Assembly (NCBI GenBank): GCA_022750375.1
Contig: JAKIVU010000001.1
Span: forward strand, 94,695 to 157,247
Length of the DNA stretch: 62,553 nucleotides
Direction of reading: 5' to 3'
From: Thermoplasmata archaeon
GTDB taxonomy: Archaea > Thermoplasmatota > Thermoplasmata > Lutacidiplasmatales > UBA184
Shown here: positions 1 through 62,553 of the stretch, in pieces
Numbering within the stretch: position 1 is the first letter of the stretch
Layout: each line of letters begins with the position of its first letter
The notes under the pieces: model-generated
Told to the model about the DNA's origin: nothing
The model's input: only the letters and a program-made list of their open reading frames with translations
Databases searched by the model: none
Program-made: the position numbers and the translations under genes

Positions 1-843
1 GTGTCCGCGTTCGAGGGCCATGCGCGCGAGCTCTCGGGCTTCGGGCTCCCGTGCGAAGACTAGAAAGCCGCCCTCGATCGCCGATACCTTGCCGAACGAG
101 TCGAGTTCCTCTCTCGGGTACGACCCCTGGATCGTCACCCGGTACGGGTAGCGCACCCGGCCCCGCAGGTCCTCCGGGGTGCCGTCGAGCACAAGACGTC
201 CTCGCTCGAAGAGGGCGAGACGTGCCGACAGCGCCTCCGCCTCGTCGAGATAGTGGGTGGTCAGCAAGATCGTCCGCTGTTCCCGCGTCGCGCGACGGAT
301 CGACTCCCATACCTGCCGGCGCGCGATCGGGTCGAGCCCGGTGGTCGGTTCGTCGAGGAACAGCACTTCGGCATCCGACGCGAGCACCATCGCACAGAGG
401 ACGCGCCGCCGGAGACCTCCCGAAAGGCGCGCGACCGTACGCTTTCGAAACTCGGTCAAGGTCAACTGGTCTAGGGCATCCCGAGTGCGTCGTCGGGACT
501 CGACGGGGTCCATCCCTCGAAGCTTCAGGTACAGATAGACGACCTCCTCGACGTTCAGGAAGTACAGCGGTCGGGCCTCCTGGGGGACACAGGCGATACG
601 AGCGCGGATGGCCCGCTCCTGCGTGGCCACATCGTGCCCGAGCACGCTCGCCGAACCCGAAGTGAGGGCGAGCTGCGTGGCCACGATCCGGAGGAAGGTC
701 GTCTTGCCGGCGCCGTTACGGCCGATGACCCCGTAAACCCGCCCGGAGGGCACCTCGAGAGTGAGGTCCTCGAGGGCGGCGGTGCCGGACGAAGTGCCCG
801 GGTAAACCTTGCGTAAGTGGTCCGCCCGTAACGCGACCGGCAT
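1..843 (-). CDS. ABC-2 type exporter ATP-binding protein (C-terminus cut by window edge)
   Basis: The reading frame is open to the left edge, so it is absent from the supplied ORF track. The protein starts MPVALRADHLRKVYPG and has Walker A GRNGAGKTT (about residues 41-49), signature LSGG, Walker B VLFLDEPTTGLD and an H-loop in TTHYLDEAEALS. The order and the TTGLDP form match the DrrA/CcmA/ABC-2 exporter class, cytoplasmic ATPases that drive drug, lipid or polysaccharide export. About 281 codons are visible, so only the C-terminal end is missing. Its permease would be expected beyond the left edge. The ATG at 843 is chosen because a TATA-like TTAAGA motif lies about 31 nt upstream. Substrate is unknown. 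Confidence 0.9.
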   Translation of the reverse strand, partial: MPVALRADHLRKVYPGTSSGTAALEDLTLEVPSGRVYGVIGRNGAGKTTFLRIVATQLALTSGSASVLGHDVATQERAIRARIACVPQEARPLYFLNVEEVVYLYLKLRGMDPVESRRRTRDALDQLTLTEFRKRTVARLSGGLRRRVLCAMVLASDAEVLFLDEPTTGLDPIARRQVWESIRRATREQRTILLTTHYLDEAEALSARLALFERGRLVLDGTPEDLRGRVRYPYRVTIQGSYPREELDSFGKVSAIEGGFLVFAREPEARELARMALERGH

Positions 844-869
844 CGAGCCGAGCCCACAGCTCGCGCGGT

Positions 870-877
870 TCTTAACA
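870..877 (-). promoter_or_regulatory. TATA-like box of the ABC exporter ATPase gene
   Basis: The minus strand reads TGTTAAGA about 31 nt before the ATG at 843. This spacing fits a leaderless or near-leaderless archaeal transcript. Confidence 0.45.
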
Positions 878-939
878 GGGAGTTGGCGACTACGTCGGGG
901 TCGTCCGCGGACGGCGAGTTGCCTTCCACCGGTGGGGTG

Positions 940-3900
940 CTAACTCTCGAGGTACGAGGGCGATGTCGATGGAGGGGCTGACGAACTTCCCTCGGCTGCG
1001 GGGGCTCCCGGCGCGGAAGATCCCGAGGCCGGCTCGGGAGCGGGGGGCGACTTCCCCGCGGGGGGGCTCTCGTTCCGAGGCGGCCTCAGTCGGCCCGAGA
1101 GGATGATTACGACGGCGAGGACGATCAACACGAGCAGCAGCCCGATCTCGAGCCACTGGGCCGACGTCGCGAACGGTGCGGTGCCGGAGGCCTCCGGGCC
1201 GATCGTCGTCGATGCAATCGCGGAGGAGGCCGAGGCGCCCGCGGAATCGGTCACCGTGGCCGCCACGGCGTAATCTCCAGGACCGACCCCCGTCAACGAG
1301 AACGTCGATGCGGTGGCGCCGGCCACCACGGACCCGTTTAGGGTCCACGCGTAAGAGTACGGCGGAGTGCCGCCCCCCACCGTCGCGGTGTACGCGACCG
1401 ACCCCGGCGCGCTCGCGCTCGACACGGTGGGGGCGACTGAAACGGTCAGACGCCCGTTCACGGTCACCGTCACCGAGGCGTCCGCGCTCGCCCCATTGGA
1501 ATCGGTGGCACGGGCCGAGACGATGTACGACCCCGCCGTCGCGGGGGTGCAGCTTACGGTCGTCGCCGCTCCGCCCGAGGGGGCGCATCCCGCGGGGAGC
1601 CCCCGCCATGTGACGGTGTCCCCGCCCGACCCCGCGGTCGAAGCCAGCGTGAAATTGACCGCCTGTCCCGCGTCGAGGGCGGCCATCGAGGCGCCGAACT
1701 CGCCGGTGACGTTGATCCCGGTCGCCGTCGGCGCGGGCGAGATGACGACCGACCCCGAGTAGCTCGCGCGTACCGAGACGCCCACCGAATCCGTTGCTTC
1801 CACCGAGGGCGAGTACGTCCCGGCTTCGTTGGCCGGCACCGAGCAGCTCAGGACGGCGGCATCCGCTTGGCAGGCGTCGGGGACGCTCGACCATGCGTAC
1901 GAGTAGCTTCCGGAGCCTCCCGACACGGCGACCTCGACGGAGAACGTCTGTCCAACGTCGAGATCGTCCGAGTTCACCTCGACCTCGGTCGCGGTCGACG
2001 CGGGGTAGACGCCGAGGGCGAGGGACGGCGACGAGACGGTGAGCTCCGCGGAGTCGGTGAGGCTCGCATAGGGGAGCCAGCTCCCCACGGAGCCGGCGCC
2101 CAGCACGCATTTCTCGAGCTGATGGGACGCGGTCGTGTTCACCACCGAGCAGCCCGGAGGTAGGTCGCTCCAGGAGAACGTGAACGGCTGCCAACCGTCA
2201 ACGCCGGTAAGACCGAAGTAGACCGTTTGGCCGACCTCCGCGATGCTCGCGGAGGAGTTGAGGAAGATCTGCGGATCCGGGGCCACGTTCAACGAGTTCA
2301 ACCACGTGCTCGACTGGAGTGTGGTGATCTCGGGGAATCCGCTCGTATCGGTGATGACCGCGCTCGGGTCGTAGTACGTCCCATAGGTGTAACTCGAGCC
2401 GTACTGGCCGAACCCCGGGTAGTCGACGGAGCAGGTAAACGACGTGACGAGGGCGGACGGGGGAGCGCAGCCGGTCGGGAGGCCACTCCAATCGAGATGG
2501 TAGCTACCGGTTCCCCCGCCCGTGGCGCCGAGAGAGAACGTGACCTGTTGGCCCAGGTCGACGTACGTCGGGGTGAATCCCGGCCCCTGGGAGCTCAGGA
2601 ACTGGCCGAACGCCCAAGAATACGGAACGTAAAATTCCGTGAATTCTCCGAGAGCGTAGTTGTAGAATGCCGAGGAGCCCCCGGCCGTGATCAAGTATCC
2701 GTCCGCCGCGTCGTAGGCGGCGGACGTCTGGACTAGGTATGTACTTATGCCGTAAAGGTACCCAAAACAGGTCGCGCCACCGCACTGGTACCACTGCGTT
2801 CCCTGGAACAGGAACGTCACGCCGGCGTACCCGGTCCCCACGAGCACGAGCGCCTTCGCGGCCCCGTCGTAGACCAGGACAGCGTCGGCGATGTATCCGG
2901 GGGTAGGCGACGCGCAGGCCGGTTGGGATGGTCCGCCGCAGCTCCCGAGCTGCGTCCACCCCGAGTACAGGTCGGTCAAGAGCCAGGTATCACCGAAACT
3001 GTTGGTGTAATTCTGACCGCCGAAGAGAACGATCTCGCTATCGTGGGGGTCCCACGCCATCGCCATCACGAACCGGGGGGAGGGGGCATGGACCCCCTCG
3101 TACGCGGTGAAGTTCGTCCAGTAGCCGGTGTGGGAGCCGGTGGACGTGAACGCCCACGTCTCCCCGTTCGGTCCGTGATCGGTGTAACCCCCGAAGAGCA
3201 CCATATCGCCGGTCGACTGGTCGAAAGCCAAGCCGGCGCTCGCCCGAGGGGACGGTGCGTATTCCCCGTCGCAAAGTTCCATGCAAATCAGGAACCAGTC
3301 TCCCCCTTGGAATCCCCAGGTTTCGTTCGAGGTGCCGATGACGGAAGAGACTCCCCCGAAGAGCAGTAGGTACCCCGCCGTGGGGTCGTACGACATGCTT
3401 GCGGCTTCGAGGGTCGGAGGAGAATCCGCGGGTTCCAGCTCGGTCCATGACCCCGCGGAGAACTTCCATGTGGCGGACGAAATCGACAGGCTGGGCTGCA
3501 GGTACCCCCCGAACAGGACGACGTATCCGTCCGCGTTGTCGTACGCCATGGCGGCATTGAAGAGCGTTCCCGGTCCGACGCTCGCCGGCGGAGTCAACGC
3601 GTTCCAGTTGCCCCCGAGGAATCCATAGAGCAGGTCGGGAGGAGTGTAGAGGTCCGACTCACCCCCGAAGAGGAGCAGATATTCGTCCCCCGCGGAGAAA
3701 TCGAACGTCAGCCCCGCTCCGTTCCTTCCGTCCGGGACGGTTGAGGGGGCGAGCAGGGTCCACGTTCCCGCGGTGAATTTCCAGGAGTCGGTGAGGACGA
3801 ATGAACTTCCGGGCGCGCTGGATTGATTGTTTCCCCCGAACAACACCGCGTACCCATCCACCGGGTCGTAGGCGAAGGAAGCTTCCGTCCGCCCGGACGG

Positions 3901-5100
3901 CGCCCTACCGGCGGGACACGGACCGGTCGCAGCGTTCCCGCAGAGGATCGGGGTCGGTACCTGCACCCAGCCGTCGGTCGAGTTGAACTCCCAAGTGTCG
4001 TTACAGAAGCCGGTGGGGGCCAAACAGCCACTCCCACCGTAACCTCCGAAGAGGATCGCATGCTGACTATCGGAGTCGTACTCCATCGACAGTTCGTATC
4101 GCGCCGGCGGGACGCCCGCCGAGTGCACCCGGGTCCAGCTGTCGGACGCCCAGTACCAGGTATCGTTGCAGAGGAAGGCGGCGCATTGAGGGGAGCTTCC
4201 ACCGAACAGCACGTCCGCCCCGATTCCCACCGGCTGAACGATCGACGGATCGTACACGAGGCCGAATCCGAAGCGGGGGGTCGGTCCCTCGACGTGCATC
4301 TGGGTCCAGACGCCGGCCTTGAACAGCCAAGTATCGTTGAGGTAGCCGCCGGTGCCCGGGGTGTATCCTCCGAACAACATGACCGCGTTATCCCATCCGG
4401 AGTAGGCGAGTCCCGACGAGTCCCGTGCCTCGGGCGAAATGAGGGGGGCCAGCTCGGTCCAGACTCCGCCCTGATACGTCCACGTGTCGCCGAGATAGGT
4501 TCCCGAGGCGTTCGAGCCTCCGAACAGGACGACGTAGTTGTCCGCAGGATCCCAGGTCATCGCGAAGTTGATGTATCCCCTAGAAGAGGGCACCCCGACG
4601 ACCTCCCATCCGACGTTCGTCGCGGGGGTCTCGGCGCCGGCGGCGAGCGTTGCCGCGGGGCCGCGGGGAGAAGAATCCCCGCCGCACCGGACGGATTCGA
4701 GTGCGGACGTCGAGCCTTGGCAGCCGAGGGATGCGCCCTCGGCCGGGCCGAGCCCTCGTTCGAGTGAGGTTTCCGCAGATTGGAGTTCAGCCTCGGGTGC
4801 GCTCGGTGGAGGGAGCGCCGATGTCCCCAAGGCGTTCGGGCTCGATGGGGTTCGAGGCGCCGGCACGCTCGGAGAGCTCGAAGGCGAGAGAAGGTGGGAA
4901 ATCACGCTGGGGCCCCGGTTCGAAATATTGGCGAGTGCCCCCGAGACGAGGACGATGGCGACGATCGCGAACACCGCGAGAGCGGTCCTCCAGATCCCGC
5001 GGGTCCGTCCTTTCCCGACCGCGCCTCTCCTCAGGGGAGGGCGTCTCTTCCGGAAGGGTCCGGCAAGCACCACGGACATTTTGGAGCTCGTTCTCCCCAC
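940..5100 (-). CDS. Large surface protein: Kelch-type propeller plus PKD/Ig-like domains, membrane-anchored
   Basis: 1386 residues. A basic N-terminus (KGRTRGIWRT) leads into one hydrophobic helix (LAVFAIVAIVLVSGAL, about residues 40-55), a signal or signal anchor. Residues about 165-830 hold ten VLFGG-type Kelch motifs (YVVLFGG, LLLFGG and others) and two degenerate ones, predicting one or two beta-propellers. About five PKD/Ig-like domains follow; four carry a conserved pattern W..LP.GC...(S/T)C whose paired cysteines could form disulfides. The C-terminus is a helix (LEIGLLLVLIVLAVVIIL), basic residues and a Pro/Ser-rich tail. It is probably an extracellular binding or adhesion protein; no catalytic motif is recognised. 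An alternative start, MSVVLAG, lies seven codons in. A TATA-like GAGTTTATGC at 5141-5150 lies upstream. Confidence 0.85.
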   Translation of the reverse strand: MGRTSSKMSVVLAGPFRKRRPPLRRGAVGKGRTRGIWRTALAVFAIVAIVLVSGALANISNRGPSVISHLLSPSSSPSVPAPRTPSSPNALGTSALPPPSAPEAELQSAETSLERGLGPAEGASLGCQGSTSALESVRCGGDSSPRGPAATLAAGAETPATNVGWEVVGVPSSRGYINFAMTWDPADNYVVLFGGSNASGTYLGDTWTYQGGVWTELAPLISPEARDSSGLAYSGWDNAVMLFGGYTPGTGGYLNDTWLFKAGVWTQMHVEGPTPRFGFGLVYDPSIVQPVGIGADVLFGGSSPQCAAFLCNDTWYWASDSWTRVHSAGVPPARYELSMEYDSDSQHAILFGGYGGSGCLAPTGFCNDTWEFNSTDGWVQVPTPILCGNAATGPCPAGRAPSGRTEASFAYDPVDGYAVLFGGNNQSSAPGSSFVLTDSWKFTAGTWTLLAPSTVPDGRNGAGLTFDFSAGDEYLLLFGGESDLYTPPDLLYGFLGGNWNALTPPASVGPGTLFNAAMAYDNADGYVVLFGGYLQPSLSISSATWKFSAGSWTELEPADSPPTLEAASMSYDPTAGYLLLFGGVSSVIGTSNETWGFQGGDWFLICMELCDGEYAPSPRASAGLAFDQSTGDMVLFGGYTDHGPNGETWAFTSTGSHTGYWTNFTAYEGVHAPSPRFVMAMAWDPHDSEIVLFGGQNYTNSFGDTWLLTDLYSGWTQLGSCGGPSQPACASPTPGYIADAVLVYDGAAKALVLVGTGYAGVTFLFQGTQWYQCGGATCFGYLYGISTYLVQTSAAYDAADGYLITAGGSSAFYNYALGEFTEFYVPYSWAFGQFLSSQGPGFTPTYVDLGQQVTFSLGATGGGTGSYHLDWSGLPTGCAPPSALVTSFTCSVDYPGFGQYGSSYTYGTYYDPSAVITDTSGFPEITTLQSSTWLNSLNVAPDPQIFLNSSASIAEVGQTVYFGLTGVDGWQPFTFSWSDLPPGCSVVNTTASHQLEKCVLGAGSVGSWLPYASLTDSAELTVSSPSLALGVYPASTATEVEVNSDDLDVGQTFSVEVAVSGGSGSYSYAWSSVPDACQADAAVLSCSVPANEAGTYSPSVEATDSVGVSVRASYSGSVVISPAPTATGINVTGEFGASMAALDAGQAVNFTLASTAGSGGDTVTWRGLPAGCAPSGGAATTVSCTPATAGSYIVSARATDSNGASADASVTVTVNGRLTVSVAPTVSSASAPGSVAYTATVGGGTPPYSYAWTLNGSVVAGATASTFSLTGVGPGDYAVAATVTDSAGASASSAIASTTIGPEASGTAPFATSAQWLEIGLLLVLIVLAVVIILSGRLRPPRNESPPAGKSPPAPEPASGSSAPGAPAAEGSSSAPPSTSPSYLES
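2640..4560 (-). repeat. Tandem Kelch-like repeats in the surface protein
   Basis: About twelve units share a pattern of YD..(D/G)YxxLFGG followed by TW.F..G.WT.L. Ten have a clear LFGG core; the last two are degenerate (LVLVG, LITAGG). Such repeats form blades of a beta-propeller. Confidence 0.8.
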
Positions 5101-5282
5101 CCCCGGGCAGAGGGCCGTCGAAACCGAACCAGAATCCTGGGCATAAACTCTCGTCGAACTCCCACCGCCGGCGGTCGGACCACGAAGTGCTTAGTAGGAG
5201 GAAGAACCCCGACACGATCTCCCGAGTCGCGCCCGGGCGAAGGAACCGGTCGGGTCGCCCACACCCACCAGGAACTGGACCC

Positions 5283-6350
5283 TCAACTCAGCACCTCGGC
5301 GAGCCGACCCTCGGCTCGTCCGCGCTTGATCTCTCGGGCGATGCGCCGCCCGGTCGAGAGCCCGGGTTCGATGAGGTCGGAGTACGGACTTCCCGAAATG
5401 AACAGATTCGTCCCCGCGACAATTCGGGTGGAGATCTCGAAGACCTTGAACTCGAGGTCCTCGGTCATGATTCCCTCGATACAGAACGGACCGACCATCC
5501 CCCCGAACAGGTCGATCGAGCGCTCCACGATGCGCGCGGCGACTTCGAAGGCTCGCGGGAGGAGCGACTCGCGCAGAATGACCGGTACGTTGCCTGTGAC
5601 CACAAACGTCGGCCGGAGCCCGGCTTTCATCAGTTCCTCCTGAGCACCGAGCTTGTAGAGCTCGTCGATGTTCGCCTCGTCCCGTCGGTCCATCCCGAGG
5701 AGTTCGAGCGACCCCTCGCGGAGCCGGTAGCCGCCGTCGGTGATCGGCGAGTAGAAGAAATGCATGTAGTACCGGGTTCCCAACACGTACTCTTGGATGA
5801 CGTGTGGACCCGTGGGGTGGAACCCTTCGAGCGCTTCGCGGTTCTTGGCGAGGAAGAAGCCCTTGCCGCCCTTCGCGCCGTAATACTTCACGATCACCGG
5901 ACCGTCGATCTGCTTAGGGTCCTCGAAGAGCTTCGGCATCGTGACGCCCGCGGACTCGAGCCAGTCGCGCTCTTTTCGCCGGTCCGATTCCCAGCCGAGG
6001 ACCGCGCGGTTGCCGAATACGGGCACGTCCATCGTCGCGAACGCCTCGGGACCGAGGTACTCCACGAACGATCCGTGGGGGACGATGATCGCGCCGTCCT
6101 CGCGCAACTTGTCCGTGACCTTGGGCAGGTCCTTGACCGTTGGAACGGAGAGGAACTGGTCGGGCCGCGCCAGCGGGAACGCGTCGTAGAACTTCGGTGG
6201 GGACCCTACGCAGATGCCGAGCGTCGGGAAACCTTCGATGCGGGCCCCGTGAAAGATCTGCAGCGAAGAGTGGGAACAAAGGGTCGCGATCGTCGGGGTT
6301 CGGCCGTTCACGGACTCGAGACGCGCTTCCGATGCGAGGGGAATCCCCAT
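5283..6350 (-). CDS. purP: FAICAR synthetase (formate-dependent, PurP)
   Basis: PurP is the archaeal ATP- and formate-dependent ligase that makes FAICAR from AICAR, replacing the folate-dependent PurH transformylase step of purine synthesis. The family N-terminus is clear (IATLCSHSSLQIFHGARIEGF), followed by ATP-grasp features such as VIVKYYGAKGGKGFFLAKN and the late EDLEFKVFEISTRIVAG region. The ORF track begins 33 codons earlier; ATG at 6350 (MGIPLASEARL) is preferred because the extension is Arg-rich and runs towards the upstream gene. The resulting 355 residues suit the family. It lies 59 bp downstream of the RecB-like nuclease gene on the same strand, so co-transcription is likely. Confidence 0.94.
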   Translation of the reverse strand: MGIPLASEARLESVNGRTPTIATLCSHSSLQIFHGARIEGFPTLGICVGSPPKFYDAFPLARPDQFLSVPTVKDLPKVTDKLREDGAIIVPHGSFVEYLGPEAFATMDVPVFGNRAVLGWESDRRKERDWLESAGVTMPKLFEDPKQIDGPVIVKYYGAKGGKGFFLAKNREALEGFHPTGPHVIQEYVLGTRYYMHFFYSPITDGGYRLREGSLELLGMDRRDEANIDELYKLGAQEELMKAGLRPTFVVTGNVPVILRESLLPRAFEVAARIVERSIDLFGGMVGPFCIEGIMTEDLEFKVFEISTRIVAGTNLFISGSPYSDLIEPGLSTGRRIAREIKRGRAEGRLAEVLS

Positions 6351-6409
6351 ACGGGGGAGTATTGGGAGACCAACATAGCCCTTACGGGCGCCGCTCCTCG
6401 AACGGGGAG

Positions 6410-7612
6410 TTATCCGTCGCCGGCCGTGCCTTCCAGCTCCCAGTACCACTTCACGCGACGCGCTCCGGTCTCCGCGAGCTTGCGTCGAAGTTCGGGGTCG
6501 ACCGACGGGTCCCGGACGAGACGGCGAACCTCTTCGGGGCGGCCGGTCGGGAGGCGCGAGGTGAGTCCGAGTCTGTCGAGCTCGGGCCGCACGCCTTCGA
6601 GCGAGTATTGCCAGGCTTCCTCTCGCCGGCGCACAGCCACTGACCGCGAGCCGGGCAGCCGATGGATCCCCAACTCCTCCGCGGCGTGGTGGAGCTCCTC
6701 CGCCGTATCGCGAAGCTCAGTTCCCACCCGAGCCTCCTCGTTCCGGAGCCGGTCGAACCGGTCCACCAAGTCTCGGAGACGCGTCTCGTCGGAGACGGGC
6801 ACGGTCCGGAACTCGGGGCAGATCGACCGGAAATCGCATCGACTGCAATGGCGACCGGGCGTGGGCTCGTACGCTTCCGCCCGCAGGCCGTCACTCACCG
6901 TGCCCATCCGGTCGTAGAGGGTCGTGAGCGAACTCCGGTCGCGCGGGGGCACACGAAGTGGGGTCAGCGAACGCAGGTGGTAGAGCGTCAGTCCCCCCAC
7001 CGGCTCAGAGTAATTGCTCTCGACCAGTACCTGATAGATCGACAGCTGATCGGATTCCTTCGCATCCCCGGCCGTCAACTCGCGCGACGTCTTGTAGTCG
7101 AGAATCTCGAGGCCCCCGGTGGGATTGCGATCGATCCGGTCGATGTATCCGTGGATGGGGATCCCGTCCCATCGGGCCTCCAAGTGTTGCTCGATTGCGA
7201 CCGGCTGCGGCGGTTCCCGCACGAGCCGGTCGTAGTACCGCGTGAGCAGATCGCGGCCCAACGTCCGGTATCTCGCTTCCTCTTCCGGGGTCGTGTAGCC
7301 TTCCCCGGTCCAGGACCGGTCGTACTGCGATAGCATCTGCTCCCGAGACATCAGCGCAGGCGCGGCCGCCGCTCGCGCCCGCGACTGCCAGTCGTCGAGT
7401 GTTCGCTGGGAGTCCGACTCGCCGGCCCGTCGAGCGCTCGGAACCACCAGCGGCCGTAGGAGTTCCTCGAGGACCGAGTGAACGACTCGACCGAACGTGA
7501 AGTACCCGTGGGGCGTTTCGGGAAGTCGGTCGATGTAGAGGAACTTCCAACGAAGGGGGCACTCGAGGTAGGTTCGGTACGAGGAGTAGCTCAGCGCGGA
7601 GGTAGAGGGCAC
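6410..7612 (-). CDS. RecB-family PD-(D/E)XK nuclease with Fe-S cysteine cluster
   Basis: 400 residues. The N-terminal LSYSSYRTYLECPLRWKFLYIDRLPE is the usual opening of PDDEXK_1 exonuclease domains in AddB/RecB/Cas4-like proteins. The FGRVVHSVLEEL segment supplies the conserved His, and LEILDYKTSRE supplies the catalytic Asp and Lys. A terminal CSRCDFRSICPEF, with the early Cys of YLECP, makes the four-cysteine signature of the Fe-S bound subclass. It is a cytoplasmic DNA nuclease, probably for repair or recombination. A coiled C-terminal region after residue 290 is not recognised. No CRISPR array or cas gene is nearby, so a Cas4 role is not supported. It lies between tfb and purP on the same strand. 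Confidence 0.85.
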   Translation of the reverse strand: MPSTSALSYSSYRTYLECPLRWKFLYIDRLPETPHGYFTFGRVVHSVLEELLRPLVVPSARRAGESDSQRTLDDWQSRARAAAAPALMSREQMLSQYDRSWTGEGYTTPEEEARYRTLGRDLLTRYYDRLVREPPQPVAIEQHLEARWDGIPIHGYIDRIDRNPTGGLEILDYKTSRELTAGDAKESDQLSIYQVLVESNYSEPVGGLTLYHLRSLTPLRVPPRDRSSLTTLYDRMGTVSDGLRAEAYEPTPGRHCSRCDFRSICPEFRTVPVSDETRLRDLVDRFDRLRNEEARVGTELRDTAEELHHAAEELGIHRLPGSRSVAVRRREEAWQYSLEGVRPELDRLGLTSRLPTGRPEEVRRLVRDPSVDPELRRKLAETGARRVKWYWELEGTAGDG

Positions 7613-7645
7613 ACCGGGCGAGCCGCCCGGGAGTTCAAGTGGTTT

Positions 7646-7665
7646 CCGGGGGCTCTCGCCCCCGG
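7646..7665 (-). terminator. Perfect GC-rich hairpin after tfb
   Basis: CCGGGGGC-TCTC-GCCCCCGG forms an 8-bp stem in the short gap between tfb and the RecB-like gene. No U-tract follows, so it may be a pause, an mRNA-stabilising element or a weak terminator. Confidence 0.4.
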
Positions 7666-7676
7666 GGGCCTCGCGA

Positions 7677-8771
7677 CTAGTGGCCCGCAGCCGCGGCGTC
7701 CGCCTCGACCTTCTCGCCGGTTTCAGAGGGGAGGCTCCCTCGTGCCTGAGGGTTGGTCAGGTTCTTCGGGAGGCCCAAGAGGTCGAGGAGCTCCTTGTAG
7801 TGGTTGCGGATCGTTACCGGGGTAACGTTCGCCACGGCCGCGATACGGTCCTGGCTGCGCGGCTCTCCCATCAGGTTCGACGCGATGTAGATGATCGTCG
7901 CGAGGATCCCGTTCGGGAGCACACCGCTCGTCGAGTAGACCTGCTCGACCTGTTCCAAGAGCGAGAGCACCTTCTGGCGGACCTCCTTCGAGAGGTTGAG
8001 GTCCTGCGTGAACCGAACGAGGTAGTCGCGCGGTTCCACAGGCTTGAGCCCCAGCTTGAGTTCGCGGGCGAGAAGTGTGTACGCTCGGCCGACCTCGATC
8101 TTCGTCGCCTTCGAGTGGGCGATGATCTCCTTCATTGTCCGGGGGACGTGGCACTGACGGCACGCGGCGTAAACGCTGGCGGCCACGAGCGCGACAATCT
8201 TCTTACCGCGAGTCGCCTTGTGCTCGAGCGCGCGACGATAGATGTAGGTCGCCGACTCCTTGACCTCCCGCGAGAGCCCCAAGACGCCCGCGAGTCGATT
8301 CAATTCGCCCAACGCGACCACGAGGTTTCGTTGGTGGGTTCGGGCGGCGCGCAGTCGGTGGTTGAGCTTGCGCAGGTGGTAGAACTTGAGCGAGGTGTTC
8401 CGGGAAAGAGAATTCCCCTGGAAGTCCCGCGTTGGCACGCCGATTTCGCTGAACAGGCCCTTGTCGGGCATGAGCGGCGAGATGACCGGGCCCCAGCCTC
8501 GGGCCTCGCGTCCCGTGTCTTCCTTCGAGCCCCGCTGGCCGCGGTCGCTCACCAGAGCGCTTGCGTCCACTACGAGGCCACAATCGGCGCAGACGATCTC
8601 CCCACGGATCTCGTCACGGATGAGGTGAGACGAGCCGCAATTCGGACAAACGTCCGAGTCGGGAGGAATGGCAGGGACCACCATCGGCGTCGCGGCGGGA
8701 GCGGGCGCCCGGCGGGCAGTCTTAGGACTGGCGGAGCGGCTACGCGTAGAGGAGGTAGATGACGCGCTCAT
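7677..8771 (-). CDS. tfb: Transcription initiation factor IIB (TFB)
   Basis: TFB recruits RNA polymerase to TBP-bound promoters. The 364 residues begin with a Ser/Arg/Pro/Ala-rich extension of about 40 residues. A zinc ribbon follows (CPNC at 42-45, CADC near 61-64), then the B-reader/linker (DRGQRGSKEDTGREARGWGPVISPLMPDKGL) and two cyclin-like repeats (about 160-345) with the HTH of the second repeat (PVTIRNHYKELLD). The extension is longer than in typical archaeal TFBs; an internal ATG at residue 30 is possible, but the TATA box fits the full-length ATG. This is the only general transcription factor gene in the window. Confidence 0.97.
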   Translation of the reverse strand: MSASSTSSTRSRSASPKTARRAPAPAATPMVVPAIPPDSDVCPNCGSSHLIRDEIRGEIVCADCGLVVDASALVSDRGQRGSKEDTGREARGWGPVISPLMPDKGLFSEIGVPTRDFQGNSLSRNTSLKFYHLRKLNHRLRAARTHQRNLVVALGELNRLAGVLGLSREVKESATYIYRRALEHKATRGKKIVALVAASVYAACRQCHVPRTMKEIIAHSKATKIEVGRAYTLLARELKLGLKPVEPRDYLVRFTQDLNLSKEVRQKVLSLLEQVEQVYSTSGVLPNGILATIIYIASNLMGEPRSQDRIAAVANVTPVTIRNHYKELLDLLGLPKNLTNPQARGSLPSETGEKVEADAAAAGH

Positions 8772-8800
8772 GGTTTCTGGGCGGCATAATCGAAGGCCCG

Positions 8801-8810
8801 TATATATAAC
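8801..8810 (-). promoter_or_regulatory. Strong TATA box of tfb
   Basis: The minus strand reads GTTATATATA centred about 34 nt before the tfb ATG, the clearest archaeal TATA box in the window. A transcript starting about 25 nt downstream would have a leader under 10 nt. Confidence 0.75.
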
Positions 8811-8959
8811 TTAGGCCTTGCGATGTCGCTCTTGTTTGATACAGGTGCTACACCGTGAGCAACTATAGCATGGCTTTGGGACGCGATTGCTTCTGGCAGA
8901 GCCATTTCGTTTCACCTCGGGGGATATCGTTTCAGCACATCAGGGATTGGGTTCGTTGA

Positions 8960-9229
8960 ATGCGTGGCCCTTACCTTGGGCTTCTGATAGTCTCGGGCAT
9001 ACTCATCAGCGTGGGGTTCATCGTATTCATTTCGGCCTACGACGCGGGATGTGGCCCCTCGCCGCGGTCGGGCTGCCCGGTCTCGGGATGCCACTCGGGT
9101 ACGACGTCCCACTGTATCGCTCCGTCTGTGGAGACCTTGGGGGGCCTTCTGATGGGCGGGGGTCTTGCGATTGCCGGTGGATCTACGGCATGGGCGAAAT
9201 GGCCCAAACACGCCCAAGCTCACAGCTGA
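8960..9229 (+). CDS. Small membrane protein, unknown function
   Basis: 89 residues, MRGPYLGLLIVSGILISVGFIVFISAYD. The N-terminus has one clear hydrophobic helix (about 5-25). A Cys-rich loop follows (CGPSPRSGCPVSGCHSGTTSHC, four Cys), then a second hydrophobic stretch (LGGLLMGGGLAIAGGS). The loop cysteines could be disulfide-bonded or bind metal. Base composition here is less GC-rich than in the flanking housekeeping genes. The gene overlaps the end of a transposase remnant on the opposite strand by a few bases. No family is recognised, and it could be a chance ORF, but the two-helix pattern supports coding. Confidence 0.5.
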   Translation: MRGPYLGLLIVSGILISVGFIVFISAYDAGCGPSPRSGCPVSGCHSGTTSHCIAPSVETLGGLLMGGGLAIAGGSTAWAKWPKHAQAHS

Positions 9230-9447
9230 TCGGACCCCCGAGCCGTGGAGAAAGCCGGTGCAATACCGTTCTCAAACATCTCGTGCACCACAACAGTCAG
9301 ATTGTACGCGATCAGCTTGCACAAGACTTCGTTCACCTGCGCGACCCGGTTCTTTAGCCGGATGTTCTCCCCGAACTTTCGCTTTAGGGCCTTCAATCGG
9401 ATGGCCCCGACCGACTCTATTCGCCGGGGAGAGCCCGGGCTCCCCAA
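9220..9447 (-). pseudogene. Remnant of a DDE transposase C-terminus
   Basis: The 75-codon frame contains IESVGAIRLKALKRKFGENIR and QVNEVLCKLIAYNLTVVVHEMFENG. This matches the very C-terminal end of IS4/IS5-like DDE transposases, where KRKFG and NE.L.K...HNL...HEMFE are typical. The catalytic DDE region is absent: a TGA stop immediately precedes the frame and no transposase-like translation is seen further upstream on this strand. I see no terminal inverted repeats. It is a decayed insertion-sequence fragment and cannot be active. Confidence 0.7.
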
Positions 9448-9798
9448 TCAGCCCACCCCCAGAGGGGATGCGGTTCTTGGACTCACCACTGGAACGAGAT
9501 GGACCCACGTACCCCGAGATCGTCCCGAGTCACTGACCTCGTCCCAAAGCCCTATGGCATGGCCATTAAACCCGGATGGGCGGTGTCGGCCAACCTTGTT
9601 TCGGGACGGCTCATCAATTTTCACGGATGCCGTCACCAATAGCCGAGTTTGCCTTTGCAGGGGCGACGACGTGGGGGTCGTCGCTCGCGGCTCCGACACG
9701 GTTGAATACCCTCGTCCTTCCATGGTGGCACCAGACAACCTCGACGGGACCAAAGACGGCACGAAATTGGATTCTCGAAAGGTAGAGGAGTCCCGAAG
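9448..9798. other. Gene-poor stretch between transposase remnant and DHFR-like gene
   Basis: About 350 bp with no convincing coding frame on either strand; the listed ORFs here look like antisense shadows. It may contain further decayed insertion-sequence DNA, but no recognisable residues remain. The promoter of the downstream DHFR-like gene must lie in its right part; only weak AT-rich motifs are visible. Confidence 0.5.
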
Positions 9799-10362
9799 AT
9801 GAGAGAAGTCGTTGCGCACCTGATCATTACCCTCGATGGAGTGGTGACCTTCGAGGCCGTGCACGACGCCGTGGTTCGGATGTCCAACGGTAAGGTTGCG
9901 AAAGACATGGCACGGCAGCTCGCACAGGAAGACGCAATGCTCCTGGGGCGGAAGACCTACGACGCGTGGTCGCAGTTTTGGCCGTCCTCGAACATCCAGC
10001 CGTTCGCCGACCACATCAACTCGGTGCGAAAGTACGTTGTGACCAATTCGTTGAAGGAGGTACCCTGGGGCATCGCCGGAAACGCGACCGTGGTCTCGGG
10101 TGACGTTCGAAAGTCCATCCTCAAACTCAAGTCACAGCGAGGGAAAACCATCGGGGTGCATGGGAGCCCGTCTCTCGCTCGCTCTCTGATACGGAACAAT
10201 CTTCTCGACCGACTCCACCTCATGCTATTCCCGGTCGTCGCGGGCACGGGCGCGCGCCTCTTCGAAGGCGAGTTCGTCTCGCAGAAAATGAAAATTGTCG
10301 ACCTGATCAGGAATCAAAACGGGGTCCTTGCCGTCACGTACCGACCTACAGGACACCTGTGA
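9799..10362 (+). CDS. DHFR-like / RibD C-terminal domain reductase
   Basis: 187 residues matching the RibD_C/dihydrofolate-reductase-like family (YyaP/YwjB type). Evidence is the start REVVAHLIITLDGVV, the AMLLGRKTYDAWSQFWP segment, KYVVTNSL, the nucleotide-site part KTIGVHGSPSLARSLIRNNLLDRLHLMLFPVVAGTGARLFEG, and the length. Members are NADPH-dependent reductases of pteridine or pyrimidine substrates, and many are uncharacterised. The deaminase domain of true RibD is absent. An HxlR-type regulator follows directly, a pairing often seen for such reductases. It is not linked to the riboflavin operon at 60-62 kb, so a riboflavin role is only a possibility. Confidence 0.85.
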   Translation: MREVVAHLIITLDGVVTFEAVHDAVVRMSNGKVAKDMARQLAQEDAMLLGRKTYDAWSQFWPSSNIQPFADHINSVRKYVVTNSLKEVPWGIAGNATVVSGDVRKSILKLKSQRGKTIGVHGSPSLARSLIRNNLLDRLHLMLFPVVAGTGARLFEGEFVSQKMKIVDLIRNQNGVLAVTYRPTGHL

Positions 10363-10430
10363 AGACTTCCAGGTGATAGACGAACGCAGGGTCCGAGATT
10401 GGACTCTTGACTATCTCAGGGTACACAACC

Positions 10431-10439
10431 GATTTAGTG
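10431..10439 (+). promoter_or_regulatory. TATA-like motif before the HxlR gene
   Basis: GATTTAGTG lies about 35 nt before the GTG at 10469. It supports a start inside the longer ORF-track frame. Confidence 0.35.
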
Positions 10440-10468
10440 TGCGCCGATTAAGCGTTCATGAGGGTGAT

Positions 10469-10957
10469 GTGAGCGGAGTAACCAAGAGTGCGTTCAATGA
10501 CGCTCCCCTGGGCGGCCCAGAGAGCTGCATCAACCCATCGTTTCCGCCGAAGCGTTACCTCAAGGTTCGATTTAGTAAGTGTCCGGTCGGACTGTCCGTC
10601 GGCGTCCTCGGACGGAAGTGGGCCCTGCTGATTCTTCGCGACATCGGGGCCTACGGAGTGGACCGGTTCAACCGCCTACTGGAGTCGATCCCGGGAATTC
10701 CTCCCAAGGTTCTGAGCACGCGTCTGCGGGAACTCGAATCATTGGGGCTCATCCAGAAGTTGGAAACGAGCCGCACTCCCATCCGGGTCCGATGGGGCCT
10801 CACGGACCGAGGGAGAGACCTGATCCCGGTCATGATGATGATCACCGCGTTTCAGTCCAAACATAATCCCGAACTAATCCACCCAGGAAAATCCTCAATG
10901 AAGGTCCACGAGATGTACGACCAAGAGGCCATGCGAATTCTCAACGAGATGCTCTGA
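10469..10957 (+). CDS. HxlR-family winged-helix transcriptional regulator
   Basis: The HxlR domain is clear: CPVGLSVGVLGRKWALLILRDIGAYGVDRFNRLLESIPGIPPKVLSTRLRELESLGLIQK, followed by the wing and LTDRGRDLIPVMMMI. These proteins are dimeric DNA-binding repressors or activators, often responding to electrophiles or redox stress; one Cys sits just before the HTH as in many members. The track frame starts at 10328 and overlaps the upstream gene by 35 bp. I prefer GTG at 10469 because the residues before it are poorly protein-like and a TATA-like motif precedes it. That gives 162 residues. It probably regulates the adjacent reductase. Confidence 0.85.
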   Translation: MSGVTKSAFNDAPLGGPESCINPSFPPKRYLKVRFSKCPVGLSVGVLGRKWALLILRDIGAYGVDRFNRLLESIPGIPPKVLSTRLRELESLGLIQKLETSRTPIRVRWGLTDRGRDLIPVMMMITAFQSKHNPELIHPGKSSMKVHEMYDQEAMRILNEML

Positions 10958-11120
10958 AGCGCTCTCGTCGAAGTGTCGTTGGTCCGTTGAACATCGTGGG
11001 TACCTGTCGCCTCCGTTTCCCTCTCATCGGGGTCCCGTTCGTCCAAACTTCTAGTATTAACTGCTAAGGGAGCGAAAGGACTGCTGCTAACTCTTCTACG
11101 TAGTCGGCGTGGCGAGATTC

Positions 11121-11564
11121 ATGCCGATGATCGACGTCTACGCGGCCGCGAACCTCTTTCCGGCAGGAACGGACCGCCAGCTGGGCGAGGAGCTCACGAT
11201 GGCGGTTCTTCGTGCCGAGGGAGTGGCGACCCCCGGTCCCTTCCACTTGAACAACACAGCGGCGTACATCCACCGAATGGACCCCAAGGCGGTGCACACT
11301 GCGGCGACTGACTCCGCCCGCACGGTGCGCGTTCAGGTCATCACGCCTCCCGCGGCATTGACGCGTGAGGGTCAGAAGCAGCTCGTGAAGGAGATCACCG
11401 AAATTGTCACCAAGATCTCCGGCGACCCCACTCAAGCCGGCCGCACCTGGGTGCTGCTGACCGAGGCCGCCGAAGGCGGATGGGGGCTCGCGGGCACCGC
11501 CTTTGGCCGAGAGGAGTTCGCGGCCCTCGCCGCGAAAGCGGCCGCCGCGCGCGGCGCAAAGTGA
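11121..11564 (+). CDS. Tautomerase (MIF/4-oxalocrotonate superfamily)
   Basis: The protein MPMIDVYAAANLFPAG...GVATPGPFHLNNTAAYIHRM resembles the tautomerase/MIF superfamily. The frame could start at GTG 11109 (MARFMPMID), but ATG 11121 puts Pro directly after Met; N-terminal Pro-1 is the catalytic base in this superfamily, so this start is chosen. It gives 147 residues, about twice a short 4-OT subunit, and the C-terminal half (LTREGQKQLVKEITEIVTKISGDPTQAGRTWVLLTEAAEGGWGLAG) looks like a second tautomerase repeat. Substrate unknown. It faces the DsbA-like gene tail to tail. Confidence 0.8.
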   Translation: MPMIDVYAAANLFPAGTDRQLGEELTMAVLRAEGVATPGPFHLNNTAAYIHRMDPKAVHTAATDSARTVRVQVITPPAALTREGQKQLVKEITEIVTKISGDPTQAGRTWVLLTEAAEGGWGLAGTAFGREEFAALAAKAAAARGAK

Positions 11565-11615
11565 ACTGGCGGGGAAGTCCGAGAGGGGCCGCCGGCCCAG
11601 TAGACACTCCGGGAT

Positions 11616-12224
11616 TCAGACGCCCGATCGCTTGCGTCCTCGCGAAGAAGTCGCCCGCGGGGGAGATGGGCCGCCGGCGCCGGGCGCCGCCGAGGAACCG
11701 ATCGCCTCGAGGAGTACATCGAGTTCGTAGGAGCCGTTGTGCCGAATGCCGTTGATGTAGAATGTGGGAGTCCCGTTCACTCCGCTCCGAACACCACTGG
11801 AGAAGTCCTCCTGGACCCGGTCTACGTAGACGGGCCGACGCAACTCTGTAGTGAACGTTTCGCGGTCGACTCCGAGCCCCCGAGCGTAGCGGAGTAGGTC
11901 GGACTCCGTCAGCGCCGTCTGGTGCTCGTAGAGCGTGTCGTGCATCTCCCAAAACTTCCCTTGGGCCCCGACCACTTCGGCCGCTTCCGCCGCCAAGGTC
12001 GCGTGCGGGTGCGCGTTCGCCAGAGGAAAGTTGCGAAACACGAAACGCAACCCTTTCCCCAATCGTTTCTGGACCTCCTTCACGATAGGATAGGCCGCTC
12101 CACAGTAGGGGCACTCGTAGTCTCCGTACTCGAGGAGGGTCGCGGGCGCGGTGGCGACCCCCTGGACGTGATCTCGCGGACCCACCGGCAGAGTGAGACG
12201 AGGGGAATCATCGTCGCCCATCAT
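11616..12224 (-). CDS. DsbA-like thioredoxin-fold protein (CPYC)
   Basis: 202 residues with TLLEYGDYECPYCGAAYPIVKEV, the thioredoxin-fold CxxC active site (CPYC, about 39-42), and the cis-Pro region VNGTPTFYING near residue 160. An alpha-helical insertion lies between them, as in the DsbA/Thioredoxin_4 family. No signal peptide is visible, so it probably acts in the cytoplasm or is delivered by another route. The start ATG overlaps the stop of the peroxiredoxin gene (ATGA), so the two are one transcription unit. A likely job is thiol-disulfide exchange, perhaps reducing the partner peroxiredoxin. A basic, Pro-rich C-terminus follows the fold. Confidence 0.88.
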   Translation of the reverse strand: MMGDDDSPRLTLPVGPRDHVQGVATAPATLLEYGDYECPYCGAAYPIVKEVQKRLGKGLRFVFRNFPLANAHPHATLAAEAAEVVGAQGKFWEMHDTLYEHQTALTESDLLRYARGLGVDRETFTTELRRPVYVDRVQEDFSSGVRSGVNGTPTFYINGIRHNGSYELDVLLEAIGSSAAPGAGGPSPPRATSSRGRKRSGV

Positions 12225-12703
12225 TTGGAGGTCTTTCCTTTGCCGAGGCGGTCGAGCGCCGCAAGAATTCCGTTCGCTCCCGGATTAATCCCCGTCGCCG
12301 AAAGGTAGCTCCATCGGATCACGCCTCTCTGGTCAAGAACAAAAAGGGCGCGCTCGCTCTCCCCCTCCCGATCCGAGTAGACGCCGTATCGGCGGGATAC
12401 GTCGCCCTTCGGTTCGAAATCGGCGAGCAGGGGAAAGTGCAGTTTCCGGTCTCGAGCGAACGCGGCGTGGGACCAAACCCCATCCACCGAGATTCCCATG
12501 ATCTCCGCGTCGTACTTCTCAAACTCCGGCAACATTTCGTTGTACATTCCCATCTGGTCCGAACACACGGGACTCCAATCCGCCGGATAGAATGCCAGTA
12601 CTACCGGTCGCCCTCGAAGTTCGCTCAACGAGACCTTCTGGTCGGGGGTGGAAGGGAGAATGAATTCCGGGGCCTGTGTGCCCGCGGGAAGCAGACGATA
12701 CAT
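12221..12703 (-). CDS. Peroxiredoxin (AhpC/TSA, Bcp/AhpE-like)
   Basis: The protein detoxifies peroxides through a cysteine. The sequence MYRLLPAGTQAPEFILPSTPDQKVSLSELRGRPVVLAFYPADWSPVCSDQMGMYNEM shows the peroxidatic site P(x)3(S/T)xxC, here as ADWSPVC. A second, resolving Cys is not seen, so it may be a 1-Cys enzyme using an external thiol, plausibly the DsbA-like neighbour. The track frame extends 95 codons upstream, but that stretch is low-complexity; ATG at 12703 gives a normal 160-residue enzyme. Its stop overlaps the next start by 4 bp. A gene for a TrmB-type regulator with C-terminal cysteines lies upstream on the same strand. Confidence 0.92.
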   Translation of the reverse strand: MYRLLPAGTQAPEFILPSTPDQKVSLSELRGRPVVLAFYPADWSPVCSDQMGMYNEMLPEFEKYDAEIMGISVDGVWSHAAFARDRKLHFPLLADFEPKGDVSRRYGVYSDREGESERALFVLDQRGVIRWSYLSATGINPGANGILAALDRLGKGKTSK

Positions 12704-12962
12704 GTCCGGGGTGGCGGAAATGCCGCTCGAGCCTACAGACGAGCTTGCGGGCGGCCCTGGACTCTTGGTCCTTTTCGAGAGGTCTGAGCTCGAAGTTCTG
12801 GGGGACACACGGCCCCGACTGACACGGGCGTATTTGAACCGCACAGGGAGCCCGAGGGTGAGGATCACCACGCCGGTTAGATGGCCGAGACAAGAGATCT
12901 CGGACGCTGGTGCGATGGCCGGCGGGATTGGTAGAACGTCTCGGCGGGGCCTGAGCCCACTC

Positions 12963-14237
12963 CTACGCGGGGGTCGCAGTGAACACACAGCCGCGAGTCG
13001 CGTGCTTGGTGGGGTCGGGCTTCGAGACTTCCCAGCGTTGACCGAGCCGGGTCTCCAGCACGGTGCGCATGAGCTGGGGGCACATCACACGGCCGATCTC
13101 CGGCGAGTCCGATGTGCACGCAAAGCAACCCGTCACGCGCAGGGTGAGCGGTCGCTCTCGCGTGACGGCGAGGTGACCCATCGTTTGGGTCTCGTAGTAG
13201 GCGCTCAGCGATTTCGCAACCTTTTCTGGGGTATCGCCCTCGACTTGTCCGGCGATCTCACGGCCCAGCTGGCGGGAGATCGTCTCGATCAACTCGGGCA
13301 AATGGAAGTGGAACTCCCGGACTCCCGAGGCCCGCATCCCGAGCTTCGCGATCTCCTTCAACCGCTGGAACGGGACGGTCTCCTTCCCCAGCAGCACCGG
13401 TAGGGTGGCCGCCGACGGGTTTTCCAGGTCGACGAACCGCGACTCGGATCGTTCCCCAGGAATCCAGAGACGGCGATGATAATCGCGGGCGAGCTGGATG
13501 AACATCGGCGCCGACGACCAGAGCGCCACCTGTTCCTCCCCCGTACGACCGAATCCCTCCTCACCGGAAACATACACCAGCGCTCCCAGCCGGTCGATAA
13601 CGACCGACCGGTTCATGACCGGCCCCGAGGAGTGGCGAAGCTCCGCGAAGGAGGAGAGGTGCTTCGCGTCGACCAGGTTCTGAGGATAGACCTCCGTGAC
13701 GATCCGGACTTTCACGCCGCGCGCGTGGGCCTCGCGCAGCGCCCGGTCGGTCCCCGCGTCGATCACTCGGGGCAGGGAAACGCCACTCGTGCTGAGAAGG
13801 ACCTGTCGTTCCGCGGTGCCGAGACGCTTCAGGAGGAATCGGTGGATCGTCTCGCGACCCTCGAGCACGGCGAACTTGCGCGGGTCCCCCTCATCGAATT
13901 CGGTGCGGGCATCCTCCCAGTCGGTGAGGATCTTGCCCCGGTCCTGTTCGAGCCGGTGGACGTGGTCGGACGCCCGACGGATCCAGCGGTCAAGCAGCTC
14001 GTCGGGGGGGAGGGCCGCGAATCGCATCGGACGACCGCCGGTCGCCCGGAGCAGTCCGTCCGCGGCGAGCTGCTTGATCTGGCGATACGCTTCGACGCGG
14101 CTCACCGCCGAGAGCCGCGCGAGCTCGCTCGCAGTTTGGGGCCCCGCGCGGCACGCCGCGAGGTAGACCCTCCCACCTTTCGCCGGAACGCCGTGCTGGG
14201 CAAGAAGGTCCAAGAGGTCGGAACCCGGCCGCCCCAC
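12963..14237 (-). CDS. TrmB-type transcriptional regulator with Cys-rich C-terminal domain
   Basis: 424 residues. An N-terminal TrmB winged helix (LLAQHGVPAKGGRVYLAACRAGPQTASELARLSAVSRVEAYRQIKQLAADGLL, about 8-65) is followed by a helical linker and a phospholipase-D-like regulator domain (about 110-270, QVLLSTSGVSLPRVIDAG). The C-terminal domain ends with GCFACTSDS, MCPQLMRTVLE and ATRGCVFTA, four cysteines and a His spaced like a metal or redox site. TrmB proteins usually sense sugars; the thiol-rich domain and the downstream peroxiredoxin and DsbA genes suggest redox or metal sensing instead (inference). The GTG start at 14237 has a TATA box 26 nt upstream. Confidence 0.82.
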   Translation of the reverse strand: MGRPGSDLLDLLAQHGVPAKGGRVYLAACRAGPQTASELARLSAVSRVEAYRQIKQLAADGLLRATGGRPMRFAALPPDELLDRWIRRASDHVHRLEQDRGKILTDWEDARTEFDEGDPRKFAVLEGRETIHRFLLKRLGTAERQVLLSTSGVSLPRVIDAGTDRALREAHARGVKVRIVTEVYPQNLVDAKHLSSFAELRHSSGPVMNRSVVIDRLGALVYVSGEEGFGRTGEEQVALWSSAPMFIQLARDYHRRLWIPGERSESRFVDLENPSAATLPVLLGKETVPFQRLKEIAKLGMRASGVREFHFHLPELIETISRQLGREIAGQVEGDTPEKVAKSLSAYYETQTMGHLAVTRERPLTLRVTGCFACTSDSPEIGRVMCPQLMRTVLETRLGQRWEVSKPDPTKHATRGCVFTATPA

Positions 14238-14258
14238 GCTCTGACGAGCCGACGGGGG

Positions 14259-14266
14259 GTTAAAAC
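14259..14266 (-). promoter_or_regulatory. TATA box of the TrmB-type regulator gene
   Basis: GTTTTAAC on the minus strand is centred 26 nt before the GTG start, ideal spacing for a leaderless archaeal mRNA. Confidence 0.6.
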
Positions 14267-14290
14267 CCTGCCCGAGGACGATCTCTCTCG

Positions 14291-14947
14291 TCAGAGCGCG
14301 GCTTGGAAGTCCTCGATCGTCAGCGTGTACGGGACCTCGGTCCCGCCCCCGCGTCCCTTGAGGATCTCGCGGGCCAGTAGCCAGTAGACCGTCGCGAGCG
14401 CGACGCGCCCCTTGTTGTTGGCCGGGATCACGAGGTCGACGTCCCGCGTCTCGTTGTTCACGTCACAGAGACCGACGACCGGGATTCCGATCGACACGGC
14501 TTCGCTGAGCGCTTGCTGGTCGGTGGCGGGGTCGGTGACGAGGAGGACTTTCGGTTCGAAGTATTCGGCGAGGTTCGGGTTGGTCAGGCATCCCGGGACG
14601 AAGCGCTCGGCGAAGGAGACCGCCCCGGTGGTCTTCGCAAACACCCGCACCGGCTTCTGCCCGTACTGACGTTGGGAGACGACCAGGATCCGGTCGGCCG
14701 GGAAGCGGTTGAGGAACTGGGCGGCGAATCGGATCCGTCGGTCCGTTTCGCGGACGTCCAGGACGTGAAGGCCATCGAAGCGCACCTTGTAGACGAACCG
14801 GCGCATGCTCGCCGACTTCTGCTGGGTGCCGATGTGGACGCCGGAGGTGAGGTAGGTCTCCTCGGGAACCAGGAGCTCGCCGGGACGAATGTCCTGACCG
14901 TCCGTGTCGGCGACCCGCTCCTCCACCATGACCTCGTCGTCGGGCAT
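14291..14947 (-). CDS. rpsB: Small-subunit ribosomal protein uS2
   Basis: Archaeal S2 of the 30S subunit. Family motifs are [55 protein letters not shown] and PGCLTNPN, then [31 protein letters not shown] and the end segment [27 protein letters not shown] at 14947 ([10 protein letters not shown]) is preferred over the ORF-track start 14 codons upstream, because the longer version overlaps the enolase gene. The gap to the enolase stop is 4 bp. The eno-rpsB pair is a conserved archaeal arrangement, which supports both calls. The acidic N-terminal extension is typical for archaeal S2. Confidence 0.96.
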
Positions 14948-14951
14948 CCCG

Positions 14952-16166
14952 TTATCCTTCCGTGGCGCGGCGGAGCCGCACGAGTTCATTTAGCTTTGCC
15001 ACCCGCTCTCCGCCGACCACTCCACACTTTAGGGCGCGGGCCCCCGTCCCCAGGGCGACGTGGGCGAGCCACCCTTCCGGTACCTCCCCCGACCGGTGGG
15101 AGGTCACGGTGGCGAGGCCGTGGGCTCGGGCGTAGTCCACCGTGGCGGTCGCGTCGGAGATCGTTCCGACTTGGTTGACCTTGATCAGGACCGCGTTCGA
15201 CGCGCCGCGGGCGACCCCGTCGGTCAGGCGACGCACGTCGGTCGTGTAAATGTCGTCCCCTACCACCAGGGCCTTCTTCCCCACCGCGCGGGTCACGGCC
15301 GCGAATCCGTCGAACGACTCCTCGTCGAGCGGGTCCTCGAGATACCGGAGCCGGTAACGGTCGACGAGTTCCCCGACATAGGCGACCTGACCTTCCGTGT
15401 CGAGCGTACGATCCTTGTAGCGATACGATCCGTCGCGGAAGAACTCGCTTGCGGCGAGGTCGAGGCCGGGATGGACCTCCACGTGGAGATCGTCCCTCGT
15501 ACGTGCGCACGCGTCGGTGAGGACGCCGAGGGCCTCCTCGTTGGAGAGCGGGGCTACCCAGCCCCCTTCGTCGCCGCGACCGAGCGCCACGGTGGGGAGA
15601 CGCCGATGCAACTCGGCGCCGATCAACCCGTGGACGTGGATCGCCGCCGCTACGGATTTCCGTGGGTCCGGCGATTCCGCGTAGGCGATGAACTCCTGGA
15701 TGTCCGGACCGCCGATCGCGTGCGCGCCTCCGTTCATGCAATTCCCGACGATCGCCGGGAACGAAGTTCCGTCCACGCCCGGCCGCGCAAGGACCTGCCA
15801 CAACGGGCGGTGCGTCTCTTCCGCGTACGCCATCGCGTTCGCGACCGAGATCGCCGTCGCGGTGTTCCCTCCGATCCGGCCGAAATCGGGGGTTCCGTCT
15901 ACCTCGTGAAGTGTACGATCGATCGCTGCCTGATCGCCAGGGTCCAAGCCGACCAACGCGGGCCCGACGTGCGTGCGGGCCGTTGCTACTGCTTCGGGAA
16001 CGCCCCCGGGAGGAAAGGCTCGCACCTCGTGGGTTCCCGTGCTCGCGCCGCTCGGCGCCCCGGCCCGTGCCCGGGCGCGCGAGTCGAGCACAACGGTCGC
16101 CTCGACCGTTGCGCGGCCCCGACTATCGAACAACGACTCGACGACGACCGTAGAAATCCGGCTCAT
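14952..16166 (-). CDS. eno: Enolase
   Basis: Enolase interconverts 2-phosphoglycerate and phosphoenolpyruvate in the cytoplasm. The start [24 protein letters not shown] and [14 protein letters not shown] mark the N-terminal domain, with the usual DSRG motif. Later motifs are [55 protein letters not shown] and [20 protein letters not shown], containing the Mg ligands (E and D), catalytic Lys and the His/Arg loop. ATG at 16166 gives 404 residues; the ORF-track start about 110 codons upstream is read-through of other frames. The start overlaps the epimerase stop by 4 bp (ATGA). Confidence 0.96.
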
Positions 16167-16558
16167 GGACCTTCCACAAACTCGACCAGCACGCCCCCGA
16201 ACGCCGAAGGGTGGGCGAAACCGACGCGGCGGCCGCGAGCGCCGGGGCGCGCGCGCTCGTCCACGACCCGCAGTCCGCGAGCGCGGACCTCGGCGAGGGC
16301 GGTGTCGACTCTGGGCACCGAGAACGCAAGATGGTGAACCCCGGGTCCCCGGCTCTCGAGGAAGCGTGCCACGGGAGAGGTCTCGTCCGCCGGTTCGAGG
16401 AGCTCGATATGGGTCTCTCCGACGGCGACGAAGGCCACCCGGACCCGGTTCGAGGGGACTTCCTCCGGCGGGCTCTCGGGTGGGCCGACCAGGGGACGCC
16501 ACTGTTCGATGGCGGCCGCCAGGTTCGGGACGGCAATCCCCACATGGTCGAGCTTCAC
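16163..16558 (-). CDS. mce: Methylmalonyl-CoA epimerase (VOC fold)
   Basis: 131 residues beginning KLDHVGIAVPNLAAAIEQWRPLVG, the standard opening of methylmalonyl-CoA/ethylmalonyl-CoA epimerases. Metal ligands are visible: His4 of the DHVGIA segment, His near GVHHLAFSV and the terminal Glu of GVLVEFVE; HIELLEP supplies another. The enzyme interconverts (R)- and (S)-methylmalonyl-CoA. It sits 12 bp downstream of the mutase gene and overlaps eno by 4 bp, so mutase and epimerase are made together. Carboxylation or transcarboxylation to methylmalonyl-CoA could be supplied by the biotin cluster at 53.8-57.4 kb. Confidence 0.93.
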   Translation of the reverse strand: MKLDHVGIAVPNLAAAIEQWRPLVGPPESPPEEVPSNRVRVAFVAVGETHIELLEPADETSPVARFLESRGPGVHHLAFSVPRVDTALAEVRARGLRVVDERARPGARGRRVGFAHPSAFGGVLVEFVEGP

Positions 16559-16570
16559 CGGGACCTCCGC

Positions 16571-18250
16571 TCAGAACGCGCGGGACGGCTTATGCTCGCC
16601 GAACAGTCCGCGCCAGACGTCGGCGACCTCGCCGAGCGTGGCCCCGGCGTTGATGCTCGCGAGCACGGGCGGGAGGACGTTCTCTCCGTCGCGCGTCGCC
16701 TGCTCCAGGCGCGCGATCGCGGCGCGAAACTTCGCCGAGTCGCGCTCCTTTCTCCAGCGCCGAACCTGTCCGACCTGCCGCTGCTCCTCCGCGGGGGTGA
16801 TTCGCTGCACCGCGACACCACGACCCCCTACCTCAGGGAAGAGAGTGAAGTCGGTGTTACCGTCGGTGAACTCGTTCACTCCGACGACGACTTCTTGGTG
16901 CGCCTCGCGCGCCCGGGCGATTCGGTAGGCTTCGCGGGCGATCTCGGAGGCGAGGAAGCCGCGCTCGATCGCGAGCAACGCCCCTCCCATCTCTTCGATC
17001 CGGGCGAGATACTCGCGCGCCTCGCGCTCGATGCGGTCCGTCAGGTACTCGATCTCGTACGCTCCCCCGAGCGGGTCGACGGTGTTCGTTACCCCGGACT
17101 CCTCGGCAAGGATCTGCTGGGTCCGGAGCGCCAATCGGGCCGACGGCTCGGTCGGAAGACCGAGCGCCTCGTCCAGGGCGTTCGTGTGGAGCGACTGCGT
17201 GCCACCGAGCACGGCGGCAAGCGCCTCGAGCGTCGTGCGCACCACGTTCAGTTCCGGCTGCTGCGCGGTGAGGCTCGAGCCGGCGGTCTGCGTATGGAAC
17301 CGGAGCTGTTTGGATCGGGCGGAACGCGCGCCGAATGTCTCCTGAACGATCGTCGCCCACAATCTCCGGGCGGCGCGGTACTTCGCGATCTCCTCGAGAA
17401 AATTGCGGTCCGACGAGAAGAAGAACGAGAGGCGGGGAAGGAATTCGTCGAGGTCGAGGCCGCGTTCCTGCACCGCTCGGACGTACGCGATCGCGTTGGC
17501 GATCGTGAAGGCGACCTCCTGGACCGCCGTGGCCCCCGCTTCGCGCATGTGGTAGCCGGAGACGGAGATGTAGTTCCATTGCGGCATCTCGCGCGTGGCG
17601 AACTCGATCAAGTCGACCGCGAGGCGGAGCGACGCCTTCGGAGGGTAGATGTAGGTCCCGCGGGCGACGTACTCCTTTAGTATGTCATTCTGGACGGTGC
17701 CGCCCAGCCGGGCTCGCGGGACGCCGCTCTCCTCGGCGACCGCGACCAGGAGGGCGGTGAGGATCGGTGCGGTGGCGTTGATCGTCATCGAGACCGTAGC
17801 TTTGTCGAGGGGGAGACCCCGGAAGAGGGTCCGCATATCCCCGAGGGAGGCGATCGGGACGCCGCACCGGCCCACCTCTCCCACGGCCCGCGTGTGGTCA
17901 GAGTCGTAGCCGTTCTGCGTCGGGAGGTCGAACGCGACCGAGAGCCCGGTCTGTCCGCCTTTCAGAAGGAAATGGAATCGGCGGTTGGTCGCCTCGGCGC
18001 TTCCGAAGCCGGAGTACTGCCGAAGGGTCCAGAGCCGGCCCCGGTACATCGTCGGCTGGATCCCTCGCGTGTACGGGTACGACCCGGGAAATCCGACCTT
18101 GTCGAGGAACTCTCCGTCGGGGTCGTCGGGGGGTCCCACGAGGAGCGGAAGCTGACCTCCCTCGACCTTCGGGCCGATCGCCGCACGCGCGTCGGCCTCC
18201 CAACGCGCGCGGCCGGTCGCCTTCTTGGACGGTCGCCGGGAGCGGGCCAT
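16571..18250 (-). CDS. Methylmalonyl-CoA mutase, large catalytic subunit
   Basis: 559 residues covering only the TIM-barrel catalytic domain of the B12-dependent mutase that interconverts methylmalonyl-CoA and succinyl-CoA. Diagnostic segments are FPGSYPYTRGIQPTMYRGRLWTLRQYSGFGSAEATNRRF, GLSVAFDLPTQNGYDSDH, MSMTINATAP-like VSMTINATAP, YISVSGYHMREAGA, LRFHTQTAGSSLTAQQPELNVVRTTLEALAAVLGGTQSLHTNALDEAL and NTVDPLGGAYEIE. The B12-binding domain (DxHxxG) is absent, as in archaea where it is a separate small subunit; that gene is not in this window. It follows pheT after 29 bp and precedes mce. Confidence 0.96.
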   Translation of the reverse strand: MARSRRPSKKATGRARWEADARAAIGPKVEGGQLPLLVGPPDDPDGEFLDKVGFPGSYPYTRGIQPTMYRGRLWTLRQYSGFGSAEATNRRFHFLLKGGQTGLSVAFDLPTQNGYDSDHTRAVGEVGRCGVPIASLGDMRTLFRGLPLDKATVSMTINATAPILTALLVAVAEESGVPRARLGGTVQNDILKEYVARGTYIYPPKASLRLAVDLIEFATREMPQWNYISVSGYHMREAGATAVQEVAFTIANAIAYVRAVQERGLDLDEFLPRLSFFFSSDRNFLEEIAKYRAARRLWATIVQETFGARSARSKQLRFHTQTAGSSLTAQQPELNVVRTTLEALAAVLGGTQSLHTNALDEALGLPTEPSARLALRTQQILAEESGVTNTVDPLGGAYEIEYLTDRIEREAREYLARIEEMGGALLAIERGFLASEIAREAYRIARAREAHQEVVVGVNEFTDGNTDFTLFPEVGGRGVAVQRITPAEEQRQVGQVRRWRKERDSAKFRAAIARLEQATRDGENVLPPVLASINAGATLGEVADVWRGLFGEHKPSRAF

Positions 18251-18279
18251 CGCCGTCGGACCGGGGGGCTCTATTAATC

Positions 18280-19968
18280 CTATTCGCGGCCGCCGAGGAG
18301 AGGGAAGAGCTGGGTCAGGTCGAGCTCGGCCCAGGCGACGGGCACCGGCACCCCCATCCCCGCAAGAACTCCGGGGTGGACCTCGCCTACCTCTCCCACC
18401 GTCTCTCCTGCGACCCGCACCCGGGCCGCGCGCCCGGGTGTCATTCCCGGCAGCTCGGCGGGTTCACGCACCGCTCCGATGTCCAGCGTCCGGAGCAGGT
18501 AATCGAGCAGCGCCGCCGCATCGGCGAATCCGGCCGTCTCTCGCGCCAGTATCATTCCCGCGTGGTACCGGGTCTCCCCGCCGGCCTCGGCGGTCGGGAG
18601 CGGGACGATCACCGGCGCCACCTCGCCGAACGTCTGGGGGTAGCCGTGCCGCGTATTCCGGCTCAGGACCTCGAGGTGCGACAACAGCAGGCGATCCCGA
18701 ACGTACGCGAACTCCGAGGACGGTGGGTTCGAGAGCCGTATCGGGGCCGCGCCGGGGACGCGTTGCACCGCATTTTCGGAGACGAGGAGTGACGTATAGG
18801 GAGCGGCGAGCCCGAGCCCGAGCAGCGCCGTGGCGATGCGCCGGCGGAACACGGACTCCCGTCGGCGACGTCCGCGCGTGAGGCCGGCGGGCACGATCCC
18901 CTCCTCCGGTTGGATCACCTGGGCGAGGATCACCTCCTCGATCAGGTCGACCCCCGTCAGGAGGTCCGGCCTCCACGAGGGCACGTCGACCTTCCAGCCT
19001 CCGGAGTGGGCGTGCGCGGTCAGCCGGATCCGGCCCAAGCGCCGCTCGACTTCCCCGGGGGCGTAGAACGTACCGGACAGCGAATGCAGCGCCTCTGCCA
19101 GCAGGTCCACCGATCGTGGCGTGAAGACGTCGCGGCCGTCGGAGGAAGTCCCTACCTCGGTCCGGAGGGGAACAGGAGCGACCGACCAGCCCCGACTCAC
19201 GAAGACGACCAGCAGGAGCCCGAGGGCCTCGCGGACCGTTCGCTCGCGGATGCCGGTCGATTCGAGCAGGAGGACTCGGTCGCCCACGCGCGCCTCCCCG
19301 CCGGTCCGGCCGTTGAGGATTGGCGGAAGACTGAGGACCGTCCCGTTCGAGTCACGGATCGTCAGGCACGCGTTCTCGACGCGTCCGAGCACCCCGTACT
19401 TCGTCGCCATCGGGTGGTCACGGAAGAACTCCTCGCCGGAGACCTCCTCCGAGGCGCCGAGAGGGACGAAACGAACGCCCCGCAGCGATTCGAGGGCGTA
19501 TCGGAACGGTGGGACGAGACGCTCGTAGGGGTAGATACCGAGGCTCGCCGCCCGTCGGTCCCTTCCGAGGGTCGCATGCAAAAGCTCCTGGAACCGCACG
19601 GCCTCGGCGAGGGTGCCTTCATCGAGGCCGGCGTCGGTGGGCGCGGTGATGAGCACGCCGGCGATCGCGGGCCGGAGCGCGTGCACCGATGGGTCGACCT
19701 CGAACGAAGGCGCGGTGCCGAGTCCCTCAACGATGTGTGGGCGCAGGATCCCCTTCGCGTGGTCGGTCGCGCCCTCGACGTAGAGTGCCAAGCCCCCCTC
19801 GGAGAGGAGGTCGAGCCGGTCCGGCGTGACCGAGACGGTGAGCGTGTCGGCGTCCTGCGCTTCCAACTCGGCCTTGGAAACCGACAAGATGTCTTCGAGC
19901 GCTGCGGCGGAGAGCGGTTGGGGAAGCCGTCCCGTCACCCGTTCACGGCAGAGTACCGACTGCGGCAA
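18280..19968 (-). CDS. pheT: Phenylalanyl-tRNA synthetase beta subunit
   Basis: The beta subunit of the archaeal (alpha-beta)2 PheRS. It contains the B3/4 region (LGIYPYERLVPPFRYALESLRGVRFVPLG), FFRDHPMATKYGVLGR, the B5 domain (FYAPGEVERRLGRIRL) and the core beta-fold ending MGVPVPVAWAELDLTQLFPLL. The track frame runs 288 codons upstream into a region antisense or out of frame to pheS. I choose the TTG at 19968, two bases after the pheS stop. It gives LPQSVLCRERVTGRLPQPLSAAALEDILS and 562 residues, the normal archaeal length. It is translationally coupled to pheS. Confidence 0.94.
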   Translation of the reverse strand: MPQSVLCRERVTGRLPQPLSAAALEDILSVSKAELEAQDADTLTVSVTPDRLDLLSEGGLALYVEGATDHAKGILRPHIVEGLGTAPSFEVDPSVHALRPAIAGVLITAPTDAGLDEGTLAEAVRFQELLHATLGRDRRAASLGIYPYERLVPPFRYALESLRGVRFVPLGASEEVSGEEFFRDHPMATKYGVLGRVENACLTIRDSNGTVLSLPPILNGRTGGEARVGDRVLLLESTGIRERTVREALGLLLVVFVSRGWSVAPVPLRTEVGTSSDGRDVFTPRSVDLLAEALHSLSGTFYAPGEVERRLGRIRLTAHAHSGGWKVDVPSWRPDLLTGVDLIEEVILAQVIQPEEGIVPAGLTRGRRRRESVFRRRIATALLGLGLAAPYTSLLVSENAVQRVPGAAPIRLSNPPSSEFAYVRDRLLLSHLEVLSRNTRHGYPQTFGEVAPVIVPLPTAEAGGETRYHAGMILARETAGFADAAALLDYLLRTLDIGAVREPAELPGMTPGRAARVRVAGETVGEVGEVHPGVLAGMGVPVPVAWAELDLTQLFPLLGGRE

Positions 19969-19970
19969 GG

Positions 19971-21500
19971 TTAGGGCCCCCCACCGCGCAAACGGTCGAG
20001 GTCGTCCTCGAACAGGTCCCGGATGTCGTTGCATCCGAGCGCGACCATCGCGAGTCGAGTGATCCCGATCCCCCACGCGGCGACCGGAACTTCCACGCCG
20101 AGCGGCCGTAGGACCTCCGGACGGAACATCCCGCCCGGCAACACTTCCATCCAGCCGAGTCGCGGATGGCGGACATACCCCTCCACCGACGGTTCCGTGA
20201 AGGGAAAGTAGCTGGGTCGGATCTTGAGCTCTCGGATGCCGATCGCCTCCGCGAGCGCTCCGAACATCCCCACGAGGTGGCGAATGCTGGTCCCCTCGCC
20301 GCCGAGCACGCCCTCGCACTGACCGAACTCCACGCCGTGACGTGCGTCTACCTCTTCGCGCCGGAAGTTTCGGTCGATCGAGTACATCCGGAACGGCGGG
20401 CGCGGGTGCCCGGCGAGAAAGCGTGCGGAGACGGCCGTCGTCTGGGAGCGGAGCACGGGGCGTGCAGCGATCGTCGGGTCGTACTCCCCACCCCACCCTG
20501 GGCCGACCGGCGTCGGCTCCCCCGGCAGTGGTCGACCGTCGTGCACATCGGCCACCCTTCCGAGCAGGTCCGCCGGTGGAAGATGTCCCTGAATCCCGTT
20601 CAGGGAGAGCGCGTCGTGGATCGAGCGTGCCGGGTGGTCCTGCGGCATGTTGAGGACGTCGTTGTTCCAGAACTCGGTCTCGAGCAGGGGGCCCTCCGCT
20701 TGCTCGAATCCGAGGCCGATCAGGATCTCCTCGAACTCCTCGAGCCACGCGACATACGGGTTCGGGCGAGCGGCGGTCAAGAACGGTACCGGCGCCCGAA
20801 CATCGTAAGGCCGGAACGTGTGATCCCTCCACGCGCCGGAAGCGAGCAAGACCGGGGTCAGGGCGCCGAGCATCTCCTCCCCTTCCGCCGGGACGGTCAG
20901 CCGTCGACCTTCTTCGGACGGGGACCAGCGTTTGATCGAACGGCGTTCCGTGCGGACGAGGCCACGACGCTCGAGCGCGGAAACGATCGCCTCATCGACC
21001 TCCTCCTCCTCGTTCACCAATTGCTTGAGAACGACCTCTTCCGGCAGGAGCGTCGGCCGCGACGCATCGCCCTTGCGCAGTCGGAACGGCATCCCGTCCT
21101 CGAGCAGTCCCCGGCGTCGTAGGATTCCGATCGCCGCGGAGCGCTCCTCTTCGTCGAGGCCCTCCGCTGCCGCGGTCTCGGGGGTCAGGGTCCCGCCGTG
21201 TCGATCGAGCGCCGCGAGGAACCGCCGCTCGGGCAGACCGCGAGCCAGCGCCGTCTCACCGCGCGGGGTCAGTCGACGGGTGGTCAGGTGCTCTTCTTCG
21301 ACCGCCACCAGGTGCTTTGCCCGCAGTCGTTGGAGACTCCCGCGTACCTGGTCGAGGCCGAGGCCGGTCCGGCTCGCGAGCTCCTCCTCTTCGATGGACA
21401 ACTCTGGAGTCGATCGAAGTGCGACCAGCACCGAACGCTCGGGCCCCGAGAGGGTCACCGGGGCCGCCCCGTCCGATGCACCTTCCGATGCACCGGGCAC
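19971..21500 (-). CDS. pheS: Phenylalanyl-tRNA synthetase alpha subunit
   Basis: Catalytic class II aaRS subunit. The N-terminal 220 residues contain several winged-helix modules (for example LRSTPELSIEEEELASRTGLGLDQVRGSLQRLRAKHLV) used for tRNA binding. The catalytic domain has ARPNPYVAWLEEFEEILIGLGFEQAEGPLLETEFWNNDVLNMPQDHPAR (motif 1/2 area), FRMYSIDRNFRREEVDARHGVEFGQCEG (motif 2) and GMFRPEVLRPLGVEVPVAAWGIGITRLAMVALG (motif 3). The track start is TTG at 21512, but GTG at 21500 sits 26 nt from a TATA-like box and is preferred. It heads the run pheS-pheT-mcm-mce-eno-rpsB. Confidence 0.95.
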   Translation of the reverse strand: MPGASEGASDGAAPVTLSGPERSVLVALRSTPELSIEEEELASRTGLGLDQVRGSLQRLRAKHLVAVEEEHLTTRRLTPRGETALARGLPERRFLAALDRHGGTLTPETAAAEGLDEEERSAAIGILRRRGLLEDGMPFRLRKGDASRPTLLPEEVVLKQLVNEEEEVDEAIVSALERRGLVRTERRSIKRWSPSEEGRRLTVPAEGEEMLGALTPVLLASGAWRDHTFRPYDVRAPVPFLTAARPNPYVAWLEEFEEILIGLGFEQAEGPLLETEFWNNDVLNMPQDHPARSIHDALSLNGIQGHLPPADLLGRVADVHDGRPLPGEPTPVGPGWGGEYDPTIAARPVLRSQTTAVSARFLAGHPRPPFRMYSIDRNFRREEVDARHGVEFGQCEGVLGGEGTSIRHLVGMFGALAEAIGIRELKIRPSYFPFTEPSVEGYVRHPRLGWMEVLPGGMFRPEVLRPLGVEVPVAAWGIGITRLAMVALGCNDIRDLFEDDLDRLRGGGP

Positions 21501-21522
21501 GAGGTCGACCAAGAGGGAGCGC

Positions 21523-21531
21523 GATTAAGTC
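21523..21531 (-). promoter_or_regulatory. TATA-like box of the pheS operon
   Basis: GACTTAATC on the minus strand is centred 26-27 nt before the GTG at 21500. It decides the start choice for pheS. Confidence 0.5.
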
Positions 21532-21589
21532 TTTTCCCGCGGCGCGCCGGTAGGGCCTTGGGGATTTCTCGGCGACCGGTCTCGGACCT

Positions 21590-23989
21590 CTATCCAGGCG
21601 GGTTCGGAGGGACCGCATCCTCGGCGGGCGCAGCGGGAACCGCGGGGGATGGAGCCATCGCCGGGGGCGGAGCCGGGTCCGGAGCGGGGGCGGGCGCGCG
21701 GGGGGTTGGGTAGGTGGGGGATGGAGGCGGGGACTCCGCAGAATCGGGTCCTCGTCCGATCAGCCAGCCGACCACGATACTGAGCGTCATGAGGACGACG
21801 TACAGGACGACATTATTGGGATAGGTCGAGAGCGGCGCGAGCGCCGGGTCGAAGCCAAGGAGGTTCACGCTGACGGTCGTCGATACGTTACCGTAGTACC
21901 CGCCGTTCGAGACCAGCGCCGTCGCCACGGCGCTCGACCCCAGGTAGCAGTACGGGACGGTGATCGACGCGAGAGCCGTTCCGGACCCGTTGGACACGGG
22001 GCCGGCCAACCCAAACACTCCCGAACAGGGCCCCCCGATCCCGGCGGAGGAGAGCGAGACGACGATCGATACCCCGGGGATGGCGGCCCCGCTAGTCGAG
22101 TTCGCGATCGTGACGAGGATCGACACTTGCCCACCCGGTGCGACGGGAGACGGCGAGGCGCCGATCGAAAGATTCACAAAGCTCGAAACGAGGTGTTCGT
22201 AGAGGTAGACGCCGATGGGGGATCCCCAGCCCGTCGCCGTGTCCCAGCCCGGACCCGCGGCCCCGAGGCAGTTCGAGCCGGAGTTGACGTCGTTCAACGG
22301 GTAGTCCTTCGTGGAGCTGTTGGCCGCCAGAGCGTAGATCGCCGGGGTCAGGAATCCGAAGTTGTCGCCGCGCAGGGCGTCCATCTCGGTCACCATCCCG
22401 GCCCAGAGGGGAGTGGCGAAGCTCGTTCCTCCTCCGGCGTCCTCCTGGCCGTTGAAGTAGATGAAATTGTAGTCCGCGGTCGCTGCCACATCGGGACCGC
22501 CCCGGTGGCCGTTCGCCTCGATGGGCGCTTTCGCGCTTCCGACCTCCTGCCACGACGGGGCACCGAACTGCGTAGAGAACCCGCCTCCGCTCTCGGGCCA
22601 GGCCGACTCACTGAATCCGGTGAGCGCCCCGAGGACGCTTCGTTGGAGCGTTACGCTGGTGCCGCCCACGGCGACCACTTGCGGGGATGCCGACGGATAC
22701 TGGGCCTGCGCTCCCCCGGTACAACCGGCCGTCGCGTCGCCGCCCGTGTCCCCGGTCGCCGCGAAGAGGCTGATCTTTTCGTGGGCCGCGACCGCGAAAT
22801 CCGTCTCGAATCCGTCGGTGAGGGTCATGTCCGCGCCGTCCGCGGAACCGAACGACATCGAGATCGCCGCGACGTTCGGGATGCGCGCCGGGTCGACCGC
22901 CATGTTCAACGCGTCGATCATCGACGTATCGCTCGGGGAGTAGGAGTCCATGGCCGGCCCGGCGGGGGCATAGACCGCGTCGAGCGTGGCGCCGGGGGCC
23001 ATCGACCCTGACCATTCGATGTCGAGCGTGAGCTCTCGAGAACCGTTGCTCGGGTCGTTGACCGCGTTCGCGGACGGCGCCGAAGCGCCATCGACCGGGT
23101 ATGCCACGACGTTGGGCGAGGGAAAACCCGAAGGGTAGTCCTGAGCAAAGAACGTCTGAATGTCGTTCGGCGCGTAGCCAAGACCCCACAGGAGCAACAC
23201 GATGCCTTTGCCCGAAGCGTAGGTCGGCGAAGGGGTGAGGTTGTAGAGTCCCGAAACATCGTAGATGTCGCGAGCGATCGATGGGGTGACGAGGTTGGCC
23301 GGGTTCTGGGCCGGTCCGTTGACCGTGGGCGAGATCTCGGGCAATTCGGGCAGCGAGAACTGGTCGAAGCCACTTGCGAGGCCGGTCACCGATTGGACCT
23401 CGGCCTCCAGGTTCGGGGGAAGCGAGGGCGCGGCGGCGGGGAAGCTCACGGAACGTCCGTCGTAGGTTCCGGAGAGTATCGAGGTGCCGAAAGCTCGGTC
23501 GACGGCCGCGGGGGTCCCGCTCAGACCGAGGGAGAGCCGGTCGGGCCAGGCGTGAGAGACCACGAGTCCGTTCGATTCGAAGTACTGCTCGGCAGAAGCG
23601 TACTCCGCGGTCGATAGCCCGTACTCATCCGCGATCTCCGTGACGGTCATCGGCGCGGCGTTCCCGCTTGGCGCGTCGTAGAACGTTGCGTTCGAGGGCG
23701 TGAAGGTAACTTCGAGGTTCTGAAGGTTCGAGGCCGGAAGAAGGCCCTCGGCATCGCGGGCGACCGCGGGGGAGAAACCGGCGCGCTCGGCGAAGCTCAC
23801 TGTGCCGAGGGCATCCGGGGTGATCACCGTCATAGGACCCGTCGACCGTGCGGCGGCCGGCGCCAGCGCGCCGGCCGGCAAGATCATCACGGCGGCGAGG
23901 AGAAGAACGAGGAGCAGCCCCGGCGCCGCGTGCGGTCGCCGACGCCGTCCGGGGAGAGGGGGCCCCACGACAATGGGAGGCTCGCTCAC
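21590..23989 (-). CDS. Sedolisin-type (S53) serine protease, membrane-anchored
   Basis: 799 residues from GTG 23989 (track frame starts earlier, inside the upstream gene). Residues about 20-40 are a signal helix (PGLLLVLLLAAVMILPAGAL). A Pro-kumamolisin activation domain spans about 60-200. The catalytic domain has Glu319 and Asp323 (RELTLDIEW), oxyanion Asp414 (ATGDTGGD), nucleophile Ser523 (GGGTSFATPLW) and a Ca-site end (DVNSGSNC...GPGWDTATGWGSP). A beta-rich domain follows (about 600-735), then one helix (VVLYVVLMTLSIVVGWLIG) and a Pro-rich tail. S53 enzymes work at acid pH outside the cell. It starts 32 bp after the GltD-like gene. Confidence 0.93.
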   Translation of the reverse strand: MSEPPIVVGPPLPGRRRRPHAAPGLLLVLLLAAVMILPAGALAPAAARSTGPMTVITPDALGTVSFAERAGFSPAVARDAEGLLPASNLQNLEVTFTPSNATFYDAPSGNAAPMTVTEIADEYGLSTAEYASAEQYFESNGLVVSHAWPDRLSLGLSGTPAAVDRAFGTSILSGTYDGRSVSFPAAAPSLPPNLEAEVQSVTGLASGFDQFSLPELPEISPTVNGPAQNPANLVTPSIARDIYDVSGLYNLTPSPTYASGKGIVLLLWGLGYAPNDIQTFFAQDYPSGFPSPNVVAYPVDGASAPSANAVNDPSNGSRELTLDIEWSGSMAPGATLDAVYAPAGPAMDSYSPSDTSMIDALNMAVDPARIPNVAAISMSFGSADGADMTLTDGFETDFAVAAHEKISLFAATGDTGGDATAGCTGGAQAQYPSASPQVVAVGGTSVTLQRSVLGALTGFSESAWPESGGGFSTQFGAPSWQEVGSAKAPIEANGHRGGPDVAATADYNFIYFNGQEDAGGGTSFATPLWAGMVTEMDALRGDNFGFLTPAIYALAANSSTKDYPLNDVNSGSNCLGAAGPGWDTATGWGSPIGVYLYEHLVSSFVNLSIGASPSPVAPGGQVSILVTIANSTSGAAIPGVSIVVSLSSAGIGGPCSGVFGLAGPVSNGSGTALASITVPYCYLGSSAVATALVSNGGYYGNVSTTVSVNLLGFDPALAPLSTYPNNVVLYVVLMTLSIVVGWLIGRGPDSAESPPPSPTYPTPRAPAPAPDPAPPPAMAPSPAVPAAPAEDAVPPNPPG

Positions 23990-24021
23990 CGCTGAAATAG
24001 CTTCCCCCCGGGGAGGAGCGC

Positions 24022-25479
24022 TCAGCTCCGAATCGCCGCAGTGTACCCCGCGGGGAGGTGGTAGGTGCCCTCGCCCCCGAGCGGGTCCGGCCGGGGAGTA
24101 GCGATTTCGCCCCGCTTCGCCGCGAGGTAGGCGTCGATCGCCTCGGCCGCCTGCGTCGCGGTTCCCATCGCGTAGACGACCGACCGGCCGCCCGCGGAGA
24201 AGATTCCCGGCACGGCCGTCTCGAACCCCTTTCCCTTCCCCTCGGGCCAGCCCTGGTTGGTGATCTTGAGGTCGAGCTCGGGACCGAACCCGAGCAGGTC
24301 GGCCTTCTGGCCGACCGCGACGATCACCGTGTCGCACGGGATCGTCTCTTCGGAGCCCGGGACCGGCGTGGGACTCCGTCGTCCACCGGCGTCGGGGGGT
24401 CCGAGCTCGATCGATTGGACGACCAGCCCTTCGACGTGGCCGTTCCCCACGATCCGGACCGGGGCTTTCTGGAACAGGAAGCGGATCCCTTCGTGTTCCG
24501 CGCCGCGGACCTCCTCGGGATCGGCGGGCATCTCCTCGCGTCCGCGCCGGTAGACGAGGGTGACCCGGCCCCCGTTCGACTTACGCAGCGCGCTGCGCAC
24601 CGAGTCCATGGCGACGTCCCCGCCTCCGACGACGACGATCTCCTTCCCGACGGTGACCGGGCGGTCGTGGTTGATCTCCTTCAGGAACGAGAGAGCGTGG
24701 ACCACGCCCTCCATCTCCTCTCCGGGAACGTTCAAGGTCCGGTGGGTGGAGGTTCCGATCGAAACGAACACCGCCTGGTAGCCGTCCTTGAGCAGTTGCT
24801 CGACCGGGAGGTCCTTTCCTACCTTCGTCGCGGTGACGAACGTGACGTCGAGGTCCCGGAACCGTGCCCGGTCCGTGAGGACATCCGCGTCGGTCATTCG
24901 GTACGCAGGAATCGTCTGCATCAGTCCCCCGAGCCGGTCTTCCTGCTCGTAGACCGTGACGGAGTAGCCCCGCACGCCCAGCTCCCACGCCGCCATCATC
25001 CCGGCCGGACCTGCACCGACCACGGCCACGCGTTGGTTCTTCGGCTTCGAGGCAACGTAGGCGAGGTCGCTCTGGCCGTAGTCGAGGGCGACCCGCTTCA
25101 GGTGCCGGATCGCGATCGGGACGCCTTTCTTCTTCACGACGCAGGCGTCCTCACAGTAGTGGTAGCAAACCTTGCAGAGACTCGTGGAGAGCGGGTTCTC
25201 TCGGAGGGTCACCTTCGCGGCCCCGTCGAAATCCTCGACGGCGATCAGCCGGATGTACTCCCGGGCGTCCTGGGAGATGGGGCACGCCTCGATGCACCAG
25301 GGACGGCGACACTGGATGCACCGCTTCGCCTCCAGGACGGCGTCCTCCTTCGAGTAGGCGTGAAGGACCTCGCGGAAATCCGTCGTCCGGTCGGGGACCG
25401 GCTCTTCCACGATCGGGACCCGTACCGGGTTCAGTTTCGGAGGGGTCGGCCTCGGTGCGACGGGCGCCTCTGCGGACAT
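24022..25479 (-). CDS. GltD/NfnB-like NAD(P)H-dependent oxidoreductase
   Basis: 485 residues matching the glutamate synthase small-subunit family. An N-terminal Fe-S domain has CIQCRRPWCIEACPI and CKVCYHYCEDACVVKKKGVPIAIRHLKR. FAD-binding GAGPAGMMAAWELG sits near residue 150, NAD(P)-binding VVVGGGDVAMDSVRSAL near 290, and the final FAD motif is GIFSAGG.VVYAMGTATQAAEAIDAYL. Such subunits pass electrons from NADPH to GltB, NfnA or other partners; no partner gene is visible here, so the reaction is uncertain. ATG 25479 is chosen; the track frame extends 129 codons into the divergent srp54 promoter and gene. A TATA-like CTTAAG lies 31 nt upstream. Confidence 0.9.
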   Translation of the reverse strand: MSAEAPVAPRPTPPKLNPVRVPIVEEPVPDRTTDFREVLHAYSKEDAVLEAKRCIQCRRPWCIEACPISQDAREYIRLIAVEDFDGAAKVTLRENPLSTSLCKVCYHYCEDACVVKKKGVPIAIRHLKRVALDYGQSDLAYVASKPKNQRVAVVGAGPAGMMAAWELGVRGYSVTVYEQEDRLGGLMQTIPAYRMTDADVLTDRARFRDLDVTFVTATKVGKDLPVEQLLKDGYQAVFVSIGTSTHRTLNVPGEEMEGVVHALSFLKEINHDRPVTVGKEIVVVGGGDVAMDSVRSALRKSNGGRVTLVYRRGREEMPADPEEVRGAEHEGIRFLFQKAPVRIVGNGHVEGLVVQSIELGPPDAGGRRSPTPVPGSEETIPCDTVIVAVGQKADLLGFGPELDLKITNQGWPEGKGKGFETAVPGIFSAGGRSVVYAMGTATQAAEAIDAYLAAKRGEIATPRPDPLGGEGTYHLPAGYTAAIRS

Positions 25480-25506
25480 AGAACCACCGAAAGAAGCCCC
25501 TACGAT

Positions 25507-25514
25507 TCTTAAGA
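25507..25514 (-). promoter_or_regulatory. TATA-like box of the GltD-like gene
   Basis: TCTTAAGA, about 31 nt before the ATG at 25479, in the divergent spacer with srp54. Confidence 0.5.
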
Positions 25515-25576
25515 GCGTTCCGCGCCCCACGCAAGGACACGACGGGGAATCGGTCGCCTCCGCGGCCCCGGCACCC

Positions 25577-25587
25577 AAAGCTATAGG
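25577..25587 (+). promoter_or_regulatory. TATA-like box and leader of srp54
   Basis: AAAGCTATAGG is centred about 48 nt before the ATG. A purine-rich GGAAGGGAGTG (25615-25625) lies just before the start and can act as a Shine-Dalgarno site, so this transcript probably has a short leader. Confidence 0.45.
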
Positions 25588-25630
25588 GGGACCCCTCGTC
25601 CCTACGAACATCCCGGAAGGGAGTGCGACC

Positions 25631-26971
25631 ATGGTCCTGGATTCCCTGGGAAAGTCCCTCCGCAGCGTCCTCCAGAAGATCGCGCGCGGGTCGACCGTCG
25701 ACGAGGCACTCCTCGCCGAGGTCGTCCGCGACATCCAACGCGCGCTGCTCCAGGCCGACGTGAACGTCCAGCTGACCCTCGACCTTACCCAGCGGGTGCG
25801 ACGCCGCGCGACCGAGGAGAAGCCGCCGGCGGGCGCCAGTCTACGGGACTTCTTGATCCGCATCATCTACGAGGAAATCCGGGGGATCCTCGGAAAGGAG
25901 GGGGTGTTCGAGCTCAAACCGAAGAAGATCCTCCTCGCGGGCCTATTCGGCCAAGGGAAGACGACGACCGCCGGCAAGCTCGCCCGCTACTTCCAGAAGA
26001 AGGGAGTACGGGTCGGGCTCGTCGCCGCCGATGTCCACCGCCCGGCCGCGATCGACCAACTCGAACAGCTCGCCAAGAAGGTCGGCGCCGAGTTCTACGC
26101 GAACCGCGCCGAAGCGAAGGCCGAGGTCGTCGTCCGCGAGGCGCTCGCCAAGTTCCCGCCGCACCTCGCCGTCATCGTGGACACGGCCGGAAGGAGCGGG
26201 ATCGACGCGCAGCTGATCGCCGAGCTCCAGCGGGTCCGCACGACCCTCGCACCCGACGATACGATCCTCGTCCTCGACGCCGCGATGGGTCAGAGCGCTG
26301 GGCGGAGCGCGGAGGCGTTCCACAAGGCGGTCGGTCTCACCGGGGTCATCCTGACGAAGCTCGACGGCTCCGCGAAAGGGGGCGGCGCACTCTCGGCGGT
26401 CGCCGTCAGCGGTGCGCCGATCCTCTTCATCGGGACGGGCGAGCACTTGGACGAGCTCGAACGGTTCGAACCGACCCGATTCGTCTCTCGGCTCCTCGGC
26501 ATGGGGGATATCCAGACGCTCCTCGAACGGTTCGAGGAGCTGACGGACAAGGAGGCCGCCGAGACCGCCGCCAAGAACCTGATGGGCGGGAAGTTCACCC
26601 TCCGGGACATGAGGGCCCAGCTCGCCTCGCTCGGCGAGATGGGCCCGTTCTCGAAGCTCATGTCGATGGTGCCGGGGCTTGGAGGCGGCAAGGTCGACGA
26701 GAAGCAGCTGGACGCGACCCAGGTCCGCCTCCAACAGTTCCGCACGATCCTCGATTCGATGACCCCCCAGGAGCTCGACGAACCCGCCCTCCTCAAGTCG
26801 GAGCGGATCCACCGGATCGCGCGCGGCAGCGGGCGCAAACCGCAGGAAGTTCGCGCGCTCCTGAAGCACTACGAGACGACTCGGAAGGCGGCGCACGGGC
26901 TGGCATCGAACCGTCGACTGCGACGCCAGCTGGAGAAGCAGTTCGCCGCCGGCGAAGCCCCGACGGAGTGA
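25631..26971 (+). CDS. srp54: Signal recognition particle GTPase SRP54
   Basis: 446 residues with the N domain (about 1-90), the G domain and a Met-rich M domain (about 300-446). G motifs are GLFGQGKTTTAGKLA (P-loop), DVHRPAAIDQLEQL, VDTAGRSG, TKLDGSAKGGGALS and the closing GTGEHLDELERFEP. The M domain includes FTLRDMRAQLASLGEMGPFSKLMSMVPG and the RNA-binding RIARGSGRKPQEVRALLKHYE. It binds signal peptides and 7S RNA and targets ribosomes to the membrane, relevant to the many secreted proteins here. It is followed by a DUF1616-like gene and pth2. Confidence 0.97.
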   Translation: MVLDSLGKSLRSVLQKIARGSTVDEALLAEVVRDIQRALLQADVNVQLTLDLTQRVRRRATEEKPPAGASLRDFLIRIIYEEIRGILGKEGVFELKPKKILLAGLFGQGKTTTAGKLARYFQKKGVRVGLVAADVHRPAAIDQLEQLAKKVGAEFYANRAEAKAEVVVREALAKFPPHLAVIVDTAGRSGIDAQLIAELQRVRTTLAPDDTILVLDAAMGQSAGRSAEAFHKAVGLTGVILTKLDGSAKGGGALSAVAVSGAPILFIGTGEHLDELERFEPTRFVSRLLGMGDIQTLLERFEELTDKEAAETAAKNLMGGKFTLRDMRAQLASLGEMGPFSKLMSMVPGLGGGKVDEKQLDATQVRLQQFRTILDSMTPQELDEPALLKSERIHRIARGSGRKPQEVRALLKHYETTRKAAHGLASNRRLRRQLEKQFAAGEAPTE

Positions 26972-26986
26972 GGGGCGCACCGTCCG

Positions 26987-27529
26987 ATGGTGGGCGCGAA
27001 TCTCGCGGAGGAGGCCGCAGGACTCCTGCTGGTCTTCTTCGTGCCGGGATACACTCTCACGAAGGCGACGTTCCCCGAATGGCGGCTCCGCGGCTCCGAC
27101 GCGCTGCTGCGGCTCCTGGAGACCGTCACACTGGCGCTCGTGCTGAGCGTCGTGCTGACCCTCCTTGTGGGCTACGCCCTGCTCGCCGCCGCCCCGGGAG
27201 GGTTCCAAGCATACTGGTCTGACCCACTGCTCGAGGCGTGCCTCGCGGGGATCGCCGCGGTCGGGTTCGTTTTCGGCTGGGTTCGAGGCGCCTACCGTAA
27301 ACAGCCCCCACCGCCCGCGGCGTCCGAGGGCGAATCGGGCGAGGACGGAGCGTGGGAGCTTACCCGGGAGCTCGAACGTCTCGGCCGGGAGGAACGGCGA
27401 CTCAGTCACCTGCTCCGCACCCTAGGCAACGACCCGGCCGCGACCGGGCAGTTCCGGGAGGAGCTCGACCACGTGCGGTCGATGCGGGCAGAGCTTCAGG
27501 AGCGACGGGAGGCCGAGTATGGGACGTAG
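26987..27529 (+). CDS. DUF1616-like membrane protein with coiled-coil tail
   Basis: 180 residues. The N-terminus AAGLLLVFFVPGYTLTKATFPEWRLRG resembles DUF1616 archaeal membrane proteins, with the FxPGYxLxxxxFP pattern. Three hydrophobic helices are visible (about 10-28, 44-68, 82-100). A charged, coiled-coil-like cytoplasmic tail follows (WELTRELERLGREERRLSHLLRTLG...ELDHVRSMRAELQERREAEYG). The start lies 15 bp after the srp54 stop and its end overlaps pth2 by 11 bp, so the three genes are likely one operon. Function is unknown; the position next to srp54 makes a membrane-protein or translation-linked role conceivable. Confidence 0.75.
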   Translation: MVGANLAEEAAGLLLVFFVPGYTLTKATFPEWRLRGSDALLRLLETVTLALVLSVVLTLLVGYALLAAAPGGFQAYWSDPLLEACLAGIAAVGFVFGWVRGAYRKQPPPPAASEGESGEDGAWELTRELERLGREERRLSHLLRTLGNDPAATGQFREELDHVRSMRAELQERREAEYGT

Positions 27530-27896
27530 GGGCTCCGCTCCCGGGGGCTACAAGATGGTACTCGTCCTTCGGGGCGAGCTCCGCCTAACGGCCGGGAAGG
27601 CTGCGGTCCAAGCCGCCCACGCCGCGGTGATGCTCACCCTCGCCGCGGAGAAACGCGACGCGTCGGCGTTCGACGCGTGGCAGGCCGGGGGCCAGAAGAA
27701 GATCGCCCTCGTGGTTCCCACGCTCAGCGACCTCGAGTCCCTCGAGCGAACGGCCCGGGGTAAGAAGATCCCGACGGTCTGGGTCGAGGACGCCGGTCTG
27801 ACCGAAGTCGCCCCCGGGACGCGGACCTGTCTTGGTCTCGGACCCGCTCCCGCCTCGGAGGTCGACGCGATCACTGGGGAACTACCGCTGCTCTGA
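27519..27896 (+). CDS. pth2: Archaeal-type peptidyl-tRNA hydrolase (Pth2)
   Basis: 125 residues with the Pth2 start YKMVLVLRGELRLTAGKAAVQAAHAAV, the middle QKKIALVVPTLSDLESLERTARGKKIPTVWVEDAGLTEVAPGTRTCLGLGPA and the end EVDAITGELPLL. Pth2 releases peptides from prematurely dropped peptidyl-tRNAs and is unrelated to bacterial Pth. The usual protein begins near YKMVLV, so the first ten residues (MGRRGSAPGG) are an extension; an internal ATG is possible. It overlaps the DUF1616-like gene by 11 bp and faces the binding-protein gene. Confidence 0.94.
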   Translation: MGRRGSAPGGYKMVLVLRGELRLTAGKAAVQAAHAAVMLTLAAEKRDASAFDAWQAGGQKKIALVVPTLSDLESLERTARGKKIPTVWVEDAGLTEVAPGTRTCLGLGPAPASEVDAITGELPLL

Positions 27897-28008
27897 ATCC
27901 ACGGCTATCCCTTGCGCCCCGAGTCCGGCCCCCCGGGACCGAGAGTGACGGAGTCGGGGGGTCCGCGACAACCCCGGCAGGACTCTCTAGCCTACGACGG
28001 CGTTCCTG

Positions 28009-28059
28009 ATTCTCGAAAAGAAAGAGGGAGGAAAGGGTTCGACTGAGCAGTGCCTGCTC
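28009..28059 (-). terminator. Hairpin and pyrimidine tract after the binding-protein gene
   Basis: Just past the stop at 28063, the minus strand has a GAGCAG-GCA-CTGCTC stem and then a C/T-rich run (CCTTTCCTCCCTCTTTCTTTTC). Pyrimidine/T-rich tracts terminate archaeal RNA polymerase, and this lies between convergent genes. Confidence 0.5.
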
Positions 28060-28062
28060 GGC

Positions 28063-31000
28063 TCAGCTCGACGGCGGAGAGGAACCTTCGTTCGACTCCG
28101 TGGTGGGCTTGTCGCCAGACTCCCACGACTGGGGCGGGGCGGCCGACGGGGGCTCCCGGCCGCGCCAGTAGAGCGCGAGCGCCAGGAAGATTACCGCCAG
28201 CACGGCAAACAGACCGATCAGCGCGTAGGCGAGGGTGCTGAACCCGGTCGTCGTGGTCGTGCTCCCACCACCGGTGACCTGGGTGAATCCGATGCTCACC
28301 GTCTGGTTCGCTCCGTTGACGGTCACCGTGCCGCCGCTCGGCGATGCCACCCATCCGCTCGGCGCCGTGATCGCGTAGGTCCACGGCCCGTTCGTGGTCG
28401 TGAAGCTGACCGAGTCCGCGGTTCCCGTAATCGGGGTCTGACTACCGAAGTAGACCGTCCAAGTCGCACCCGTGGGGAGGGTGCTCGTCGTGAAGGTCAC
28501 CGTGTAGGTAGGCAACACCGGTCCGTAGATGATGACCTGCGTGGCCGGGCCCGCCGCGACGATCACGTTACCGGAGCCAGGAGTCGCAGTGTAACCCGCG
28601 ATCGCCGGCACCGTGAACGCGTACGTCCCGTTGGGGAGCTGGACCGAGGTGAAGTAGTTCGAAGTCGGGGTCGTCGCTACTCCGTTCACGGTCACAGACC
28701 ACATGACACCCGCCGCCAGACCACCCTCGAAGAACGTCACCGCGTAGGTGAAGGGCACGAAGACGACCTTCACTGTCGCCGCAGTGCCGTTGAGGACTTC
28801 GCTTCCGGTCCACGTGGTGGTCCATCCGCCGATGGTCGCCACGGCCCAGCTGTACGTCCCGTTCGGCAGCTGGAACGAGATCGTAGTCCCGTTGCTCAGA
28901 ATCCCGAACCCGTTCACCGTCACGCTCCACGGGGTGTTTGCTGGGAGCCCCGATTGCACGAAGTTCAGCGCGAACCCGTTGAGCGGCGTTGTCATCGGAA
29001 TCGCGACTACTACGTTCGCTCCCGCGACCGTGACCTGGCCGGCGTTGGCCGGAGCGCTCAGACCCGCGGGCACGCTCAGCGTGAAGTCGTACGTGTTGTT
29101 CTCCTCGTAGAACGTGATGTTCGCCGCCGTCGACGTCAGCGTGAACCCATCGAGACTGACCGTCCACGAGTCGCTGGGCGGGAGGCCCGTTGACGCGAAG
29201 GTGACGGCGTACGTCGTCAGGATCACACCGGTGTAGGTGACGTTCACGTTCACCGCGAGGAGGCCCGTGAAGGCCGCCGTGGTGCCCGGTCCGCTGTCCG
29301 TGTAGCCGATCACGACCTGGGGTGCGTAGGCCCATCCCGACACGTTAGCGGGTAACGTGAACGGAATCGCCGGCATCTGGCTCGTGAGCGCGCCCACGTT
29401 CTGAACGACCATGGTCCAGGACGTGTTCGATACGAGACCCGCCTCCGTGAACGTCAGCGTGTCGGTGGGTCCGCTGAACGCCGCGAAGGTGATCGCGATC
29501 GTGTCGTTCGCTCCCGAGATGACCGCGGTTCCGTTGCTCGGAGACGCCCCGTACCCGCTCACGAACCCGACCGTGTAGGTGTACGAGCCGTTGGCGAGCC
29601 CGGTGAAGTTCACGTAGTCGTTGGTGGACGCCACTCCGGTCGAGGAGAGCGTCTTCCCATCGAGTGTCGCCGACCAGACCGTGGTTCCCGGCAGAGTCGT
29701 CTGCTTGAGGTCCACGTTGAACACGTTCGTCTCGTAGGCCCACGTGTACCAGGTCTGGACACCGCCTCCGCCGACCGAGGGGTTGACGTTGATGCCCGTC
29801 GGGGCGATCCACGTTCCGTAGTCGACGACCAAGGTCGAGGTGTACGCATAGACCTCGAACGCGAGCAGGTTACCCACGTGCTCAATCATGTTGTATTCGA
29901 GCACCCGGAAGGTGATGTTCGACTCGTGCGCCGCGAGCGCGTTCCACGTCACCAGCGCCGAGTACGCGATCCCCTGGCATTCGGAGAGGATCGAGGTCTG
30001 CCCGGCCCAGTAGGCGAGGTCCGCGAACGAGCCGGAGGCGTGACCGCACGCGGCGACGTTGTTGTAGGCCGGCTCGGCGAAGGTCGAGTAGAGCCCCTGG
30101 GCATACGAGAACGTCCCGTTCGGTAGCCAGAACGGCACCATGTAGTCGGTGGGGTCGGCGTAGTCTGGAACCCAGCCCCAGTTGTAGACGGGCAGGCTGC
30201 CCGCCCCGTTCCCGAGACCGACCTGGCCGTACAGCTCACTGCCTGTGATGTCGAAATAGTACATCACGATCGCGCCGTCGGTCAGCGACTTAACGGACGC
30301 AATCCAAGCCGACATCGCCGCATCGAGCGAGGGCGCGCCGACCCAGCCCTGGATGGCGAACGTGCAGGGCGTGGAGGGAGTGCACGCGGAGAGTTCCGAG
30401 TCATACCACGGACTGCCCGAGTTGGTGATGTTCTGCCACCAGGATGCAGCGCCGCCCGCGATCGCCGGGTTGGTGATCGGGTCGCCCGCGGGCCAGGAGA
30501 TGTTCGTGGGGTAGTAGAACGACTGCGCCGGGGGGATCGCCCCGCCGTAGTTCTCCGCATACTTGACCCCGTCCACGGTCCAGATAGTGTTCTCGATCGT
30601 GTTGTACGGATAGGCGTGCACCAGGAACTGCCGCAGCCCGTTGTTCGACAAGAAGTCGCCCGGCACGTTGGTCGCGCCGGCCCCGTTGGGGTCGATCGCG
30701 GCCTCGTTGGTCGTGTTGAACGTCAGCTCGAACATCATGTTCCAGTTGTCCCCCGTCACGATGTTCTGCATCAGTCCGTACACACCCTCGTGCACGAGGT
30801 CGAGGACGGTGGAGGTGTGGCTCTCGTCGTATCCGAAGCCATCCGCCTGTCCTGCGATCGCTTCCTGCAGGCCCAGCGTGTCGTCATTGTCCCAGTAGAC
30901 GACCACGTTGGGAATGTAGTTTCCCGGCGCGGGCAGGCAGTTGGGCTGCCCCGCGCAGCCGGCGGGTGCCACGTAGGTGGGGTCCGCGGCGAGCGTGTAA

Positions 31001-32163
31001 CCACCGCTGCCACCCGGGCCTCCCGAGGCACTGACGGTGATCGCGTAGTAGGGTCCCGATCCAACCATGTTGTACTGGACGCCCGGTTGGGGGGACGGGG
31101 GCGCGGTCAACTCGAGCTCTTGGAGCGAGTCCCAGAGCGTCGGGCTGACGGTACTGACGTAGTTCTTGAACGCCGGGGAGGTCGAGCTGGTCGCGTTCCC
31201 AGGCAGCAGGCAGGGTCCGTCACCCTTCGGGGCGTTGGTCCCGAAGAAGCCCGGCAGTGGTGCGCCGAGATACGTGAAGGTTCCACAGGGCGTAATGCTC
31301 CCGCCGAGAGGGTCCGAGACGAGCTCGAGGTAGTAAGGCCAAGCCGCTCCCGAGCCGCCGACATTGAACGTCACGCAGCCGTTGGTCGGGAGGGTGCTCG
31401 TTGGGCAGTACGCGGAGTCGTTGACCAAGATCGAGGAGTAGACGTAGGCCGGCGTGTTGTTGTAGAGCCCATGAATCCCGCCGTCCCAACTGCCGTTTCC
31501 GGAAGGCAGGAGCGCTTGGGCCTGGATCCATCCGTTGTTGTAGCCGAACGCGGGGAGGTTCGCGAACATCAGCGTCCGGATGAAGGAGTACAGGACGTCC
31601 GAAGGGTAGACGTTCCAGCTCGTTCCGGTCGCAGGGTCGTAGAACTTCGCCGTTGCGGAAATCTCGAAGGTGTAGTATTGGGGCAGGCCGGTCGTCCCGT
31701 TGTTGAAGACCAGGCTGGTCCCGGTCTGTGCCGAACACTCCGCGGAGCCGGGAACGCAGGTCGCGATCTCGGGGACCCAGTTGCTGGGGGTCGGGCCCGT
31801 GTCGGTACCGTTGAAGGAGATCAGGGTTTCGTAAACATTGCTGATCGGTTCGTCGTCCACCGTGTAGTACGCCACGGCGGGGTCCACCGTGGGCGCGCCA
31901 CCAGGGGCGACTTCATAAATTTGGAGAGTGTTAGGATGGGGACCCGCGCCAGAAGCGGGTTTGGCGGTCGTTGTCGCAGACGGTGCGCTGGTAGATTTTG
32001 CTACCGGTGCAGCGGGGGCGGCTGACGCCGCAGGAGTCGCCGTCGTCTTGCCGGCGCTCGATAGCGGGCTGTTACTCAGCGGCGCAAGCACGCTAAGCCC
32101 GAACAACACTACCACCAAGATCGCCAACACCGTCATGAACCGCCCAATACCGCTGCCCTTCAT
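28063..32163 (-). CDS. Giant membrane-anchored peptide-binding protein (SBP_bac_5) with C-terminal repeats
   Basis: 1366 residues from ATG 32163 (MKGSGIGRFMTVLAILVVVLFGLSVLAPL, a signal peptide). An Ala/Thr/Pro linker leads to a family-5 solute-binding domain (about 75-810): LQIYEVAPGGAPTVDPAVAYYTVDDEPISNVYETLISF at its start, VVYWDNDDTLGLQEAIAGQADGF in the middle and VYNWGWVPDYADPTDYMVPFW later. Six Ig/PEGA-like repeats of about 80 residues follow, then one helix (LAYALIGLFAVLAVIFLALALYW) and a charged tail. Ordinary binding proteins of this class have about 550 residues. It is divergent from the permease/ATPase genes it must serve and captures oligopeptides outside the membrane. Confidence 0.93.
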   Translation of the reverse strand: MKGSGIGRFMTVLAILVVVLFGLSVLAPLSNSPLSSAGKTTATPAASAAPAAPVAKSTSAPSATTTAKPASGAGPHPNTLQIYEVAPGGAPTVDPAVAYYTVDDEPISNVYETLISFNGTDTGPTPSNWVPEIATCVPGSAECSAQTGTSLVFNNGTTGLPQYYTFEISATAKFYDPATGTSWNVYPSDVLYSFIRTLMFANLPAFGYNNGWIQAQALLPSGNGSWDGGIHGLYNNTPAYVYSSILVNDSAYCPTSTLPTNGCVTFNVGGSGAAWPYYLELVSDPLGGSITPCGTFTYLGAPLPGFFGTNAPKGDGPCLLPGNATSSTSPAFKNYVSTVSPTLWDSLQELELTAPPSPQPGVQYNMVGSGPYYAITVSASGGPGGSGGYTLAADPTYVAPAGCAGQPNCLPAPGNYIPNVVVYWDNDDTLGLQEAIAGQADGFGYDESHTSTVLDLVHEGVYGLMQNIVTGDNWNMMFELTFNTTNEAAIDPNGAGATNVPGDFLSNNGLRQFLVHAYPYNTIENTIWTVDGVKYAENYGGAIPPAQSFYYPTNISWPAGDPITNPAIAGGAASWWQNITNSGSPWYDSELSACTPSTPCTFAIQGWVGAPSLDAAMSAWIASVKSLTDGAIVMYYFDITGSELYGQVGLGNGAGSLPVYNWGWVPDYADPTDYMVPFWLPNGTFSYAQGLYSTFAEPAYNNVAACGHASGSFADLAYWAGQTSILSECQGIAYSALVTWNALAAHESNITFRVLEYNMIEHVGNLLAFEVYAYTSTLVVDYGTWIAPTGINVNPSVGGGGVQTWYTWAYETNVFNVDLKQTTLPGTTVWSATLDGKTLSSTGVASTNDYVNFTGLANGSYTYTVGFVSGYGASPSNGTAVISGANDTIAITFAAFSGPTDTLTFTEAGLVSNTSWTMVVQNVGALTSQMPAIPFTLPANVSGWAYAPQVVIGYTDSGPGTTAAFTGLLAVNVNVTYTGVILTTYAVTFASTGLPPSDSWTVSLDGFTLTSTAANITFYEENNTYDFTLSVPAGLSAPANAGQVTVAGANVVVAIPMTTPLNGFALNFVQSGLPANTPWSVTVNGFGILSNGTTISFQLPNGTYSWAVATIGGWTTTWTGSEVLNGTAATVKVVFVPFTYAVTFFEGGLAAGVMWSVTVNGVATTPTSNYFTSVQLPNGTYAFTVPAIAGYTATPGSGNVIVAAGPATQVIIYGPVLPTYTVTFTTSTLPTGATWTVYFGSQTPITGTADSVSFTTTNGPWTYAITAPSGWVASPSGGTVTVNGANQTVSIGFTQVTGGGSTTTTTGFSTLAYALIGLFAVLAVIFLALALYWRGREPPSAAPPQSWESGDKPTTESNEGSSPPSS
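28275..29725 (-). repeat. Six Ig/PEGA-like repeats in the binding protein
   Basis: Repeats of about 80 residues follow Y.VTF...GLP..T.W.V..NG......S....F.L.NGTY.(F/Y).V....GY...P.SG...V.G....V.I.F. Units 3-6 are the most regular; units 1 and 2 are degenerate. They probably form a stalk that lifts the binding domain from the membrane. Confidence 0.75.
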
Positions 32164-32220
32164 TCTCGATACCCCGTGCAAGAGTCCGAAGACCCTCGAG
32201 GCCTCCCCAGCTTGAAGCTC

Positions 32221-32230
32221 GATATATACC
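32221..32230 (-). promoter_or_regulatory. TATA box of the peptide-binding protein gene
   Basis: GGTATATATC on the minus strand, about 62 nt before the ATG, implying a leader of roughly 35 nt, longer than for most genes here. The perfect palindrome AGCTTGAAGCT adjoins it downstream and is a candidate operator. Confidence 0.6.
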
Positions 32231-32674
32231 TTACATCGAGAAGATTTCGGGATTAGAACGACCAGTAACTCCTGGAGACGGTTCACCGGATGGGGGAGGC
32301 GTCGTGTGAGATCGTTCAAACTGGGATACCCCGAATTCATCGAAAAGAGTGACGGTCGGCCGTTCGAGTCGGGTCGCCCCTGCGTCCCCCGCCCCTTGCG
32401 TCTCGGAAAAAGTTCCTGGTCCGTCCGGTAGTGATTCTCTCGGGCTGTCCTCGGGTCGGTGTAGATCGCAACTATAGGCGGAGCGCGAAACGTCCCACCC
32501 CTCGAAAGTCGTTCTGTCGGTATCGTCGCTCGGGGCCGGTTCCGAATTCGGCACGATTGTCGGGGCGCACCGAAGGGGAAAATCGGCAATAAAGAGCTCA
32601 CTCCGGATGGCGAGAACGGTGGGCTCGGCATCGATTCCTCGAGGTCGGAGTGCGCGCGCGGTGGGAGGCCTTCT

Positions 32675-32687
32675 GGGTTTAAGTACC
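32675..32687 (+). promoter_or_regulatory. TATA box and ribosome-binding site of the dpp operon
   Basis: GGGTTTAAGTACC is centred about 35 nt before the dppB-like ATG, and GGAGGG (32701-32706) lies nine bases before that ATG. Confidence 0.5.
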
Positions 32688-32715
32688 GGCGAAAGGTGTT
32701 GGAGGGCAGGCCCCC

Positions 32716-33960
32716 ATGCGGATGTGGATTTTCATCATCCGCCGCGTGATCCTGCTGATTCCGGTCATTGTCGGGGTGATGACCATCACCTTCGCGCTGG
32801 TCAGTGCGCTGCCCGTCGATCAGCAACTGATCGCCCACTTCGGCCAGCCGGGACCCCACGACCTGTGGCTCTACAACCCGACGTTACAACCTGGACAGGG
32901 GGGGTGCCCGCCAGCTCCCAACACGCATACGTGCTCCAACTCATTCTACTACAACGCTATCGATCAGTTAGGTCTGAACCAGCCGATCCCCGTTCAATGG
33001 GGCGTCTACATCTACCACAGCCTGACGTTCCAATGGGGCACCGTTGACAACCACAGCACGGCGGCCGACGTGTTCCCGGCGATCAAGGGCCTGCCGGTTA
33101 CTACCGTACTCTCGTGGTACCTTCCCTACACCCTAGAGCTCGCTGCGTTGTCGCTCTTCCTGATCTTGCTCATCGCGATCCCACTCGGAAACCTATCGGC
33201 GGTCAGCCGAAACCGTCCCGTGGACCAAGCGGCCCGGGTGTTATCGTTTTCCGGATTCGCCATGCCGTCGTTCCTCCTGGCCTCGTTGTTACTGATGGGT
33301 TTCGTGATCGTGATAGGAACCGCGTCGCATCCTGCCTGGGTCAGCACCACCCCCTGGTGCCCAAGTGGCGAGATCACCTTCTCGGAGTTCTACGGCTCGT
33401 GGCCGTCGGCGTTATGCTTCGGCTCCTCGTCGATCTATCCCACGTGGATGGGGAGCGGGATTCACACGACCCCGACCGGGTTCCCCACGATCGACGCCCT
33501 GGTCGCCGGCCAATACTGGCTCTCCGTCGACACCGTCATCCGGATGATCCTGCCGGCGCTCGCAATCGCTTTTGGAACTATCGCCGTCCTGCTCCGGTTC
33601 GTGCGCAACAGCATGCTCGAGGTGATGAACCTCGATTTCGTGCGCACCGCGCGGGCCGAAGGGATCCCTTCGAAGACCGTCGTTTCCCGGCATGCGGGTC
33701 GCAACTCGCTCAACGTGACAATCACGGTTCTCGGCCTGACCTTCGCGAGCTTCATCGGAGGCTTCCCCGTCATCGAGTATGTCTTCCACCTGAACGGGAT
33801 CGGGCGGATGCTCGCCTATTCGATCCAGCAGAGTCAGGGAACGGTCGACTACGGGCTCATCTTCGGGACGACGCTCCTGTTCACGTTCATCATCGTGATC
33901 GCCAACATCATCGTCGACGTGCTGTACGCCTACCTGGACCCCCGGGTCCGGCTGGGGTGA
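32716..33960 (+). CDS. Peptide ABC transporter permease, DppB-like
   Basis: 414 residues, a polytopic membrane protein of the binding-protein-dependent transport family. It starts MRMWIFIIRRVILLIPVIVGVMTITFALVSALP, the normal first helix, and ends YAYLDPRVRLG. The EAA loop is LEVMNLDFVRTARAEGIPSKTVVSRHAGRNSL, which docks to the ATPase. An extracytoplasmic insert of about 100 residues after the first helix (about 45-125, with paired Cys) and a second before the EAA region make it longer than bacterial DppB (about 340). It is the first gene of the dppBCDF-like operon. Confidence 0.93.
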   Translation: MRMWIFIIRRVILLIPVIVGVMTITFALVSALPVDQQLIAHFGQPGPHDLWLYNPTLQPGQGGCPPAPNTHTCSNSFYYNAIDQLGLNQPIPVQWGVYIYHSLTFQWGTVDNHSTAADVFPAIKGLPVTTVLSWYLPYTLELAALSLFLILLIAIPLGNLSAVSRNRPVDQAARVLSFSGFAMPSFLLASLLLMGFVIVIGTASHPAWVSTTPWCPSGEITFSEFYGSWPSALCFGSSSIYPTWMGSGIHTTPTGFPTIDALVAGQYWLSVDTVIRMILPALAIAFGTIAVLLRFVRNSMLEVMNLDFVRTARAEGIPSKTVVSRHAGRNSLNVTITVLGLTFASFIGGFPVIEYVFHLNGIGRMLAYSIQQSQGTVDYGLIFGTTLLFTFIIVIANIIVDVLYAYLDPRVRLG

Positions 33961-35118
33961 GCCACGAGCGCGACGGAAGTCTCCGCACCGGTCGCAGGGA
34001 CGCCGACGGGTCGCCGTCCGAACCCGCGGATAGCTCAGTGGAAGCGGACGTGGTACTTCCTGCGGGGCAACACGCTCGCATTGATCGGCCTCGGGATCAT
34101 CCTGGCCATCGTTCTGTTCGCCGTCTACGCCGCGACCCAGCCGACCTCCTGGAACGTCATGACCCAGTACTGTGCGACGAACCAGACCAACGGTTCCGCT
34201 CCCCAGTGCTCCCTCGGATTCCCGACCGTTTGCACGTACCCGGTCGGCTCGCCTCCCCCCGGGCCGAACTGCTACCAGACTCCCACCAATAATCCGTCCG
34301 ATATCGCTCCCACATGGAACTCCCACACGCTATCAGGTGGGCCCCTCCCGCTCGGCGCCTTGACGATCAACCCGGACGGCAACTACTTTTTTAGTACCTA
34401 CCAGGGGCTGCTCCGAGGTGCAGACTGGTCTCTGATCATTTCCGTCTCGGTCGTCGCCGCGGGCGCGCTGATCGGCCTCCTCGTCGGTGCCATCTCCGGC
34501 TTCATGGGGGGCACGGTCGACGAGTCGATCATGCGTATCGTCGACATCTTCCTCTCGATCCCTCAGATACTGTTCGTGATCATTTTCGTGGTGGTCGTTG
34601 TCACGGTGCATCCGACGTTATTCGGCTTGGGGGCCGTCCCCAGTCGAATGTTGATCCTGATCGTCGGGTTCGTGATCATCTGGTGGCCGTTCTACGCACG
34701 GGTCGTGCGCGGCCAGGTGCTCGTCGTACGGGAACAGAAGTACGTGGAAGCGGCACAGGCGAGCGGTGCGAGCCGCGGTCGGATCATCTTACGCCACATC
34801 ATCCCTAACAGCGTGTACCCGGTCTTCATCCAGCTCTCCCTGGACGTGGGGACGATCCCCCTCTTCCTCGGCTCCCTCGTCTATCTCGGATTCAGCACGA
34901 TCTTCCCCTCGCCCTACTTCCCTGAATGGGGGTCCGTCACGGCGTTGGCGGTGACGAACCTCCAGGGATTCCTCGTGACCTGCCAGGTCGCGCCGGGATG
35001 TGTCATCCCGTGGTGGCAGATTCTGTTCCCGGGTCTCGCGCTGTTCATGTACGCCATCAGCGTCAACTTCCTCTCCGACGGTCTGCGCGACGCGCTCGAC
35101 CCTCGCCTGCGGAGGTAA
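33961..35118 (+). CDS. Peptide ABC transporter permease, DppC-like (start codon unclear)
   Basis: The ORF track starts at an ATT (34081), but the family N-terminus lies upstream in the same frame: PRIAQWKRTWYFLRGNTLALIGLGIILAIVLF. The frame is open back to the dppB stop at 33958-33960, and no ATG, GTG or TTG occurs between that TGA and 34081, so I give the full open region. The body has an extracytoplasmic insert with four Cys, the EAA loop (VVRGQVLVVREQKYVEAAQASGASRGRIILRHIIPNSV) and LSDGLRDALDPRLRR at the end. It pairs with the DppB-like permease. Start by a non-standard codon, stop read-through or a sequence error are all possible. Confidence 0.88.
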   Translation, partial: ATSATEVSAPVAGTPTGRRPNPRIAQWKRTWYFLRGNTLALIGLGIILAIVLFAVYAATQPTSWNVMTQYCATNQTNGSAPQCSLGFPTVCTYPVGSPPPGPNCYQTPTNNPSDIAPTWNSHTLSGGPLPLGALTINPDGNYFFSTYQGLLRGADWSLIISVSVVAAGALIGLLVGAISGFMGGTVDESIMRIVDIFLSIPQILFVIIFVVVVVTVHPTLFGLGAVPSRMLILIVGFVIIWWPFYARVVRGQVLVVREQKYVEAAQASGASRGRIILRHIIPNSVYPVFIQLSLDVGTIPLFLGSLVYLGFSTIFPSPYFPEWGSVTALAVTNLQGFLVTCQVAPGCVIPWWQILFPGLALFMYAISVNFLSDGLRDALDPRLRR

Positions 35119-35130
35119 ATCATCGCAACC

Positions 35131-36744
35131 ATGGCCTCGAGTACCCTGCCGTCGAGCCCGGTCGCGATGCCCGAGGATGGGCCGCCGCTGGCCGATGCGG
35201 GGAACGTCTCCGAGCCCCCGGCAGACAAGGACGACTCGATCCTTTCGATCAAGGACCTACGGACGTACTTCTACACCTACGACGGGGTCGTCAAGGCGCT
35301 CGACGGGGTCACATTCAAGATCCGTCGCGGGGAAACGACCGGGCTCGTCGGTGAGACCGGCTGCGGGAAGAGCGTGACGGCGTTCTCCGTCACCCGATTG
35401 ATCTCCGACCCTCCCGGACGCGTGATGGACGGGAAGATCGTCTTCGACGGGGCCAATCTCCTCTGGCGACTCGAGGGGGAGGCCAAGTACATCACCAAGC
35501 CGAACACTCCTCGCGTGAAGGTGCGCCGGTACTTCCGTCGAATCAAGGCGGCCGACAACCGCATGACGGCGATCCGGGGCCGACGGATCGCGATGATCTT
35601 CCAGGAACCGTCGCAGGCGATGAACCCCGTCTTCTCGATCTCAAACCAGCTGAGCGAGGTCCTTCTCCTCCATCGGGGGATCAAGATCATCGACGAGATG
35701 CTTGCGGCCACCCCCGACGCCCCGGGGGTCCCCGCGGCGATCGATGCGGTAGTGAACGCCGCCAACCGACGTCAGCGTGAGGAGCTCGTAGATGCCGGGA
35801 GACATCTCGGCGACGTCGTGGGCTCCCAAGGGGCGGGCACGGAGGTCTACCATCTCGCGAGGAACGAAGGCGCCGGCAGCGACGACCTCCGTCCGAAGAT
35901 CGAGAAGGCACTCAAGCGGCTCCACCTCCGCACGACCCAGCGCCGTTACCTCGGGTACCGCCGCCACCTGATGGAGCTCCAGAACCAGCTTTACGAGGTC
36001 TATCTTTCTGAGATGCGCGAGGAGAGCCCGAAGAACGGGGAGCGGCGGGAGATCCAGCGCCGTCAGCTGTTCGAACGTCTGAAGCATTTCTACTACGGAC
36101 TCTGGGGGATCCGAGGGCAGGTCCAGAAGCCGCTCAAGACCGAGACGTTCTGGCGCTCGGTACGGCTTCTCGAAGGCGTCTCGATCGCGAACCCCGCCCA
36201 GGTCGCGCGCGGATACCCCCACGAGCTCTCGGGCGGGATGCTGCAGCGCGTCATGATCGCGATGGCGCTCTCCTCCGACCCCGACGTCCTGATCGCGGAC
36301 GAGCCGACGACCGCGCTCGACGTCACGATCCAAGCCCAGATCCTCGAACTGATGCGGGACCTGAAACACCGCGTCGGCACCTCGATCCTACTGATCACGC
36401 ACGACCTCGCGGTCATCGCGGAGGTCGCGGACCGGGTGTGCGTGATGTACGCCGGCCAAATCGTGGAACAGGGTCCGGTCGAGGACGTGTTCCGACAGCC
36501 GCTCCACCCGTATGCGCAAGGGCTGCTTGCGTCGATTCCTCGGTTCGACCAACCCGACAAGGACCTGCAATCGATCCCAGGGTCGGTTCCGAACCTGATC
36601 ACTCCCCCTCAGGGGTGCCGTTTTCACCCCCGGTGCCCCCACGCGATGCCGATCTGCAAGGTCACCCGCCCGCCGGTGACCGTGGAGGGTCCGGGGCACA
36701 CCGTAGCCTGTTATTTATACACGGGACCGGTCGCGGCCGATTAG
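35131..36744 (+). CDS. Peptide ABC transporter ATPase, DppD-like, with large insertion
   Basis: 537 residues against about 330 for usual DppD. Walker A is GETGCGKS (about 74-81), the Q-loop AMIFQEPSQAMNP (about 152), signature ELSGGMLQR (about 365), Walker B VLIADEPTTALD and H-loop ITHD. The C-terminus has the oligopeptide-transporter domain with CRFHPRCPHAMPIC, the Fe-S-type cysteines of this family. Between Q-loop and signature lies about 170 extra residues, highly charged and helical (RPKIEKALKRLHLRTTQRRYLGYRRHLMELQNQLYEVYLSEMREE). A shorter extra piece precedes the Q-loop. It hydrolyses ATP to drive peptide uptake with the DppF-like partner. Confidence 0.93.
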   Translation: MASSTLPSSPVAMPEDGPPLADAGNVSEPPADKDDSILSIKDLRTYFYTYDGVVKALDGVTFKIRRGETTGLVGETGCGKSVTAFSVTRLISDPPGRVMDGKIVFDGANLLWRLEGEAKYITKPNTPRVKVRRYFRRIKAADNRMTAIRGRRIAMIFQEPSQAMNPVFSISNQLSEVLLLHRGIKIIDEMLAATPDAPGVPAAIDAVVNAANRRQREELVDAGRHLGDVVGSQGAGTEVYHLARNEGAGSDDLRPKIEKALKRLHLRTTQRRYLGYRRHLMELQNQLYEVYLSEMREESPKNGERREIQRRQLFERLKHFYYGLWGIRGQVQKPLKTETFWRSVRLLEGVSIANPAQVARGYPHELSGGMLQRVMIAMALSSDPDVLIADEPTTALDVTIQAQILELMRDLKHRVGTSILLITHDLAVIAEVADRVCVMYAGQIVEQGPVEDVFRQPLHPYAQGLLASIPRFDQPDKDLQSIPGSVPNLITPPQGCRFHPRCPHAMPICKVTRPPVTVEGPGHTVACYLYTGPVAAD

Positions 36745-36766
36745 TCGTACAGGGGAATCTGTTTCA

Positions 36767-37963
36767 ATGGAATCCGGCACGGCTCCCACGGTACTCGCGG
36801 TGCGGAACCTCCGGAAGTACTTTCCGATCAAGGGCGGCCTGCTCTCGACTCAGATCGGCGCGGTGCGCGCCGTCGATGGCGTCAGTTTCGATATCGCCCA
36901 AGGCGAGACCGTCGGACTCGTCGGAGAGTCCGGATGCGGCAAGACGACCGTCGGTCGCCTGCTCCTGCGCCTGATCGCCCCGACCGGCGGCCACACGTTC
37001 TACCGGCCGACCGACGATGCCCTCGCCCAGATCAACCGACTCTACACGACGCTCCGCCCGTTTGCCAACCAGATCGACGACGGGCGACGCGCGCTCTCCC
37101 CGAAGGCGAAGGATGCGCTCGCACAGCTCGACGTGCTCGCCGACGAATACTCGCTCTACCGTAAGTCGCGTCGTGAGATGCACGAGCTCCGCGGCAAGCT
37201 GCAGATCGTCTTCCAGGACCCGTTCAGCTCGCTCAGCCCGCGCATGCTGGTGCGCGACATCATCTCGGAGCCGCTCGCGATCCACCACTCCGGTACGCGC
37301 GCCGAGCGGTACCGTCGGGCCTCCGACCTGCTCCGACAGGTCGGTCTGAACCCCGAGCACGAGTGGCGCTTCCCGCACGAGTTCTCTGGCGGTCAACGTC
37401 AGCGGATCGGCATCGCCCGCGCACTCGCGCTCCGCCCGGACTTCATCGTGCTGGACGAGCCCACGAGTGCGCTCGATGTGTCGGTGCAGGCGCAGATCCT
37501 CAACATCCTCCGCCAGCTGCAGAACGAGCAGCGCCTCTCCTACCTGTTCATCTCGCACCACCTCTCCGTCGTGCGGGCGATCAGCCAGAAGGTCGTTGTG
37601 ATGTACCTCGGACGGGTCGTCGAGCGGGCGCCGACCGACCAGCTGTTCTCCCGACCGATGCACCCGTACACCCAGGCGCTCCTCTCGGCGATCCCGATCC
37701 CCGACCCGAGCCTGAAGCGCGAGCGGATCGTCCTGAAGGGCGACGTTCCGAGCCCGGCCGCGCCCCCGTCGGGATGCCACTTCCACACCCGTTGCCCCGC
37801 GGTGATGCCGGTCTGTTCCAAGGTCGACCCGCCGCTCCTTGAGGTCCGCGAGGGCCATTTCGTCGCCTGCCACCTTTACCCGGAGGCGGTCGCCCGGCCG
37901 ACGATGCCGGACACGACCACCCCGCCACCGGTCCCCGAAACGTTCGCCCCGTCGGCGTCGTAG
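36767..37963 (+). CDS. Peptide ABC transporter ATPase, DppF-like, with insertion
   Basis: 398 residues. Walker [10 protein letters not shown] (about 52-60), Q-loop [14 protein letters not shown], signature EFSGGQRQR, Walker [14 protein letters not shown]-loop SHHLS and the C-terminal [14 protein letters not shown] motif of the oligopeptide transporter ATPases. A helical insert of about 60 residues lies between Walker A and the Q-loop ([46 protein letters not shown]). It starts 22 bp after dppD and forms the heterodimeric motor with it. The H-loop carries SHHLSVV, normal for DppF. Confidence 0.93.
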
Positions 37964-37978
37964 CGGGAGCGACGACCG

Positions 37979-38449
37979 ATGGCTCCGCCCGGGGAGGCCA
38001 TCCGCGCGACCGACGCGGACGATGTTCCCGACCCGGCGGCGGAGTTCGCCTTCGAGTCGCAGGTCGACCGGGTCCAGGACGAGAAGCGACTCGCCCGCGA
38101 GGCGCCGGACATCCCGTGGCGTACCTGGTGGTTCCATTCCGGCTCGAAATGGTACGTCGTCCTCGGGTTCCTGATCATCGATATCTGGATCCTCAGCCTC
38201 GGATTCGAGACCGGGCTGCTCGTCGTCACGGCCGCGCTGATGATCCTCGCCTTCTACGGGGAACTTCTGCTCTACCAGTACCTGTACTACTACCCGCCCG
38301 AGCGCCTGCCCGGCCACCGGACATCGTTCCGCCGCACCTGGTTCCGCCCCGTGCCGTACGGCCGATGGACGACCGAAGGGGAGGTCCTCCGGGCGGGGGG
38401 CACGGTCGCGACCCCCGAGCAGGGACCCGACCCGCGCGAGTTCCTGTAG
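37979..38449 (+). CDS. Two-helix membrane protein co-transcribed with the dpp genes
   Basis: 156 residues, no recognised family. An acidic N-terminus (about 1-45) precedes WRTWWFHSGSKWYVVLGFLIIDIWILSLGF and GLLVVTAALMILAFYGELLLYQYLYYYPPERLPGHR, two transmembrane helices. A cytoplasmic Arg-rich segment follows (TSFRRTWFRPVPYGRWTTEGEVLRAGG). The start is 15 bp after the DppF-like stop on the same strand, so it is probably the last gene of the transporter operon. It could be an accessory subunit or a scaffold, but nothing in the sequence proves this. Confidence 0.75.
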   Translation: MAPPGEAIRATDADDVPDPAAEFAFESQVDRVQDEKRLAREAPDIPWRTWWFHSGSKWYVVLGFLIIDIWILSLGFETGLLVVTAALMILAFYGELLLYQYLYYYPPERLPGHRTSFRRTWFRPVPYGRWTTEGEVLRAGGTVATPEQGPDPREFL

Positions 38450-38464
38450 CTCGGCCCGCCGGGG

Positions 38465-38474
38465 CCTAAATACG
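38465..38474 (+). promoter_or_regulatory. TATA box of the rpe-lig operon
   Basis: CCTAAATACG is centred 25 nt before the GTG start of rpe, the spacing of a leaderless transcript. Confidence 0.6.
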
Positions 38475-38493
38475 CGACGCGGTTGGCGCCTCC

Positions 38494-39189
38494 GTGCCGG
38501 CCGCCGTGCATCGACTTCGCCTCGCCCCGTCGCTCCTGAGCGCGGATTTCGCGGCGCTCGGCGACGCCGTACGGGCGGTGGAAGCGGGAGGCGCCGACGC
38601 GCTCCACCTCGACGTGATGGACGGCCACTTCGTCCCGAACATCTCCTTCGGACCGGCGCTCGTCGCCGCAGTACGCGCCCGGACCCGGCTGCCGCTCGAC
38701 GTCCACCTCATGATCAGCGAGCCGCTCCGGTACCTCGACGCGTTCCAGAAGGCCGGGGGCGACACCCTCGTCTTCCACGTGGAGTCGAACTCCGAACCGG
38801 AGGAGGTGGTCCGCCGGGTCCATGCCCTCGGGCTGGCGGTCGGGGCGGCGATCCGTCCGGATACCCCGCTCTCCGCCCTCGACCGTTTCGTCGACCGGCT
38901 CGACCAGGTCCTCGTGATGAGCGTACAACCCGGCTTCTCCGGCCAGTCGTTCCATCCCGAGGTCCTCCCGAAGGTGCGGGCGGCTCGCGAACGGATCGAC
39001 CGGGCCGGCCTCTCCGCCGATGTATCGATAGACGGCGGAGTGACGGCGGCCACGGCGACGGGGGCGGCAGAGGCGGGGGCGACGTTCTTCGTCTGCGGGA
39101 ACGCCGTGTTCGCTGGAGGGGTCGTCGCGGATAACCTGCGGCAGCTGCGCGCCGCGGTGGAGGAGGGCGTCCGCCATGCGGTTCGCTGA
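38494..39189 (+). CDS. rpe: Ribulose-phosphate 3-epimerase
   Basis: 231 residues of TIM-barrel type: LAPSLLSADFAALGDAVRAVEAGGADALHLDVMDGHFVPNISFGPALV, DVHLMISEPLRYLDAF, VMSVQPGFSGQSFHPEVLPKV and VSIDGGVTAATA. Metal-binding His and Asp of HLDVMDGHFVPN and DVHLM and the final Asp of SIDGG are present. It interconverts ribulose 5-phosphate and xylulose 5-phosphate; ribulose 5-phosphate is also the substrate for RibB at 61.6 kb. The GTG start is backed by the TATA box. The gene overlaps lig by 14 bp. Confidence 0.95.
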   Translation: MPAAVHRLRLAPSLLSADFAALGDAVRAVEAGGADALHLDVMDGHFVPNISFGPALVAAVRARTRLPLDVHLMISEPLRYLDAFQKAGGDTLVFHVESNSEPEEVVRRVHALGLAVGAAIRPDTPLSALDRFVDRLDQVLVMSVQPGFSGQSFHPEVLPKVRAARERIDRAGLSADVSIDGGVTAATATGAAEAGATFFVCGNAVFAGGVVADNLRQLRAAVEEGVRHAVR

Positions 39190-40972
39190 GCTCGCCGGCG
39201 CGTACGCGCGCCTGGAAGCAACTCCGAAGCGCCTCGAGATGCGCTCGATCCTGGTCGAACTGATCAAACCGATCCGGCCTCCGGACCTCGCGCACGTGCT
39301 CTACCTGTCGCAGGGCATGCTCCGACCCGAGTACGAAGGCGTGGAGCTCGGGGTCGCCGACTCCCTCGCCCGACGGGCCGTCGCGACGGCGACCGGGACC
39401 GACGAGACCGCGGTCGCGGCACGGACGAAGGCCTCCGGCGACCTGGGGATGACCGCCGCGGAACTCTTGGAGGCGGCCCATCGCGCCGAGACGGACCACC
39501 CCCTCACCGTCGCCTCCGTGTATCGGGAGCTGACGACGATCGCGGAGGCGAAGGGCGCGGGTTCGCAGGACGTCAAGGTCCAGACCCTCGTCGACCTCCT
39601 CTCGCGCGCCACCCCGCTCGAAGGGAAGTTCCTCATCCGGTTCGTCCTCGGAACGCTTCGGGTCGGGGTCCGCGAGATGACGATCCTGGACGCCCTCTCC
39701 CAGGCGTTCGCCGACGGGACGAAGCCGACCCGCCTTCGGATCGAAGCGGCTTACAACCTCTCAAGCGACCTCGGACTCGTGGCGGGAGCGCTCGTCGAAC
39801 ACGGGCTCGACGGCCTCGACGCGATCGGACTCGAGGTCGGACGACCGATCCGGCCGATGCTCGCGGAACGCGAGCCGACGCTCGCCGCGGTCCTCGAGCG
39901 GATGGGCGGCACCGCCGCGCTCGAGTACAAGTACGACGGCCTGCGGGTCCAGGCCCACGTTGCGAAGGACGGCACCGTCCGCCTCTTCTCGCGCCGTCTC
40001 GAGGAGCTCAGCTTGCAGTTCCCTGAGCTCGTCGCCGACCTCCCGAAGGCGCTGCGTCGGTTGCCGGCGATCGTCGAGGGCGAGTGCGTCCCGATCGACG
40101 CGGACACGGGCGAGATCCAGCCGTTCCAGCTCGTTTCCCGGCGGCGAGGACGGAAGCACGACCTCGACACCGCCCCGACGGAACTGCCCGTCTGCCTCTA
40201 CCTGTTCGACGTGCTCATGGCGTCGGGGAAGGCGACGTACTCCGAGCCGTTCCCGGCGCGACGCACGCTCCTCGAGTCGATGCTCACCCCGAACGACCAC
40301 GTGGGGCTCGCCACGCAGCGGATCGTGACGAACGAGGAGGAGGCCGCGACGTTCCTCGATGCGGCGATCGCGGCGGGCGGCGAGGGCGTGATGGCGAAGT
40401 CGGTGAAGGAGGGCAGCGCCTACCGCGCCGGTGCGCGCGGCTACTGGTGGATCAAGTACAAGCGCGATTACACGGTCGGGCTCGCCGACTCGATCGACGG
40501 GGTCGTCGTCGGCGCGTTCCAGGGTCGCGGGCGACGCGCCGGCCGGTACGGCGCCTTCCTGCTGGCCGTCTACAACCCGAAGCGGGACCGGTTCGAGACG
40601 TTCTGCAAGGTGGGGAGTGGATTCGACGACGCGCAGCTCGCGGAGATGCCGAAGCGGCTCGCGAAGTTCGAGAGCGAGACGCCTCCCCCCGAGGTCGAGA
40701 CGGAGATCGTGCCCGACCGGTGGATGCGACCCGGCCTCGTCCTCGAGGTGCGAGGCGCGGAACTGACCGTGAGCCCGATCCACCGGGCCGAGCAGGGGGC
40801 CGTGCGACCGGGCGCAGGGCTCGCGCTCCGGTTCCCGCGGTTCACGGGTCGCATCCGCGACGACAAGGGACCCACGGAAGCCACGACGTCCCAGGAACTC
40901 CTCGAGATGTACCGTCTTCAGGTGCGACAGGAAGCGACGCCCGACGCGGAGAAGGGCGACGACGCCGGATAA
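39176..40972 (+). CDS. lig: ATP-dependent DNA ligase
   Basis: 598 residues, the typical length of archaeal replicative DNA ligase I. An N-terminal DNA-binding domain (about 1-210) is followed by the adenylation domain with the nucleophile Lys252 in EYKYDGLRVQAHV (motif I), SRRLEELSLQFPELV (Ia), IVEGECVPID (III), YLFDVLMASGK, GGEGVMAKSVKEG (IV) and YWWIKYKRDY (V), and an OB-fold C-terminus with RFPRFTGRIRDDK (VI). It seals nicks in lagging-strand synthesis and repair. It overlaps rpe by 14 bp and shares its promoter. No intein is present. Confidence 0.96.
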   Translation: MRFAELAGAYARLEATPKRLEMRSILVELIKPIRPPDLAHVLYLSQGMLRPEYEGVELGVADSLARRAVATATGTDETAVAARTKASGDLGMTAAELLEAAHRAETDHPLTVASVYRELTTIAEAKGAGSQDVKVQTLVDLLSRATPLEGKFLIRFVLGTLRVGVREMTILDALSQAFADGTKPTRLRIEAAYNLSSDLGLVAGALVEHGLDGLDAIGLEVGRPIRPMLAEREPTLAAVLERMGGTAALEYKYDGLRVQAHVAKDGTVRLFSRRLEELSLQFPELVADLPKALRRLPAIVEGECVPIDADTGEIQPFQLVSRRRGRKHDLDTAPTELPVCLYLFDVLMASGKATYSEPFPARRTLLESMLTPNDHVGLATQRIVTNEEEAATFLDAAIAAGGEGVMAKSVKEGSAYRAGARGYWWIKYKRDYTVGLADSIDGVVVGAFQGRGRRAGRYGAFLLAVYNPKRDRFETFCKVGSGFDDAQLAEMPKRLAKFESETPPPEVETEIVPDRWMRPGLVLEVRGAELTVSPIHRAEQGAVRPGAGLALRFPRFTGRIRDDKGPTEATTSQELLEMYRLQVRQEATPDAEKGDDAG

Positions 40973-41065
40973 CCGCCGGAGCCCCGGATCGCCCCGACCC
41001 CCGGCTCCCGTCCGCCCAAAGACATAAGAAGGGTCGACCCCGTCGCCGACGTACGGGAACCCGCT

Positions 41066-41365
41066 ATGCTCGTCGAGATGACCGAACTCCTGGGACGGCA
41101 GATCTACACCCCCGACGGCCGACTGTTGGGCGAAGTCGACAACGTGATCGTGGACGTGGACTCTTCGAAGGTCGACGGCCTGTACGTCGACGAGACGAGC
41201 CCGATGTTAGTCGAGGACTCGCGCCCGACCTCGGTACCGTACCGCTGGGTCTCGGCGGTGAACGACGTGGTTCTGCTGAAGTACTTCCCGAAGCGCGTCT
41301 CGGTGAAGAAAGCCGCCGGACGCCCCGCGAAGGAAGGCGAGCCGGTCGCCCCCACCGCCCGCTAG
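41066..41365 (+). CDS. PRC-barrel domain protein
   Basis: 99 residues with one PRC-barrel: MTELLGRQIYTPDGRLLGEVDNVIVDVDSSKVDGLYVDETSPMLVEDSRPTSVPYRWVSAVNDVVLLKYFP. PRC-barrel proteins are small beta-barrels found in RNA-processing proteins and photosynthetic reaction-centre H subunits; archaeal single-domain forms are common and poorly understood. The start could be the first ATG or the ATG five codons in. A TATA-like ACATAAGA lies about 40 nt upstream. The stop is only 4 bp from the tRNA gene, so a dicistronic transcript is possible. Confidence 0.85.
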   Translation: MLVEMTELLGRQIYTPDGRLLGEVDNVIVDVDSSKVDGLYVDETSPMLVEDSRPTSVPYRWVSAVNDVVLLKYFPKRVSVKKAAGRPAKEGEPVAPTAR

Positions 41366-41369
41366 AGCT

Positions 41370-41474
41370 GCGGGGATAGCCAAGCTTGGAAACGGCGCAG
41401 GACTTAAACGCCGGGCGACCGGCGAAGAGATCCTGCCGCGAAGGCGTTCGTCGGTTCAAATCCGGCTCCCCGCT
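41370..41474 (+). tRNA. tRNA-Leu (anticodon UAA) with an intron of about 21 nt
   Basis: GCGGGGA and TCCCCGC form the acceptor stem; D-arm GCC..GGC; anticodon stem CAGGA/TCCTG; T-arm GTCGG-TTCAAAT-CCGGC; a class II variable arm of 14 nt (CCGCGAAGGCGTTC) gives a Leu-type tRNA. The loop CTTAA carries anticodon TAA (41405-41407). Between it and TCCTG is an extra segment with a perfect CGCCGG-GCGA-CCGGCG hairpin and a CTT/AAG mini-helix, giving a bulge-helix-bulge-like fold; the intron is about 41409-41429. CCA is not encoded. Base 73 is T, whereas A73 is a known archaeal tRNA-Leu determinant. Confidence 0.92.
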
Positions 41475-41537
41475 TCGCCTCCTTTCCCGACGGTGCGGCA
41501 CGACACGGTCAAAGGCGGGACGCACGTCCGTGCCCCG

Positions 41538-42149
41538 ATGCGACGCTCCGAGCTGATCCGCGCGCTCGGCCGGGTGGCGCCTCCCAGCCGCCCACGCGCC
41601 GACCTAGAGCAGGTCGTCTCCCCGCCGGAAGCCGCGGCCGAGCTCTTGTTCAGCGCGCTCGCCGCGGGGGACGTCGAAGGCCGTTCGGTCCTCGACCTCG
41701 GCAGCGGCACCGGCCGGCTCGCGATCGGGGCGGCGCTGCTCGGCGCGGGTCCGGTCGTCGGGGTCGATATGGACCCGGACTCGGTCACTGCCGCGGAAGC
41801 GGCCGCGCGCGCGGAAGGCGTCACGGTCGAATTCGTTGCCGGCGACGTGACTACCTGGGCTCGGCCGGCCGACGTCGTGGTGATGAACCCACCGTTCGGT
41901 GCCCAGCGCGCCCACGCCGACCGGCCGTTCTGGGACGCCGCGTTCCGCCTCGCGCGTCACTCGGTGTACGCCTTCGGCCTCGCCGACTCCCGAACCTTTA
42001 TAGCACGCCGAGCGGTCGCCGCCGAAGCCCACGTCCTTTCGACGCGGCCGGTCGCCTGGGAGTTGCCGCGGACCTTTCCGCACCACACCCGACGACAGGT
42101 GGCGCTCGACGTCGACCTCTGGGCGGTCCGAACGGAGCGAACCCCATGA
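41538..42149 (+). CDS. METTL5-like N6-adenine RNA methyltransferase
   Basis: 203 residues from ATG 41538; the track start is 15 codons upstream, but the family begins near MRRSELIRALG. LEQVVSPPEAAAELLFSAL matches the METTL5 opening, SVLDLGSGTGRLAIGAALLGAGPVVGVDMDPD is the SAM site, and DVVVMNPPFGAQ is the NPPF catalytic motif of N6-adenine methylases. METTL5 in eukaryotes methylates an adenine of small-subunit rRNA near the decoding centre. The archaeal enzyme probably has a related rRNA target. It overlaps csl4 by 4 bp. Confidence 0.87.
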   Translation: MRRSELIRALGRVAPPSRPRADLEQVVSPPEAAAELLFSALAAGDVEGRSVLDLGSGTGRLAIGAALLGAGPVVGVDMDPDSVTAAEAAARAEGVTVEFVAGDVTTWARPADVVVMNPPFGAQRAHADRPFWDAAFRLARHSVYAFGLADSRTFIARRAVAAEAHVLSTRPVAWELPRTFPHHTRRQVALDVDLWAVRTERTP

Positions 42150-42739
42150 GCACCCCCTCTCTGCCATCCCTCGTCCTTCCCGGGGATTACCTCGGTGCCG
42201 CCGAGGAGTTCCTCCCCGGCCGCGGTACGTACGAGGACCGCGGACGGATCTACGCCGCCGTCCTGGGCACGCCCCGGCTCGACGTGCAGGACCGCACGGT
42301 GCACATCGTGCCGCGGAACGCGATCCCCGAAGTCGCCGAAGGCGACCTGGTCTACGCAGTCGTGGACGAGCTGAAGACCGCGATGGCGATCTGCACGATC
42401 ATCGCGACCGGCACGAGCCGGCGCACCGTACCGGGCGCTCCCGAAGGGACCGTCCACATCTCGAAGGCGAAGGACGGGTACACCGAATCGCTCTCGACCG
42501 AGTTCGCGGTCGGCGACGTCCTGATCGCGCGCGTGCTGCAGGCCCATCCGTCCGTCAAGCTCACGACCGCCCCGGCGAACCTCGGGGTCGTCTCGGCCCG
42601 CTGTCAGGTCTGCCACGCGCTGCTCACGTCGGGGCCGCACGAGCTCGTCTGCCCCCGGTGCGGCCACCACGAGCATCGGAAGATGGCGCAGGGCGACCTC
42701 TCCTCGAAGCCGGGGCCTAATGGACCCGACCGCGAGTGA
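42146..42739 (+). CDS. csl4: Exosome RNA-binding subunit Csl4
   Basis: 197 residues. An N-terminal beta domain (PSLVLPGDYLGAAEEFLPGRGTYEDRGRIYAAVLG) is followed by an S1-like domain (about 65-145, GDLVYAVVDELKTAMAICTIIATG) and a C-terminal zinc ribbon (CQVCHALLTSGPHELVCPRCG). This order is that of archaeal Csl4, which caps the Rrp41/Rrp42 exosome ring and helps bring RNA and DnaG. It overlaps the methyltransferase by 4 bp and glyA by 20 bp. The gene order suits an RNA-processing operon. Confidence 0.94.
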   Translation: MSTPSLPSLVLPGDYLGAAEEFLPGRGTYEDRGRIYAAVLGTPRLDVQDRTVHIVPRNAIPEVAEGDLVYAVVDELKTAMAICTIIATGTSRRTVPGAPEGTVHISKAKDGYTESLSTEFAVGDVLIARVLQAHPSVKLTTAPANLGVVSARCQVCHALLTSGPHELVCPRCGHHEHRKMAQGDLSSKPGPNGPDRE

Positions 42740-43952
42740 AGAGGAGCGCCGCCTTGCGGCGCTCGTCCGCTCCCACGACCGCTGGCGCGGCCGCGACGTC
42801 TTCAATCTCCTCGCGAGCGAGAACGTCGTCTCCCCGACCGCGCGAAAGTACCTTTCGAGCGACCTCGCCGGACGCTACACTCTCCCGCTGACGACCGAGT
42901 TCCACGGAGAGACGATCGACAACAGCTACACCGGCACTCGGTACACCGACCAGATCGAGACGCTCGCGAACGCGGCCGCCGCGCGGCTGTTCCGGGCGAA
43001 GTTCGCGACGACCCGGCCGCTGTCCGGCCACATCGCAGCGCTCTCCGCTCTCGTTCCGCTGCTTCCGCCGAAGGCGAAGATCCTCGCCATCGCCCCGGAC
43101 GAGGGGGGGTACGACGGCTACGCTCCCGGGTTCATCCCGGCCCTGTTCGGTTACACCGTCCGCCCATTGCCCGCGGATGGGCCGGGTCACCGGGTGCAGG
43201 CGTCCGTCGCGGTGGAGACGATCCAGCAGGAGCGCCCCGACGCGGTCGTGCTCGGGCAGAGCTTCTTCCTGTTCCCGTACCCGCTTCGGGAGATCGCGGA
43301 GGCGGCGCACGCAATGAACGCGCTCGTCTTCTACGACGCGTCGCACGTCCTCGGATTGATCGCGGGCGGACAGTTCCAGGACCCCCTGCGGGAGGGAGCG
43401 GACGTCCTCTTCGGGAGCACGCACAAGTCGTTCCCCGGCCCCCAGGGCGGCCTGCTCGTCACCGACCGGGAGGACTTATTCCAGCAACTCGACCCCGCGC
43501 TCGTCTGGCGGATCTTCGACAACGCGCATTGGAACCGGATCGCCGGGCTCGCGCAAACGCTGCTCGAGCTCGAGCGGTGCGGCCGGGAGTACGCGACCAC
43601 GGTCGTCGACGACGCGCGCGCCCTCGGGAAATCACTGAGCGACCTCGGCGTGCCGCTGGTCGGCGCGGACGACGGGTTCACCCGCTCCCACCAGTTGCAT
43701 CTGGACGGCGCGGCGCTTCGGACGTCGGCGAACATCGCACCCGGCGCCCTCGCCCGTCGCCTCGAACGACAACGGCTCCTGATCGACCTGGTGGGCCGTA
43801 TCGGGACGGCCGAGGTCGCGCGACTCGGTCTCACGCCCGCCGACATGCCCCGCCTCGCGGAACTGATCGTCCGCGGGGGTCTGAAGAAGGAGCGCGTCGG
43901 ACGGGAAGTGCTCGCCTGGCGCCGTACCTTCCACGGACTTCGGTTCGTTTAG
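42720..43952 (+). CDS. glyA: Serine hydroxymethyltransferase (archaeal type)
   Basis: 410 residues, PLP-dependent fold-type I. FNLLASENVVSPTARKYLSSDLAGRYTLP is the substrate site, SYTGTRYTDQIETLANAAAARLF follows, YDASHVLGLIAGGQFQDPLREGADVLFGSTHKSFPGPQGG contains the cofactor-binding Asp-His and the Schiff-base Lys of STHKS. It interconverts serine and glycine with a folate or pterin one-carbon carrier. The sequence has the gaps relative to bacterial GlyA typical of the archaeal branch. The start ATG overlaps csl4 by 20 bp. Confidence 0.95.
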   Translation: MDPTASEEERRLAALVRSHDRWRGRDVFNLLASENVVSPTARKYLSSDLAGRYTLPLTTEFHGETIDNSYTGTRYTDQIETLANAAAARLFRAKFATTRPLSGHIAALSALVPLLPPKAKILAIAPDEGGYDGYAPGFIPALFGYTVRPLPADGPGHRVQASVAVETIQQERPDAVVLGQSFFLFPYPLREIAEAAHAMNALVFYDASHVLGLIAGGQFQDPLREGADVLFGSTHKSFPGPQGGLLVTDREDLFQQLDPALVWRIFDNAHWNRIAGLAQTLLELERCGREYATTVVDDARALGKSLSDLGVPLVGADDGFTRSHQLHLDGAALRTSANIAPGALARRLERQRLLIDLVGRIGTAEVARLGLTPADMPRLAELIVRGGLKKERVGREVLAWRRTFHGLRFV

Positions 43953-43961
43953 GCCCGTACC

Positions 43962-44507
43962 GTGACCGGCGTCGTCGCGCTGACCGGGACCCCCGGGACC
44001 GGGAAGAGCGTCACCGCGGTGGCCCTCGGCGCCCATTGGCGTACGGTGGAGGTCGCCGACCTCGCCCGACGGTGGGGCGGGGCGCGCTCTTCGGGCCTCG
44101 GGCTCGAGGTCGACCTCGACCGCCTCCGGCGCGCGCTGAGACCGCCGGCCGCCCTCGAGGGCGTGGACATCGTGGTGGGCCACCTCGCCCACTTGCTCCC
44201 GATCCGGGACGTCGTGCTGTTGCGCTGCCACCCCGCCGAACTCGAGCGACGACTGCGGTGCGCCCGGCGGGGCACCGTCTCCGAGCGCCGGGAGAACGTG
44301 CTCGCGGAAGCGACCGACGTCGTGCTGTTCGAATGTGTGTCGTCGCGCCGTCGGATCTGGGAGGTAGACACGACCGGCCGGTCGGTCGAGACCGTGGCGC
44401 GGGAGGTGGTCCGGCGGGTCCGCGCGCGGGGTCCGTCCTCGTACGGAACGGTCGACTGGCTGGCCGACCCCGCGGTGACCGCGCATCTTTTGGACCGGCC
44501 GCGGTAG
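43962..44507 (+). CDS. AK6/Fap7-type NMP kinase
   Basis: 181 residues with P-loop TGTPGTGKSVTAVALG at the extreme N-terminus and a shortened AMP-binding core, as in AK6/Fap7. In archaea and eukaryotes these proteins act in small-subunit rRNA maturation as well as in adenylate kinase activity. The sequence VVLLRCHPAELERRLRCARRGTVSERRENVLAEATDVVLFEC matches the lid region of that family. GTG is the first usable start, 9 bp after glyA. The neighbourhood with Csl4 and a METTL5-like enzyme fits a ribosome-biogenesis theme. Confidence 0.85.
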   Translation: MTGVVALTGTPGTGKSVTAVALGAHWRTVEVADLARRWGGARSSGLGLEVDLDRLRRALRPPAALEGVDIVVGHLAHLLPIRDVVLLRCHPAELERRLRCARRGTVSERRENVLAEATDVVLFECVSSRRRIWEVDTTGRSVETVAREVVRRVRARGPSSYGTVDWLADPAVTAHLLDRPR

Positions 44508-44515
44508 GGGCGCCG

Positions 44516-45178
44516 ATGGTACTCGAAGGGTACCGGGCCCGGGTCGCTCCGTACGTCGCCCGTCTCGCCCGACCGTTCCTGGGATGGACACCGAACCAGC
44601 TGAGCTGGCTCGCGCTCGTCCTCGCGGTCGTGGCGGCGGCACTGGCGGCACTCGTTCGCTGGTCGACGCCGCTCCTCTTCCTCCCGGTCGCCGTCCTGAT
44701 CTTCCTCGCCGGACTGTTCGACGTCCTGGACGGAGCCGTAGCACGCACCACGGGGCGCACCTCGGTCCGGGGCGACTTCCTGGACCACGTCATCGACCGG
44801 TACGCCGACCTCGTGATCGTGCTCGGGATCGCGATCTCGGGTTACGCGAACCCGATCCTCGCGTTGCTCGCGCTAGCGAGCCTGTTGCTGACGAGCTACA
44901 TGGGCACGCAGGCCCAGGCCGTGGGACAGGGCCGGAGCTATTCGGGGCTCCTCTCCCGCGCCGACCGTCTGGTCGTCCTCGCGCTCGCCGCCTTCCTCGA
45001 GTTCGACTGGTCGCTGCCGTGGCCGTGGGCCCCGACCGAGCCGTTCAGCCGATTCCACCTCTGGGGGGTCGGCTTCACGGTGATCGACGTCGCCTTCCTT
45101 TACTTTGTCATCGCGGGCCAGTGGACCGCGTTCGCGCGGGCGCTGCGGACGTACCGGGCGTTGCCCCCGACGGGCTGA
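44516..45178 (+). CDS. CDP-alcohol phosphatidyltransferase (archaetidylinositol-phosphate synthase-like)
   Basis: The track frame begins 329 codons earlier, but the protein starts at ATG 44516 (MVLEGYRARVAPYVARLARPFLGWTPNQLSWLALVLA), giving 220 residues. The active-site motif DxxDGxxAR(x8)GxxxDxxxD is seen as DVLDGAVARTTGRTSVRGDFLDHVID. About six helices are present. The family joins a CDP-lipid to an alcohol; the archaeal members nearest this position often use inositol 1-phosphate. Substrate assignment is inference. Its last 71 bp overlap the 3' end of priL on the other strand. Confidence 0.9.
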   Translation: MVLEGYRARVAPYVARLARPFLGWTPNQLSWLALVLAVVAAALAALVRWSTPLLFLPVAVLIFLAGLFDVLDGAVARTTGRTSVRGDFLDHVIDRYADLVIVLGIAISGYANPILALLALASLLLTSYMGTQAQAVGQGRSYSGLLSRADRLVVLALAAFLEFDWSLPWPWAPTEPFSRFHLWGVGFTVIDVAFLYFVIAGQWTAFARALRTYRALPPTG

Positions 45179-46301
45179 GGTCCACGCGGTCGCCGGCTCC
45201 GTCGCGCTCGATGACCTTGCCCCCTTTCGTTCGGTAGTACTGCAGCGGGTGACGAAGCCACTCCTCGAAGCAGAGGGGGTCCCGCGGTCGGTCGGCGGGG
45301 AGGGGGGCCGACGGGTCCCCGTCGCGCACGCACAACCCGTGGCTCCGGAGCGTATCGCACTCCGGAGGACCGTACCCCACGCCGCCGTCGTGGTGCGTGA
45401 TATGCTCGACCTGGTACCGCGTCACGGACTCGTCGAAGTCGGGGGCGCCGCGGTAGGCGTCGACGATCGTTTCGAAGTCGGCGCCGGCCCGGTGGAGGAA
45501 CGCAGCGAGCGCGAAACGGCCCGAGTGCGAGAGGTTCTCCCCCGCCTCCAGCGAGCGTTGCATCTTTCGGATGCAGGGAGGGAACAGGGTCGGCCGAATC
45601 GCTCCGGTCGACGCGGTCCCTCGGGCGACCGGGGCGGGCATCCGGCGCGCGATCGCGTCGAGGAGTTCCGCCTCGCGGTCTCGGACGAGGGCCCGGACGT
45701 CGTCCGCGAGCGGGACCGGGACGCTGAGGCGCCCTCGGACGGCCTCCTGGAGCAGACGAGCGGCGCGATACCGCGCCACGACCACCCATCCGTTGCCGAC
45801 GTCCTGTCGGGCGAGCCGGTAATCCCCTTCCCGGATCGGTACGGCGAGCCGCAGATAATCCACGAGCCGAAGCGCGACACGGTCGTCGGGTCGGGCTTCC
45901 ATGGTGAACCCGAGCCGCTGCGCCACGTCGACGAGCTCGTCGGACGGAACGGTGGAGAGACGCGAGTGGCTTCGCTTCGCCTCCGCGACCGCCCAGCGAC
46001 GGAGTACCGCCGCCGACGGTGCGGCGGCAAGGACGATCTGGTCGAACAGCAGCGACAGGTACCGGACCTCAGGTCCGGCGGCGTCGAGCTCCGCGAGGTT
46101 TTGCGTCGCGCGGGGGTCGTCCGCCGCCGCCAGGACCCGGGCACGTCCGATCGACCGGGCACGCTCGTAGGCCGGGTCCTCGAGCAACGAACGGATCGAC
46201 ACCGGCTCGCCTCCCAGCAGCGATTCGGCGCCGGGAAGGAACGTGTACTCGGCGAACAGCGAGCGTTCGTCGCGCGGCGCCGAACCGTGTCGAGCTGCCA
46301 T
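45108..46301 (-). CDS. priL: DNA primase large subunit (PriL)
   Basis: 397 residues. The N-terminal all-helical domain (YTFLPGAESLLGGEPVSIRSLLEDPAYERARSIGRARV) and the C-terminal Fe-S domain are both present. Cluster ligands appear as FPPCIRKM, PECDTLRSHGLC and DPLCFEEW with HPLQYYR, giving four cysteines, the usual 4Fe-4S pattern of archaeal and eukaryotic primases. PriL binds PriS and regulates primer synthesis. PriS is not in the window. The gene converges on the phosphatidyltransferase with a 71-bp overlap and is divergent from the sedolisin gene to its right. Confidence 0.93.
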   Translation of the reverse strand: MAARHGSAPRDERSLFAEYTFLPGAESLLGGEPVSIRSLLEDPAYERARSIGRARVLAAADDPRATQNLAELDAAGPEVRYLSLLFDQIVLAAAPSAAVLRRWAVAEAKRSHSRLSTVPSDELVDVAQRLGFTMEARPDDRVALRLVDYLRLAVPIREGDYRLARQDVGNGWVVVARYRAARLLQEAVRGRLSVPVPLADDVRALVRDREAELLDAIARRMPAPVARGTASTGAIRPTLFPPCIRKMQRSLEAGENLSHSGRFALAAFLHRAGADFETIVDAYRGAPDFDESVTRYQVEHITHHDGGVGYGPPECDTLRSHGLCVRDGDPSAPLPADRPRDPLCFEEWLRHPLQYYRTKGGKVIERDGAGDRVDLSPSGATPGTSAAPARTRSTGPR

Positions 46302-46386
46302 GTGGGCTGTTTTCCGCGGTGGACTGCCCGCGCCAGCGAGCCGGACTCCGTGGGTCGCTTTTCCTCGTCCCGCGAGGTCGGGACTC

Positions 46387-46396
46387 GGTTATAGGG
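46387..46396 (+). promoter_or_regulatory. TATA-like box before the second sedolisin gene
   Basis: GGTTATAGGG lies about 78 nt before the GTG start and would give a leader of about 50 nt; GAGGGGG just before the start can act as a ribosome-binding site. It lies in the divergent spacer with priL. Confidence 0.4.
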
Positions 46397-46469
46397 TATC
46401 CCGCGCGAGGATGGGGGGCCGCAAAGGAAGATATGACCTGCGCCCGCTAGGCGACGTTGCGAGGGGGCC

Positions 46470-49400
46470 GTGCGGTCGCAGTTCCACAGCTGTCTACCGA
46501 TTGCCCTCGCGACCGTACTCCTTTTGGGAGCCGTCGTGTCCGCCCCCACCGGACCCGCGGGCCAGGGTGCCGTGACCCCCGTCGGAGGGGCGGTCGCCGC
46601 GCCGGTGACCCCGCAGTTACCGATGGTGTCGCCGGCGACGCGCGGGCCGGTCGAGGTGGCGCCCGGCTTTCAGATGCCGGAGGGGGTCACGCCGCTCGGA
46701 GCGGTGCCGGCCGCGACCCGTCTCTACGTGGCCGTCGGGCTTCCGTCGCGGGACCCAAGCGGCCTGGCCGCGTTCGTCGCGGCGGCTTCGGTCCCCGGGA
46801 GCGCAGGGTACCGTGCCTTCCTGAGCCCGGGGGAGGCCCAGGAGAGATTCGGAGCATCCGCTCAATCGATCTCCGCGGCCCGAGCCTACTTCGCCGGTTT
46901 CGACCTCCCCGCGACCACGAATCCGGACGGCCTCCTGCTATACGTCTCGGGGCCGGCCAGCCGGATCGCGGCGGCGTTCGGAACCGCGTTCGATGCGTAT
47001 CGTTCGACTTCGGGCCGGACCTTCGTGAGCCATCCGACCCCGGCCTCGTTACCGGCGTCCCTGGGGACCAACGGAGTCTTCGGTCTCGGGAACGCGACCC
47101 CCCTCGTGCCATCCACCGTAGAAGTGCCGGGGAACGCGCCGGCCCCCGCCGTCGCCTGCACTGGCCCCGCCGGTGGACTCACTCCCTGCGCGATCGCCCG
47201 CGCATACGACATCACCCCGCTCGAAGCGAACGGTACTGACGGTCACGGCATGGCCATCGCGGTCGTCGACGCCTACGCGTCGAATGAAGGGCAAACTCAG
47301 CTCACGACGGACCTCGCCTCGTTCGCGGCCTCCTCGTCGATCCCGGTCGGCAACGTCAGCTACCTCTACCCGGTCCCTACGTCCGTCGACCTCAATGCCT
47401 CCGGAACGAACATCGACTGGGCGTTCGAGGATGCCCTCGACCTCGAATGGGCCCGCGCCTCCGCTCCCGGCGCCACGGTCGACATGACGTTCTCCCCGAA
47501 TCCGGACGCCGGCCTCTACGACGCCGTCGACTGGCTCGTCTCGGAGGACGCGGTCAACGTCGTGTCGATGAGTTGGGGGGAGCCGGACACGGGCGTCTTC
47601 AACGCGTTCGACCAGCCGTGCAAGACGGCGTGTAACGCCACCACGGACGGTTCCTACGAGATCCTCGATCCGGTGCTCGAGCTCGGCACCGCGGAGGGGA
47701 TGACGTTCTTCGCGGCCTCGGGCGACTGCGGCTCCGCGGACGGGACCTCGGGGGTCGCCACGAACTTTCCGGCGTCGGACCCGTATGTGACCGGCGTCGG
47801 CGGCACTGACCTCACCGTCGGCGTCAACGACAGCTACGCGGCCGAGACCGCCTGGTCGGGGAACGCGACCGGCGCCAGCTCTCCGGGATGCAACAATCAG
47901 GGGGGCTCGGGGGGAGGCTTTGCTCCGTTCCCGGAGCCGTGGTGGCAGTTCGGCATCGCCGACGGAGCGCGCGCCCGCGGCGTCCCGGACGTCGCGATGG
48001 ACGCCGAGAATCCGGTCGCGATCGTCTTCGACGGCGGGGCGACGGGCGTATCCGGAACCAGCGTGGGGACCCCGATCTGGGCGGGGATCGCCGCGCTCGC
48101 CGACCAGTACGCCGGTAAGGGGCTCGGTCTTCTGACCCCCAGCCTCTATGAGATTCTCCGAGGACCATCGTACGCCACGGACTTCCACGACATTACGGCC
48201 GGCAACAACGGGTACGCCGCAGGCCCCGGATGGGACCCCGTGACGGGCATCGGTTCGCCGATCGTGGCCTCGCTCGTTCCGGATCTCGTGCGCGGCGGCG
48301 GTCTCCCTGGCGGGGGTCTGTCGACCACGCTCTACGCCTCGCCGCGAAGCGGCCATGTGCCCCTCGCGGCCTCCTTTGCCGTGAGCGCCTCGGGAGGGAC
48401 CGGGGGATACCCGTTGGAAGGGATCTCGTTCGGCGACGGGGGCTCCGCGTTGGCGAACGGTACCGTCGTGGTGCACACGTACTCGGTGCCGGGCGACTAT
48501 CTCGCCCAATCCTTTGTCGCCGACGACACCGGTAACACTTCGACCTCGCTCCCGGTCCTCGTTACGGTCGGGGGAGGGTCGCTCTCCGTCGCGCTCTCCG
48601 TTTCGAACCCGATCCCCACCGTGCAGGGGTTGGTGACGCTCACAGCGACCGCGATCGGCGGTTCGCCCCCGTACTCCTACCAGTTCTACTTTGGGGACGG
48701 CGGCTCCACGTCGCCCGGCGGCGCGTCGGTCGTTCACGCCTACCAAGTGGTGGGCGGTTTCTGCGCCGAAGTCATCGCGGTCGACTCGGCGAACCCGACG
48801 GACGCGGGCACCAGTCCACGCGTCGCCGTCGCGGTCGGTGGGGCGAGCACCCCGAACTGCGCCGACGGCTCGACCCCGTTCACCGTCGCCGCGAACGAAA
48901 GCGCGCCGGCGCGCGACGCCCCCGCGGACTACGACCAATCGCTGTTCACGACCTCGGGGGGGGCGAGCGCCCCGGACGGCCTGGCGCCGTCGACGAGCCT
49001 CGCCTCGAACGACTCGTACATCGCCGCCTGCGCGTGCGAGATCTTCCGTCACCCCGGCAATTACACCGTGACGGAATGGGCGAACGACACCGTGGACGGC
49101 TCCGCGAATGCGACGCGGAACCTCACCGTCGCCCCGGCGCTCGACGCGACGTTCGCGGCGTCCACCCTTTCCGGTCCCGCGCCGCTCAAGGTCTATTTCT
49201 TCTCCTCCACGAAGGGCGGATTCCTCGCGGACGCGAACCTCACCCACTGGACGTTCGGGAACGGGGGAAGCGCGGTCGGTCACTCGGTCAACGCGACGTA
49301 CTCGATCCCCGGAGAGTACCTCGCCTTCGGACGACTTTCCGACCAGGGCGAGGGGAACGGCAGCGAAGCGTTCCTGATCGACGTGGAACCGGTGAGCACC

Positions 49401-50387
49401 AACCCACCGCTCGGCGTTACGGCCACGGTGACGCCCGTGAGCAACGTATCGTCCGGAGCCTCCGTCCGCTTCACCGCGACCGTCGTCGGTACCGCGAGCG
49501 AGACGAACGGCGTCGGAGTGGAGTGGAATCTCGGGGATGGCCGTTCGGCGTACGGCAATTCGGTCGCCGAGACGTACTATGGTCCGCTCCCCAGCAGCGC
49601 GAACAACACCATCGCGGGCGGGGTCACGATCCAGACCCCGTTCCTGCAGACCCTCTACACCCTCGGGTTCCACCTCCCGTCGTTCTTCGCTGTCGAGGCC
49701 GGCGGGTACGTGCCCCGGGCGAACGCGCTCCAGGCGACCACCAACGTTTCTCCCAGCGAGAACCTCGTGCCGTTCGCCATCTTCGGCAACGCCTCCGCGA
49801 CCGGGCCGCACCCGATCTCGATCGCCTGGCTGTTCGGCGACGGCACGTCCGGCACGGGCTCCCAGGTCGAACACACGGTGTACGGCGCCCAGGGCTACCT
49901 CGTCGAGACGATCGTGACGGACGGATGGGGGGACGTCGGCACGCTGCTGAGCGGCGTCGCGGCGAACGGCCCGCTCGGGATCGCCGGTTCCCCGTCACCG
50001 GGCGAGGGGCCGAAGCCGCTGACCGTCACGATCGCCGCCTCAGGGTACGGCGGAAAGGGCCCCCCGTACGTGTACGATTGGACGTTCGTGAACGGGAGTC
50101 ACTCGAGCAACCCGACCGCGACGTTGTTCTTCCCGAACATCGGCACCTACGTGGTGCGCATCAACGTGACCGACCGTTCGGGAGCGATGGCGGAGCGGAA
50201 CTTCACGATCCTCGTCGAGTATCCGTTCCCGTACGCCCCGCTCGAGATCATCGCGGGAAGCGCGGCGGTCGGCGGTCTCCTCGCGGTGGCGTTGTACCAG
50301 AACTTGGGGTCCCGCCGAGGGAAGCGCCCCGGCGAACCGTGGCTCGACCACCCACGGACGGCGTCCGATGGGACCCCCGTCTGGTAA
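46470..50387 (+). CDS. Sedolisin-type (S53) protease with multiple PKD domains, membrane-anchored
   Basis: 1305 residues. A signal helix (LPIALATVLLLGAVVSAP) precedes a Pro-kumamolisin domain (about 70-200). The catalytic domain has Glu320 and Asp324 (FEDALDLEW), oxyanion Asp419 (ASGDCG), Ser531 (SGTSVGTPIWAG) and a calcium-site end (DITAGNNGYAAGPGWDPVTGIGSP). About six PKD/Ig-like modules follow (GISFGDGGSALANGT.VVHTYSVPGDY is a typical unit). The end has a helix (LEIIAGSAAVGGLLAVALYQ) and a basic tail. All triad residues are present. It is likely a surface acid protease feeding peptides to the Dpp system. The GTG start is preceded by GAGGGGG. Confidence 0.93.
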   Translation: MRSQFHSCLPIALATVLLLGAVVSAPTGPAGQGAVTPVGGAVAAPVTPQLPMVSPATRGPVEVAPGFQMPEGVTPLGAVPAATRLYVAVGLPSRDPSGLAAFVAAASVPGSAGYRAFLSPGEAQERFGASAQSISAARAYFAGFDLPATTNPDGLLLYVSGPASRIAAAFGTAFDAYRSTSGRTFVSHPTPASLPASLGTNGVFGLGNATPLVPSTVEVPGNAPAPAVACTGPAGGLTPCAIARAYDITPLEANGTDGHGMAIAVVDAYASNEGQTQLTTDLASFAASSSIPVGNVSYLYPVPTSVDLNASGTNIDWAFEDALDLEWARASAPGATVDMTFSPNPDAGLYDAVDWLVSEDAVNVVSMSWGEPDTGVFNAFDQPCKTACNATTDGSYEILDPVLELGTAEGMTFFAASGDCGSADGTSGVATNFPASDPYVTGVGGTDLTVGVNDSYAAETAWSGNATGASSPGCNNQGGSGGGFAPFPEPWWQFGIADGARARGVPDVAMDAENPVAIVFDGGATGVSGTSVGTPIWAGIAALADQYAGKGLGLLTPSLYEILRGPSYATDFHDITAGNNGYAAGPGWDPVTGIGSPIVASLVPDLVRGGGLPGGGLSTTLYASPRSGHVPLAASFAVSASGGTGGYPLEGISFGDGGSALANGTVVVHTYSVPGDYLAQSFVADDTGNTSTSLPVLVTVGGGSLSVALSVSNPIPTVQGLVTLTATAIGGSPPYSYQFYFGDGGSTSPGGASVVHAYQVVGGFCAEVIAVDSANPTDAGTSPRVAVAVGGASTPNCADGSTPFTVAANESAPARDAPADYDQSLFTTSGGASAPDGLAPSTSLASNDSYIAACACEIFRHPGNYTVTEWANDTVDGSANATRNLTVAPALDATFAASTLSGPAPLKVYFFSSTKGGFLADANLTHWTFGNGGSAVGHSVNATYSIPGEYLAFGRLSDQGEGNGSEAFLIDVEPVSTNPPLGVTATVTPVSNVSSGASVRFTATVVGTASETNGVGVEWNLGDGRSAYGNSVAETYYGPLPSSANNTIAGGVTIQTPFLQTLYTLGFHLPSFFAVEAGGYVPRANALQATTNVSPSENLVPFAIFGNASATGPHPISIAWLFGDGTSGTGSQVEHTVYGAQGYLVETIVTDGWGDVGTLLSGVAANGPLGIAGSPSPGEGPKPLTVTIAASGYGGKGPPYVYDWTFVNGSHSSNPTATLFFPNIGTYVVRINVTDRSGAMAERNFTILVEYPFPYAPLEIIAGSAAVGGLLAVALYQNLGSRRGKRPGEPWLDHPRTASDGTPVW

Positions 50388-50426
50388 CTTCGGCCGTCGA
50401 CCGCTCGACCGGGACCACCGCGTCGC

Positions 50427-51770
50427 TCAGAGGAGCCGCGGAACGACGAACTGCCAGACGAGGAGGACGAGTACCAGGAGAGACGAGGCGGCGACCGCCC
50501 GGGTGCCGAACTCCTCGAGACGGGCTTCGCTCCATCCTTTGCGGAACCGTGCGGCGACCGAGGCCGCGAAGTCGCGGAACAAGAGCCCGCCGTCGAGCGG
50601 GACGAGCGGGAGCGCGTTCGAGAGCCCGAGCAGGAGGTTCATCCAGGCGAGCCAGTAGAGGATGTTCGCGGCGACCCAGAACGCGGACGGGTTGGCGTTC
50701 GCAAGCGGCCCCGTAAGATGGTAGAACTGGGTCGTCGACCCGCCGACCGGTTCGAGTGTCGCGAGCGGCAGGACGAGCCAGTCGATCGAGCCGATGAGCG
50801 GCCCCGACGGACTCCCGAGCGGCCAGACGAGCGAGTTCCGTAGTTCGCTGGGAGTGAGGAACGATACGCCGACCCCGAGGAATCCCCGGGTGGGCACGGT
50901 CGGGTTCGCGGCGAGCGTCACGTTCGTGAAGACGAGACCGCCCGTCGTGGTGGAGAAGTAGACGACGGGGACGACCTCCCCCGGGTGGGTATTCTCGAGG
51001 GACGACTCGAACAGCGTGTTGTTGGTGGTCATTGTCCCGTTGATGGAGACGATGATGTCGCCGGGAACGAGCGTCGCGTTCGCCGCAGGCGTGCCCGATT
51101 GGACCAGCGCGACGCCGACGCCGTTGGCATTGGGCGCGACCGACGAGGCGATGAGAAGTGACAGGGCGACGAAGAACAGCACCGTCAGTCCGAAGTTCGC
51201 GAGGATCCCGGCCGCCGCGACCCGGTCCCGCTTCCGGCGCGACGCCGCCTGCATCTCCGCATCGTCCTGCTCGACGAACGCTCCGACCGGAACGACGCAC
51301 CAGAGGATGCCGAGCGTTTTCACGCCGATCCCCTGGGACCGGGCGACGACCCCGTGGGCGAGCTCGTGGAGCACGATCCCGACGACGAGAGCGACGATGC
51401 CGTAGCCGATCGGGATGATCGGGTTGATCCCCGGAAGCCCGAGCGCCTCGGTGACCGGCGGTGCCGTCGACGGGTTGAGACGCAGGGAGAGGACCGCGTC
51501 GATCACGAGCAGGACGAGGATGCTGCCCATCGCGACGACCGCGAGAGCGATCCCGAGGTCCGCCGCGGCGGTCCAGAACCGCCGGAACCTCGCCCAGCGT
51601 TCGAGGGCGGAGCGGCCTCGCTTCGTCTTGATCATCAACGCCGGCCCGAGCAGGGAGAGAGCGCGGTCCGGGCCGATGTACCCGGCCCGATAGAGGAGGT
51701 ACACGGCGACGGCGTACGCGACGACGACGACCAGGGCGATCTCGTAGCCGAGATACGGGTCCAACGACAC
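50427..51770 (-). CDS. Site-2-type intramembrane metalloprotease (M50) with PDZ domain
   Basis: 447 residues. The metal motif is VLHELAHGVVARSQG (His135, Glu136, His139), and the second motif is NALPLVPLDGGLLF near residue 380 with the conserved Asp. A PDZ-like domain lies between (about 195-300, PGDIIVSINGTMTTNNTLFESSLENTHPGEVVPVVYFS). Several helices flank the motifs. These proteases cut membrane-embedded regulators or signal-peptide remnants. GTG 51770 is the track start; TTG 51764 would sit better after the purine-rich GAGGAGT. TATA-like GGTTATAGTG (plus strand reading) lies about 32 nt upstream. The gene converges with the sedolisin gene. Confidence 0.92.
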   Translation of the reverse strand: MSLDPYLGYEIALVVVVAYAVAVYLLYRAGYIGPDRALSLLGPALMIKTKRGRSALERWARFRRFWTAAADLGIALAVVAMGSILVLLVIDAVLSLRLNPSTAPPVTEALGLPGINPIIPIGYGIVALVVGIVLHELAHGVVARSQGIGVKTLGILWCVVPVGAFVEQDDAEMQAASRRKRDRVAAAGILANFGLTVLFFVALSLLIASSVAPNANGVGVALVQSGTPAANATLVPGDIIVSINGTMTTNNTLFESSLENTHPGEVVPVVYFSTTTGGLVFTNVTLAANPTVPTRGFLGVGVSFLTPSELRNSLVWPLGSPSGPLIGSIDWLVLPLATLEPVGGSTTQFYHLTGPLANANPSAFWVAANILYWLAWMNLLLGLSNALPLVPLDGGLLFRDFAASVAARFRKGWSEARLEEFGTRAVAASSLLVLVLLVWQFVVPRLL

Positions 51771-51796
51771 TCCTCGGCGGAGACACGCCGGGCTGA

Positions 51797-51806
51797 GGTT
51801 ATAGTG
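51797..51806 (-). promoter_or_regulatory. TATA-like box of the M50 protease gene
   Basis: CACTATAACC on the minus strand, about 32-38 nt before the candidate starts. Confidence 0.5.
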
Positions 51807-51866
51807 TCTTTCGACGACCGGCGACCCTTCGTCGGTCGACGGCGGACGGGAGGGACCGCGGAGGGG

Positions 51867-53318
51867 TTACCCCTTCACGACCCCGAGCGGGACCAGGCGG
51901 GCGACGCGACGCGTGAGGCCCGCCCCTTCGGCGACCCGCACGACCTCCTCCACGTTCTTGTAGGCGCCCGGCGCCTCCTCGGTCACGCCCTCGCGGGACG
52001 CGGAGCGGACGATGATCCCTTTGCCCGCCAGGCTGCGGGTCACCTCTTCAAACCGGAACGTGCGGACCGCCGCCTTCCGGGAGAGCCGTCGACCGGCGCC
52101 GTGGCAGGAAGAGCCGAACGACCGTTCCATCGCGGTCGGAAGACCGGCGAGCACGTAGCTCGCGGTACCCATGTCGCCCGGGATCAGGACCGGTTGACCG
52201 AACCGTCGGTAGGCCAACGGGACCTCGTCCCGCCCGGCGGGGAAGGCACGGGTCGCCCCCTTCCGGTGGACGAGGAGCCGCTTCCGCCCGCCGTTGACCG
52301 CGTGCTCCTCGACCTTCGCCATGTTGTGCGAGATGTCGTAGACGACCGAGAGGTCGAGCTCCTCCTCCGTTCGGGCGAACTCCGCCGAGAACGCGCGACG
52401 CACGCCGTGCGTCATCGCCTGCCGGTTGGCCCACGCAAAGTTCGCGGCGGCGGCCATCGCGCGGAGGTACCGTTGGGCGGGCTCGGACGAGATCGGAGCG
52501 CACGACAGTTGCCGGTCGACGAGCGTGATCCCCTGGCCGGCGAGGCCCCGGTCCATCTCCTGAATGTAGTCGGTCGCCACCTGGTGCCCGAGCCCCCGGG
52601 AGCCGGTGTGGAGCATCACGACGACCTGGCCCGACGCGAGCCCGAGCACGGGGGCGAACTCGGGGTCGAACACCTCGTCGACCGCCTGCACCTCGAGAAA
52701 GTGGTTGCCCGACCCGAGCGTGCCGAGCTGTTTCAAACCCCGCTTTCGCGCGCTCTCGGAGACCGCCGCCGGGTCTGCGCCGGCGAGACAGCCCTGCTCC
52801 TCCTGGACCTCGAGGTCCGCCGACCGACCGAGCCCGTGCTCGACCGCCCAGCGGGCCCCTCCGGCGAGGACCTCCTCGACTCCCGAAGGGGAGAGGGGAT
52901 GCCCTCCGCGCGAACCCACGCCCGACGGGACCTCGCGATACAGTCGCTCGAGGAGCGACGCGAGATGCGGGCGGACCTCCTCGGTCCGGAGCGACGTGCG
53001 GATCAGGCGGACGCCGCAATTGATGTCGTACCCGATCCCGCCGGGGGACACGACCCCTTCTTCGAGGTCGAACGCGGCGACGCCGCCGACGGGGAATCCG
53101 TAGCCGAAGTGGATGTCCGGCATCGCGAGGGCGTAGCGTTGGATGCCCGGGAGGGTCGCCACGTTGGCGAGCTGGGCGAGGGAGGGGTCGCCGGCGACTC
53201 CGGAGAGCAGCGCCGCATTGGAGAAGAGGAGTCCCGGGACGCGCATACCGGCGACCGCGTCCTGCGGGATCTCGTAGGTGAACTCGTCCCGCTGGACGAG
53301 CGTTGGCACGCTCGGCAT
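51867..53318 (-). CDS. rtcB: RNA-splicing ligase RtcB
   Basis: 483 residues, full-length with no intein. Motifs: GGIGYDINCGVRLIR (metal Cys), GSGNHFLEVQAVDEVF, VMLHTGSRGLGHQVATDYIQEM, NFAWANRQ, VYDISHNMAKVEEH, DMGTASYVLAGLPTAMERSFGSSCHGAGRRLSR, containing the guanylated-His region. RtcB joins tRNA exon halves through 2',3'-cyclic phosphate and 5'-OH ends using GTP and Mn. It would be needed to splice the tRNA-Leu(UAA) in this window. A TATA box 27 nt before the ATG indicates a leaderless mRNA. Confidence 0.97.
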   Translation of the reverse strand: MPSVPTLVQRDEFTYEIPQDAVAGMRVPGLLFSNAALLSGVAGDPSLAQLANVATLPGIQRYALAMPDIHFGYGFPVGGVAAFDLEEGVVSPGGIGYDINCGVRLIRTSLRTEEVRPHLASLLERLYREVPSGVGSRGGHPLSPSGVEEVLAGGARWAVEHGLGRSADLEVQEEQGCLAGADPAAVSESARKRGLKQLGTLGSGNHFLEVQAVDEVFDPEFAPVLGLASGQVVVMLHTGSRGLGHQVATDYIQEMDRGLAGQGITLVDRQLSCAPISSEPAQRYLRAMAAAANFAWANRQAMTHGVRRAFSAEFARTEEELDLSVVYDISHNMAKVEEHAVNGGRKRLLVHRKGATRAFPAGRDEVPLAYRRFGQPVLIPGDMGTASYVLAGLPTAMERSFGSSCHGAGRRLSRKAAVRTFRFEEVTRSLAGKGIIVRSASREGVTEEAPGAYKNVEEVVRVAEGAGLTRRVARLVPLGVVKG

Positions 53319-53340
53319 GGCGGGCGCCCATTCGCGGCCG

Positions 53341-53350
53341 CTATTATAGT
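53341..53350 (-). promoter_or_regulatory. TATA box of rtcB
   Basis: ACTATAATAG on the minus strand, centred 27 nt before the rtcB ATG. Confidence 0.65.
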
Positions 53351-53435
53351 CGCTCGGCGGCGCGGGTCGGAGGACGCCCGCAGGCCAAAGGAGAAGAGCG
53401 TCACGCGACCTTCCTCCGGGTGGCCCGGGTCGTCG

Positions 53436-53780
53436 ATGCAGCTACGCACTCTGCTCACGCTCGTGAACTTCGCCACGATCGCCGCGGCGGTCGCTGTCCT
53501 GCTGGCGTACCCCCAGTGGGCGGGGTACGCGTTCTACATCCTGCTCGGATGGATGTTCGTCAGTCTCGCACTGATCTACTCGCCGTGGGCGAACCGTCGG
53601 GTCGGCCCCGCCGCGAGCGCCGGTCCTGGCCTCGGCGTTTCGCCGGACGCTCCTCTGTCGGCGGGATCCGGCCATGAACACGCGAGCTCGATCGGATTCT
53701 GCATGTACTGCGCCGCTCCCCTCGAACCGGGGACCGCGCGATGCCCGGCGTGCGGTCGCTCGCTGCCACACTTTTCGTAA
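53436..53780 (+). CDS. Membrane protein with C-terminal zinc ribbon, unknown function
   Basis: The ORF track gives an 808-codon frame, but most of it is antisense to rtcB and the M50 gene. The real gene starts at ATG 53436: MQLRTLLTLVNFATIAAAVAVLLAYPQWAGYAFYILLGWMFVSLALIY, two transmembrane helices. A flexible Gly/Ala/Pro linker and a zinc ribbon (CMYCAAPLEPGTARCPACGRSLPHFS) complete 114 residues. Similar small proteins with a zinc ribbon are common in archaea, but their role is not known. It lies between rtcB (divergent) and bccp (convergent). Confidence 0.75.
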   Translation: MQLRTLLTLVNFATIAAAVAVLLAYPQWAGYAFYILLGWMFVSLALIYSPWANRRVGPAASAGPGLGVSPDAPLSAGSGHEHASSIGFCMYCAAPLEPGTARCPACGRSLPHFS

Positions 53781-53790
53781 CGGACCCGAG

Positions 53791-54348
53791 CTAGGGGGGA
53801 GCCCCTTCCGTCGCGACGAACAGCATCGGCTCTTTGGCCCGGGCGTTCGCGCCGGGGCTGACCGCGAGGCCGCGGACGACCCCGTCGACCGGGCTCGTCA
53901 ACTCGTTCCGCATCTTCATCGCTTCGAGGACGAGGAGCACGTCACCCTTGCGCACGCGGTCGCCCTCTTTCACGCGGACCTCGATCACTTTTCCCGGCAT
54001 CGGCGGAACGATCGGCGCGCCGGCGCGGGACGGGGCTCGGGGAGGAGGAGCCGTCGTCGGTAGCGCGGGCGACCGGGACGGTGCGCCGGAGCTCGGGCTT
54101 ACGGCGCTGCGCTCGATCCCGACCTTCCACCGTTCGCCGTTCACGTCGACCGGCCCGGGGGGTTCTGGGAAGTGATCCGGCCAGTTCTCGACCAGCACGC
54201 GTTCGCCCGCGACCTCGAGCTCGACCGCGGTCGGGGTCGCGCGCACGACCGTCACCGGGTACCGCTCGGCACCGACGGTCACGGCGTCGCCTCCCGGGGC
54301 GACCTCGACGGTCGTCGACCTACCGTCCCGCTCGACGATGATTCGCAT
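53791..54348 (-). CDS. Biotin carboxyl carrier protein
   Basis: 185 residues from ATG 54348. The C-terminal biotinyl domain (about 110-185) has IVPPMPGKVIEVRVKEGDRVRKGDVLLVLEAMKMRNEL, with the biotin-accepting Lys145 in EAMKM. The N-terminal half (MRIIVERDGRSTTVEVAPGGDAVTVGAERYPVTVV) is a small beta domain seen in carrier subunits of acyl-CoA carboxylases and decarboxylases. An Ala/Pro linker connects them. A Shine-Dalgarno GGAGGTG lies five bases before the ATG. It overlaps the upstream carboxyltransferase gene by 29 bp. It ends the operon birA-mmdA-5S-bccp. Confidence 0.94.
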   Translation of the reverse strand: MRIIVERDGRSTTVEVAPGGDAVTVGAERYPVTVVRATPTAVELEVAGERVLVENWPDHFPEPPGPVDVNGERWKVGIERSAVSPSSGAPSRSPALPTTAPPPRAPSRAGAPIVPPMPGKVIEVRVKEGDRVRKGDVLLVLEAMKMRNELTSPVDGVVRGLAVSPGANARAKEPMLFVATEGAPP

Positions 54349-55852
54349 CGACCCACCTCCGTTGCGATTGCAGGCGGGCGCGACCTTCGTGCGCCCAAGG
54401 GCTGAGCCCACCGGTCGCGGGGGCGTTCGCCGGTGCGATCGTCGGCGGGGGCGAGGGGGCCCGGAGCGCGCCGACCACTCCCAGGGCCGCGCTCGTGAGC
54501 ACATCGGAGGAGAGCCCCCGGTCGATCGCGGTCCGGTACGACCGGTAGACGATAGGAAAGAGGGCGTAGGAGAGCGCTTCGGCGTCGTCGGCCGCTGGGA
54601 CGAGCACCCGCACCTCGGCGAGCATTTTCTCGAACTCGGGGGGGAGAAGGTCCGCTGGGCGGCCCGTGATCGCGGTCACGCCCTCGGTCAGGACCTTCGC
54701 CCGTAGGTCGGGGTCGATCGGCGCCGGCGGGGTCCCGTAGAGGCCCCGGACGTAGTCCCGCACTTCCTGGGTGATCTGCCGATAGCGACCGCCGGTCAGC
54801 ACGTTGAGCACGGCCTGGATCCCGACGATCTGGCTCGTCGGGGTAACGAGGGGAGGGTACCCGAGGTCGGCGCGGACCCGGGGGACTTCCGCTAGCACCT
54901 CGGTGAGACGGTTCAGTGACTCCTGTTCCTGGAGTTGCGAGAGGAGGTTCGAGAGCATCCCACCGGGCACCTGGTGGGTCAGGATCCCCGGGTCGGTCTG
55001 CAGGGAGCGGATGTTGAGCAGGGGGCGATACCGGTCCAGCACGGTTCCGAAGTAGGTGGCGAGGTCGGCGAGCGCGTGGAGGTCGAGGTGGGTGTCGAGG
55101 GCGGTGTGCTGCATGGCACCGACCAGCGTTTCCGTGGGGGGTTGGGAAGCTCCGCCCGAGAACGGGCTGAGGGCGCTGTCGACCGCGGCGGCACCGGCTT
55201 CCGCGACGGCGAGGCAGGTCATGGTGGACATGCCGCTCGACGAATGCGTGTGCACGACGACGGGCAGGCCGACCTTTTTGACGAGCGCCCGTACGAGGGC
55301 GGCGCCTTCGGTCGGCGGGAGAAATCCCGCCATGTCCTTGACGCAGAGCTCGTCGGCCCCCATCGCCGCGAGCCGTTGGCCGAGCTCGACGAACGCCGGC
55401 AAGGTGTGCACGGGGGATTGGGTATAGCAGATCGTCGCCTGTGCGCGAGCGTCCACGGCCCGGACCGCGTCGAGGGCGACCTCCATGTTGCGCGGGTCGT
55501 TCAGCGCGTCGAAGACGCGGAAGATGTCGATGCCCTGGGCCGCCGATTCGGCAACGAACTTTCGGACCAGGTCGTCGGCGTAATGCCGGTAGCCGACGAG
55601 GTTCTGTCCGCGGAGCAGCATCTGGAGGGGCGTCTTCGGCATCGCCCGCTTCAGGAGACGGAGCCGTTCCCACGGGTCTTCCCGAAGGAACCGGAGGCTG
55701 ACGTCGAACGTCGCGCCTCCCCATACCTCGATCGAGCGGTAGCCGATCGCGTCCAGCCGTTCCGCCGCCGGGAGCATGTCCCGCGTCCGCATCCGCGTCG
55801 CGATGAGCGATTGATGCCCGTCGCGCAGGACGGTCTCGGTGATGCCGACCAT
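54320..55852 (-). CDS. Pyruvate/oxaloacetate carboxyltransferase (transcarboxylase 5S / PycB / OadA type)
   Basis: 510 residues, TIM-barrel carboxyltransferase. ITETVLRDGHQSLIATRMRTRDMLPAAERLDAIGYRSIEVWGGATFD contains the metal Asp and pyruvate-binding residues. MLLRGQNLVGYRHYADD, IFRVFDALNDPRNM, KDMAGFLPPTEG (carbamylated Lys) and VHTHSSSGMSTMTCLAVAEAGAAAVD (metal His pair) follow. PGGMLSNLLSQL, VTPTSQIVGIQAVLNVL and ITGRPADLLPPEFE match the 5S subunit of Propionibacterium transcarboxylase, and there is no fused biotin domain. Length also matches 5S. PycB or OadA remain alternatives. It starts 16 bp after mmdA. Confidence 0.92.
   Translation of the reverse strand: MVGITETVLRDGHQSLIATRMRTRDMLPAAERLDAIGYRSIEVWGGATFDVSLRFLREDPWERLRLLKRAMPKTPLQMLLRGQNLVGYRHYADDLVRKFVAESAAQGIDIFRVFDALNDPRNMEVALDAVRAVDARAQATICYTQSPVHTLPAFVELGQRLAAMGADELCVKDMAGFLPPTEGAALVRALVKKVGLPVVVHTHSSSGMSTMTCLAVAEAGAAAVDSALSPFSGGASQPPTETLVGAMQHTALDTHLDLHALADLATYFGTVLDRYRPLLNIRSLQTDPGILTHQVPGGMLSNLLSQLQEQESLNRLTEVLAEVPRVRADLGYPPLVTPTSQIVGIQAVLNVLTGGRYRQITQEVRDYVRGLYGTPPAPIDPDLRAKVLTEGVTAITGRPADLLPPEFEKMLAEVRVLVPAADDAEALSYALFPIVYRSYRTAIDRGLSSDVLTSAALGVVGALRAPSPPPTIAPANAPATGGLSPWAHEGRARLQSQRRWVDANHRRAGR
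54354..54360 (-). promoter_or_regulatory. Shine-Dalgarno site of bccp
   Basis: GGAGGTG lies five bases before the bccp ATG and is fully complementary to the CACCTCC at the 16S rRNA 3' end at the right edge of this window. It lies inside the upstream coding region, which explains efficient reinitiation across the 29-bp overlap. Confidence 0.7.
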
Positions 55853-55868
55853 GATCGACGACCCCGCG

Positions 55869-57419
55869 TTAGAGTGGGATGTTCCCGTGCTTCTTCGCGG
55901 GCCGGTCGTCGCGCTTCGAGGAGAGCATCTTGAGGCCAGCGACGAGGCGTGCCCGGGTCTCGGCGGGGTCGATCACGTCGTCGATGTACCCCCGCTCGGC
56001 GGCAAGGTACGGATTCAGGAACTCGGTCCGGTAGTCGGCGATGAGCCGTGCCCGAAGCGTCTCCCGGTCGGCCTCGGGGGTCCGGTCGAGCTCGCGGCGG
56101 TAGAGGATGTTGACCGCCCCATCGGCGCCCATGACGGCGATCTCGGCCGTCGGCCACGCCAGGTTCAGGTCTCCTCCGAGGTGCTTCGAGCACATCACGT
56201 CGTACGCCCCGCCGTACGCCTTCCGTAGGATGACCGTCAGCAGCGGGACGGTGGCCTCGGCATACGCGTACAGCAGCTTCGCCCCGTGACGGATGATCCC
56301 CCCGTGCTCCTGGGCCGTGCCGGGGAGGAAGCCGGGCACATCCACGAACGTGAGGAGCGGGAGATTGAACGCATCGCAGAACCGGACGAAGCGGGCCGCC
56401 TTGGTGGAGGCGTTGATGTCGAGCGTCCCGGCGAGGGCGCCCGGATTGTTCGCGACGACGCCGACCGGATGGCCCGCGAGCCGTGCGAATCCAACGACGA
56501 TGTTCGGGGCCCAGGTGCTGTGCACCTCGAGGAGCGTCTCGGGGTCGAGGACCCGGGCGAGTACCTCGTGCACATCGTAGGGTGCGTTCGCGTTCTCGGG
56601 TACGATTTGGGGGAGCTCGGACGCGGCCGAGTCCGGCGGCGACGTCGCCGCGGAGACCGGGGGCTCCTCCAGATTGTTGAGCGGCAGGTAGGAAAGGAGG
56701 TGGCGCGCGAGGACAATTGCGTCGGCGTCGGAACCCGCCGTGAAGTGGGAGACCCCGCTCAGGGAGGCGTGGGCGTCCGCGCCCCCGAGCGCGTCCATCG
56801 TGACCTCCTCGCCGGTGACGGCACGAACGACGTCCGGCCCCGTGATGAACATCTGCCCGGTGCCTTCCGCCATGATCACGAAGTCGGTGATCGCGGGCGA
56901 GTAGACCGCCCCGCCGGCGCACGGGCCGAGGATGAGAGAAAGTTGAGGGACGACGCCCGATAAGGAGACGTTCCGGAAGAACACCTCACCGTACCCACCG
57001 AGGCTCATCACCCCCTCTTGTATGCGCGCGCCCCCGGAATCGTTCAACCCCACGATCGGGACGCCGGCCTTGCGGGCCGTTTCCATGACCTTGACGATCT
57101 TCATTGCGTGAGCCTCCCCGAGCGCCCCTCCGAACACGGTCGCGTCCTGGGCGAAGGCGCATACCGGACGCCCCTCGACCTCCCCCCATCCGGTGACCAC
57201 CCCGTCCCCCGGAGGTCGTCGGTCGGCGAGACCGAACTTCTCGACGCGGTGCGTGACGAACGGGTCGATCTCCGTGAACGTCCCCGGGTCGAAGAACGAC
57301 TCGAGCCGCTCGCGAGCGGTGAGCTTCCCTGCCGCCCGGTGTTTCTCCACGCGGTCGGCGCCCCCGCCCTCGCGCGCCTTGCGCTTCAGGACCGTCCACC
57401 GGTCGAACGCTTCGCTCAT
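55869..57419 (-). CDS. Methylmalonyl/propionyl-CoA carboxyltransferase (MmdA/PccB, transcarboxylase 12S type)
   Basis: 516 residues from ATG 57419, crotonase-like ACC carboxyltransferase. The start MSEAFDRWTVLKRKAREGGGADRVEKHRAAGKLTARERLESFFDPGTF is typical. GGARIQEGVMSLGGYGEVFFRN and GPCAGGAVYSPAITDFVIMAEGTGQMFITGPDVVRAVTGEEVTMDALGG form the acyl-CoA site, and PGFLPGTAQEHGGIIRHGAKLLYAYAEATVPLLTVILRKAYGGAYDVM the biotin site. The family includes PCC beta, methylmalonyl-CoA decarboxylase alpha and transcarboxylase 12S. The start overlaps the birA stop by 4 bp (ATGA). Confidence 0.95.
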   Translation of the reverse strand: MSEAFDRWTVLKRKAREGGGADRVEKHRAAGKLTARERLESFFDPGTFTEIDPFVTHRVEKFGLADRRPPGDGVVTGWGEVEGRPVCAFAQDATVFGGALGEAHAMKIVKVMETARKAGVPIVGLNDSGGARIQEGVMSLGGYGEVFFRNVSLSGVVPQLSLILGPCAGGAVYSPAITDFVIMAEGTGQMFITGPDVVRAVTGEEVTMDALGGADAHASLSGVSHFTAGSDADAIVLARHLLSYLPLNNLEEPPVSAATSPPDSAASELPQIVPENANAPYDVHEVLARVLDPETLLEVHSTWAPNIVVGFARLAGHPVGVVANNPGALAGTLDINASTKAARFVRFCDAFNLPLLTFVDVPGFLPGTAQEHGGIIRHGAKLLYAYAEATVPLLTVILRKAYGGAYDVMCSKHLGGDLNLAWPTAEIAVMGADGAVNILYRRELDRTPEADRETLRARLIADYRTEFLNPYLAAERGYIDDVIDPAETRARLVAGLKMLSSKRDDRPAKKHGNIPL

Positions 57420-58156
57420 GCGACTCCCTCCACACGAACATCTCCGGCTCTTATCGCCACCCGCTCGCCGTCGCCATCCAGGAGCAGCTCCCCCTCCTCG
57501 CCGAGGCCGACGATCGTCCCGGAGTCTTGGCCGTCCACGGCCGCTCGGCGTCCCACCCCGAAGAGCCAACGGCGGCACAACTTTCGGGTCGCTTCGGCCC
57601 CCCCGGTCCCCTGCAGTCCGATCGCCGCGCGCATCGCCGAGCGCACGACGACCGTCTCGACCGCATCCAGTGATGGGGGGGACCCGACTATTTCGGCGAG
57701 TGACGACGCTCGGTCTCGCAGTTCGCCCGGAAACTGATCGCGGCGGGTCGTGACGTTGACCCCGATCCCGGCCACTTCGACGGCCGCCCCGGGAGGGTCG
57801 ACGACCCGGTCGACCAGGACCCCCGCGACTTTACGGGCCGGAACGGAGGGGCGGGTCACGAGGAGGTCGTTGGGCCACTTGACCGAGAAGCGCGCGGAGT
57901 ACTGGTCCGTGAACTCTTGGGCGAGCCGCGCGCCGAGTGCGAGCGGGAGCCAGGTGAGGTGCTCGGGCGGTGCGCGGAGGAGGATCGACACGTAGAGGCC
58001 GCCGGGAGGAGAGGTCCACGTGTGGTCGAGGCGCCCCCGTCCGTGCGTTTGTTGCCGCGCGACGACCCGGGTCCCCTCGGGTGCGCCCGTGCGCGCGAGC
58101 TCGATCGCTCGGTCCTGCGTGGAGGAGAGCCGATCGTGAAACTCTCGAGGACCCAT
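57416..58156 (-). CDS. birA: Biotin-protein ligase
   Basis: 246 residues from ATG 58156, catalytic domain only, no DNA-binding domain. The motifs are HDRLSSTQDRAIELARTGAPEGTRVVARQQTHGRGRLDHTWTSPPGGLYVSILLRAP (GRGR loop binding biotinyl-AMP), VKWPNDLL, KVAGVLVD and AGIGVNV. The C-terminal SH3-like domain (GRRAAVDGQDSGTIVGLGEEGELLLDGDGERVAIRAGDVRVE) is present. It attaches biotin to Lys145 of the carrier three genes downstream. It heads the biotin operon. A TATA-like GTTAAGC lies about 40 nt upstream. Confidence 0.94.
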   Translation of the reverse strand: MGPREFHDRLSSTQDRAIELARTGAPEGTRVVARQQTHGRGRLDHTWTSPPGGLYVSILLRAPPEHLTWLPLALGARLAQEFTDQYSARFSVKWPNDLLVTRPSVPARKVAGVLVDRVVDPPGAAVEVAGIGVNVTTRRDQFPGELRDRASSLAEIVGSPPSLDAVETVVVRSAMRAAIGLQGTGGAEATRKLCRRWLFGVGRRAAVDGQDSGTIVGLGEEGELLLDGDGERVAIRAGDVRVEGVA

Positions 58157-58192
58157 GACGGCGCCCCTCGAGGCCGAACGAGGGTCGAAGCC

Positions 58193-58204
58193 GCTTAACG
58201 ATTT
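58193..58204 (-). promoter_or_regulatory. TATA-like region of the biotin operon
   Basis: AAATCGTTAAGC on the minus strand, about 40 nt before the birA ATG; it probably drives birA-mmdA-5S-bccp as one transcript. Confidence 0.4.
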
Positions 58205-58312
58205 GGCCCCGTAGCGCGGGGTCTCGTGCACCCTCGGGCGTCGCCCAGGGTCGCGCCACGCCCGGAGGGGGGAGCCCTGGTGGAAGGGTCGGAGGAGGAG
58301 GCCCGCGAGCCG

Positions 58313-58321
58313 TCTTATGTA
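58313..58321 (+). promoter_or_regulatory. TATA-like box before the SCP2 transcript
   Basis: CTTATGTAG is centred about 31 nt before the ATG of a 25-codon ORF and about 123 nt before the SCP2 start, so transcription probably begins close to the short ORF. Confidence 0.4.
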
Positions 58322-58347
58322 GTGCCGCCGTCGGTCACCTACCCCCA

Positions 58348-58425
58348 ATGAAGACGGTTCGTTTTTCGGCGGCCGGAGCCACTCTCGAATTCACGATCGA
58401 CGTCGGCGCCATGCTCCTGCCGTAG
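58348..58425 (+). CDS. Possible 25-codon leader ORF upstream of the SCP2 gene
   Basis: ATG...TAG encodes MKTVRFSAAGATLEFTIDVG-AMLLP, too short for the ORF track. The ATG sits about 31 nt after a TATA-like box, at the place where a leaderless start would be, and the stop is 14 bp before the SCP2 ATG. It may be a translated leader peptide or a chance ORF; nothing in the sequence identifies a function. Confidence 0.3.
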   Translation: MKTVRFSAAGATLEFTIDVGAMLLP

Positions 58426-58439
58426 AGAGGCGTTTTCGA

Positions 58440-58796
58440 ATGGGCGAGATCGAACAACTCTTGGCGGACGTCGGTCGTCGGTTCCAGCCGGAGCTCCAGT
58501 CGCGCTTGAAAGGATTGTTCGGTGGGATCATGCAGAGCTACCTGCCCCAGGTGTGGGTCTTCGAGACCGGCGACGAGACCGCCTCCCTGCTCGTCGACAA
58601 ATCCGGTGCGGTCTCTGCGGTCGGCGGCGCGGCGCCCCACCCGGATGTTACCGTAAAGATCCCACGTGAACGCCTCGTCGCCGCGTTGAAGACCCGAGAC
58701 AAGGCGCAGGTCCCTCCCGGACCCCTGACCGTGACGCCCCACACCACGAAGGGCAAGACCGCGTTCGACTACCTTCGGTCGCGCCTGGGACTCTAG
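58440..58796 (+). CDS. SCP2 sterol-transfer-like domain protein
   Basis: 118 residues of SCP2 fold: EIEQLLADVGRRFQPELQSRLKGLFGGIMQSYLPQVWVFETGDETASLLVDKSG, then VTVKIPRERLVAALKTRDKAQVPPG. SCP2-like proteins bind lipids or acyl-CoA in a hydrophobic cavity; in archaea the ligand is unknown. The position close to the CoA-carboxyltransferase operon is suggestive, but the strand is opposite. GAGAGGCG just before the ATG can act as ribosome-binding site. Confidence 0.85.
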   Translation: MGEIEQLLADVGRRFQPELQSRLKGLFGGIMQSYLPQVWVFETGDETASLLVDKSGAVSAVGGAAPHPDVTVKIPRERLVAALKTRDKAQVPPGPLTVTPHTTKGKTAFDYLRSRLGL

Positions 58797-58932
58797 AGTG
58801 TTCACGCCGAGTGCGCAACGTTATTCCTGAGCTTCCCACTCGAACGCCGGAATCGGTGGGGCGGACGTCGATGCGGTGGTGGGACGAGAACGAGGGGGTC
58901 GCGCGCGTGACGCAGCGACCGCATCCACGAGG

Positions 58933-60237
58933 GTGAGCATCGTGGAATCCTCTCCGCCTCCCGGGGCCGCTCCGTTGCCGCCCTCGGCGCCGCCCAAGGA
59001 CGACCCCAGCGCCCGACCGAGCTTCCGACGCGCGCTCTCGAACCGCCCGTTCTTCCTGCTCTGGAGCTCCCAACTGATCTCCCAGTCGGGCGACTTCATT
59101 TTCGATGTCGCCTTGCTCTGGCTCGTTCTCCAGACGACGGGCTCGGTCTTCGCGGTCAGCCTCGTCGTCGTCGCGACCCTCGTTCCGACCGTCCTGCTCG
59201 GTCCCGTGCTCGGAGTCTACGTGGACCGGTGGCCCCGCCGTACGATCCTGCTCGGGACCAACGTGGCGCAGGGGGTGCTCGTGCTCGTTCTCTCCGGCCT
59301 CGTGCTCGCCCACGCCACCGACCTCACTTTCATCATCGCGATCGTGTTCGCGCTCGGCGTCGGCGCCCAGTTCGTCCGCGTGACCTCGAACGCCCTGATC
59401 CCGCAGACGGTCGGCACGCCGGATCTCGCGACCGCGAACAGTCTGCTCTCGTTCAGCAACTCGACGACCCAGGTCGTCGGCCTTTCGATCGGGGGGGTCG
59501 TGGTCGCCCTGTTCGGGGTCGAACTGCCGATCGCCTACGACGCGCTCACGTTCTTCGCGGCGGCCTTGATCGTACTGTTGATGTCGGCCACGATCGGCCG
59601 ACCCGAACCGTCCCCGACCGGAGCTCCGACCGGATTCGTCGAGGATTTCGTCGAGGGGTTCCGCTACGTGGTCGGGCAACGATTCCTGCTCGAGCTGATC
59701 GCGGTCGGGCTGGTCGTGAACTTCGCCGGGAACGCGGCGTTCACCCTGTGGGCCCCGTACGCCGACCTCGTCCTGCACGGCGGCGCGGCGACGTACGGGT
59801 TCCTCGGGGCGATGATCGCGGTCGGGGCGATCGTCGGCGCGCTCGTCGTCGGCAAGTTGAACATGCGCCCGAACGCGGGCCGGTACATCTTCGCCGGGCT
59901 CTTCGGCTTCGGACTTTTCGTCATTGCCCTCGGACTCACCCGGTCGATCCCGCTCGCGCTCGGCGAGGCGTTCGGGGTCGGGTTCATCACGTCGGTGATC
60001 AACATCCCTCTCCTCACGGCGGTGCAGGCGAGGGTCCCGACGCGGCTGATGGGGCGCGTGATGTCCGTCCTCCTCGGACTGATCCTGGCGGCCGCGCCGT
60101 TCGGGGCGTTCTTCGCCGGCTCGCTCGCGATCGCGACCTCGATCGAGTTCGTCTTCGTCGCCGCGGGCCTGCTCGTCATCGCCGCCGGGGCGGTCGGCGC
60201 GGTGACGATGCGCGACGTCCGCTCCCTGACCTACTGA
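58933..60237 (+). CDS. MFS transporter (EntS-like MFS_3 family)
   Basis: About 434 residues with 12 hydrophobic helices. RRALSNRPFFLLWSSQLISQSGDFIFDVALLWLVLQTTGS is the characteristic opening of MFS_3 exporters, and VDRWPRRTILLGTNVAQGVLVL is the MFS motif-A region. Substrate is unknown; relatives export siderophores or drugs. The track starts at GTG 58876, adding a non-conserved stretch; GTG 58933 is placed after GAGGGTGAG and is preferred, though this is uncertain. It faces the rib operon, with only 33 bp between the stops. Confidence 0.88.
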   Translation: MSIVESSPPPGAAPLPPSAPPKDDPSARPSFRRALSNRPFFLLWSSQLISQSGDFIFDVALLWLVLQTTGSVFAVSLVVVATLVPTVLLGPVLGVYVDRWPRRTILLGTNVAQGVLVLVLSGLVLAHATDLTFIIAIVFALGVGAQFVRVTSNALIPQTVGTPDLATANSLLSFSNSTTQVVGLSIGGVVVALFGVELPIAYDALTFFAAALIVLLMSATIGRPEPSPTGAPTGFVEDFVEGFRYVVGQRFLLELIAVGLVVNFAGNAAFTLWAPYADLVLHGGAATYGFLGAMIAVGAIVGALVVGKLNMRPNAGRYIFAGLFGFGLFVIALGLTRSIPLALGEAFGVGFITSVINIPLLTAVQARVPTRLMGRVMSVLLGLILAAAPFGAFFAGSLAIATSIEFVFVAAGLLVIAAGAVGAVTMRDVRSLTY

Positions 60238-60270
60238 GCCGGGCGCCGGCCGGGGCGCCGAGGGGGGCGC

Positions 60271-60711
60271 CTAGCCGAGCTCGCGGAGCCGGCGCGTCAT
60301 CTTGACGACGGCCCGTACGGCGTTCCCCGCGTTCTCGATCCGGTCCTGCGCCTGGAGCCGGGTCTCGCCGGGCCCGGAGATGCCGAGGCCCAGCGGCTTC
60401 CCGAACTCGACCGAGAGGTCCGTCAGCTTTCGGGCCGCCTGGTTCATGACGACCTCGTCGTGGTTCGTCTCGCCTTCGATGACGGCACCGAGCGCGACGA
60501 CCGCATCGACCTCCGAGCGCCCGAAGAGGACCTTGACGGCGAGCGGCATGTCGTAGACGCCGGGGGTCTTGACGACCGGTCCGAGCGTGGCGCCGAGGAA
60601 GTCGACCTCCTCCTTCGCCCGCTCGAGCATCATGAGCGTGATGTCGTAGTTGTATTCGCTCGCCACGATCGCCACCGTCACGCCCTTTCCTTCCTTGTTC
60701 TTCTTCGCCAT
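60271..60711 (-). CDS. ribH: 6,7-dimethyl-8-ribityllumazine synthase
   Basis: 146 residues. VTVAIVASEYNYDITLMMLERAKEEVDFLGA, GVYDMPLAVKVLFGRSEVDAVVALGAVIEGETNHDEVVMNQAARKLTDLSVEFGKPLGLGISGPGET match lumazine synthase, with the catalytic His in TNHDEVV. It condenses 5-amino-6-ribitylaminouracil with the four-carbon product of RibB. It is last in ribB-ribL-ribC-ribH, 21 bp after ribC. Confidence 0.95.
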   Translation of the reverse strand: MAKKNKEGKGVTVAIVASEYNYDITLMMLERAKEEVDFLGATLGPVVKTPGVYDMPLAVKVLFGRSEVDAVVALGAVIEGETNHDEVVMNQAARKLTDLSVEFGKPLGLGISGPGETRLQAQDRIENAGNAVRAVVKMTRRLRELG

Positions 60712-60732
60712 CGTTGTTGCTCCGTTGGATCG

Positions 60733-62362
<1,630 letters not shown>

Positions 62363-62383
62363 GCCCTGTTCATCCCGATTCGG

Positions 62384-62392
62384 CTAATAAAA
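62384..62392 (-). promoter_or_regulatory. TATA box of the riboflavin operon
   Basis: TTTTATTAG on the minus strand, 26 nt before the ribB ATG. No RFN-like structured leader can fit in this spacing. Confidence 0.65.
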
Positions 62393-62403
62393 CAGTTGTA
62401 GAT

Positions 62404-62417
62404 ACCCAAAAATGGGT
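62404..62417 (-). terminator. Palindrome with five T, likely end of the 16S rRNA transcript
   Basis: ACCCATTTTTGGGT on the minus strand lies about 95 nt past the 16S 3' end and just before the ribB promoter. A T5 run is sufficient for archaeal termination, and it would separate rRNA from rib transcription. Confidence 0.5.
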
Positions 62418-62483
62418 TGATGGCCGATAGGAGAGGAGAGACGAGCGTAGTAGCGTCAGCACGTCGGATCGCGACCCGAATCA

Positions 62484-62500
62484 CCGACCGGGACGGTCGG
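62484..62500 (-). other. Perfect hairpin after the 16S rRNA
   Basis: CCGACCG-TCC-CGGTCGG, a 7-bp stem starting 7 nt after the mature 16S end. It may be a processing or pausing element for the pre-rRNA. Confidence 0.4.
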
Positions 62501-62507
62501 CGTTCTT

Positions 62508-62553
62508 AGGAGGTGATCCATCTGCAGGTTCCCCTACAGATACCTTGTTACGA
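62508..62553 (-). rRNA. rrs: 16S rRNA 3' end (partial)
   Basis: The minus strand ends TCGTAACAAGGTATCTGTAGGGGAACCTGC-AGATGGATCACCTCCT, the universal 3' end of 16S rRNA (helix 45 and the anti-Shine-Dalgarno CACCTCCT). Only about 46 bases are in the window; the rest lies to the right. Transcription runs towards ribB. No tRNA-Ala or 23S rRNA follows. Confidence 0.97.

Follow-up and report, generated by a model that had tools for sequence, protein, structure and literature searches.

A four-gene operon on the minus strand of the window, the stretch of 62,553 nucleotides of archaeal DNA analyzed in this work, very probably encodes an ATP-independent propionyl-CoA:oxaloacetate biotin transcarboxylase consisting of a 12S-type carboxyltransferase, a 5S-type carboxyltransferase and a free biotin carrier, accompanied by a biotin--protein ligase. 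In the family of archaea to which the host belongs, this transcarboxylase probably replaces propionyl-CoA carboxylase (PCC). Directly established are the gene content and gene order, the conservation of active-site residues, the absence of biotin carboxylase (BC) and of a sodium-pump subunit, and an exchange against a PCC operon at the same site. Enzymes of this kind are known, and the host group would be new for them; no report of a characterized archaeal transcarboxylase was found in the open-access literature searched, and on genomic grounds the operon product is presented as a candidate for one, its natural exchange against PCC being a notable feature. If this is correct, a transcarboxylase would occur throughout an archaeal family in the place of PCC, with the two enzymes naturally swapped in place.

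A minus-strand operon for two carboxyltransferases, a carrier and a ligase

The order of the operon genes is birA, 12S-type carboxyltransferase, 5S-type carboxyltransferase and biotin carrier. The features of the locus are, by position in the window:

58440..58796, plus strand: small conserved protein, divergent from birA, at the upstream edge of the locus and beside birA in both transcarboxylase-type and PCC-type loci
57416..58156, minus strand: birA, biotin--protein ligase, 246 aa, the first of the four operon genes (TIGR00121, PF03099)
55869..57419, minus strand: 12S/PccB/MmdA-type acyl-CoA carboxyltransferase, 516 aa (PF01039, 651 bits)
54320..55852, minus strand: 5S/PycB/OadA-type carboxyltransferase, 510 aa (PF00682, HMGL-like, and PYC_OADA)
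53791..54348, minus strand: biotin carrier, 185 aa, with EAMKM motif (PF00364, Biotin_lipoyl)
51867..53318, minus strand: rtcB, conserved neighbor at the downstream edge of the exchanged slot (PF01139, 576 bits)

Profile matches bear out the set of birA, 12S, 5S and separate carrier that an earlier note on this DNA had read at 53791-58156. The birA product scored 113.9 bits with TIGR00121, above the cut-off of 83.1, the 12S-type protein matched PccB from S. coelicolor (1xnv) with an E value of 1.5e-205 and the 12S subunit from Propionibacterium (1on3) at 5e-178, and fold matches of the 5S-type protein were 1rqb (transcarboxylase 5S), 5ks8 and 2nx9. As the earlier note had stated, this second enzyme has 510 residues and no fused biotin domain; its C-terminal tail reads SPWAHEGR. 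The four genes had also been described as overlapping, which is true for the birA stop and the 12S start (4 nt, ATGA) and for the 5S and carrier genes (29 nt), but 12S and 5S are separated by a gap of 16 nt. Neither Pfam nor NCBIfam gave a match for the small protein at 58440..58796. A scan for promoters and terminators found none, which was to be expected since a bacterial consensus was applied to archaeal DNA.

Active-site residues and carrier architecture

Residues D11, K172, H201 and H203 of the 5S-type protein align with D23, K184, H215 and H217 of 1rqb, the 5S subunit from Propionibacterium (chain offset 11 residues), the metal ligands of that subunit, of which K184 is carbamylated. All four are invariant in an alignment of 11 sequences. 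The claim that the protein matches 5S motifs is correct only with respect to the active site, which is common to PycB, OadA and 5S, and the score is closer to the PycB model (673 bits) than to the 5S model NF008984 (500 bits, cut-off 827), and the protein is about 55% identical to PycB over the core. The motifs alone, being common to the whole superfamily, were rejected as proof of 5S identity, and 5S, PycB and OadA are hard to separate by sequence score alone.

An Asp of the 12S-type protein aligns with D422 of PccB from S. coelicolor, where Asp is the propionyl-type residue. The AlphaFold model of the carrier displays an N-terminal beta-strand domain, a disordered linker (residues 82-107) and a C-terminal biotinyl domain. 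Foldseek matched the full length of the carrier to the BT-BCCP region of the PCC alpha subunit (6ybq, 6ybp and 3n6r; E about 1e-8), the overall rmsd being large owing to movement of the two domains. In PCC, BT binds the beta subunit, and together with this alignment its role makes the modeled carrier look like a PCC alpha subunit minus its BC.

The transcarboxylase from Propionibacterium (EC 2.1.3.1; 1on3 for 12S, 1rqb for 5S and 1dcz for 1.3S) likewise combines 12S, 5S and a separate carrier, lacks BC and a membrane pump, and has the same 5S metal ligands. In the archaeal system, by contrast, 5S is not closely related to the Propionibacterium subunit in the tree, the carrier is larger (185 aa) and has a BT-like N-terminal domain, birA is part of the operon, and the host is an archaeon that is probably aerobic and acidophilic.

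The operon is conserved in the family and does not co-occur with biotin carboxylase

In the host assembly, a MAG of 930,984 bases in 17 contigs that is 69% complete, no gene for BC or for OAD_beta (the sodium-pump subunit OadB) was found. As absence from a genome of this completeness means little, the whole family of relatives was analyzed, whose genomes are also MAGs and incomplete. The family has a GC content of 65-70% and a gene for a kumamolisin-type (S53) protease, and the host group probably lives in acidic soils and mine waters. Together with its membership in the Thermoplasmata, genomes of about 2 Mb and a division into several genera, these traits suggest that the family belongs to the Lutacidiplasmatales (PMC9287336).

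A 5S gene or a piece of it was present in 80 of 91 family genomes, the host genome included, and 77 of these 80 have a 12S gene immediately upstream in the same orientation, usually with 18-49 nt between the aligned ends. With adjacency in 77/80 genomes, this arrangement is not due to chance. The BC profile PF02785, which as a positive control detected BC in 13 of 14 control genomes, had matches in only 3 of 103 family genomes (G006, G033 and G085), all three of which lack 5S; none of the 80 genomes carrying 5S possesses BC. When only near-complete genomes were considered (completeness of 90% or more, contamination of 5% or less, n = 34), 32 had 5S without BC, two had BC without 5S, and both or neither were found in none. 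Over 91 genomes the mutual exclusion of 5S and BC gives a Fisher p of 0.0014, a value that refers to non-independent genomes, since no more than two exchange events underlie it. In a second search, the full-length BC protein of G085 was used as query against 58 family genomes, and strong matches were obtained in G006 and G033 only. Weaker matches mostly covered BC residues 94-320, often twice within one long frame (about 1,100-1,900 residues), and these ATP-grasp segments are read as carbamoyl-phosphate synthase.

OAD_beta was found in 0 of 90 family genomes, which rules out a sodium-pump decarboxylase. The earlier note had stated that a BC and a membrane decarboxylase subunit are both absent, and had named a dedicated BC elsewhere in the genome as a finding that would speak against its reading; both absences recur in the host assembly and in the family genomes with 5S. 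The BC subunit that a PycAB pyruvate carboxylase needs is thus missing from operon-bearing genomes, and the one needed by PCC occurs in G006, G033 and G085 and never alongside the operon. What is expected of a transcarboxylase, namely a 12S subunit, a 5S-type subunit with the residues D, K, H and H, a free carrier and no ATP-dependent BC, was found.

In-place exchange with a propionyl-CoA carboxylase operon

G033 and G085 have rtcB and birA at their usual places, flanked on the far sides by orthologous genes, but the slot that these two enclose is occupied by genes for 12S, BC and BCCP in opposite orientation. In G006, genes for 12S, BC and BCCP lie on a contig of 5 kb without flanks. In the tree, the 12S proteins of the PCC-type operons form a clade with a Bathyarchaeota sequence, separate from the family's own 12S. 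Gene order and phylogeny indicate that in G033 and G085 a PCC operon has replaced the 12S-5S-carrier operon while birA was retained. The separate clade of the PCC-type 12S shows that the operon was exchanged and not edited, and together with the reversed orientation it rules out a simple swap of BC for 5S inside the operon.

The presence of a PCC in the same slot suggests that operon and PCC do the same job, the carboxylation of propionyl-CoA, and the in-place swap is the best evidence pointing to this function. That a PCC operon with BC is found in exactly those relatives that lack 5S, and that BC is absent wherever 5S is present, strongly favors the transcarboxylase that the earlier note had proposed. 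The operon resembles PCC in that its 12S is a PccB and its carrier is similar to the BT-BCCP part of the PCC alpha subunit, and differs from it by having a 5S gene in the stead of BC.

Proposed pathway, its direction and alternative functions

We infer complex formation, the substrate pair and the direction of the reaction. BirA would biotinylate the carrier, and the 5S-type subunit would transfer the carboxyl group of oxaloacetate to the carrier biotin with release of pyruvate. The carrier would then swing to the 12S-type subunit, where the carboxyl group would be passed on to propionyl-CoA, giving methylmalonyl-CoA. An epimerase and subsequently a mutase would convert methylmalonyl-CoA to succinyl-CoA, from which the TCA cycle would regenerate oxaloacetate, so that in sum propionyl-CoA would be converted to pyruvate with no need for ATP or bicarbonate. 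Being reversible, the reaction could also form oxaloacetate from pyruvate.

The mutase, likely the next enzyme of this pathway after the transcarboxylase, is encoded in the window apart from the operon:

16571..18250, minus strand: methylmalonyl-CoA mutase large subunit, 559 aa (PF01642, 681 bits)

Its neighbors are enolase/S2 and PheT/PheS, and a mutase is present in nearly all family genomes, including the near-complete G033 and G085. At 16-18 kb the earlier note had placed an epimerase as well as the mutase. Only the mutase was confirmed: of the window's genes that were tested from 11 to 21.5 kb, none encodes an epimerase.

Pelotomaculum thermopropionicum oxidizes propionate via a propionyl-CoA:oxaloacetate transcarboxylase encoded in its mmc cluster (PMC6046458). 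Compared by description, that system has the direction proposed here, the carboxyl group of oxaloacetate going to propionyl-CoA without ATP, and obtains its oxaloacetate from the TCA cycle, as is proposed for the archaeon (PMC6046458). In that syntrophic anaerobe, the mmc cluster also encodes the mutase, the epimerase and TCA enzymes, whereas the archaeal operon contains birA and the mutase gene lies elsewhere.

Less probable is that the same enzyme works mainly in the Wood-Werkman or anaplerotic direction, forming propionyl-CoA and oxaloacetate from methylmalonyl-CoA and pyruvate; we regard this as unlikely, and since only the direction differs it overlaps with the preferred reading. The reaction is reversible, fermentation genes occur in some genomes of the likely host group, the Lutacidiplasmatales (PMC9287336), and an additional source of oxaloacetate would be useful because no PEPC, no PEPCK of either family and no pyruvate carboxylase was detected. 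PEPC, in a search that also detects the bacterial type, and each of the two PEPCK families were missing from 96 family genomes, and neither was retained as an oxaloacetate source. C3-C4 carbon exchange would therefore rest on the transcarboxylase and possibly on malic enzyme; a malic-enzyme-like protein, in most cases a weak match of about 80 bits, is found in 98 of 103 family genomes and would be another possible C3-C4 link besides the operon. Against this direction, the operon's site has been taken over by PCC, an enzyme that in practice forms methylmalonyl-CoA, and Lutacidiplasmatales, an order from acid soils described as aerobic, have beta-oxidation and branched-chain amino acid breakdown, both of which yield propionyl-CoA (PMC9287336). 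Of the Wood-Werkman-like cycle put forward in the earlier note, the transcarboxylase is supported, but in a host that is apparently a respiring acidophile consumption of propionyl-CoA is more likely than the fermentative direction. The same publication lists pccB, annotated as propionyl-CoA carboxylase, as a marker of the pathway from propionate to succinate (PMC9287336). If the family belongs to the Lutacidiplasmatales, that assignment would be corrected and propionyl-CoA would be processed without ATP or bicarbonate.

A transcarboxylase with a different acyl-CoA partner, for example the pair malonyl-CoA/acetyl-CoA, is very unlikely. 12S-type enzymes do differ in substrate, and archaeal homologues are bifunctional in some lineages, but the 12S-type protein has Asp at the position of PccB D422, the propionyl-type residue, and the mutase that acts on methylmalonyl-CoA accompanies it in nearly all family genomes.

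Highly improbable is a carrier shared by a pyruvate carboxylase (5S as PycB) and a propionyl-CoA carboxylase (12S as PccB) and charged with ATP by one BC encoded elsewhere. All subunits are homologous to PycB and PccB, the PycB model gives the best score for 5S, and unlinked BC genes occur in some Thermoplasmata (G117), but BC is present only where 5S is missing and 32 of the 80 BC-free genomes with 5S are near-complete; both the Pfam-model and the full-protein scans for BC led to the rejection of this possibility. The archaeal two-subunit pyruvate carboxylase (PycA/PycB) shares with the operon the homology of 5S and PycB seen in the core identity, and differs from it in that here PycA is absent, the biotin domain is unfused, 5S has a W-x-x-x-GR tail and lies outside the archaeal PycB clade in the best tree.

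Hardly credible is a pair of soluble decarboxylases, one for oxaloacetate and one for methylmalonyl-CoA, that have only the carrier in common and release CO2 uncoupled. The carboxyltransferase and carrier subunits are homologous to those of the Na+ pumps minus OadB, and carboxybiotin slowly decays on its own, but the family has no OAD_beta, and a system that wastes energy would be unlikely to persist with a fixed gene order in 77 genomes.

Relationships of the 5S-type protein and its C-terminal tail

The 5S proteins of the family cluster together (100/100) on a long branch, and in the best tree their clade lies outside that of methanogen PycB (98/91). A position inside archaeal PycB, which according to the earlier note would have argued against a transcarboxylase, was thus not seen in the best tree, and in the AU test grouping with archaeal PycB had a p of 0.12 and was not formally rejected. 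The 5S from Propionibacterium pairs with OadA from Vibrio, apart from the family 5S, and joining it to the family 5S costs 38 log-likelihood units (AU p 0.059). The deep branches of the tree are weakly supported. Kinship of the archaeal 5S with the 5S from Propionibacterium is not supported by this tree, and PycB/OadA models score higher. A single clade for all 5S proteins from a 12S context was rejected (AU p 0.011, and 0.0035, or about 0.003, when the 5S from Propionibacterium was added). These tests suggest multiple origins of the pairing of 12S and 5S or lateral exchange, for which they are not decisive. In a tentative scenario, which appears possible rather than probable, such transcarboxylases would have arisen more than once from a PycB/OadA-type 5S marked by the tail and a PccB-type 12S, the one of this acidophilic family would have assumed propionyl-CoA carboxylation so completely that the carboxylases using ATP and bicarbonate were lost, perhaps in connection with scarce bicarbonate in acid, and a few lineages would have swapped back to PCC. 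By the same idea, low bicarbonate in acid might have favored the loss of BC and PEPC.

The C-terminal tail of 5S, residues about 483-510, contains W-x-x-x-GR or a close variant. It was detected in all C-terminally complete 5S proteins with a 12S neighbor, including those from Bathyarchaeota, Hermod, Acidobacteria and other Thermoplasmata, a count in which 13 tail-negative cases are sequences cut off at locus or contig ends and for which the motif had been derived from part of the same set. The tail is also present in one Acidobacteria 5S whose contig ends upstream, and the 76 remaining sequences, classed as PYC, OAD or uncertain, showed none. It might serve in metagenomes as a marker separating transcarboxylase 5S from PycB and OadA. 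One may guess that the tail is a docking element, in a region for which the structure model has low confidence. With a single clade for 5S proteins from a 12S context rejected, a single origin of these proteins would not readily account for the shared tail.

Distribution of the 12S-5S-carrier gene order

Outside the family to which the window belongs, the order 12S-5S-carrier recurs in genomes from other families of Thermoplasmata, G117 (locus L087), G107 (L088) and G128 (L089), and in G128 birA precedes the three genes. As both G117 and G128 combine 12S-5S-carrier with a distant biotin carboxylase (BC) gene, the exclusion of BC is limited to the window's family. In a further, near-complete Thermoplasmata genome (G105; 1,486,778 bases in a single contig; loci L090 and L091), 12S and carrier are grouped with the membrane subunit gene OAD_beta, a 5S-like gene lies at a separate site, and BC is absent. 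This organism may use two decarboxylases served by one pump or an alternative transcarboxylase arrangement.

Beyond Thermoplasmata, 12S-5S(-carrier) operons similar to that of the window, each with a 5S tail of the window's type, were found in Bathyarchaeota (L118), archaeon H03M_Hermod_104 (L155) and Acidobacteriota (L180 and L147, where the contig begins immediately ahead of 5S). In L118, a BC-BCCP pair adjoins birA-12S-5S-carrier, and therefore parts of a propionyl-CoA carboxylase (PCC) and of a transcarboxylase may coexist there.

Flanking genes and other proteins

The following genes of the window accompany the operon or lie in its wider surroundings:

46470-50387, large secreted-looking protein with pro-kumamolisin activation and PKD domains
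58440-58796, divergent from birA, small conserved protein
60271-62362, genes of an archaeal riboflavin/FAD cluster for RibB, a RibL-like cytidylyltransferase and two proteins with a lumazine-synthase fold

The small protein matches neither Pfam nor NCBIfam and is conserved in several transcarboxylase-type loci and in the PCC-type locus of the relative G033. The riboflavin/FAD cluster, in which one lumazine-synthase-fold protein is perhaps the archaeal riboflavin synthase, adjoins the operon in relatives too and is largely kept. The kumamolisin-type protein fits the acid peptidases reported for Lutacidiplasmatales.

Malic-enzyme-like proteins found by searching the window's family with PF03949 fall into two types. 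One matches strongly, at about 300 bits, and occurs in some 20 genomes; the other is divergent, scores about 80 bits, lies mostly in frames of 480-550 aa and is present in nearly all genomes.
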